From Desulfobacterales bacterium (GTDB taxonomy: Bacteria > Desulfobacterota > Desulfobacteria > Desulfobacterales > JASJAZ01), in assembly GCA_030066785.1 (NCBI GenBank), contig JASJAZ010000062.1, forward strand, positions 1 to 35,310: a DNA stretch of 35,310 nucleotides, read 5' to 3'. Both the position numbers and the translations under genes were made by a program. The notes under the pieces were generated by a model, which saw nothing but the letters and a program-made list of their open reading frames with translations, made no database searches and was not told where the DNA came from. Of this stretch, positions 1-35,310 are shown in pieces; within the stretch, counting starts at the first letter, position 1; each line of letters opens with the position of its first letter.

Positions 1-1517
1 CGCTCAATGGTCTCTTCTTTGTCTTTAAAACCGAGGCCCTTGCAAATATAGGCCACGGCGAGGCCGGAAAAAGTGCCCCAGAAAGCACAGTGCATGGACA
101 GCGGATACTTCCAGACATAATAGGTCAGAAATACGCCGATCATACCTGCCAGAACCCCCAGGGTCGCGCCAATGCTTGGGAACCGGAATCCCCAATGCAC
201 GCCCAAAAGGAGCACATACATGACGAATCCAAAGGCCGTTGCCAGGGCCCCCAGGATAACCAGAGCAGCTTTCGACGTGAGTCCCACCCAGAGTGCGGCA
301 ATGGTGACCACGGTGGCCAGGATGCGGTTGACCCAAATCTGTTCCGCATGGCCGGCTTCTTGTTTGCGGATATAACGCCAGTAAACATCGCGCAGCAGGA
401 TCGATCCGCCGGTGCCGATGTATGGCGCCGCCGTGGAATGGATCGCAGCAATCGCACCCATGAACACAAGGCCGAGCACAAACGGTGGCAGATAGGTTAC
501 CATCAGTTTGGGCACCAGATCACTGTCTTTGGCAAGCACCAGAATACCTTGCAGCTCCAGAATACGTCCGCCCATCCCCTGAAATGCAGTGAAGAAGAAC
601 AAGGCGAAACCAACCACGAAGGTGGACATGAACGCCTGCTGCCAGGCCAGCGGTTTGGGGGATTTGATACCGAAATTCCACAGGGTAAAAGCCGGTGAGG
701 ATTGAATCCCCATCAGGGCAAACATATAGGTCAGAACCATCACAGCCGTCCAAGTGGTTTCACCGGATGCGCCACCCAGACCCCAGTTAATGACCCGGGG
801 TACTTCCAGCATGCGTTTGGCCAGATTGCCATACTTGGCATGGTCGGTCGGCAACTCGCCCAGTTTTTGTGTGAAAGCTGTCCAACCGCCGATGTCACTG
901 GAGGTGATGACGTAGAAGCCGAGCAGGATGATACCGCCGACCAGTAGAATAAACTGGAGCACACCCACCCAGGTACTGGCTTTCAAACCGCCGGTGCAGA
1001 CATAGAACCACACGATAAATGCCATGAAAATGGCACCAAAGGTAACCGGCACACCGGCGACCCAGTGAAAAAGGGCTGCCGAGGCCATGAGTTGTACCGC
1101 CGAGTAAAACATCGAATACAGAAAAGCGGTAAACACGACCAGCCAACGAACCGCTTCCGTATTATAGTAATACGCAAACATATCGCCGGGGGTGATGAAA
1201 CCATAGCGTTTGCCCATGAGCCAGTTCCGTTTGGCAAAAAAGGTGCCGGTGATCGGAATGGTGAGCACGTAAAACGAGGCAAACGCGTAGGCCAATCCAT
1301 CACGCCAGATCAATCCCGGATGACCGATAAAGGTCCATCCGGAAAATGATGCTGCCGTGGCCGCCATTAAGAACGCGATAAAAGGAATTGAGCGACCGGC
1401 AATGGCATAGCCCGAACTGGTCTTTTCCGTAAAATAGCCTCGCAATCCCCAGTAGATACAGTAGCAGATATAGAGGCCCAATAAGATGTAGACCCAAGTT
1501 ACGTTAACGTCTTCCAT
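1..1517 (-). CDS. Sodium:solute symporter family permease, probable acetate/short-chain acid uptake (3' end outside window)
   Basis: My translation of the minus strand from ATG at 1517 gives about 505 residues with no stop before the window edge, so the C-terminus is missing. The protein is a string of hydrophobic helices. It starts MEDVNVTWVYILLGLYICY and contains the conserved early segment AATAASFSGWTFIGHPGL and later GAIAAIHSTAAPYIGTGGS, both typical of the SSS (Na+/solute symporter) family, in which the second region contributes to sodium binding. The start is set by AGGAGG at 1524-1529, six bases before the ATG. It lies downstream of acs on the same strand, so acetate or another short-chain carboxylate is the likely substrate. 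That is inference; the sequence alone does not distinguish it from proline or pantothenate carriers. No small DUF485/DUF4212-type partner gene precedes it, as often occurs for such carriers. GC content is high compared with the rest of the window. Confidence 0.85.
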   Translation of the reverse strand, partial: MEDVNVTWVYILLGLYICYCIYWGLRGYFTEKTSSGYAIAGRSIPFIAFLMAATAASFSGWTFIGHPGLIWRDGLAYAFASFYVLTIPITGTFFAKRNWLMGKRYGFITPGDMFAYYYNTEAVRWLVVFTAFLYSMFYSAVQLMASAALFHWVAGVPVTFGAIFMAFIVWFYVCTGGLKASTWVGVLQFILLVGGIILLGFYVITSSDIGGWTAFTQKLGELPTDHAKYGNLAKRMLEVPRVINWGLGGASGETTWTAVMVLTYMFALMGIQSSPAFTLWNFGIKSPKPLAWQQAFMSTFVVGFALFFFTAFQGMGGRILELQGILVLAKDSDLVPKLMVTYLPPFVLGLVFMGAIAAIHSTAAPYIGTGGSILLRDVYWRYIRKQEAGHAEQIWVNRILATVVTIAALWVGLTSKAALVILGALATAFGFVMYVLLLGVHWGFRFPSIGATLGVLAGMIGVFLTYYVWKYPLSMHCAFWGTFSGLAVAYICKGLGFKDKEETIE

Positions 1518-1547
1518 TGTTTTCCTCCTGTCCCATTTGTCAAAGCA

Positions 1548-1562
1548 AATTGACAGTCAATT
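1548..1562. promoter_or_regulatory. 15-bp palindrome in the symporter leader
   Basis: AATTGAC and GTCAATT are perfect 7-bp arms around one central base, 31 bases upstream of the symporter start codon. A third TTGAC-like half site (TTGTCAA) follows at 1538-1544, closer to the gene. It may be a regulator operator or a small hairpin before the ribosome binding site. No direct evidence names the regulator. Confidence 0.35.
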
Positions 1563-1602
1563 ATAAGAATTTGCAAGTTTAAAGGGTTTTTCTGACGGCG
1601 GT

Positions 1603-1614
1603 ATCACCTCCCTT
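1603..1614 (-). promoter_or_regulatory. Orphan Shine-Dalgarno-like sequence in the symporter leader
   Basis: On the minus strand this reads AAGGGAGGTGAT, a near-complete complement of the 16S 3' end, but no ATG follows at normal distance. It lies inside a 19-codon reading frame (1638 to 1579, starting ATG) about 60 bases upstream of the symporter. A very similar orphan site lies in the acs leader. Its role is unknown. Confidence 0.35.
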
Positions 1615-1672
1615 CATGTTGACATGTTTATGTTTCATTAAAAAACCTTGATACGTTATTGAATATCAGAGC

Positions 1673-1699
1673 GGGGATCCATTTAAGGGCTGGATCCCC
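1673..1699 (-). other. Strong hairpin between acs and the symporter
   Basis: GGGGATCCA (1673-1681) and TGGATCCCC (1691-1699) are perfect 9-bp arms around a 9-base loop. There is no T-run after the stem on the minus strand, so a standard intrinsic terminator is not supported. A stem of this strength between two co-directional genes would fit mRNA end protection or processing, giving unequal levels of the two products (inference). Confidence 0.5.
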
Positions 1700-1729
1700 T
1701 GCCCTGTTGGAAAAATTTTCCCAAAAATA

Positions 1730-3763
1730 TTAACCCTTAACCATCTCTTTGATTTCAGCCACAATTTCCGGGTTCGCTAAAGTGGTAACATCGCCTTCGT
1801 CCTGGTCGTTAGACAGCGCCGCCAGAACCCGCCGCATGATCTTACCGGAGCGGGTTTTGGGCATATCCTTAACGATCCAGACCTTGCGTGGCTTGGCGAT
1901 TTTACCGATCTCGGTGGAGATGGTATCCGAGATCTTTTGTGCCAGGGCATCGCTGGCTTCCAGACCCGGTTTGAGCGCGATGTACAGATCCGGTTCTTTA
2001 CCCTTGATCTCGTGATTGACCGGTACCACCGCGGCTTCGGCGACTTCTTCCACCACCAGGGCGGCCGATTCAATCTCCTTGGTGCCCAGACGGTGCCCCG
2101 AGACGTTGATGACGTCATCAATCCGTCCGAGGATGCGGACATAGCCGTCCTCGGGGATCACGGCGGCATCACCCGTCATGTAGGGCCAGTCGCGCCAGTC
2201 CTTGCTTTTCGGGTCCTTGCAGTAGCGGGCAAAATAGGTTTCCACGAATCGGTCACGATCGCCCCAGATGGTCTGGAACATGCCCGGCCACGGGTTCTGA
2301 ATGCAAATGTTGGCAGCCTTGCCGGTTCCCGCGGGCACCTCGTTCCCATCATCGTCATAGAGAATCGGGTGGATGCCCGGCATCCCCGGTCCGCCACTTC
2401 CCGGTTTCATGGGGATAAGTCCCGGCAGGGTGCTGCACAGAAAGCCGCCGGTTTCGGTCTGCCAATAGGTATCCACGATGGCGGCCTTGCCTTTGCCGAC
2501 CACTTCGTAATACCATTTCCATACCTCGGGCTCGATGGGTTCGCCCACGGTGGTCATGTGCTTGAACTCATAATTATACTTGGCCGGTTCATCGGGCCCG
2601 ATTTTGCGCAACGCCCGGATGGCGGTGGGGGCGGTATGAAAGATGTTGACATCCAGGTCCTGGGCAATACGCCAGGCACGCCCGGCATCCGGATAGGTGG
2701 GAACACCTTCAAAAATCACAGAAGAGGCGGCAACGGCCAGGGGGCCATAGACAATATAGGAATGGCCTGTGATCCAGCCGATGTCGGCCATGCACCAGTA
2801 AACATCGGTGGGATGGATGTCCTGAACGTACTTCGATGTGCCGGCGGTATAAGCTAAATAACCGCCGGTACCGTGCTGGCAACCCTTGGGTTTGCCGGTG
2901 GTACCGCTGGTATACATCAGAAACAACGGCTCTTCGGCGTTCATTTTTTCGGGTTCCACCCGTACACCGTAAAAATCTTTAAGTACGTCATTGGCAAAGA
3001 AATCCCGCCCATCGACCATTGGTGTGGGGCTGGAGGCTTTGCCGGGATAGCGTTGCCATACGAGAACTTTATCTACGGTTTGTCCATCTTTGCCTGCCAG
3101 ATCGACCGCGATATCGGCATTTTGTTTGTGATCGAGCAGTGTGCCGCTGCGATAGTAGGCATCGGCCGTGATCAGGACCCGGCTGCCGGAGTCGACGATC
3201 CGGTCGGCGCAGGCGCGTCCGCTGAAGCCACCAAACACCTGGCTGTGAATCACCCCGAGACGGGCACAGGCTAGCATGGTGATCGGCAGTTCCGGAATCA
3301 TCGGCATATGCAGCGTGACCCGATCACCCCGCTTTAAACCCGCAAAATCCCGTAAAAGCGCGGCAAATTCATTCACGCGCACATACAGCTGCTGATAGGT
3401 AATGGCCTGGTAGGATTCCTCGAGCGGTTCTGGTACGAAATGCAGGGCCGCCTTGTTTTTGTATTCGGCCAGATGACGGTCCACACAGTTGTAGCTGGCG
3501 TTGAGTTGTCCACCCTTGAACCACTTGTAGCAGGGTGCATCGCTGGTATCGATGATTTCATCCCAGTACTTGTACCAGGTCAGCAGATCCGCATATTCTT
3601 TGAAGCAGTTCGGGACATTTTCCAGGCTGAAGCGATCATAAATGCTTTCATCGGTCATATTTGCCTGGGCGATGAACTTGGTTGAGGGATAATAAAGCTT
3701 TTCTTCCTGCCAGTGTACCGCAATTTGAGCTTCCGATGTTTCAACAACTTCTTTTTCTGCCAT
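1730..3763 (-). CDS. acs: Acetyl-CoA synthetase, AMP-forming
   Basis: Activates acetate with ATP and CoA to acetyl-CoA, AMP and PPi in the cytoplasm. The protein has 677 residues, slightly longer than the usual ~650. Visible motifs are the AMP-binding P-loop YTSGTTGKPKG, the TTVGEPI and DTYWQTETGG segments (with the Trp that limits the acyl pocket in Acs), GRIDDVINVSGHRLGT, and the C-terminal PKTRSGKIMRR with the catalytic Lys that is reversibly acetylated in this family. The usual GWVTGHSY acetate-pocket segment reads GWITGHSY here, a conservative change. AAAGGAGG sits about six bases before the ATG at 3763. A TetR-family gene lies upstream and a sodium:solute symporter downstream, both on the same strand, which suggests one acetate utilisation locus. 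GC content and codon use are richer in G/C than in most other genes of the window. Propionate could also be used. Confidence 0.95.
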   Translation of the reverse strand: MAEKEVVETSEAQIAVHWQEEKLYYPSTKFIAQANMTDESIYDRFSLENVPNCFKEYADLLTWYKYWDEIIDTSDAPCYKWFKGGQLNASYNCVDRHLAEYKNKAALHFVPEPLEESYQAITYQQLYVRVNEFAALLRDFAGLKRGDRVTLHMPMIPELPITMLACARLGVIHSQVFGGFSGRACADRIVDSGSRVLITADAYYRSGTLLDHKQNADIAVDLAGKDGQTVDKVLVWQRYPGKASSPTPMVDGRDFFANDVLKDFYGVRVEPEKMNAEEPLFLMYTSGTTGKPKGCQHGTGGYLAYTAGTSKYVQDIHPTDVYWCMADIGWITGHSYIVYGPLAVAASSVIFEGVPTYPDAGRAWRIAQDLDVNIFHTAPTAIRALRKIGPDEPAKYNYEFKHMTTVGEPIEPEVWKWYYEVVGKGKAAIVDTYWQTETGGFLCSTLPGLIPMKPGSGGPGMPGIHPILYDDDGNEVPAGTGKAANICIQNPWPGMFQTIWGDRDRFVETYFARYCKDPKSKDWRDWPYMTGDAAVIPEDGYVRILGRIDDVINVSGHRLGTKEIESAALVVEEVAEAAVVPVNHEIKGKEPDLYIALKPGLEASDALAQKISDTISTEIGKIAKPRKVWIVKDMPKTRSGKIMRRVLAALSNDQDEGDVTTLANPEIVAEIKEMVKG

Positions 3764-3784
3764 ATTGTAACCTCCTTTTTATTT

Positions 3785-3846
3785 AGACCGGTGTTGTTGA
3801 TTCAATTGACGATCAGACCGGTAGCAAACATCGGATGATCAACAAC
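3785..3846. promoter_or_regulatory. Repeats in the acs leader
   Basis: Two copies of AGACCGGT start at 3785 and 3815, 30 bp apart, which places them on the same DNA face. Overlapping them, GTTGTTGAT (3793-3801) and ATCAACAAC (3838-3846) form perfect 9-bp inverted arms. Candidates are an operator for the neighbouring TetR-type regulator or a leader RNA stem. No promoter boxes are clear here. Confidence 0.3.
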
Positions 3847-3877
3847 GTCTCTTGTAAATACGAATAAACGCCGTTTG

Positions 3878-3889
3878 CACCTCCTTTCT
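3878..3889 (-). promoter_or_regulatory. Orphan extended Shine-Dalgarno in the acs leader
   Basis: On the minus strand this reads AGAAAGGAGGTG, a full-length match to the anti-SD tail of 16S rRNA, 115 bases upstream of acs. No ATG, GTG or TTG follows within normal initiation distance. acs has its own separate AAAGGAGG next to its start. Confidence 0.35.
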
Positions 3890-3955
3890 ATTCGAAATGG
3901 TATGGTTTCTGAACACGCCCTATCCAAACGTTATCCACAATCGGCAACATTCCGA

Positions 3956-4618
3956 TTATGATGCAATTTTCTCACTCATCAGGTTGTCTTGACGTTGAAT
4001 CCCTTTGGCAAATATATGAAACGCAGTTTCCAGGGTTTCGCGCAGATAATTCTTATTTTCGTTGAGGGTGCGTTTGCTCTCTTCCCAGAGAACCACCCCG
4101 GAGAATAATGATAAGGCAATATCGGCCAAGGCCATGGGGTGCCTATCTGCAAAATTTCCGCTCTGAATGCCTTCTTTAAAAATATTGGCCATGGTTTGCA
4201 ATGATTTGCGGGAGAGGTCTTTGATTTGGGAAAGTAATTCAGAGGAGAGGTTTTTTAGCGTTTCGCTGGATTGCAGGCGGAACATATTGACCAAGACCAG
4301 AGCGTCAAACTCGTAAATGTCCACCATAGCTTCTCTTAAGGCCGCGATACGATCTTCAGAATTTAGATTTCTCTGCATGCTGACGTGTTCGAATCGAATG
4401 AGCATGTATTGCAATACCCTCAGTGTCAGTGATGCATACAGTTCGTCCTTGTTTTTGAAATATAAGTAGATGGTGCCCGGGCTGAGTTCCGCCTCAGCCG
4501 CGATGTCTTCCATCGTGCTTTTGTTGAATGACTTGGCAGAGAAAACCCGCTTCGCCGCCAACATGATTTGCTGACGCCTCCGCTCTTTTTCCCTTTCTTT
4601 GCGCTCAGCAATTCCCAT
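3956..4618 (-). CDS. TetR/AcrR-family transcriptional regulator
   Basis: A 220-residue DNA-binding regulator. The N-terminal helix-turn-helix spans about residues 15-62, with the family pattern TMEDIAAEAELSPGTIYLYF followed by KNKDELY. It is preceded by a very basic stretch (ERKEREKERRRQQ) like many deltaproteobacterial members. The C-terminal ~150 residues are helical and would hold the ligand pocket and dimer face; they give no clue to the ligand. It is upstream of and co-directional with acs (192-base gap), so control of acetate or fatty-acid metabolism is plausible but inferred. An ATGAATCAT motif at 4630-4638, close to its own start, could be part of an autoregulatory operator. Confidence 0.9.
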   Translation of the reverse strand: MGIAERKEREKERRRQQIMLAAKRVFSAKSFNKSTMEDIAAEAELSPGTIYLYFKNKDELYASLTLRVLQYMLIRFEHVSMQRNLNSEDRIAALREAMVDIYEFDALVLVNMFRLQSSETLKNLSSELLSQIKDLSRKSLQTMANIFKEGIQSGNFADRHPMALADIALSLFSGVVLWEESKRTLNENKNYLRETLETAFHIFAKGIQRQDNLMSEKIAS

Positions 4619-4945
4619 AAATTCTATAAATGAATCATATTTATTTTCTATAATCCTTTAAATTTGATTTGTATAATTTGTCAAGTAAAATTTATTCATT
4701 TTTTATTAAAAAATAATATTTTTTATATTTTTTTATTTTTTATTTAGACATAAACAAATAAAAGCTTTTTTATTCTACACAACCAAAAAGTCCATTTGCA
4801 TTGTCTGGAAATATTCAGGACGACTAATTTAGGGGTGGTTAAGGCTTGTGATAGGGTGATTTTTTGTATATACGGTAAACTTTCAACGATGTTATCGTAA
4901 ATCTATTTTTATAATGAATCTCAATATTGAAGGTGGGCTATGTCA
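4619..4945. other. Extremely AT-rich intergenic region
   Basis: About 320 bases between the divergently read TetR gene and the first small membrane-protein gene. The part at 4660-4780 is almost all A/T, with long T and A runs, which would favour bent DNA or UP-element-like promoter activity. No reading frame of note was seen. A short inverted repeat, ACGAT-3-ATCGT, lies at 4886-4898 near the plus-strand gene. Confidence 0.5.
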
Positions 4946-5383
4946 ATGTTTCATTTTCCGATTGCCGAGTATCCACCGGCCACCAAAAAAGCGGTCTTGT
5001 TTCTTTGCCTGGGATGGATATTTCATTTTTTTCACTATTTCAAATTTTTGTTAAACGCCGAACCGGCGCGCCAAGAAGTCCTGCAAATCGCTGTTGGTGT
5101 CGGTATCTGTATGTTTGTGGCCGGGGTAAAAAAATGGGCCCGCATGCTTTGCATTTTTTTTAATTTTGCGATTATCGGTTTATACTTAATGATCACATAT
5201 GTTTATATTGTTGGCGCTGAAAATAAAGACCTTGCGGTTTACAGCACAATCGTCGTGGCACTGTTTGCATTGGCGACCTTTTATTTAATGCAAAAAGAAA
5301 CCGGACAATTTTTTATGGATTACAACAAAACCGACCAAGATGGAGACGAATCAGATGCTGACGCTGCCAATGAGTCCAAATAA
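4946..5383 (+). CDS. Small multi-pass membrane protein, unknown function
   Basis: About 145 residues with four probable transmembrane helices: a first around KKAVLFLCLGWIFHFFHYF, a second around EVLQIAVGVGICMFVAGV, a third LCIFFNFAIIGLYLMITYVYIV and a fourth YSTIVVALFALATFYLM. The C-terminal tail is acidic (DQDGDESDADAANESK) and probably cytoplasmic. I do not recognise the family. Two in-frame ATGs exist at 4940 and 4946. I chose 4946 because AGGTGGG at 4931-4937 is 8 bases from it but only 2 from the first. A second small membrane gene follows on the same strand after about 110 bases. Confidence 0.7.
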   Translation: MFHFPIAEYPPATKKAVLFLCLGWIFHFFHYFKFLLNAEPARQEVLQIAVGVGICMFVAGVKKWARMLCIFFNFAIIGLYLMITYVYIVGAENKDLAVYSTIVVALFALATFYLMQKETGQFFMDYNKTDQDGDESDADAANESK

Positions 5384-5459
5384 ACATGAATCGATGACAG
5401 GATGTGGGTATGTGTTTAGCATTTGCTTAATTTCTACCAACCGGATGTGAACTTGTCGA

Positions 5460-5481
5460 TATAATTACGATTTGTAATCGT
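5460..5481 (+). promoter_or_regulatory. -10 box and inverted repeat before the zinc-ribbon gene
   Basis: A perfect TATAAT at 5460-5465 is followed at 5467-5481 by ACGAT-5-ATCGT. The repeat would overlap the transcription start. No good -35 box is seen. The gene upstream has a related ACGAT-3-ATCGT repeat. Confidence 0.35.
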
Positions 5482-5494
5482 CGAAGGCAAAAAA

Positions 5495-5719
5495 ATGAAA
5501 TTATCCCCTAAAGAAGTTGTATGTGACTGTGGCCATTCTCAAATGTTGGATCGCAGCAAATTAATGTGTACCAAGTGCGGTAAATACGTGTTTTACAATC
5601 CCCGCGACAAACGCAAACACAAAATCAACAAGGCCTATACCGTTATTTTAATCGCCGCCGCAATGGGATTTGTCGCTTATATTTTCATCGAAATGATCGT
5701 CGATCCCCTCCTGGGCTAA
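5495..5719 (+). CDS. Small zinc-ribbon membrane-anchored protein
   Basis: 74 residues. The N-terminal half has two Cys knuckles, C10-x-C12-G and C25-x2-C28-G, a compact zinc-ribbon arrangement. It is followed by a basic linker (RDKRKHKINK) and one transmembrane helix at about residues 47-67 (YTVILIAAAMGFVAYIFIEM). The basic linker before the helix suggests the metal-binding part faces the cytoplasm. Function is unknown; similar small proteins often act as adaptors or assembly factors, but nothing here proves that. It ends 12 bases before the convergent ParB-domain gene. Confidence 0.7.
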   Translation: MKLSPKEVVCDCGHSQMLDRSKLMCTKCGKYVFYNPRDKRKHKINKAYTVILIAAAMGFVAYIFIEMIVDPLLG

Positions 5720-5731
5720 TACGCCTTTCCC

Positions 5732-6688
5732 CTAGCGCTTTAACAGGCTGGCCATGTTTTCATCCCGGGCCAATTGCTTTAGATCTTCCGCGCTTTGCTC
5801 AAGCTCAGCCGTGGTTTCAAATGTTATCTGAAGCGTGTAGGTTGGGGCTTCAAAATATTTAGGCGGGTTCAACCGCATATTGGGTGCCAGAGGCATGGCC
5901 TGTTTCCGGTTTTCAAAATCCTTTTCAACCCGGCGTATTTCCGGGAAACGCCTGCTTTGCAGATACTGCCGCAAGCGTGCAATTTGTTGATTGCGATCCA
6001 ACTCAAGGTCATTTAGTGTCACCTGTATTTCAGGTGTCGTCACGATTTGTTTGACTGCCAAGTCTTCTCTGGCGGCGATCTCCGTTATTTGCCTAAGAAT
6101 TTCTTTTTGTTTGTTCAGACTGAGTTTCAGATGCAAAAACAAATCGATCAGCACATCAGCAGCGCCCTGATCCATCTGCATCAATGCCAAGGCAACCGGC
6201 AAGGCAATTTCTTGCCGTATGATTCCAGCCTGTAATTTTGCGGGAAACGTAACTAAGGGCCTGATTTTAGATATAAACTTGGTGTTGGCCGGCAAGCCCA
6301 AGCTTGCGGCTATTTCAGGGAATTCTTTTGGTTTGGAAATAATATTTCTGATTAGCTGATATGACCGGCTGAGCTCCACCAAATTAAGGGATCGTTGGGA
6401 TACGTTGTCAGCGATGGCCAATTTAACACAATCAAACTCAGAAGCATTTTCGCTGATTACCTGCGCCGGCAGATGATCTGATTCAAGGCAACGAAGCGCC
6501 GCAATGCGTCGATGGCCGCATACGATTCCAAAACGATTAACTTTCTTAAAAAGAATGGGTGGATTAAGAATACCAACGGACCGGATGCTTGCGACAAGCG
6601 GTGGCCGGTTGGTGTCAGTGGTAATACGATAGCGAATATCCTTAGAATCGATGTCTCTAAGGGCAACAGTTGCCGACTTAAAATGCAT
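5732..6688 (-). CDS. ParB/Srx-fold (ParB N-terminal domain) protein
   Basis: 318 residues. The first ~100 residues resemble the ParB N-terminal nuclease/CTPase-like domain, with the pattern SIRSVGILNPPILF and the signature GIVCGHRRIAALRCL. The middle, around residues 115-200, could hold a helix-turn-helix (EIAASLGLPANTKFISKIR); the C-terminal third is unrecognised. It is not the usual chromosome-partitioning parB, because no parA or gid genes are next to it. Its ATG at 6688 lies inside the end of purC, an 11-base overlap in a different frame, so translation is probably coupled to purC termination. No convincing Shine-Dalgarno was seen. The link between purine synthesis and a ParB-fold protein is unexplained. 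Confidence 0.8.
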   Translation of the reverse strand: MHFKSATVALRDIDSKDIRYRITTDTNRPPLVASIRSVGILNPPILFKKVNRFGIVCGHRRIAALRCLESDHLPAQVISENASEFDCVKLAIADNVSQRSLNLVELSRSYQLIRNIISKPKEFPEIAASLGLPANTKFISKIRPLVTFPAKLQAGIIRQEIALPVALALMQMDQGAADVLIDLFLHLKLSLNKQKEILRQITEIAAREDLAVKQIVTTPEIQVTLNDLELDRNQQIARLRQYLQSRRFPEIRRVEKDFENRKQAMPLAPNMRLNPPKYFEAPTYTLQITFETTAELEQSAEDLKQLARDENMASLLKR

Positions 6689-7574
6689 ATTCAGCGCCAG
6701 CCAGTTGTGACAAGGCCTCTAAATATTTGCGACGGGTGTTTTCGATAACCTCCGGTGGTAATGATGGTGCGGGCGGTGTTTTATCCCAGTTTAGGGTGTT
6801 AAGGTAATCACGTACATATTGTTTATCATAGCTTTGTTGGGGCCCACCCGGCTGGTAGGTTTCATGCGGCCAAAACCGTGATGAATCCGGCGTCAGTACC
6901 TCGTCGATCAAAATTAATTCATTGTCCATCAAACCAAATTCGAACTTCGTATCGGCAATGATAATGCCTTTTTCAGCCGCCAGTTCCCTGCCCTTCTGGT
7001 AAATAGCCAAACTGAGCTCTTTTACTTGAGTGGCCCGCGCTTTACCGATTTTTTCTACAGTTGCATCAAAATCGATATTTATATCGTGTTGTCCGATTTC
7101 CTCCTTGGTGGAAGGGGTAAATATCGGTTCGGGAAGCTTATCCGATTCTTTTAAATTAGCCGGCAGGGAAATACCGCACACTGTTTGCGTTGTTTGATAT
7201 GATTTCCACCCGGATCCGGATATATAGCCACGCACAACACACTCGATGGGCAGGGGCTCGGCCTTTTTGACCAGCATGCTGCGGTCCTGCAGCATTTGCC
7301 GGTAGGGTTGCAACTCTGTGGGATACTGCGACACGTCACAGGTTATGACATGATTGGCAATGATCGGTTGCATGATATCAAACCAGAAACGGGATAACTG
7401 AGTTAACACTTTACCCTTATCGGGGACCGGATCGGGCATGACCACATCAAAAGCTGAAATCCGATCAGTTGCTATCATCAGATAAGCATCATCCAACTCA
7501 TAAATATCTCTGACCTTACCGCGCTTCACCAGTTGAATTTTCGGCATTTGAGTTTCAATCACTGCAGCTTCCAT
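6678..7574 (-). CDS. purC: Phosphoribosylaminoimidazole-succinocarboxamide synthase (SAICAR synthetase)
   Basis: Purine biosynthesis: joins CAIR and aspartate with ATP to make SAICAR. The 298-residue length matches the eukaryote-like/long PurC type rather than the ~240-residue enterobacterial form. Visible motifs are LVKRGKVRDIYEL near the N-terminus, ATDRISAFDVVMPDPVPDKG, the ECVVRGYISGSGWKSY segment that binds substrate, DTKFEFGL and ILIDEVLTPDSSRFW. AAGGA lies seven bases before the ATG. It follows the terminator of the upstream signalling operon, so it must have its own promoter in the AT-rich stretch at 7575-7640. The downstream ParB-domain gene overlaps its last 11 bases. Confidence 0.95.
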   Translation of the reverse strand: MEAAVIETQMPKIQLVKRGKVRDIYELDDAYLMIATDRISAFDVVMPDPVPDKGKVLTQLSRFWFDIMQPIIANHVITCDVSQYPTELQPYRQMLQDRSMLVKKAEPLPIECVVRGYISGSGWKSYQTTQTVCGISLPANLKESDKLPEPIFTPSTKEEIGQHDINIDFDATVEKIGKARATQVKELSLAIYQKGRELAAEKGIIIADTKFEFGLMDNELILIDEVLTPDSSRFWPHETYQPGGPQQSYDKQYVRDYLNTLNWDKTPPAPSLPPEVIENTRRKYLEALSQLAGAEYAF

Positions 7575-7642
7575 CGACGCATCCTTTTTTAATTTTTGTA
7601 GTTTTTTTATATATTTAATAATTAAAATTTAGTTTATACTTT

Positions 7643-7664
7643 AAAAAAAATACCCGAAGGTATT
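7643..7664 (-). terminator. Intrinsic terminator of the MglA/PilZ operon
   Basis: Read on the minus strand: AATACC, a TTCG tetraloop, GGTATT, then a run of eight Ts. This is a textbook Rho-independent terminator, about 73 bases after the stop codon of the phosphoesterase gene and before purC. It separates the two transcription units. Confidence 0.85.
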
Positions 7665-7736
7665 CGCACGCTTAATCACTTTTCATCCTGTTTTAGTCAA
7701 TTGGATTAAGAAGTCAATAGCAATTGCGGATAAGCC

Positions 7737-8219
7737 TTACGAAATCGAAATTATTTTTCCGCTAATACCGTTATCGATGGTGAGAATGCCAACGGAAGGA
7801 TGGCGTCGAAACAGAAATGATCCCGCAAAAGCGCCGGGGTTGAACATTAAAACGCCCCGTTTAATATGGTTGGTGGGTTTATGCGTATGTCCATACACAA
7901 TTGCATGAACATTATCAAAACGTTCTAAAACACGCTCTTCGATGTGACGTGGTGATCCCCATCCGTGAATCAAGCCAATTCTATAACCGTTTTGGCGGAT
8001 AATACGCTGTTGCGGGAGTTGCGCTTTGATGTTGCGTCGGTCCATATTACCTGCTACCGCAATAAGCTGTCTGCCCGCAAATGTTTCCAGTACCGACTCG
8101 TGAGTGATGTCTCCGGCATGCAACACGAGTGTTATATCTTTGAAAATAGTTTGATTTATTTGATTAATTTTTGCTGATGGTTGGCAAAGATGTGTATCGG
8201 AGATGACACCAATTTTCAT
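7737..8219 (-). CDS. YfcE/MJ0936-family metallophosphoesterase
   Basis: 160 residues, the usual size of the small calcineurin-like phosphodiesterases. The dinuclear metal ligands are all present: D8 and H10 in GVISDTH, D37 in LHAGD, N58 in GNMD, H85 in IHGWG, and H111/H113 in YGHTH. The family hydrolyses phosphodiesters; the physiological substrate is unknown for most members. It is the last gene of a minus-strand operon, 17 bases after the PilZ gene and just before a clear terminator. The partnership with PilZ and cNMP-like domains makes a role in nucleotide signalling possible, but this is inference; a housekeeping role is equally possible. Confidence 0.88.
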   Translation of the reverse strand: MKIGVISDTHLCQPSAKINQINQTIFKDITLVLHAGDITHESVLETFAGRQLIAVAGNMDRRNIKAQLPQQRIIRQNGYRIGLIHGWGSPRHIEERVLERFDNVHAIVYGHTHKPTNHIKRGVLMFNPGAFAGSFLFRRHPSVGILTIDNGISGKIISIS

Positions 8220-8236
8220 GTGGTCTCAATGGTTAT

Positions 8237-8596
8237 TTACTTGGATAGAAATGCGTTAATGAATTTTTTTAACGTTTTTAAGGCAGTTTGATCAATTTCA
8301 ATAAAATTGATGCCTGTTTCGTATTTATCGTTATGGCCCGGCCGCGAGTAAATTACCTCGCCTTTGATATCCATGAGATCATTTTTAAGGCCAATGGTTA
8401 ACAACACCAAATGTTCCTGGTCGATGGGAAAGTGGGTCTCTAGCAAAATGCCGGTTTCTGATACATTCAATGTTCGACCCATGGATTGCTTAATAATATT
8501 ATGATCTTCGTCGATGAGTACATAAGACAGGTGTAGCGAATCTACTCGTTCGTGCTTGCGCTTTTCTTCTTTCATTTTTTCCTCGTCCTGTGACAT
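8237..8596 (-). CDS. PilZ-domain protein
   Basis: 119 residues, essentially one PilZ domain. The c-di-GMP-binding signatures are recognisable: the basic KRKHERVD segment, which fits RxxxR with Lys for the first Arg (K14-x3-R18 or nearby), and the NVSETGILLE segment matching (D/N)xSxxG. The rest follows the expected beta-barrel pattern and ends in a short helix (LKTLKKFINAFLSK). It probably responds to cyclic di-GMP and acts through a partner. It is the third gene of an operon with an MglA-like GTPase and a DUF4388/cNMP-like protein, 32 bases after the latter. Binding ability should be checked because the first Arg is not conserved. Confidence 0.88.
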   Translation of the reverse strand: MSQDEEKMKEEKRKHERVDSLHLSYVLIDEDHNIIKQSMGRTLNVSETGILLETHFPIDQEHLVLLTIGLKNDLMDIKGEVIYSRPGHNDKYETGINFIEIDQTALKTLKKFINAFLSK

Positions 8597-8628
8597 GAAT
8601 TTAAGGTTTCATGGACAATGACATCCGA

Positions 8629-9807
8629 TCATTGTTTACGGACTTTTTGGGGTTGTGATGTACAAGCAATGGCTGATGTAACCGATATACACGTCGCTAT
8701 ACTGTCAATTAAATTCTGGAAGGTCGGACTCAGTTTATTATATTCTTTTTGCAATTGAACCGGATCGACTTTACTGGCTTTAAGATCCTTAGATATTAGA
8801 ACAGAAGCTGAATCGGGCTCATGGCCCATATCTAAAAACGGAATTTGGCCAAAAAAATCACCCTCGACAAGATCTACCAAAGGTACCAGGCCTGAATCGG
8901 ATTTGCGTACAATTGTGGCTTCGCCCTTAACAATCTTAAAGAGGCGCTGCTCTTTCTTACCTTGCTTTATATAGGGCTTTTTGTTGCTTAGCCGCTGTTT
9001 AAAGCTATTGTTGCCTGTCTTGATGGCAACCGCACTCTCAGTGGCACGCTTCAGACGTTGATCAAAACTGATGAGAAAATTTCTAAATTCAGAAGAGCAA
9101 ACGGCAAATTCCTTGGCAAGTCTTTGGGAATCCAATACGGCCAGTTGAACGTTGCCCACGGCCACGGCGGTGGCGCTGCGGATATTGCCTTGTACCAGAA
9201 ATGAAGACAAACTTCCAATAAAGGCGCCATTGCCCAGCCGAAGGATTGTCAAGGGACCGTCCGGGGTTTCTTTGATGATATCAATGGCGCCCTCTAAAAT
9301 TGCCCAAATCCAACTGCCATGCTGCCCTGTTTTAATAATTTTTTCGCCATCATAAAACGATTCTTCATCCACCACATACATGTAGTCAACCAGGGGGCCG
9401 TTGATAAAAGGTACCGATGACGACTTCCCTGGTGCGCTGGCTGTCAACTTTTCGGCCGTTACCGGTCCTAATTTCTCAATTTCGCCCTCATCTAGCATTC
9501 GGAGGGCATCCAGAATAATTTCCATGCGATTCTTTTTGATAACCTTATCAGAATCGACTGAATCTTGTGTAAAATCGAACTCTCCATCTAGCCAACCAAA
9601 TAGGGATAACAGAGCTTCCAAGCCTTGCTGCGAATTGTTGGATGCGTTAATCGGATTGCCTTTTGAAAGATAAATATAGCCGGGTCCAGTTGCATAGCGG
9701 CTGGTCAGCTTCAGTGTACCAGTTGCGCCATTGCTGCCAAGCAGCTGAAGAACATCGGCCAGATTTAAAAAACTGAGGTTGCCGGCTATATCAGAGTTGT
9801 TGCGCAT
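8629..9807 (-). CDS. DUF4388 protein with two cyclic-nucleotide-binding-like domains
   Basis: 392 residues with three parts. Residues ~5-110 match DUF4388 (PatA N-terminal type), seen in IAGNLSFLNLADVLQLLGSNGATGTLKL and LFGWLDGEFDFT. Residues ~140-270 form a first cNMP-like beta-roll (KIIKTGQHGSWIWAILEG, LRLGNGAFIGSLSSFLVQG, RSATAVAVG). Residues ~275-390 form a second (KPYIKQGKKEQRLFKIVKGEATIV, LVEGDFFGQIPFLDMG). The second roll lacks a clear phosphate-binding Arg-Ala pair (it reads EPDSASV), so nucleotide binding may be lost there. It starts 9 bases after the GTPase gene and is surely co-transcribed. In deltaproteobacteria DUF4388 often occurs with MglA-type GTPases, so it may be a regulator or partner of that GTPase (inference). 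Confidence 0.85.
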   Translation of the reverse strand: MRNNSDIAGNLSFLNLADVLQLLGSNGATGTLKLTSRYATGPGYIYLSKGNPINASNNSQQGLEALLSLFGWLDGEFDFTQDSVDSDKVIKKNRMEIILDALRMLDEGEIEKLGPVTAEKLTASAPGKSSSVPFINGPLVDYMYVVDEESFYDGEKIIKTGQHGSWIWAILEGAIDIIKETPDGPLTILRLGNGAFIGSLSSFLVQGNIRSATAVAVGNVQLAVLDSQRLAKEFAVCSSEFRNFLISFDQRLKRATESAVAIKTGNNSFKQRLSNKKPYIKQGKKEQRLFKIVKGEATIVRKSDSGLVPLVDLVEGDFFGQIPFLDMGHEPDSASVLISKDLKASKVDPVQLQKEYNKLSPTFQNLIDSIATCISVTSAIACTSQPQKVRKQ

Positions 9808-9816
9808 AAGGTTTAT

Positions 9817-10422
9817 TTAATTGGTCCACTGTAACTGTCTTTTTAGGTCTACCAGCGTCAATTTTAAGCACTCTTTCAGCGTAATACCAACCCCTTGCCC
9901 ATTAATGGCACTTGCCGGAAAAATGGGTGATTTGAGCTGCTTGTTCAAGTCGTTGGCCATATCTTCAATTGACATGATTGGAACCGTAAGGTCCCTTTTA
10001 TTAAATTGCATGACCAACGGTACCTTGAAAATACTTAGTCCATATTCTTTCAAATTGTTATGCAAATCCTTTAAGGACAGCATATTTTTTTCGCGACGCA
10101 CTTTTAACGAGTCGGCCACAAATACAAGACCATCCACACCCCGCAGGACAAGTTTGCGCGTCGAACTGTATTTCACTTGACCTGGAACCGTATAAAGCTG
10201 AACACGAACGTTGCAGTCCTTGATTTTTCCGAGACCCATGGGCAAAAAATCAAAAAACAGCGTACGATCGCCTTCAGTATTAATCGATACCATTTCGCCG
10301 GAAACTTGTTTGGTATAGGCTTTATGAACATATTCCAAATTGGTTGTTTTACCGCATCGGCCGGGTCCATAATAGACAATTTTGCATTCTATTTCGCGCT
10401 TCTTAGCGTTAAAAACAGCCAT
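9817..10422 (-). CDS. MglA-like small Ras-superfamily GTPase
   Basis: 201 residues, closely matching Myxococcus MglA in layout: P-loop G19-PGRCG-KT (residues 19-26), switch I with R53 in EGDRTLFFDF, switch II TVPGQ with Q82, and the base-recognition motif N141-KRD. The Arg and Gln that serve catalysis in MglA are kept at the same positions. MglA sets cell polarity and motility in myxobacteria by binding effectors in its GTP form. The usual GAP partner, the Roadblock protein MglB, is absent from this window. The gene starts a four-gene operon with DUF4388/cNMP, PilZ and phosphoesterase genes. CGGAG precedes the ATG by a normal distance. In a non-myxobacterium the cellular role is open: polarity, surface motility or pili are candidates. 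Confidence 0.93.
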   Translation of the reverse strand: MAVFNAKKREIECKIVYYGPGRCGKTTNLEYVHKAYTKQVSGEMVSINTEGDRTLFFDFLPMGLGKIKDCNVRVQLYTVPGQVKYSSTRKLVLRGVDGLVFVADSLKVRREKNMLSLKDLHNNLKEYGLSIFKVPLVMQFNKRDLTVPIMSIEDMANDLNKQLKSPIFPASAINGQGVGITLKECLKLTLVDLKRQLQWTN

Positions 10423-10442
10423 TGATGCTCCGTTGAACGATT

Positions 10443-10462
10443 ATCATACCGAAATCATACCA
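10443..10462 (-). promoter_or_regulatory. Probable promoter of the MglA-like operon
   Basis: On the minus strand an extended -10 (TGGTATGAT, plus-strand bases 10454-10462) is followed 11 bases later by a second GGTATGAT. No consensus -35 is seen, which is usual for extended -10 promoters. Transcription would start a few tens of bases before the GTPase ATG at 10422. Confidence 0.4.
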
Positions 10463-10797
10463 TATTGTGATAAAGATACCAAAATCAATTTGATCCCAAG
10501 CTATCAAATAATTGTCGCAAAAAATGGCAATGGAAAACTCCTATTACATTATCGGTTTAAACTAAGATTTCCTTATTATTTTTTCGGATCTACAAAAAGA
10601 GGCGGGAGCCGTTGCAATACTATTATCTATTTCCATTAGCTCATAGGCATCTGAAATCGCTTGCCATATCACACGTTTTGTCCGCATGCCGACAAGCCCT
10701 AACCTGCAACATCAATTTTCTGCTTATAATATCACATTTGTGGGAAAATGGTGTGAAAAAAAATATCTAAAGGCAGATGTTACGGTGAATCTATAGA
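10463..10797. other. Intergenic region, no gene seen
   Basis: About 335 AT-rich bases between the TPR gene and the MglA-like operon promoter. I see no convincing reading frame, no intrinsic terminator for the TPR gene and no known RNA. Confidence 0.5.
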
Positions 10798-12018
10798 CTA
10801 TAGTCGAACAATCTTGATGTCGAGGCAATAATCACCTTTTTTGGGCCCGGTATCAATCTGGGTGAGCCCGGAAACAACCCCTGCACCCATAAAAATGGCG
10901 ATGGAGGAATAAAATTGGATGTCTTCTAAGTGATCGCCTACTTTCAAAGCTTCCAAAAAATCGGCTTCCGCTTTGGCAATAATGAGACTAATCATATTGC
11001 CGGATTGAAAACTTACATCCAATTCAAACGATTGGGAAATCCCTGATTTGTCCTCAATTTCAAGAACGACAGAATTGATATCCAATACTTCTTCGGGAGC
11101 GACGCCTTCTATTTCCTCCGGCTTGGACTCAGCAACCGTCTCGGGTATGTTTGGCTCGGCTAATGGTTTAATTTCGGATGGCGCCTCGGATGGCGTTTCG
11201 GTCGCAGGCTCATTTTTAGGCAATTCCAACCCATCATCCGATTCGTTATCCAGTTCGACGACCAGTGAACTAATATCAATAAGCTCGGGCTCTTCCTCAT
11301 TTTTAGCAGGCGGTGACGGCGATGTTTCGACCACGGGCTCAGGATCGGCTGGTAATGCTGGCTCGGTGATGGATTCCGGCTCAGGTGGTGGTGGTTCCGG
11401 GACAGGTTCCGGCTCAGGTGCCGGTTGCGGAGCCGGAATGTTTAATGATGGCAGGGGCTCCTGTATTCCTTTTTTCTTAAATAAACCGTCTAAAAAGGAA
11501 TGCAACTTTTCTGATTGTGATGGCGTAAATAGATCATCATTGAGCCATTGGTCAAGTTGATCAACCGCCGTTTTAATGGCAGACAGCTCAACATGACACC
11601 GAAGTATATTTTTCGCCGAAACAACCCGGTACATTTTTCTTCTTAAAAGTTTGCGAAACTCTTCGATGGCGCTATCAAATTGGCCAAATTTAGCCAACGC
11701 TATCGCCCCCTCAAAGGCAACTTCATCCGGATTCTGACTTTGCGAAAAAGAAAATAATTGCTTGATAAGTTTTTTGGTGTGGGGTTGGACATCCTTGGTG
11801 GTGGATGCTTGTTCATCGGAATGATTTAAATTTTCAATCGATCGAATCCGTCTGGTGATCACATTGATAAGATTTTTACTTTTTTTAAGCTGATCATCGT
11901 TTTTAAGTATTTTCGCCGCGGAGAGATACTTTTTTTTGGCATCATCCAATAATCCCTGCGAATAATAAATCTCAGCTTCTTGAATAATAGCTTTTATTTG
12001 TTCTTTGGTATGCATCAA
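10798..12018 (-). CDS. TPR protein with a Pro/Glu-rich linker and a C-terminal beta domain
   Basis: 406 residues, probably cytoplasmic as no signal peptide is visible. Residues ~1-60 and ~90-200 are helical and look like TPR-type repeats (EAEIYYSQGLLDDAKKKYLSAA; ALAKFGQFDSAIEEFRKLL). Residues ~205-325 are a low-complexity linker rich in Pro and Glu with many PEP-type units. The last ~75 residues (from SFELDVSFQSGNMISLII) alternate like a small beta-barrel. Its ending resembles the tail region of some PilZ-like proteins, but the PilZ signatures are not present, so I do not call it PilZ. The gene is upstream of the MglA-like operon on the same strand, separated by 375 bases. An adaptor or scaffold role is plausible. 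Confidence 0.75.
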   Translation of the reverse strand: MMHTKEQIKAIIQEAEIYYSQGLLDDAKKKYLSAAKILKNDDQLKKSKNLINVITRRIRSIENLNHSDEQASTTKDVQPHTKKLIKQLFSFSQSQNPDEVAFEGAIALAKFGQFDSAIEEFRKLLRRKMYRVVSAKNILRCHVELSAIKTAVDQLDQWLNDDLFTPSQSEKLHSFLDGLFKKKGIQEPLPSLNIPAPQPAPEPEPVPEPPPPEPESITEPALPADPEPVVETSPSPPAKNEEEPELIDISSLVVELDNESDDGLELPKNEPATETPSEAPSEIKPLAEPNIPETVAESKPEEIEGVAPEEVLDINSVVLEIEDKSGISQSFELDVSFQSGNMISLIIAKAEADFLEALKVGDHLEDIQFYSSIAIFMGAGVVSGLTQIDTGPKKGDYCLDIKIVRL

Positions 12019-12235
12019 CTAATGTATCATCTATTTGGAAAAAACGGATGAAGTATCCGCAACCCTGAGGGCTATGCATAGTAGGCTAAACAAATTAATT
12101 TTATTATCATTTCCGGAGATAACAAGTCAATTTTTTAATCAGATAAAGTTTTTTTAATAATCGTATCGCTCATAACGAAAAAAAACTACTTTTTTATTAA
12201 CTACACGACACCTTTCGATAAAAAATTGAAATGTA

Positions 12236-12263
12236 TTGACATTCATCGCCATTATGTTATCAG
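12236..12263 (+). promoter_or_regulatory. Promoter of mdh
   Basis: A perfect -35 TTGACA at 12236-12241 is followed after 16 bases by TATCAG (4 of 6 matches to the -10 consensus). It lies in the 319-base divergent region about 75 bases upstream of the malate dehydrogenase ATG. The rest of that region holds nothing else I recognise. Confidence 0.5.
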
Positions 12264-12268
12264 ATTAG

Positions 12269-13273
<1,005 letters not shown>

Positions 13274-13286
13274 AAGTTATCGAAAA

Positions 13287-15107
13287 TTAGCCCCTTAGAG
13301 CCTTTTTAACGGCTTCAGCAATTTTAATATTTATACCGGGCAGTTGGCATATTTCTTCAGGTGCGGCTGCCCGGATTTTTTTTATGCTTCCAAAATGCGT
13401 CAGCAATAACTGTTTACGCTTCTTTCCTATTCCAGGTATGGTATCCAGTTGGGACCGCAGGGCACTTTTGGTTCGACGATGACGGTGAAACGTTACGGCA
13501 TAACGATGGGCTTCGTCACGGATTTGTTGCAAAAACAATAAAAGGTCGGGCTCTTTGCCAAAAGTGATCGGATTGCGTCTGCCGGGCTTATAAATCTTAT
13601 CTGCAGTCTCTTTTTTATTTATATCTTTTTTGGCAATGCTGATGAGATCGATTTGATGTTCAAGCTTCAATTTATCGATGACCTCACAGGCAATATTTAA
13701 CTGGCCCTTGCCGCCGTCCAGCATTAGCAAATCGGGATACGGCTCGCGTGACCCACCTTTTTTTTTGAATCGGCGCTGCAATATTTCTGCCATGGTCGCA
13801 TAATCGTTGGACATGGTTACCGTTTTTACACGATATTTACGATACATTGATTTTGCTGGTCGGCCTTTTTCATAGACAACCAGACCGGCAACCGCATTAG
13901 ATCCTCCTAAATTAGAATTATCCAAACATTCAATTCGATCGGGAAAGCGGGAGAGTTTGAGACGTCGCTGCAATCTCTGCAGCAACTCTTGGTTTTGGGC
14001 ATTTGCGTTTATCACATCTTTTAATTCATTATTCGCATTTTGATTGGCCATTTGAATGAGTTTGACCTTTTCACCTCTCTGGGGCCATTTGATATATGAC
14101 CGGGCACCTTTGCGGGTGTTAAGCCAACTCTCCATGAGGTCTCGATCTTCAATTGGCAACGGTACAATGATTTCTTCCGGTATGAAATGATTCTGCGCGT
14201 AATACTGGCGAATGAATGCTGCGATAGTGTCCGGCTCGGAATCCAACGTCTCAGTAAAATGAAAATGCCGCATGCCCACCAAAAAACCTCCCCGCACATA
14301 TAGCAATGTCAAAATAGTATTTGGTAACGATCGCGCCAAACCGATAATGTCCCGATCTTTAAAATCAGTTGTCACCGAAATCTGCTTTTCCAGTGTTTTC
14401 TCTAAAGCAAACATTTTGTTGCGCAACATCGCCGCTTTTTCAAAATCCTGAACTTCGGCGGCAGCCATCATCTCGGTTCGTATTTTTTTTATGAGACGAG
14501 GGGTCCGTCCCTTGAGAAACTGAATGACCTCTTGAATAATAGCATGGTATTCATCTCTATCAACATCTCGACAACACGGTGCCAGACAGCCGTCCATCTG
14601 GCAATGCAGACAGGGTCTGTTACGTCTTTTGGGTGCGCGGCTCCGACATTTTCGAATTCTAAATGTTTTATTGATTATTTTAAGTGTCTGACGCACCGCC
14701 TGGGCGGAAGTGAACGGTCCGAAATATAGCGCACCGTCTTTTTTGATTTTACGCACAATTTCCAGGCTGGGATGATCTTGGGTGATGTCCAAACGCAGAG
14801 AGGGGTAACGTTTATCGTCTTTTAAGATGACATTGTAGTGGGGTCGGTGCCGTTTGATGAGATTAGATTCAAGGATCAGAGCTTCTTTTTCGGTCTCGGT
14901 AATAATCGTTTCAAACGAATCAATTTTTTCGATTAAACGCGTGGTTTTTATGCCGCGGCCAGACTGGGATGAAAAATAGGAGGACAAGCGCTTACGCAAA
15001 TTTCTGGCTTTGCCCACATAAAGCACATCCCCGAGAGAATCCTTCATGAGGTAAACGCCCGGCTGATCGGATACGTTTGTCAATTGAGTTTTTAAATGCG
15101 GTTTCAT
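13287..15107 (-). CDS. uvrC: Excinuclease ABC subunit C
   Basis: Makes both incisions in nucleotide excision repair after UvrAB damage recognition. 606 residues, normal length. Domains: GIY-YIG nuclease at the N-terminus (QPGVYLMKDSLGDVLYVGKARNLRKRL), the four-Cys cluster around residues 155-180 (CRSRAPKRRNRPCLHCQMDG then CLAPCC), a UVR motif (EVQDFEKAAMLRNKMFALEK) that pairs with UvrB, the RNase H-like C-terminal nuclease (ECLDNSNLGGSNAVAGLVVY; LDGGKGQLNIA), and two helix-hairpin-helix repeats at the end (IPGIGKKRKQLLLTHFGS; LPGINIKIAEAVKKAL). It follows uvrB by 29 bases on the same strand, so the two form an operon. Confidence 0.96.
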   Translation of the reverse strand: MKPHLKTQLTNVSDQPGVYLMKDSLGDVLYVGKARNLRKRLSSYFSSQSGRGIKTTRLIEKIDSFETIITETEKEALILESNLIKRHRPHYNVILKDDKRYPSLRLDITQDHPSLEIVRKIKKDGALYFGPFTSAQAVRQTLKIINKTFRIRKCRSRAPKRRNRPCLHCQMDGCLAPCCRDVDRDEYHAIIQEVIQFLKGRTPRLIKKIRTEMMAAAEVQDFEKAAMLRNKMFALEKTLEKQISVTTDFKDRDIIGLARSLPNTILTLLYVRGGFLVGMRHFHFTETLDSEPDTIAAFIRQYYAQNHFIPEEIIVPLPIEDRDLMESWLNTRKGARSYIKWPQRGEKVKLIQMANQNANNELKDVINANAQNQELLQRLQRRLKLSRFPDRIECLDNSNLGGSNAVAGLVVYEKGRPAKSMYRKYRVKTVTMSNDYATMAEILQRRFKKKGGSREPYPDLLMLDGGKGQLNIACEVIDKLKLEHQIDLISIAKKDINKKETADKIYKPGRRNPITFGKEPDLLLFLQQIRDEAHRYAVTFHRHRRTKSALRSQLDTIPGIGKKRKQLLLTHFGSIKKIRAAAPEEICQLPGINIKIAEAVKKALRG

Positions 15108-15136
15108 GCTTACTGGTTTGCGATCATTTACTCAAC

Positions 15137-17131
15137 TTAGGTCTCCAGTACAAGTCTCTTCTTAAGGCGCCGAATTTGATCTCTGATTTCTGCGGCACGC
15201 TCGAATTCAAGTGCCTTAACTGCTCGCTCCATTTGTTCTTGTAACTGCTTAATGTAGCCGTCCAATGAATCAAAGTTATCAAATTCATGTAAATTTTCGG
15301 CAATATGCGGGGTCTGTTTATTTTCAGACGAATACAGCGATTCAAAGGTATCGACTATCGCTTTGGTAATGCCCTTGGGGGTAATGTTATGTGTTTGATT
15401 GTATGATTGTTGAATGGTTCGGCGCCGATTGGTTTCTTCTATAGCCGCTTGCATGGAGCGGGTGACCCGATCACCGTATAAAATAACTTTTCCGTTAATA
15501 TTGCGGGAAGCGCGTCCGAATGTTTGGATCAAAGATCGTGTCGATCGCAAATAACCCTCCTTATCAGCGTCTAAAATGGCCACCAGAGAAACCTCGGGTA
15601 TATCTAAACCTTCACGCAGCAAATTGATCCCAACCAAAACATCAAATTGGCCCAAACGCAAATTGCGGATGATGTCGATGCGTTCTAATGTATCGATTTC
15701 AGCGTGCAAATAGCGAACCCGTATCCCCAAATCAGCGAAGTATTCCGTTAAATCCTCGGCCATGCGTTTGGTTAGTGTGGTAACCAGTACCCGTTCTTGT
15801 TGTTGACAGCACTGAAGAATTTCTTCATGTAGATCATCGACCTGGTTTTTAGCACTTCGAACTTCTACCACAGGATCGATCAATCCGGTTGGCCGGGCGA
15901 TTAATTCGATTATCGCACCCTTTGATTGCTCAATTTCGTAATCACCAGGTGTCGCCGAAACATAAACCACCTGGTTGACACGTTCTTTGAATTCTTTAAA
16001 TTGTAGGGGACGATTATCAAGGGCTGACGGTAACCTAAAACCATATTCAACCAAGGTTGTCTTGCGTGAACGATCCCCCCGGTACATCCCGATTAATTGT
16101 GGCACGGCAATATGGCTTTCATCCAGAAACACCACAAAATCTTCGGCAAAATAATCAAGAAGCGTTGGTGGAGGGTCGCCGGCTGAGCGGTCAGTTAAAT
16201 GACGCGAATAATTTTCGATACCATTGCAATAGCCAAGTTCTTGAAGCATTTCTAAATCAAAATTAGTGCGCTCTTCTATTCGCTGGGCTTCGATAAACTT
16301 CTTTTGATCCTGGAAGTATTTTATACGGCCCTTTAATTCGGTAAGGATGGATTGAATTGCTGCTTTTTGGGTTGTCTTTGTGGTAACATAATGACTTGCG
16401 GGAAAAATGGTAACATTTTGTACTTGTCGTTTTATCTCACCACGTAACGGATCAATCTCTGCGATTGATTCAATTTCGTCACCAAAAAATTCTATTCTAA
16501 TCGCACAGTCTTCTTCATACGCTGGAAAAATTTCGACGCGATCTCCCCTGACGCGAAAAACGCCCCTATGAAAATCGACATCGTTGCGCTCATAATGCAT
16601 TGTCACGAGATTGCGTAATAACTCATCACGTACCAGTTCATCTTGGTTGGCCAGCGAAACACGCATGGATAAATAATCTTCGGGTGCACCTAATCCAAAA
16701 ATACACGAAACACTCGCTACTACTAGAACGTCCCGACGGGATAGCACTGAGCGGGTAGCAGAGTGCCGCAGTTTGTCGATCATGTCATTAATTGAGGAAT
16801 CCTTTTGGATATACGTATCAGATGACGGCAGGTACGCCTCTGGTTGGTAATAGTCATAATAGCTGACGAAATATTCAACGGCACTTTGCGGGAATAACTG
16901 TTTGAATTCATTATAAAGTTGAGCTGCAAGCGTTTTATTGGGCGCAATAATCAGAGCGGGTCTTTGTTCCCTGTTGATTACTTGGGCCATTGTATAGGTT
17001 TTGCCCGAACCGGTGACCCCCAGAAGAACATTATGACGCCGACCAGCGTGAAGCTGGCCTGCCAACGTTTCAATCGCCCTCGGTTGGTCACCGGCGGGTC
17101 TAAATGGAGAATTTAGCACAAATGCAGACAT
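15137..17131 (-). CDS. uvrB: Excinuclease ABC subunit B
   Basis: Helicase-like damage-verification subunit of nucleotide excision repair. About 664 residues, a normal length. Motifs: Walker [11 protein letters not shown], the beta-hairpin segment [18 protein letters not shown] that clamps DNA, the DESH box in [13 protein letters not shown], helicase motifs [15 protein letters not shown] and QTFGRASRN, and a C-terminal UVR motif ([21 protein letters not shown]) for UvrC binding. I place the start at ATG 17131; an in-frame TTG at 17140 is also possible, since AAAGG at 17145-17149 is 4 bases from the TTG and 13 from the ATG. A CTGTA-2-TACAG repeat lies about 200 bases upstream but does not fit a standard SOS box. 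Confidence 0.96.
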
Positions 17132-17437
17132 TTTAAGCAAGTATCCTTTGCTCGCAAAACTTTACGCATAATTTTAGACGTTGTAGATTAAAAGGCAAAA
17201 ATACCCAAACCACATTTCAAATCAATATTTGTCAGATTATAGAAACGGTCAATCTTTTTCTTCAAAGACTTGGATTCTCCCTCTCAAGAAAGTGTTTTGT
17301 TCACACAGCGGCCTAAAAGATTTAGTCTCAAAGAATTCTGTAGATACAGTTTAATCAATCCACGTATGTAAGAAATCTTCATAATTTTAAAATTTTTCTT
17401 AAGAGACAAAAATTTTGTGCCGAAAAAATAACCAATA

Positions 17438-17446
17438 TGCTATAAT
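17438..17446 (+). promoter_or_regulatory. Extended -10 promoter, distal, of the paralogous gene pair
   Basis: TGCTATAAT is a perfect extended -10 (TGn plus TATAAT), needing no strong -35. A transcript would start near 17453 and carry a leader of about 360 bases before the first gene at 17810. Confidence 0.5.
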
Positions 17447-17492
17447 TCCATTAAAAATTAGGTCGGCGTTTTTTACGCATCAATACCAAAGC

Positions 17493-17522
17493 ATTCACTG
17501 CGACTAGGTACGTGCAGTGAAT
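17493..17522 (+). promoter_or_regulatory. Perfect 9-bp inverted repeat in the leader
   Basis: ATTCACTGC (17493-17501) and GCAGTGAAT (17514-17522) flank a 12-base loop. It lies between two promoter-like sites, 17 bases before a TTGACA. It could be a regulator operator for the proximal promoter or an RNA stem in the distal transcript. No U-run follows, so it is not a standard terminator. Confidence 0.5.
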
Positions 17523-17539
17523 CTAAAAGGGCATTTTAC

Positions 17540-17567
17540 TTGACACTTTTACTTGAGTCAGTATATC
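17540..17567 (+). promoter_or_regulatory. Proximal promoter candidate of the paralogous gene pair
   Basis: TTGACA at 17540-17545, a 16-base spacer, then TATATC (17562-17567). A leader of about 235 bases would follow, with a further inverted repeat TATCCC/GGGATA at 17695-17700 and 17724-17729. The rest of 17141-17809 contains no gene I can support. Confidence 0.45.
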
Positions 17568-17809
17568 TTGGTAGTAGATATATTGCTGATATTATTAAAT
17601 TACCGTTAATTTTTCGACAAGAAAATCACACGGTCTTTTTATTTTTTAGCGTGCCAGATTCGTGACGGCAGCAGTATTTGTATTTTAGCGATATTATCCC
17701 TCATCGTCAGTGATTGGCCATCTGGGATATTAGCAAATATATAGAACTTAAAAATTTGAGAGGAGACGTTCAATCCGATTTTTTTTAATCCAGCGAAAGG
17801 AAATGAATT

Positions 17810-18505
17810 ATGGCAGCAAATGAACAAGAGGCAAACGAAATCGTCAGTCGGGATGAAATTTTGCAAGTCGAAAACCGGATTTTGCATCAGCTGATGGCAG
17901 CCAATACGGTTGAAGCGGTTGAAGCCTGCGTCAGTTACGCTCGGTTTTTGCGAATGTCAGGTTTAACTTCAGAAAATTATCCACTGTTTCTGAAAATGCT
18001 TGAGATCGAAAACCATTGGGTCTTGGATGCATTAATTGGAGAAAAAGATCCTTTTCTCTTGCTATCAACCATCCCGCCAAACAACTACCTTGTTTCCACG
18101 GCATTTAAATTAATGACCCGATGGCGCCCCGGAGGCATTTATCCTAAAACATTGGCGATTGTTCTTGGCGTACTTCAAAATGCTTATAGCTCACCGCGGG
18201 ATGGATACAGCATTTATTCACTAACCATTGCCGACATTGACAATCTAGGTAAGCACCTTGAGCAAGAAGTCGGGCAGGAAGAACCCAAAAACCGCTGTAT
18301 TTTGGACATTCTTGAAAAGATCGGCAGTTTAGAGGGGGTCCGCATTGATGAAAATATGGAGCAGGTTGCCCGCCAAGCATTAAAAATACGGACAAGTTTT
18401 TTTGACAACACTAAAATGCTTGAAGATGTGATTCCCCAGGTTCTAATAGTTAGAGGCGATTATCGTGCCGATGAATTACCACCCCAGCAACTTTATACTG
18501 ATTGA
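17810..18505 (+). CDS. Uncharacterised protein, first of a tandem paralogous pair
   Basis: 231 residues, soluble, predicted mostly helical, with no signal peptide or transmembrane segment. I do not recognise the family. The core at about residues 20-220 aligns along its whole length without large gaps to the product of the next gene. The best-kept block is PLFLKMLEIENHWV followed by LDALIGEKDPFLLLS; GGIYPK, LGVLQ, YSSP, GKHLE and EDVIPQVL blocks follow. The conserved HW, ALIGE and DPFLLLS segments suggest a structured core rather than a simple repeat. AAAGGA sits about nine bases before the ATG. It is followed by its paralogue after 33 bases, so the two are co-transcribed behind the long structured leader. 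Confidence 0.75.
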   Translation: MAANEQEANEIVSRDEILQVENRILHQLMAANTVEAVEACVSYARFLRMSGLTSENYPLFLKMLEIENHWVLDALIGEKDPFLLLSTIPPNNYLVSTAFKLMTRWRPGGIYPKTLAIVLGVLQNAYSSPRDGYSIYSLTIADIDNLGKHLEQEVGQEEPKNRCILDILEKIGSLEGVRIDENMEQVARQALKIRTSFFDNTKMLEDVIPQVLIVRGDYRADELPPQQLYTD

Positions 18506-18538
18506 TATTAACAGCCAAGAGCAAATGAGGAGGTAGCA

Positions 18539-19297
18539 ATGACTTACCCTGGATATAGTGTAAAATGGACCGATGAAGACATAACGGAAATTGAAAATCG
18601 ATTGTTGCAGGGCATTTTTCAATGCCGCACCACGGAAGCGGTTGAGGCCGCCGTTACCTACGCCCGCTTTTTAAGCACTGTAGGAATTACGCCCGAAAAT
18701 TGCCCTCTCTTTTTAAAAATGCTTGAAATCGAGAACCATTGGGTCATCGATGCGTTAATCGGCGAACGCGATCCATTTTTATTGCTTTCAGCAGTAAAGC
18801 CCAATGAATACATTGTTGGCCGTATTTTTGCTATGATGACCAAATGGCATAAAGGCGGCATTTATCCTAAAAACCTTTCGGTAATTCTGGGCGTTCTTCA
18901 ATCTGTCTACAGCAGCCCTAAAGAAGGCTATCGCATTTATCCTTTGACAATTGCCAATTTGAACGCCATGGGCAAGCATTTGGATAAAGAAAAAGGTCAA
19001 GATGATCCCCTGAACCGAATTATTTTAGAAATCTTGGATAAAATAACTGAATTGGAAGATAGCGGTAACCCGGATATGGAATTAGTGGCAATTCATGCCG
19101 CCAATATCCGCAATAGCTTTTTCGACATTCGCAAACGAATGGAAGATGTTATTCCGCCGGTGCTTATGGTAACCATGGATGAACGCAGCGAAATACCACC
19201 GCGCAAGCAAAAAAAAGTAACCGTGGATTTTACACCAGCCAAAGCGGCTGATAGCAAAACGACGCCTTCCAAAGCGACCAAAAAGAAAGTTGCATAG
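18539..19297 (+). CDS. Uncharacterised protein, second of a tandem paralogous pair, with basic tail
   Basis: 252 residues. It shares with the preceding gene product the blocks TEAVEA, YARFL, PLFLKMLEIENHWV, DALIGE, DPFLLLS, GGIYPK, LGVLQ, YSSP and EDVIPPVL; by eye, roughly half or more of the core positions are identical. It differs by a C-terminal extension of about 35 residues rich in Lys, Thr and Ala (PPRKQKKVTVDF, then PSKATKKKVA at the end), resembling the nucleic-acid-binding tails of some bacterial proteins, although function is not shown. The pair has diverged well beyond a recent copy event, so both are likely under selection and may form a heteromer (inference). GAGGAGG precedes the start. 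A terminator-like hairpin follows the stop. Confidence 0.75.
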   Translation: MTYPGYSVKWTDEDITEIENRLLQGIFQCRTTEAVEAAVTYARFLSTVGITPENCPLFLKMLEIENHWVIDALIGERDPFLLLSAVKPNEYIVGRIFAMMTKWHKGGIYPKNLSVILGVLQSVYSSPKEGYRIYPLTIANLNAMGKHLDKEKGQDDPLNRIILEILDKITELEDSGNPDMELVAIHAANIRNSFFDIRKRMEDVIPPVLMVTMDERSEIPPRKQKKVTVDFTPAKAADSKTTPSKATKKKVA

Positions 19298-19305
19298 GCA
19301 TACTA

Positions 19306-19328
19306 GCTGTAATTAACAGCCATTTTTT
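19306..19328 (+). terminator. Probable intrinsic terminator after the paralogous pair
   Basis: GCTGT and ACAGC form a 5-bp stem around a 5-base loop, followed two bases later by six Ts. The stem is short, so read-through into the next region is likely. Confidence 0.45.
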
Positions 19329-19334
19329 GAACGT

Positions 19335-19380
19335 AAGACTATTTTTACGCTGTCGGCTCGTCAGCGCTAAACATAGTCTT
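19335..19380 (+). ncRNA. Two-level stem-loop, candidate structured RNA or leader
   Basis: The outer arms AAGACTAT (19335-19342) and ATAGTCTT (19373-19380) are a perfect 8-bp match. Inside them CGCTG (19348-19352) and CAGCG (19362-19366) form a second stem with a 9-base loop, with an internal loop of 5 and 6 bases. It lies just upstream of the short reading frame with an ATA start. I do not recognise a known riboswitch or RNA family; it may be the leader of that gene. Confidence 0.35.
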
Positions 19381-19420
19381 TAGGCGGTTATGTACATATT
19401 GATAGTGAGGAGATTATTCA

Positions 19421-19636
19421 ATAGTTGCCTCTGGTCAGGATAAAACCAATCGCGACAGGACTCAGTTAAGAAACACTGGCGAAGCACTTTTTTCGTTCAA
19501 TCAGGAAGAAATGCAGCTTCTCATTAAAGCGTGCCGCAAGTATCGTACAACCATTCCCAGTTATATCGCTTCACGAAAATGGGAAGTTGATTTGGTTGAT
19601 TCGGTCATCGAAAAGCTGAACACGCAGATGAACTAG
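19421..19636 (+). CDS. Small uncharacterised protein, possible ATA start
   Basis: A 71-codon frame opens after a TGA at 19404-19406 and ends at TAG 19634-19636. AGGAG at 19408-19412 lies eight bases before ATA 19421, an ideal ribosome-binding distance, yet there is no ATG, GTG or TTG in frame there; the first in-frame ATG is at 19511, with no ribosome binding site. The encoded residues look like real protein: polar N-terminus (DKTNRDRTQLRNTGEALFSF), then helical NQEEMQLLIKACRKYRTTIP and SYIASRKWEVDLVDSVIEKL. Either ATA is a rare, weak start codon, as ATT is for infC, or an ATG was mutated. I do not recognise a family. It sits between the paralogous pair and the pseudo-receiver gene on the same strand. 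Confidence 0.45.
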   Translation: MVASGQDKTNRDRTQLRNTGEALFSFNQEEMQLLIKACRKYRTTIPSYIASRKWEVDLVDSVIEKLNTQMN

Positions 19637-19822
19637 TCCGTCTCGAAACAGCAGTTTTTGACATTCTGGTCAGAAGAGGCATAAAAATGATATCAATCTC
19701 CTTTTTTAGTTTTGTGAATGGAAATTACCTACTGCGATCATTTTTTCATTGATCCACTAAAAATGCCATCAAGTTGGTCTATGCGCAAATGGTGATTTTG
19801 CCATATTTATAAAGGAAGAGGA

Positions 19823-22159
19823 ATGTCAAATCGTTGCGTACTAATCATGGACGAAGATGAACGATTCGTTCAGTTCGTAACTAATTCAATGACTCCCTTT
19901 GGTTTTGATGTGCAATGCGTAGATCGCAACCCTGAAGGCATTCAACAGATCAAATCATTCAAACCTAATTTGATCCTTATTTCCGCCGAACAATCTGACA
20001 AATCCGGTTTATCACTGTGCTGCAAAACCAAAAAAGCAGTCGGCAAACGTGTTCCCGTAGTATTAACAACTGCAACCTTATCAAAAGATGAATTGGAGTT
20101 GCACTCGAAACAGCGTCTTCACGCGGATACTTATTTGTTCAAAGATAATTTGACACCGGAAATACTAGTGGCAAAAATCGGAAATCTTTTGCAATTGGAT
20201 CAGATGGATAATTTTGATGAAGTGATGGCGTCCATCCAAAATGTAAATCATATGGGCGAGACTGAGTTGAATCTCGGTGGCAAAAAAGATTCAGATCCTC
20301 CCTGGATGCAAGAATTACTAGCAGAGACCTCCTCCAAGGCCAAATTGAATAATACCAAAATTTCTGAACAGTCTTTTACCGCAGATGATTCTGATAATTA
20401 TATGACAGCAGATATACGTAAACGCCTTGTTGAACAAGAAAAAGAGATATCCTATTTACGTTACGAATTGAAAGAGGCCAAACGCGACGCCCGCAGTTCG
20501 CCTTTTTCGAGTGATTTTTTAAATATCCGCGAGGATGCAGCGCAAAAAGATAAGCAGATTGTTCATCTTTCCGAAAAGATTGCCGCAAGCCAACAAACCA
20601 ATATCGATAACGAAGAAAAGCTCCGTGAGTTAGCTGAACGCGTCAATACACTTCGTAAAGAAAGTGAAAAACTTCGCGAGAAAGAAAAAGACTTGACCAT
20701 TCGCCACGAAGTCGCCCAAACTGAATTGGTTAAATTAAACGCTTTATATGAAGATAAATGCAAAGAGTTTGACGATCATATCAATTCGTTTCAAACGCAA
20801 CTAAACGATGCAATCGCGGTAAAAGAAAAAGAATTTCAAAAAACGTTCGAAGAGCTTGAAGATAATTTGGAACTTGAAAACCAGCAAGCTTTAGAAGATT
20901 TGGAAGCCGAAATCAGAGACGAACTCACCAACGAACATAACGCGGTTTTAACAAACATTCGCGAAGCGAATGCTGAAGAGCTTGCCAAACAGAATAAAAT
21001 TTTTGAAGAGGCGCGGGAACATTTTGAATCCCTAATTTCTGATTTAGAAGCAGATCACCAGACTGAATTGAAAAATTATGACCAACAGGCTGCTGATCAA
21101 ACGGCGGATGCACTTAAAAAAGCTGAGTCTGATTTTCAAGTAGAATTAGATAAATTATCACAAGCACATGCTGCTGAAAGCAAACGTTTAAATAAAGAAA
21201 TTGAAGCGCTGCAGTCAGGTCAAAACGATCAGCTTGAAGCAGCCGAGGCCAAGCACCAAGTTAGGCTAGCAGAATATGAACAAGAATTGCGCAAAGAAAT
21301 AACAACCGTCCAACAACAAGCAGCCGAAGAAAAAGCCGAAGCGCTCAAAGACGCCCATGATGAATTTCAAGAAAAAATAAAAGAACTGGAAGAAAAGCAC
21401 GCTGCCATTTTTTTGGAAAAAGAAAGAAAGCTAGAAGTCGAATTAAATAAAGCGCAAAAACAATTAGATCTTGAAAAAGCAAACGCAACTACAACAGCAA
21501 AAGATCAACACAAAAAAGAGATAGATTCAATTTGCAAAAAGTATGAGAAGCGCACCGCGGAACTCACGGATAAACACAGCAAGGAAATCAGTCGACTGAC
21601 CCAATCACTTGAAAAAGAACGCCAGCAGAATGCCAACCGCATGCAGGCCCAGAAATCCAAACACCAAAAAGAAATAGAACAAAAAGATCAACAACTGGAA
21701 AACACCATCAAAAAAATTGAAAAGAAATTTATCAAAGCAAAAAACATTGCAGCAACTTCCGTCGAAGCACAATATAAACAGGAAACTGACACACTGCGCC
21801 AAAAACATGATGACCAGATTGCTGAGCTAACTGAAAAACACACGGTAGAAATCAAAAAGCTGCAAACAGAGCTTAAGCAAGCGCAAAAAACTGCTCAGGA
21901 CCAGCATACAAGGATTTCAACCGAACAGCATCAAAAAGAATTGCAGGAAATTGAACAAAAATTACAAAAGGAGACTAAAGACCTTACCTCAAAAATGGAA
22001 GGGATGCGCAAAGAAAAGAGTGCGGAAATAGAATCGATCAAACAGCGTGCCATTGATGAACTGCGCAAAGTCAAAGAAAAACTTATGAATGAAAAGAAAG
22101 CCCACGAAGCCACCCGCCATGAACTTGAATCCAAAATTGCCCAGTTTTTAAGCAAATAG
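19823..22159 (+). CDS. Pseudo-receiver domain plus very long coiled coil (FrzS/AglZ-like architecture)
   Basis: 778 residues. Residues 1-125 are a response-regulator receiver fold (VLIMDED at the start; LFKDNLTPEILVAKI near the end). The phospho-acceptor Asp is replaced by Ser54 in KPNLILISAEQ, although D10/E11, T83 and K107 equivalents remain, so phosphotransfer is unlikely. Residues ~185-775 are almost unbroken Glu/Lys/Gln-rich heptads, a coiled coil that could exceed 80 nm. This combination is known for FrzS and AglZ of Myxococcus, polar proteins that work with the GTPase MglA in motility. The homology of the coiled coil is not provable by eye because such sequences are compositionally alike. 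AGGAAGAGG precedes the ATG. The MglA-like gene lies 9 kb away on the other strand. A scaffold or polarity role is inferred. Confidence 0.8.
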   Translation: MSNRCVLIMDEDERFVQFVTNSMTPFGFDVQCVDRNPEGIQQIKSFKPNLILISAEQSDKSGLSLCCKTKKAVGKRVPVVLTTATLSKDELELHSKQRLHADTYLFKDNLTPEILVAKIGNLLQLDQMDNFDEVMASIQNVNHMGETELNLGGKKDSDPPWMQELLAETSSKAKLNNTKISEQSFTADDSDNYMTADIRKRLVEQEKEISYLRYELKEAKRDARSSPFSSDFLNIREDAAQKDKQIVHLSEKIAASQQTNIDNEEKLRELAERVNTLRKESEKLREKEKDLTIRHEVAQTELVKLNALYEDKCKEFDDHINSFQTQLNDAIAVKEKEFQKTFEELEDNLELENQQALEDLEAEIRDELTNEHNAVLTNIREANAEELAKQNKIFEEAREHFESLISDLEADHQTELKNYDQQAADQTADALKKAESDFQVELDKLSQAHAAESKRLNKEIEALQSGQNDQLEAAEAKHQVRLAEYEQELRKEITTVQQQAAEEKAEALKDAHDEFQEKIKELEEKHAAIFLEKERKLEVELNKAQKQLDLEKANATTTAKDQHKKEIDSICKKYEKRTAELTDKHSKEISRLTQSLEKERQQNANRMQAQKSKHQKEIEQKDQQLENTIKKIEKKFIKAKNIAATSVEAQYKQETDTLRQKHDDQIAELTEKHTVEIKKLQTELKQAQKTAQDQHTRISTEQHQKELQEIEQKLQKETKDLTSKMEGMRKEKSAEIESIKQRAIDELRKVKEKLMNEKKAHEATRHELESKIAQFLSK

Positions 22160-22239
22160 GTATAAGTAACTGTCATATTACTATCTGGTCTAACACCTTC
22201 TGGGGATTCTACCCCTGCCAAAAAAATCGATTTGCTTTC

Positions 22240-22719
22240 CTATTTTTGAATCGTGCTAATTTGCGTAATAGCCATTGCCGCAATGGCCTCATGGCTGCCG
22301 ATGGCCCCCAATCCTTCGGCAGTCGTGGCTTTGATATTCAGGCGATTCGATGCGAGAGCCAATATCTGAGACATCTTTTGGTGCATGGCCTCGCGATACG
22401 GCAAAAGTTTGGGGGCCTGGGCCAATATGGTAATATCAATATTTTCAATCGCGAAATTATTATTTAGCAGCAATTCATTAACTCGCCTTAGAAAAAAATC
22501 ACTGGAAATATCTTTATATTGGGCATCGGTATCCGGAAAGTGTGTGCCGATATCTCCCATACAAGCTGCGCCCAATAAAGCGTCACATAGCGCATGAATT
22601 ACCACATCGGCATCCGAATGACCCAACAACCCTTTTTCAAATGGTATTGTAATTCCCCCAAGAACCAGCTTGCGGCCGGCAACGAGTCGGTGAATATCGT
22701 ATCCCATTCCTACGCGCAT
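22240..22719 (-). CDS. ispF: 2-C-methyl-D-erythritol 2,4-cyclodiphosphate synthase
   Basis: Fifth step of the MEP isoprenoid pathway: cyclises CDP-ME 2-phosphate with release of CMP. 159 residues, the standard single-domain length. Motifs: RVGMGYDIHRL with metal-binding Asp and His, LGHSDADVVIHALCDALLGA with the second metal-binding His, DIGTHFPDTD, and the C-terminal ATTAEGLGAIGSHEAIAA. The gene stands alone; no ispD is next to it. It converges with the pseudo-receiver gene, with an 80-base gap. Confidence 0.95.
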   Translation of the reverse strand: MRVGMGYDIHRLVAGRKLVLGGITIPFEKGLLGHSDADVVIHALCDALLGAACMGDIGTHFPDTDAQYKDISSDFFLRRVNELLLNNNFAIENIDITILAQAPKLLPYREAMHQKMSQILALASNRLNIKATTAEGLGAIGSHEAIAAMAITQISTIQK

Positions 22720-23057
22720 ATGACGATCCCTTCATCTTAAAATTCACTTACGCTATCAGGCTCTCACCACTTATGACTCATACCATATCAGATCAAGGGG
22801 GTAAATCCAGTAACCACGACGCACTCTGTCAATCATTGTGAATATCGACAACCGTTTATGGTTGCGCATGATGACAAATGGCTAAGCATCATTGCATGCT
22901 ATCGATGATTACCAAAATCTGTTCGTAAACTTATACGGCGATGCTATATCATTTTTAAGCTGATTGCTAAACAGCACCGTCGTACCTGCAGTCGCATCAA
23001 ACTGGATCAAAGCCCTTGTTATTACTTCAAAAAAATAAAAATGTGTTCAATGATTAT
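22720..23057. other. Intergenic region upstream of ispF and the acyl-CoA synthetase
   Basis: About 340 bases between divergent genes. I see no reading frame, RNA or repeat that I can support; it must hold the ispF promoter. Confidence 0.4.
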
Positions 23058-23086
23058 TTGACTCCAAGTAACGTTACTGGTAGATT
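23058..23086 (+). promoter_or_regulatory. Promoter with a 12-bp palindrome in its spacer
   Basis: TTGACT (23058-23063) and TAGATT (23081-23086) are separated by exactly 17 bases. The spacer contains the perfect palindrome AGTAACGTTACT at 23067-23078. A dimeric regulator bound there would block RNA polymerase. The downstream gene is the ADP-forming acyl-CoA synthetase, starting about 85 bases later. Confidence 0.5.
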
Positions 23087-23171
23087 AAATTATGATTAGT
23101 TACAAATAGTTACCTTATTTTAAGCGTTTTATCGAATACGTGTTGTTCTACATAATTTTAACGTATCAACT

Positions 23172-25394
23172 GTGGCGGCCATTAACCGCATAACCGCGTG
23201 TTGCATGTCTCACAACCAATCGAAATATAAAGCTTTTCAATCTAATTTATCCGACTACGAATTGTTGAAATCTTACCGTTTGCCTTTGATTGCGGAATCA
23301 ATTTGTCTAACCAAGCAGGAAGTGCTTAATGCCGCATCAAAACTCGGATATCCCCTTGTACTGAAAGGTTTTGGTAGCACATTAGCTCACAAAACTGAAA
23401 AAAAACTGGTTCAGCTTAACCTTCAAAACAAAGATGCTGTTCGAGGCGCTTTTGCCCAAATTGCTAAGAAAGGGGGCACCCTACTTGAAGGCTTTAGCGT
23501 TCAGCCTTTTATCCACGCCAGTAGAGAGTTCGTCATGGGCATGTTTCGTGATCCGCAGTTTGGACCTGTTCTGATGTTTGGACTCGGTGGTATATTCACC
23601 GAAACATTATCCGACATAACATTTCGATTAGCTCCCATCACCCCTGATGAAGCCCTATCAATGATTAACAGCATCAATGCCAGCAGTTTACTGCGCGCAT
23701 TTAGAGGCATGCCGGCTGTGAAGATCGAAATGCTGATAGATGCCTTGGTAAAGCTTGCAGATTTAAGCATGGATCATCCCGACATATCTGAAATTGATTT
23801 AAATCCTGCATTGGTAACTACCAATGGGGCCGTGGTTATCGTTGATTATTTAATTGTTAGAAATAATAACACATTACAGTCTGCCCCGACCCCCAACCGT
23901 GAGCCGATCGACCCATATGTGCTGGGGACCATGTTTCACCCCCAATCAATTGCCTTTGTCGGTGCTTCCAGCCAGATGTTTAAGTGGGGACACATGTTAT
24001 TTGCCCTAACGGTCAGTGGGGGCTTTAGAGGCGATATCTTTTTAGTAAATCGAAAAGGGGGCAAAATCGCCGGTCGAACCGTTTACCGAACCATAGAAGA
24101 TATTCCCGCGGATGTGGATTTAGCCGTTGTTACCATTCCGGCGGCTGGCGTGATCGATTCCATTGCTTCAATGGCGGCCAAAGGCATCAAATACATGTTG
24201 TTGATCACATCGGGATTTAGTGAGACGGGTCCAAATGGTATTCAGTTGGAAAACGACCTAATTCAAAAGGCATTGCAGGCCGATATCTTGGTATTGGGTC
24301 CCAATACCATGGGAATTTGCAACCCGCACATACAGTTGTATTGCACGGGCAGTCATGTACGTCCCCGGGCCGGATCAACGGCGATGGTGTCCCAATCGGG
24401 AAATATGGGAACCCAGTTATTGGCATTTGCTGAACAACAAGGCATTGGAATTCGTGCATTCGCCGGCTCCGGTAATGAGGCCATGATCACCATCGAAGAT
24501 TATTTGGAGGCCTTTGAAAAAGATAAACGCACGCGTATCATTATGCTGTACATTGAAAGCATTAAAAACGGTAGGCGTTTTTTTGAAGCATCGCGCCGTA
24601 TCAGCAAGCAAAAACCGATTATATTGCTAAAAGGAGGTCAATCAGATGCTGGTAGCAAGGCTGCCGCCAGCCACACCGGAGCATTGACTTCCAATCGGCA
24701 AGTATTTAACGCTGTTTGCCGGCAAGCCGGTATCGTCCAGGTTAACCAACCGGTGGATCTGTTGGATTTAGCGGCCGCCTTTTCTTCTCTGCCGCTGCCC
24801 AACGGAAACCGTGTGGCGGTCATGACACTAGGTGGTGGCTGGGGGGTGGTTACGGCCGATTTATGTGAGCATTACGGTTTGAGTCTACCGACACTGTCAC
24901 AAACCATTATCCATAAATTTGATAGCAGTCTGCCATCATTTTGGAGTCGATCTAATCCAGTTGACATCGTCGGTGAGCAGGATCCTACCATCCCCATAAA
25001 GGTCATTGAAGCGCTAGTCAAATGGAACGGATGTGACGCTGTTATCAATTTAGGCATTTTAGGCCGTCGCTTGTTGCTGCAACGACTATCAGAGTCCGTG
25101 CGCGAGGCCGATACGACCATTACACCCGAATTTCTGGATTCAGTTCAGCAGGCCTTAATAGCATTTGATCAGCAATACATCCATCACATTGTTAAATTAA
25201 TGGAAAGATATCAGAAACCAATTTTAGGTGTTAGCCTGCTGACTGACGAGCAGGACAAAACCGTTTACAGGATTGGTGAAAGTTCGTATAAGGGCATTTT
25301 TTATCCGACCCCTGAGCGGGCCGTGCGCGCATTAGCTAAAATGGTTGAATATAAACAATTTATACACTCCAATCGAGGCCAAACACAGCAATGA
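23172..25394 (+). CDS. ADP-forming acyl-CoA synthetase (acetyl-CoA synthetase, NDP-forming), beta-alpha order
   Basis: 740 residues of the ATP-grasp/CoA-ligase superfamily, which interconverts acyl-CoA, ADP and phosphate with acid, CoA and ATP. Residues ~15-235 are the ATP-grasp (beta-type) domain (GYPLVLKGFGSTLAHKTE, GPVLMFGLGGIFTE, EIDLNPALV). Residues ~250-360 are the CoA-binding Rossmann domain (HPQSIAFVGASS). Residues ~370-630 are the succinyl-CoA-synthetase-like domain, with the phosphohistidine candidate H501 in AASHTGAL. Many single-chain homologues have the opposite, alpha-first order. The frame opens at GTG 23172; an ATG at 23205 (residue 12) is an alternative, and neither has a clear ribosome binding site. 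Its last four bases overlap the start of the next gene (ATGA). The acyl substrate cannot be told from sequence. Confidence 0.88.
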   Translation: MAAINRITACCMSHNQSKYKAFQSNLSDYELLKSYRLPLIAESICLTKQEVLNAASKLGYPLVLKGFGSTLAHKTEKKLVQLNLQNKDAVRGAFAQIAKKGGTLLEGFSVQPFIHASREFVMGMFRDPQFGPVLMFGLGGIFTETLSDITFRLAPITPDEALSMINSINASSLLRAFRGMPAVKIEMLIDALVKLADLSMDHPDISEIDLNPALVTTNGAVVIVDYLIVRNNNTLQSAPTPNREPIDPYVLGTMFHPQSIAFVGASSQMFKWGHMLFALTVSGGFRGDIFLVNRKGGKIAGRTVYRTIEDIPADVDLAVVTIPAAGVIDSIASMAAKGIKYMLLITSGFSETGPNGIQLENDLIQKALQADILVLGPNTMGICNPHIQLYCTGSHVRPRAGSTAMVSQSGNMGTQLLAFAEQQGIGIRAFAGSGNEAMITIEDYLEAFEKDKRTRIIMLYIESIKNGRRFFEASRRISKQKPIILLKGGQSDAGSKAAASHTGALTSNRQVFNAVCRQAGIVQVNQPVDLLDLAAAFSSLPLPNGNRVAVMTLGGGWGVVTADLCEHYGLSLPTLSQTIIHKFDSSLPSFWSRSNPVDIVGEQDPTIPIKVIEALVKWNGCDAVINLGILGRRLLLQRLSESVREADTTITPEFLDSVQQALIAFDQQYIHHIVKLMERYQKPILGVSLLTDEQDKTVYRIGESSYKGIFYPTPERAVRALAKMVEYKQFIHSNRGQTQQ

Positions 25395-25582
25395 AATATT
25401 TATTACGAAAAACACCGTTGAAACACCAATTCGATTTTGAAATTGGATACTTGGTGAAAAGCCCCTGCAAAAAATGCAAACAGCGCAAACAATTTCCACA
25501 ATGCATCGATAATTGCACAGCCCTGGACAAGATTCACGAATCACTGCTGGGAAGCATTTCGTGTTCAAATCGGAAACTTTAG
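25391..25582 (+). CDS. Tiny Cys-rich protein overlapping the acyl-CoA synthetase gene
   Basis: 63 residues. Five cysteines: C26-x2-C29, C38-x3-C42, and C58, within SPCKKCKQRKQFPQCIDNC. This could bind zinc or another metal. The start ATG shares the ATGA with the stop of the preceding gene, strong evidence of translational coupling and of a real gene despite its size. I do not recognise a named family. Its function is probably tied to the acyl-CoA synthetase. Confidence 0.6.
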   Translation: MKYLLRKTPLKHQFDFEIGYLVKSPCKKCKQRKQFPQCIDNCTALDKIHESLLGSISCSNRKL

Positions 25583-25651
25583 AAAACGATCAGATGCGCT
25601 GCTAAATTGAGCCTGGCCTGCTATCCCTAACGATAAATAACGGTTGATCCT

Positions 25652-26797
25652 ATGAGTTTTCCATCTGAAAACGTGCCGTTTCAATACGAACTCATCGAGA
25701 ATAAGATGGGTGACGTAACCATTCTTTTGAAAGGTCGAATGGATAAAGAGGCTGCGGGCACTTTTCTTAGGCAGATTCACAAATTGATAAAATCGAAAGT
25801 ATCTTCATCGTTGTCCGTCGATATCGAATCACTTAACTATTTCGATGATTACGGTGCCTTGGCTCTGATGGAAATCAAAGAATGCATCAAATCAATCGAC
25901 AAACAATTCAAACTCATCGGCACCAATGATCGCGTGATATCTATTCTGAATCTTTTTGACCGAAACCTTCAAGCGCCAAACGATATCAAAACCCCACCAA
26001 CAACCCGCAATCCACTTGTCCTTGTCGGCGAATCGAGTCTGAAACACTTTTTCAATATTCGATACATGCTGTCATTTGTTGGATCCGTTGCCTTGGCATT
26101 CCTTCAAATCATCATCCATCCGAAATCGTTGCGATATGGCGACACATTGACATGTATGGAAAAAACCGGGGTGGCCGCCGTACCGATTGTCGGGCTCATC
26201 AGTTTTTTACTTGGGCTGATAATGGCCTTTATGTCATCAATCCAACTGCAGCAGTTCGGGGCCAATATTTATGTCGCTTCGCTAGTCGCCATCGCGATGG
26301 TTTCGGAGCTGGGGCCTATAATGACAGCCATTGTTGTTGCAGGTCGCTCCGGATCAGCCTTTGCGGCTGAAATCGGTACCATGAAAATTTCCGAGGAGGT
26401 TGATGCCCTTTACACAATGGGCTTTAATCCAACTTTGTTCTTGGCAGTGCCGCGGATTGTGGCATCCTTGATTGTGGTACCAATATTGGCCCTTTTTTCT
26501 GATATATTTGCCATTGCCGGAGGTTTGACCGTCGGGGTTTTAATGTTAGATTTAACCGCCAGTTCTTATATTAGCCAAACAATTGAAACGTTAACGCTAT
26601 TTGAAGTAACATGGGGATTGATGAAAAGCATGGTTTTTGCCCTCTTGATTTCCTGGGTGGGGTGCTTGCGCGGTTTTCAGGTTCGCGGTGGGGCTGCTGC
26701 AGTGGGCAATGCCGCTACGTCAGCAGTTGTGACCAGTATTTTTTTAATCATTCTTTTTGATTCTCTATTTGCCATCATCCGAACCTATTGGGGGTAA
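25652..26797 (+). CDS. mlaE: MlaE-family lipid ABC permease with an N-terminal STAS domain
   Basis: Inner-membrane permease of an Mla/MCE phospholipid transporter. 381 residues against ~260 for enterobacterial MlaE. The extra ~110 N-terminal residues are a STAS domain (DVTILLKGRMDKEAAGTFL, SLSVDIESLNYFDDYGALAL), which replaces the separate MlaB protein. The permease part from about residue 125 has five to six membrane helices and the conserved segment GPIMTAIVVAGRSGSAFAAEIGTM with KISEEVDAL, the coupling helix typical of MlaE. It is followed by the ATPase after 10 bases. No strong Shine-Dalgarno was seen at its ATG. Confidence 0.92.
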   Translation: MSFPSENVPFQYELIENKMGDVTILLKGRMDKEAAGTFLRQIHKLIKSKVSSSLSVDIESLNYFDDYGALALMEIKECIKSIDKQFKLIGTNDRVISILNLFDRNLQAPNDIKTPPTTRNPLVLVGESSLKHFFNIRYMLSFVGSVALAFLQIIIHPKSLRYGDTLTCMEKTGVAAVPIVGLISFLLGLIMAFMSSIQLQQFGANIYVASLVAIAMVSELGPIMTAIVVAGRSGSAFAAEIGTMKISEEVDALYTMGFNPTLFLAVPRIVASLIVVPILALFSDIFAIAGGLTVGVLMLDLTASSYISQTIETLTLFEVTWGLMKSMVFALLISWVGCLRGFQVRGGAAAVGNAATSAVVTSIFLIILFDSLFAIIRTYWG

Positions 26798-26807
26798 ATA
26801 TCGTTTA

Positions 26808-27584
26808 ATGACAACCCAATCGATCATTAAAGTAAAAAATTTAATCGGTGGATATGGCGAAGAGGTCATTCTGAACAACATTAATTTTGATGTTAAAGAA
26901 AGTGAAATTTTGGTCATTTTAGGTGGTAGTGGCTGCGGGAAATCCACCCTATTACGACATATGGTGGGCCTTAATAGACCAATGGGAGGCAATATCTATG
27001 TTGACGGCGTCGATATTGCGTCTTGTCACGATGCTGAATTTAAGAAAACCTTAAAAAAAATTGGCATTCTATTCCAAGGTGCAGCCTTGTTTGGCTCTAT
27101 GACCGTGGCCGAAAATATCGCTCTGCCGATTTTGGAATATACGGATTTGCCCAAAAAATCGATTAAAAACCTTATTCGCATGAAACTATCGCTGGTGGAA
27201 CTTGATGGATATGAAAACCATCTGCCTTTTGAGCTAAGCGGCGGGATGAAAAAACGCGCCGGATTAGCCCGGGCCCTCGCCATTAATCCCAAAATCCTTT
27301 TTTTAGATGAACCTTCGGCGGGACTCGATCCGATCACTTCAGCTGAAATTGACCAACTCATTCTGCATATTAACAAAGTGCTCGGTACCACCGTCGTAAT
27401 TGTAACCCATGAACTTGCCAGCATTTTTGCAGTGGCCCAACGGGTTGTGATGTTAGATAAAAAGAAAAAAGGCATCATCGCCGAAGGTGATCCCAAATTT
27501 TTAAAACAACATAGTGAAAACGAAACTGTAAAAGCCTTTTTTAACCGCACTTCCAAGTCTGCAATTCAACCTGACAGGAATTAG
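26808..27584 (+). CDS. mlaF: MlaF-family lipid ABC transporter ATPase
   Basis: ATP-hydrolysing subunit of the MCE lipid transporter. 258 residues from ATG 26808. The reading frame extends upstream to 26757, but that start would lie deep in the permease gene, so I use the internal ATG that follows the permease stop by 10 bases. Motifs: Walker A GGSGCGKST at 39-47, Q-loop GILFQGAALF, ABC signature LSGGMKKRAGLARAL, Walker B ILFLDEPSAGLDP, and switch His in VIVTHEL. It is followed by the MCE-domain gene after three bases. Confidence 0.93.
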   Translation: MTTQSIIKVKNLIGGYGEEVILNNINFDVKESEILVILGGSGCGKSTLLRHMVGLNRPMGGNIYVDGVDIASCHDAEFKKTLKKIGILFQGAALFGSMTVAENIALPILEYTDLPKKSIKNLIRMKLSLVELDGYENHLPFELSGGMKKRAGLARALAINPKILFLDEPSAGLDPITSAEIDQLILHINKVLGTTVVIVTHELASIFAVAQRVVMLDKKKKGIIAEGDPKFLKQHSENETVKAFFNRTSKSAIQPDRN

Positions 27585-27587
27585 GTA

Positions 27588-28526
27588 ATGGCTACCATAA
27601 GAACCAAATTCATCGTGGGATTGTTTGTTACAAGTGGTATCGTTTTAACCATCGTCGCAATTGTTTGGTTGGGCATGTCGCATTATCTCGAAAAAGGGCA
27701 TTATCAGGTCGCCTATTTCAATGAATCAGTTCAAGGTCTGGATAAGGATTCGCCGGTTAAATATCGTGGCGTCACCATCGGGAGGGTGGAAAGCATTGGG
27801 GTTGCACCGGATGCCAATCTCATACAGGTCATTTTAAAAATCGAATCGCCTTTGATCCCGGGAGACTATTTAGAGGATATGGTGGCCCAACTGAAATCTG
27901 TTGGGATTACCGGTATTATGTATGTCGAATTGGAACGCAAAAAACCTGATGAAAAGGATCTTTCGCCCAAGCGATCGTTTCCCTCCCGCTATCCGGTGGT
28001 GGCGACCAAGCCATCTGAGGTTCGCAGGTTTCTTGATGAATTGGAAAAAGTCCTGCGCAATGTCAGCGCCATTGACCTCAAAGGGATTTCAGATCGCTTG
28101 AAACAGAGTTTAGATAAAATGAACGTTTCCTTAGTACGATTAGATTCCATGATGAGGGCGGATGACTTTCAACGTCTGATGGCATCATTTGAAAACGCGG
28201 CCAATTCGATTACCCGACTTGCCACCCGTGCCGATGGCACTGTGCAACGACTGGATCATGCTATTACCACGAATGAAGAGGAATTGGCTACCATCATTCA
28301 AGATCTCCAAGCATCCATGAAAAATGCCAGCGACTTTTTGGGTGAAGGCGTTGGTTTAATTAAAAACCAAGATGAGAAATTGTCGCGGGTGCAACAACAT
28401 TTACTCATGACCTTAAAAAATTTAGAGCGGGCCAGCGAGAACCTCAACCGTTTTTCGGAAATGGTGGCCGACCAGCCATCGCAATTACTTTTCGGCCAAC
28501 CGCCGCCTCCCCGCAAAGTAGATTAG
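27588..28526 (+). CDS. mlaD: MCE-domain lipid-binding protein, MlaD family
   Basis: 312 residues with an N-terminal inner-membrane anchor (about residues 8-28: FIVGLFVTSGIVLTIVAIVW) and one MCE domain at ~35-115 (VAYFNESVQGLDKDSPVKYR, GVTIGRVESIGV, LKSVGITGIMYVEL). The long C-terminal region of about 150 residues is helical, with coiled-coil-like character, and ends in a Pro-rich tail. In this family MCE domains form hexameric rings in the periplasm that carry phospholipid between membranes. It is three bases after the ATPase gene, so co-translation is likely. Confidence 0.92.
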   Translation: MATIRTKFIVGLFVTSGIVLTIVAIVWLGMSHYLEKGHYQVAYFNESVQGLDKDSPVKYRGVTIGRVESIGVAPDANLIQVILKIESPLIPGDYLEDMVAQLKSVGITGIMYVELERKKPDEKDLSPKRSFPSRYPVVATKPSEVRRFLDELEKVLRNVSAIDLKGISDRLKQSLDKMNVSLVRLDSMMRADDFQRLMASFENAANSITRLATRADGTVQRLDHAITTNEEELATIIQDLQASMKNASDFLGEGVGLIKNQDEKLSRVQQHLLMTLKNLERASENLNRFSEMVADQPSQLLFGQPPPPRKVD

Positions 28527-28582
28527 GTTTCATCAATTAGTTGAATGCAATTGATATCATTGCTCAATTATGGAGATAGCTA

Positions 28583-29206
28583 ATGATCACAGCGCATGGA
28601 AAATTATTAAGTCTGCTGCTAATTTTGCTTTTGATAATAGCTGCATGTACGAGCGTAAAACATCCCGACCCTAAAATAAGTTACTATACATTCGAATATC
28701 AACTCGATGTGGCGCCACAGCCAAAACTGTTAGATGCGGTTCTCAAGATTGACCGTTTCCAGACGGCCCCCATGTATAATTCCAATCGAATTTCGTTCAG
28801 GGAACAACCGTTTGAACGAGGGGCTTATAACTATCATAAATGGCGGGCTTATCCCGGAGATCTGATCAGCCATTTTCTGGCCCGGGATTTAAATCATTCC
28901 ATGCTGTTTAAGGCGGTGCTTACTACCGATAGCCGTTTTACACCAACCCATATCATGGAAGGTTCGGTCGATGAGTTCTATGAGCAAAGCGCTGACGGCA
29001 AATGCCAGGCGGTCTTATCGGTCAGCGTGACGTTGTTGGCCGCTGATGAGCCCGATATCGCCAAACGAATCATTTTTCATAACCGTTATCGCGCCATCAA
29101 AGATTGTGCCACGAATACACCACAAGCATTGGCCGAAGCCATGAGTCAAGCAATGGCGTCGATTTCGCAGCAAGTAATTGCCGACACCTACCACTATTTA
29201 TCATAG
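28583..29206 (+). CDS. ABC-type transport auxiliary lipoprotein (PqiC/YmbA-like)
   Basis: 207 residues. The signal peptide ends in a lipobox, IIAAC, with the lipidated Cys at 22. The rest has the pattern of the transport auxiliary lipoproteins that pair with MCE proteins (short beta segments such as LKIDRFQTAPMYNSNRISFR, and a C-terminal AMSQAMASISQQ helix). It would be anchored to the inner leaflet of the outer membrane and receive lipid from the MCE tube. It is the fourth gene of the mla cluster, 56 bases after mlaD, with GGAGA before the ATG. No periplasmic MlaC-type shuttle is present in the cluster. Confidence 0.8.
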   Translation: MITAHGKLLSLLLILLLIIAACTSVKHPDPKISYYTFEYQLDVAPQPKLLDAVLKIDRFQTAPMYNSNRISFREQPFERGAYNYHKWRAYPGDLISHFLARDLNHSMLFKAVLTTDSRFTPTHIMEGSVDEFYEQSADGKCQAVLSVSVTLLAADEPDIAKRIIFHNRYRAIKDCATNTPQALAEAMSQAMASISQQVIADTYHYLS

Positions 29207-29226
29207 CCAATATTTATCATAGCCAA
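29195..29226 (+). repeat. 16-bp tandem duplication over the lipoprotein stop codon
   Basis: TATTTATCATAGCCAA occurs twice without interruption (29195-29210 and 29211-29226). The first copy holds the lipoprotein stop codon (TAG 29204-29206). It looks like a replication-slippage duplication without effect on the protein. Confidence 0.85.
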
Positions 29227-29250
29227 GCTAACTCTACGATCCGTCCACCA

Positions 29251-30261
29251 TCAATCCGGAAAGCGGTAAATTGTGGCCCCCCAGGTCAGCCCGGATCCTA
29301 ATCCGAGAAACATCACCGCGTTTCCAGCGCCAATGATATTGGCCTCAATTGCTTCGTCAAACGCCATGGGAATACTGGCGGCTGTGGTGTTGCCGTAATG
29401 CTGGATATTATGAAAAACTTTGGATGCCGGCAATTGCATGGCTTTTTGAAAGCCTTGGTTGATGCGCATGTTGGCCTGATGGGGAATGAACAAATCAATG
29501 TCTTCAGTATCCATTTGGGCTTTGGCCAAGGTCTCCTTGGCAACCTCTGGAAGGCGGCGGACTGCGTTTTTAAAAACCGCCCGACCATCCATGGTTGGAT
29601 AGTGCCGACCGCTTTTCAGCATTTCCTCTGTCAAGCTGGGCCTCAACCGGTGGGAAGGTAATTCGAGCATTAAGCTTTCCGCCAGCTCACCTTGGGCATG
29701 CAGGGTTGTCGCCAAAAAACCGATGGGAGCATCGGTTTCAATTCCTTCCAGACACACCGCCCCCGCACCATCGCCAAACAATACCGCTACATCGCGACCG
29801 CGGGTGGAAATATCCAAACCGGTACTATGGACCTCAGCGCCTACGAATAGAATCCGTTGATACACACCTGCGCGGATATACGCATCGGCAATGCTCATTC
29901 CGTACACAAACCCCGAGCATTGTTGACGAATGTCCAAAGCGGGGGTTGTATTTAATCCCAGTTTATGCTGCAGTAAGCAGCCGGAGCCGGGAAAATATAT
30001 ATCGGGACTAAGGGTTGCAAAAATAATTAATTCAATGTCTTGCGGCTCCCAACCAGCGCGATCCAGGGCGATGCGGGCCGCTTCAAAGCCTAAATCCGAA
30101 GAACCAACCCCGCCCTCTTCCGGCACCCAGTGACGCTTTTCAATACCACTGCGCTGTCGAATCCATTCGTCTGAAGTATCCATCCATTGTTCTAAATCTT
30201 GGTTGGTAACCGCCCGCGGAGGTACATAGCGACCGGTGCCTGCAATGATTGTCTTTTCCAT
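29251..30261 (-). CDS. fabH: Beta-ketoacyl-ACP synthase III
   Basis: Condenses an acyl-CoA primer with malonyl-ACP to start fatty-acid synthesis. 336 residues from ATG 30261; an in-frame TTG at 30276 would add five residues, but AAAGG lies at a normal distance before the ATG. The triad is complete: Cys115 in IRQQCSGFVYG, His261 in FIPHQANMRIN, Asn291 in HYGNTTAAS. Other family segments are RSGIEKRHW and FGDGAGAVCLEG. It is downstream of recD on the same strand after 11 bases and is not in a fab gene cluster, so it may be a second copy or a specialised KAS III (inference). Confidence 0.92.
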   Translation of the reverse strand: MEKTIIAGTGRYVPPRAVTNQDLEQWMDTSDEWIRQRSGIEKRHWVPEEGGVGSSDLGFEAARIALDRAGWEPQDIELIIFATLSPDIYFPGSGCLLQHKLGLNTTPALDIRQQCSGFVYGMSIADAYIRAGVYQRILFVGAEVHSTGLDISTRGRDVAVLFGDGAGAVCLEGIETDAPIGFLATTLHAQGELAESLMLELPSHRLRPSLTEEMLKSGRHYPTMDGRAVFKNAVRRLPEVAKETLAKAQMDTEDIDLFIPHQANMRINQGFQKAMQLPASKVFHNIQHYGNTTAASIPMAFDEAIEANIIGAGNAVMFLGLGSGLTWGATIYRFPD

Positions 30262-30272
30262 GCACAAACCTT

Positions 30273-32180
30273 TCAATCTCCACTTTTATTCGTTATATTC
30301 GGATGATTCCACAATGCATCGCGCAGTCCTGATGCGCGCTGCACCGGTCTGTTTACGGCAGAGCGTAACACATTTGCCTGACCCCAAATAGATATTTTTT
30401 TCCGAGCCCGGGTTACAGCTGTATAGAGGAGTTCGCGCGTCAGTACCGGATAATCCATTTCCGGCAGCAAGAGCATAACTTCCTCAAATTCAGATCCCTG
30501 GCTTTTGTGTACCGTCATGGCAAAAACAGTGTCATGCGCTGGCAGCTGATGCGGTAAAATTCGTCTTGCATTACCATCCGTTCCTCGAAAAAAAACACTG
30601 GATTCATGATTGCCCAACTGCAGATCATTAACAACAATACCAATATCACCATTAAAAAGGCCCAGCTTATAGTCATTGGCTGTAATCATGACTGGTTTGC
30701 CGGGATACCAGTAATTATCTGTGTTTTCGTAACCAGAAACGATGGGATTGGATGCGATTAAGCCGGAATCCCGCAAAATTGCTTCGGCAAAACCATTAAT
30801 GGTTTTTACGCCAAATGGTCCGAAATTTACGGCGCATAGAATTCTAAATCGGTTGAAAGCTTCCAAAGCGACTAAGGGATCTTTTGCTGCAAGATAATCG
30901 GAATAGCCGATCATTATTTTTTCGGCAAGAATTTGAAAAAAACTGTTCATATTTGCCTGATGCCACTTAATTTCGTGGGGTTCTGATTTTAAATAATCGA
31001 TTAACCCACTGTCATTTCCTTCTGTTATCAATCGGCTTAGATGGCCAATGCCACTTTCAGAAGGAAAGCGATAATTTTTCTGAAGTATGACAATACAGTC
31101 TTGCAGGCCACTGGAAGACGTCTCAGTTTCGATGGTTTTGGGCATTTTTTTCTGTGTGATGGTTTCCAATAAACGGCTATATGTTTTGGAAAATACCTGG
31201 ACTTTGCCGCAAGCACAGATATCACCTAATATGGCGCCGGCTTCAACGGACGCAAGCTGGTCTTTATCACCGATTAGAATTACTTTTGTATTCAATGGCA
31301 GTGCTTGGATGAGTTTAGACATTAGGGGTAAATCTACCATTGAAGCTTCATCCACAATCACCACATCTGCTGGTAGCAAGCGTTCAGCATTAAATTTAAA
31401 AGATGTAGATCCGGGTATGGGTTGTAACATTCTATGGATGGTAAACGCCTCGGCCGGCATCGCCGATATTATGCTGTTGTTATAATGTAAATTCAGTTTA
31501 GCGGTTTGAATGGCATCCACCAGCCGGGCAGCAGCTTTTCCAGTGGGTGCTGCCAAATAAATACGATTTGTTTCAAAATCAAACAGTTTAATCAACACCG
31601 CCAAAATCTTAGGTATTAACGAGGTCTTGCCGGTACCCGGTCCGCCGGAGATAATGCACACAGATTGCAGTACACTCGTTAGCACCGCGATTCTCTGCCA
31701 ATCAGGCTTTGATGTTTCTGCACCAAGAAAAACTTGATCGATTTCCGCTGTTAATTGATCCAGATCGACAGCGATTGATTTGCAATTAACACGCTTACGA
31801 AGTGATTTGACCAACAACTGTTCATATTCCCAGTACCGGTATAGATACAGCCGATTTTTTTCATCTAAGATTAGCGGACAAACATCACCCGGCTGACCGA
31901 TAACCGGACAGCCCCTGAGGATTTTGTTCCATTCGGCAAGGGACGGCCCTAATATGGAATCATTTACAGTTTCATTTTTTAGCAGTTGCTTTTCAGCCCA
32001 AAAGGATAAATCGAGGCACACATTTCCCATTGCCGTTGCGCGACTCAGCAAAGCGGCGGTCAGGTATAGCAGGGGTTTATCAGAGGTTGCAAAATCTGCA
32101 ATAAACTTGGCGAAATGAACATCAAAGCTTGAAAAATCGTCATTTTGTTGCAGATTTATCGCAATATCATTATTAATCAT
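30273..32180 (-). CDS. recD: Exodeoxyribonuclease V alpha subunit (RecD helicase)
   Basis: 5'-3' helicase of RecBCD, which resects double-strand breaks. 635 residues, near the usual ~610. Motifs: Walker A GGPGTGKTSLIPK at about residues 175-187, motif Ia LAAPTGKAAARL, DEAD-like motif II VVIVDEASMVDLPL, motif III LIGDKDQLASVEAGAILGD, and the C-terminal motifs AMTVHKSQGSEFEEVMLLLP and LLYTAVTRARKKISIWG. It lies 185 bases downstream of recB on the same strand. The first ~150 residues are the RecB-contacting region. Confidence 0.93.
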   Translation of the reverse strand: MINNDIAINLQQNDDFSSFDVHFAKFIADFATSDKPLLYLTAALLSRATAMGNVCLDLSFWAEKQLLKNETVNDSILGPSLAEWNKILRGCPVIGQPGDVCPLILDEKNRLYLYRYWEYEQLLVKSLRKRVNCKSIAVDLDQLTAEIDQVFLGAETSKPDWQRIAVLTSVLQSVCIISGGPGTGKTSLIPKILAVLIKLFDFETNRIYLAAPTGKAAARLVDAIQTAKLNLHYNNSIISAMPAEAFTIHRMLQPIPGSTSFKFNAERLLPADVVIVDEASMVDLPLMSKLIQALPLNTKVILIGDKDQLASVEAGAILGDICACGKVQVFSKTYSRLLETITQKKMPKTIETETSSSGLQDCIVILQKNYRFPSESGIGHLSRLITEGNDSGLIDYLKSEPHEIKWHQANMNSFFQILAEKIMIGYSDYLAAKDPLVALEAFNRFRILCAVNFGPFGVKTINGFAEAILRDSGLIASNPIVSGYENTDNYWYPGKPVMITANDYKLGLFNGDIGIVVNDLQLGNHESSVFFRGTDGNARRILPHQLPAHDTVFAMTVHKSQGSEFEEVMLLLPEMDYPVLTRELLYTAVTRARKKISIWGQANVLRSAVNRPVQRASGLRDALWNHPNITNKSGD

Positions 32181-32225
32181 TTACATTAAATAATATTCAT
32201 ATTATTCTTTTATTATTATAATTTT

Positions 32226-32351
32226 CTATTTTCTTTTAATCACTTTTACAATTTGCTTGCAAGATCCGGTTTGTGCGTCTGCGCGCCTGACAAAATAATA
32301 CTTTCCGCTTAATGGCATTGCAGCTAACAACCGATTGATCACGGCATGCAT
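32226..32351 (-). CDS. Possible 41-residue basic protein between recB and recD
   Basis: A short frame, ATG 32351 to TAG 32226, starts 14 bases after the recB stop. The product is strongly basic (MHAVINRLLAAMPLSGKYYF at the start, ending KVIKRK). No clear Shine-Dalgarno was seen. It fills most of an otherwise unusual gap in a recB-recD pair. It may well be chance. Confidence 0.2.
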   Translation of the reverse strand: MHAVINRLLAAMPLSGKYYFVRRADAQTGSCKQIVKVIKRK

Positions 32352-32365
32352 TGCTGATCTTGGAT

Positions 32366-35310
32366 TTATGCCATCTTAAACGATGGAATGAGGGTTTCGC
32401 CCAATGTGTTGATAAAATCAAGCGATGGCATGTCTCGAAAAACGCCATATTCAGAGCCTTGTGCCGGATTAATCCCGCGGATATACAAATAAATAACGCC
32501 GCCAAAATGATTTTCATAGCGATAGTCGGGTTGTCGTTGACGCAAGACCTGGTGAAGTGCCAGGGTGTATAGATGGTATTGCAGAAAATAGTAGCCTTGG
32601 ACCATACTGCGGGAAATTGATTCTTGGTGATAATTTGCAAAACTATTTCCTAACCAGTTGGATTTCCAATCAATTATAAAATATTGGTGGCCATAGCGGA
32701 TGATTAAATCGATATATCCCTTCATGTAGCCAGCCATGGGTGCAAAATCGAGTTTTCCCAGTGCTCGAGGAATCTCTGGTAATTGAAAAGTATGGCCATA
32801 CTTATTAAATTTTTGCTTTAATATATTATTTCTAACTAGTCTTAATGGATAATAAAATTCCATTTCTTTTTGACAGTCAGAATCTTTGATTGCGGTCAAA
32901 TTAAAACTGGGTTGGCTATTTATCAGCGGCACCGTCAAAACGTTGTGCACCATTTCATGAATCGTTTTTGTCCATTCAGATATAAAACCATATTCATCCA
33001 ATTTTTGTTGAATCAGATTCTGGAAATAAGACGCTGAATCCTGTTGAAAATCCATTTCTTCAAACAGAGCATGAAAAAAGGAGCCTACATGCGCTCCGCG
33101 CGGAAATGCGAATATGGATTTTGGCGTCGATGCTGATAAAGGTGTAAAATGATGCGTTGCGTCTGGTTTAGGAAACCCAATCACGTCATGGCACATTTCA
33201 TCGCCATCCGGCTGATCAGTGTCTGTAAACACCGTGTAATGCTCTAACCGCGGTGCAATCATTGCGGAATAACTGGCTAATTTCCAGGTTCGATCGATGT
33301 GGCCCTCAAACTTGGGTAATTGACCAATATCGAATGCTTTGGGCGTCTTTTTTATATCTGCCCATCGACCGGGTTGTAACAACGTCATTTGAATACTACC
33401 ATCTGATTGATCAATTAGACGGCGTAAATCATTTTGCAAATCTTCATCATTTACCAGCTTGAACAGCGTTTTAAGCCGTTGAACAATTTCATCGGCATTT
33501 AGACCGGGGAAAATGCCCGTATGCCGGGAATGAAACAAATAGGCCAGAGCAGAAGTTTCCGCCAGATTGATATGGCCCCAGGCCAAATAGCATTTTTTTC
33601 TGGCACGGGTTAAGGCTACATACAACAATCGTAAATTTTCAGCCAGTTGCTCTTTTTCACCAAGCTTAAAATGCCGTTTGAAACGATCAGAGCCAAGGTC
33701 AACTATATAATTTTGAATATTATCAGGATCATGAAATGCGACGCGATCCTTTCCGCGATGATGGGATGCATCCCAATTAAAAGGACAAAATACCACCGGA
33801 TACTCCAACCCTTTGCTTTTGTGAATCGTTATAATTTGAACCGTATGCTCGTCGCTTTCCAGCCGTAATAAATGCGCATCTGATTCCCGTGTAACCTGTT
33901 TTATTTGTGATGCAAACCACCTTATGAGCCCCCCCATTCCCAAATGGTGTTGATGTGATTCAAAATGCAACAGTTCGCCCAGATGCAATACATTGGTTAA
34001 TCGCCGTTCACCATCAGGCTGCGCCAACAGCCTCTCCTTGACATGTTCCTGGGATAGAAATTGTCGGAACATGGGCGTAAAACCGGTCCGGTGCCATTGG
34101 TCATGATATTTTTGAAAACGGTTATAGCGTTTATGCCACCAAGCCGGTTCGAGGCTGTTTAAATTCAATTGATCGGCCGCAACTCCCAATATATCCGTGA
34201 CCAAGGCCGTTCGAAATCGTGTTTCATCATTGGGGGTTGCAATGCTTTTTAAAATCCGGAGCACTTCACGCGCCTCATGCGATTCAAATATACTGGAATC
34301 GCTCTGTATACTAGCGGGAATACCCACAGATGCTAGCCGTTGGCGCATTAAAAGAGCCTGCTGGTTCGTGCGAACCAGTACGGCAATATCGCCGGGATTA
34401 TGCGACGGCAGTTTGCATTGCAATAATTTGGAGATTTCCGCGACTACGGCTTCCGCAACAATATCAGTGGCTTTTGATTTAGGAATCGGTTTAGATGTTG
34501 TCGAAAATTGCTCGGATGATAAATACCATAAATGCAGCGCCGGTTGATGCGATTCAGATTCCGGGGCATTTGATGTAACCGGTTGCCCGCTTACAAAGTC
34601 AATATGATTGAGAACAAATGGGCGATCTCGTTTATTAAAAATACAGTTAACCGCTTTGATCATAGCCGGCGTGCTCCGCCAATTATAAAACAGCGTGTAC
34701 TTGCTGTTTGCAGCGGCAGCCGCTTGAAGATAAGAAAATATATCCGCGCCCCTAAAACCGTAAATCGCCTGTTTAGGATCACCGATCAGAAATAGAATGC
34801 TATCCTTGGCTGAAAATATTTTTGAGAAAACATTATATTGTATAAAATCGGTATCTTGAAACTCATCTATTAAAGCTACTTTATAAGCTTGCTGAATGGT
34901 ACGCGTAAGTCGATACGATTGATTTGACCGGTCGATATCAAGCGCACGGTTCAATTTAACCAGTAAATCTGAAAAAAATTGGCAATTTTGATGTTGTTTC
35001 TTTTGCTCAAGAGCGCGTTTGGCAAATCGAAAAAACTCGGTTTTGTAAAATTGCAGCCGAGCCGCCATTTCATCTTCCAGGCGTTGCCCAAGATTATGGA
35101 GCGTGTCACACACGTCAAAAAAAGGGTGCTTTTCTGGTGTTTTATTTTTACGCGTGTATTGCTTGATGGCAGATGTGGTCAGTTTCGAAAAATGCTTAAA
35201 CAATGGAAACCCAATAAAATCGTAGGATACCAGTATATCGATTTTTTTTGCCATTTCATTAAGTTGCATATCACGCCTGGAGCTACCTGAAAATGGATGA
35301 GGCGTTTTGA
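32366..35310 (-). CDS. recB: Exodeoxyribonuclease V beta subunit (RecB helicase-nuclease), 5' end outside window
   Basis: The frame stays open past the ATG at 35269 to the right edge (the upstream codons read KTPHPFSGSSRRD), so the true start lies beyond the window; about 980 codons are visible. Absent because of that cut: the UvrD-type Walker A. Visible: motif II VALIDEFQDTDFIQY, motif III LIGDPKQAIYGFRGADIF, motif IV NWRSTPAMIKAV, motif V ITIHKSKGLEYPVVF, motif VI LLYVALTRARKKCYLAWG, and the C-terminal nuclease motif GYMKGYIDLIIRYG followed by IIDWKSNWLG with the catalytic Asp and Lys, plus LQYHLYTLALHQVLRQR. The nuclease appears intact. recC is expected further right. The 185-base gap to recD is larger than usual. 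Confidence 0.94.
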   Translation of the reverse strand, partial: KTPHPFSGSSRRDMQLNEMAKKIDILVSYDFIGFPLFKHFSKLTTSAIKQYTRKNKTPEKHPFFDVCDTLHNLGQRLEDEMAARLQFYKTEFFRFAKRALEQKKQHQNCQFFSDLLVKLNRALDIDRSNQSYRLTRTIQQAYKVALIDEFQDTDFIQYNVFSKIFSAKDSILFLIGDPKQAIYGFRGADIFSYLQAAAAANSKYTLFYNWRSTPAMIKAVNCIFNKRDRPFVLNHIDFVSGQPVTSNAPESESHQPALHLWYLSSEQFSTTSKPIPKSKATDIVAEAVVAEISKLLQCKLPSHNPGDIAVLVRTNQQALLMRQRLASVGIPASIQSDSSIFESHEAREVLRILKSIATPNDETRFRTALVTDILGVAADQLNLNSLEPAWWHKRYNRFQKYHDQWHRTGFTPMFRQFLSQEHVKERLLAQPDGERRLTNVLHLGELLHFESHQHHLGMGGLIRWFASQIKQVTRESDAHLLRLESDEHTVQIITIHKSKGLEYPVVFCPFNWDASHHRGKDRVAFHDPDNIQNYIVDLGSDRFKRHFKLGEKEQLAENLRLLYVALTRARKKCYLAWGHINLAETSALAYLFHSRHTGIFPGLNADEIVQRLKTLFKLVNDEDLQNDLRRLIDQSDGSIQMTLLQPGRWADIKKTPKAFDIGQLPKFEGHIDRTWKLASYSAMIAPRLEHYTVFTDTDQPDGDEMCHDVIGFPKPDATHHFTPLSASTPKSIFAFPRGAHVGSFFHALFEEMDFQQDSASYFQNLIQQKLDEYGFISEWTKTIHEMVHNVLTVPLINSQPSFNLTAIKDSDCQKEMEFYYPLRLVRNNILKQKFNKYGHTFQLPEIPRALGKLDFAPMAGYMKGYIDLIIRYGHQYFIIDWKSNWLGNSFANYHQESISRSMVQGYYFLQYHLYTLALHQVLRQRQPDYRYENHFGGVIYLYIRGINPAQGSEYGVFRDMPSLDFINTLGETLIPSFKMA

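Follow-up and report, generated by a model that had tools for sequence, protein, structure and literature searches.

The described systems nearest to the locus analysed here are FrzS and AglZ, polar motility proteins of Myxococcus xanthus, and the ATPases of the ParA/MinD family with their adaptors. FrzS needs His92 and Tyr102 for its leading-pole localisation and for social motility, and AglZ has the same pair of residues (PMC1974792). The partners of ParA/MinD ATPases carry positively charged, disordered N-termini, and the remainder of these proteins binds the cargo (PMC10241942). The window, by which we mean the whole stretch of 35,310 nucleotides that was analysed, from a Desulfobacterales bacterium, encodes two paralogous proteins, A and B, followed by a small gene, H, and by a FrzS/AglZ-like gene, R. 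None of the libraries which we searched describes the A/B family or H, and R belongs to a known kind. The pair is kept together across four phyla, usually with H and in most lineages also with a long, rod-shaped FrzS-like protein, so that these proteins probably constitute an unrecognised module for intracellular organisation.

The A-B pair, its distribution and its predicted fold

Gene A (17810-18505, plus strand) encodes a predicted all-helical protein of 231 residues from an unnamed family and is supported by its ORF, its orthologs and an AlphaFold2 model, and gene B (18539-19297, plus strand) encodes a paralog of 252 residues, supported by its ORF and by its placement in a separate clade. 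The two ORFs, which the initial annotation had described as adjacent genes of these lengths, are both complete and lie 33 nt apart; a sigma-70-like promoter match upstream of A (TTGACA-18-TATCTT, 17540-17569, plus strand) is a match to the consensus only. Long identical blocks had also been reported in the two proteins, and we found PLFLKMLEIENHWV and DPFLLLS to be exactly the same in A and B. Likewise, the Lys/Thr/Ala-rich C-terminal tail attributed to the second protein is present in B as KKVTVDFTPAKAADSKTTPSKATKKKVA (about 19208-19294, plus strand). The copies had further been thought to be widely diverged outside these blocks, but BLASTP aligned them with 123 identities in 213 positions (58%; 254 bits, E 2e-90), which is a moderate divergence across nearly the whole length. 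The conserved core is nearly the same in A and B, with many charged or polar residues invariant in both, and a single position (Q189/H186) separates them at a conservation of at least 90% in each.

Besides Desulfobacterales, A had relatives in Acidobacteria/Vicinamibacteria, in one Pseudomonadota MAG and in Spirochaetota. The pair is rare, being present in 1 of the 297 genomes sampled from the window's phylum, 11 of 296 Spirochaetota and 1 of 247 Acidobacteriota (each count includes the centre genome). Among 40 close relatives the pair was found in 3, again with the centre genome included, and was missing from most, against what a conserved Desulfobacterota operon would lead one to expect; it is therefore an accessory system of patchy occurrence. 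On all complete contigs A and B stand in tandem, A first, with a gap of 11-62 nt, and neither gene ever occurs alone. Most pair genomes have exactly one pair, and some spirochaetes have 4-6 paralogs, most of them in one cluster. In a maximum-likelihood tree the A and B sequences formed separate clades, each of which extends across four phyla with matching splits; the duplication is therefore ancient and earlier than the spread of the pair. With the multi-paralog spirochaetes left out, A orthologs were 66-80% and B orthologs 67-83% identical to the window's proteins, and both proteins were better conserved than UvrB in the same genomes (52-72%: spirochaetes 52-54%, Acidobacteria 58-59%, the Pseudomonadota MAG 63% and Desulfobacterales 71-72%). 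The higher identity, together with the separate and matching clades, indicates that both copies are retained under strong constraint. The identity matrices of A and B were correlated with r = 0.93, a figure which common descent could produce by itself and which, with no control protein set beside it, we do not count as evidence of binding. The strong conservation and the long co-existence of two copies proposed in the initial annotation were thus borne out: A and B are an ancient, obligate paralog pair in permanent tandem, co-inherited with H and, outside the spirochaetes, with a FrzS/AglZ-type protein.

The view that the family is an unrecognised one also stood, as no family in Pfam or NCBIfam reached its cut-off for A or B, the A/B family profile gave nothing significant in the PDB, and searches of PHROG, PADLOC, phage, plasmid and IMG/VR sequences returned no A/B relative. 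A housekeeping or otherwise known family was rejected on these grounds, the matches to Dak2 and TTRAP being sub-threshold, and a phage, plasmid or defence origin was rejected for want of any match, two sub-significant PHROG matches to H being uninformative. The AlphaFold2 model (33 rows; listed under gene A) is all-helical, as had been expected of these proteins, with a pLDDT of 84.6 and a pTM of 0.78. Its top structural matches were ARM/HEAT solenoids (best E value 0.12 with Foldseek, best Z 8.4 with VIA-align), at scores which helical repeats can reach by chance; for such repeats the Z value may reflect no more than a shared arrangement of helices. Because A and B share one reading frame, they were co-folded as a single read-through chain, with stops read as Gly and 12 paired rows; the resulting model had a pTM of 0.57 and a pLDDT of 68.3, and the Foldseek matches of the chain had low TM-scores.

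This co-fold, which is not confident, leaves room for another reading. A and B could be specialised versions that act separately, as alternative adaptors or regulators, and stand in tandem with no joint complex. The nearly identical cores with their one separating position would agree with such a division of roles, and so would the expansion to 4-6 members in spirochaetes, which is expected for adaptor variants. However, exactly A and B are kept in four phyla and never singly on complete contigs, and two genes fixed side by side more typically encode a complex; we regard separate action as rather unlikely and prefer to see A and B as subunits of one assembly.

The small gene H and the pseudo-receiver protein R

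The gene order had been said to lead from the pair to a pseudo-receiver coiled-coil protein; the next large gene, R, does encode one, but the small gene H intervenes. Gene H (19421-19636, plus strand) would encode 71 residues from an inferred ATA start and has a C-terminal motif of about 45 residues, C..Y[RK]...P.Y, in which the C, Y, P and Y are invariant. It lies directly 3' of B in all Desulfobacterales, acidobacterial and Pseudomonadota loci that could be read that far. One strong H match was obtained in each of the 13 tested genomes (13/13) with the non-multiparalog type of pair, and the strong matches among 146 relatives numbered four, all in pair genomes; a profile search of the pair genomes gave no H match in the multi-paralog spirochaetes.

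In the window there is no ATG, GTG or TTG upstream of the H domain in the H frame. A likely ribosome-binding site, AGGAG (19408-19412, plus strand), is placed 8 nt before the ATA, and the same spacing was seen in five other loci, which read GGAG-8-ATT in the Desulfobacterales loci L001, L002, L003 and L053 and GGAG-8-GTG in the acidobacterial L005. Since the spacing between the ribosome-binding site and the start agrees in six loci, a non-canonical start is supported, and H in Desulfobacterales appears, from the sequence, to begin at an AUU or AUA codon. A sequencing error could account for the ATA of the window, and hardly for the ATT of four other loci. Among known genes, infC and pcnB begin with AUU, a start which lowers translation. 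Ordinary gene callers would miss H, because its inferred start codon is not NTG.

Gene R (19823-22159, plus strand) encodes 778 residues, comprising a FrzS/AglZ-like pseudo-receiver domain (19823-20185, plus strand) and then a long coiled coil. The receiver domain was matched by Pfam at an E value of 1.7e-6, slightly below the curated cut-off, and in the PDB the R receiver profile scored best with YycF (E 1.7e-14), FrzS coming second (E 4.7e-14). The phospho-Asp position is replaced by Ser or Ala in 7 of 7 aligned sequences; His94 and Tyr104 are kept invariant and align with FrzS His92 and Tyr102. After the receiver, R proteins have a predicted coiled coil of about 500-1100 residues, in which 44-49% of residues are charged or Gln and Pro stays under about 2%, and heptad periodicity was noticed by a crude measure in several sequence windows of this region. 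Between the receiver and the coiled coil lies the segment SSPFSSDFLNIRE (20495-20533, plus strand), a candidate docking motif, whose S-P-F-S is invariant in ten R proteins; among the 297 phylum genomes this segment occurred in one, the window's own.

The R receiver profile matched the proteins beside the pair at E values of 1e-49 to 1e-58 in the five tested Thermodesulfobacteriota/Acidobacteriota genomes, and seven control relatives had ordinary receivers only, at about 1e-11 to 1e-14. All the non-spirochaete pair genomes that were tested contained the subfamily. In genomes G337 and G338 it is encoded away from the pair (E 1e-32 and 3e-22), G337 having three R copies, one of them with an internal stop, and a search with the same profile did not find the subfamily in spirochaetes; R is hence not universally required. 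The link between the pair and a pseudo-receiver coiled-coil protein, looked for as a conserved neighbourhood, therefore holds in Thermodesulfobacteriota and Acidobacteriota and not in spirochaetes.

Elsewhere in the window, on the minus strand at 8237-10422, a PilZ-domain gene, a DUF4388/cyclic-nucleotide-binding gene and a gene for a small Arf-like GTPase follow one another, some 7 kb away from A. The GTPase is presumably MglA-like. MglA acts with FrzS in Myxococcus, and a functional link of this gene to the module is therefore possible. Also on the minus strand are genes for a 318-residue protein with a weak ParB_N match (5732-6688; 24.9 against a Pfam cut-off of 26.3 bits) and for a 406-residue protein (10798-12018), which has a long linker rich in Pro and Glu and gave weak matches to TPR.

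Spirochaete contexts and a dedicated ParA

Partner genes vary among contexts, and A and B are constant. In one group of spirochaetes, genes for a ParA and for H lie on the opposite strand and are followed by genes for an RsbW-like ATPase, a small H-like protein, A and B; after B come genes for a 360-residue protein, a STAS protein, an alpha/beta hydrolase and another STAS protein, with SpoIIE and HDOD genes nearby. The H domain here forms the C-terminal end of the protein encoded beside the dedicated ParA, and H has a remote relative (hhalign probability 93%) in the protein of 81-149 residues whose gene immediately precedes A. The protein of about 360 residues (L008, 9472-10560, and orthologs), which belongs to this one group, contains what appears to be a duplicated domain and is matched by no Pfam family. 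Kinship between the R receiver and the N-terminal part of the HATPase protein of spirochaetes was considered and rejected (hhalign probability 14%). In a second group, A and B are accompanied by more paralogs, by a phosphatase of the calcineurin-like type (Pfam E 1e-11) and by a protein of 300 residues that Pfam does not match. In loci L044-L052 the clusters of 4-6 family members occur with the phosphatase (f3), and the unclassified protein of about 300 residues (f13) has a conserved DEDRNPNNY motif and is possibly an atypical kinase.

The dedicated ParA adjoins H in loci L008, L010, L011 and L014 and stands apart at E < 1e-130, other ParAs scoring 1e-59 or weaker. One alternative is that A, B and H serve as cargo and adaptor in a positioning system of the ParA type, comparable to McdA/McdB, with R substituting for ParA in Desulfobacterota and Acidobacteria. 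The H-domain protein of spirochaetes, encoded directly after the dedicated ParA, indeed has a basic N-terminus (MARKRLIKGPNAERVEKR) of the sort described for ParA/MinD partners (PMC10241942). Yet no dedicated ParA was found in the window's genome or in the other non-spirochaete pair genomes, where only ordinary ParAs occur, and the N-termini of the Desulfobacterales H proteins are short and not clearly basic. None of the profiles which we used identified H as McdB. We consider this alternative improbable. That A and B are enzymes of some reaction, with an active site drawn from N68, H69, D73, D80, K148, H149 and R162, would suit their many invariant charged or polar residues but was rejected as very improbable, because several key residues are not retained in the divergent paralogs (H69, D80 and H149 are lost; N68, D73, K148, N161, R194 and D199 stay), the predicted fold is helical-repeat-like, and the genes nearby are of signalling or scaffold type, none of them metabolic.

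A proposed organising module and its relation to known systems

Our preferred reading, to which we give a probability of roughly one half, is that A and B are subunits of a hetero-oligomeric ARM/HEAT-like alpha-solenoid hub, with H as a partner and with R or a ParA as the spatial organiser. A and B would join in one heteromeric alpha-solenoid, H would be the small partner protein of this hub, and R would be the scaffold which places it at the pole or at another fixed site, the S-P-F-S segment of R being a candidate docking site. The parts by which signals reach the hub would differ between lineages: in Thermodesulfobacteriota and Acidobacteriota, R; in one spirochaete group the dedicated ParA with H, the RsbW-like ATPase, the STAS proteins and the SpoIIE phosphatase; and in the other spirochaete group the calcineurin-like phosphatase and the unclassified protein. 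We infer mutual binding among A, B, H and R, and by analogy with FrzS and AglZ the assembly may take a polar position and may control motility or surface behaviour. More tentatively, and at somewhat less than an even chance, A, B and H could be an unrecognised scaffold which plugs into differing organisers, FrzS/AglZ-like in Desulfobacterota and Acidobacteria and a dedicated ParA in spirochaetes, with the level of H kept low by its conserved AUU/AUA start.

The readout of FrzS/AglZ-type pseudo-receivers without phosphorylation is an open question, for which the module gives conserved candidate partners, A, B and H, outside Myxococcus. The A/B proteins are in addition an exceptionally conserved family, found in four phyla and described by none of the libraries searched.

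As regards known systems, A and B resemble the ARM/HEAT alpha-solenoids (importin-alpha, beta-catenin, mDia1) in that these are the class of the best structural matches to the A/B model, but there is no sequence similarity and the structural scores are within the chance range for helical repeats. The spirochaete loci are like ParA/MinD systems with an adaptor, such as McdA/McdB, in having a ParA-family ATPase gene and, directly after it, a gene for a small protein whose N-terminus is basic and whose separate C-terminal domain is conserved (PMC10241942), and the window's genome differs from these systems in lacking a dedicated ParA. R is like FrzS and AglZ in its N-terminal receiver without the phospho-Asp and its long C-terminal coiled coil, and it has the His and the switch Tyr equivalent to His92 and Tyr102 of FrzS (PMC1974792). 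It differs from both Myxococcus proteins in that no Frz genes adjoin it, in being encoded alongside A, B and H, and in having an S-P-F-S segment of its own.
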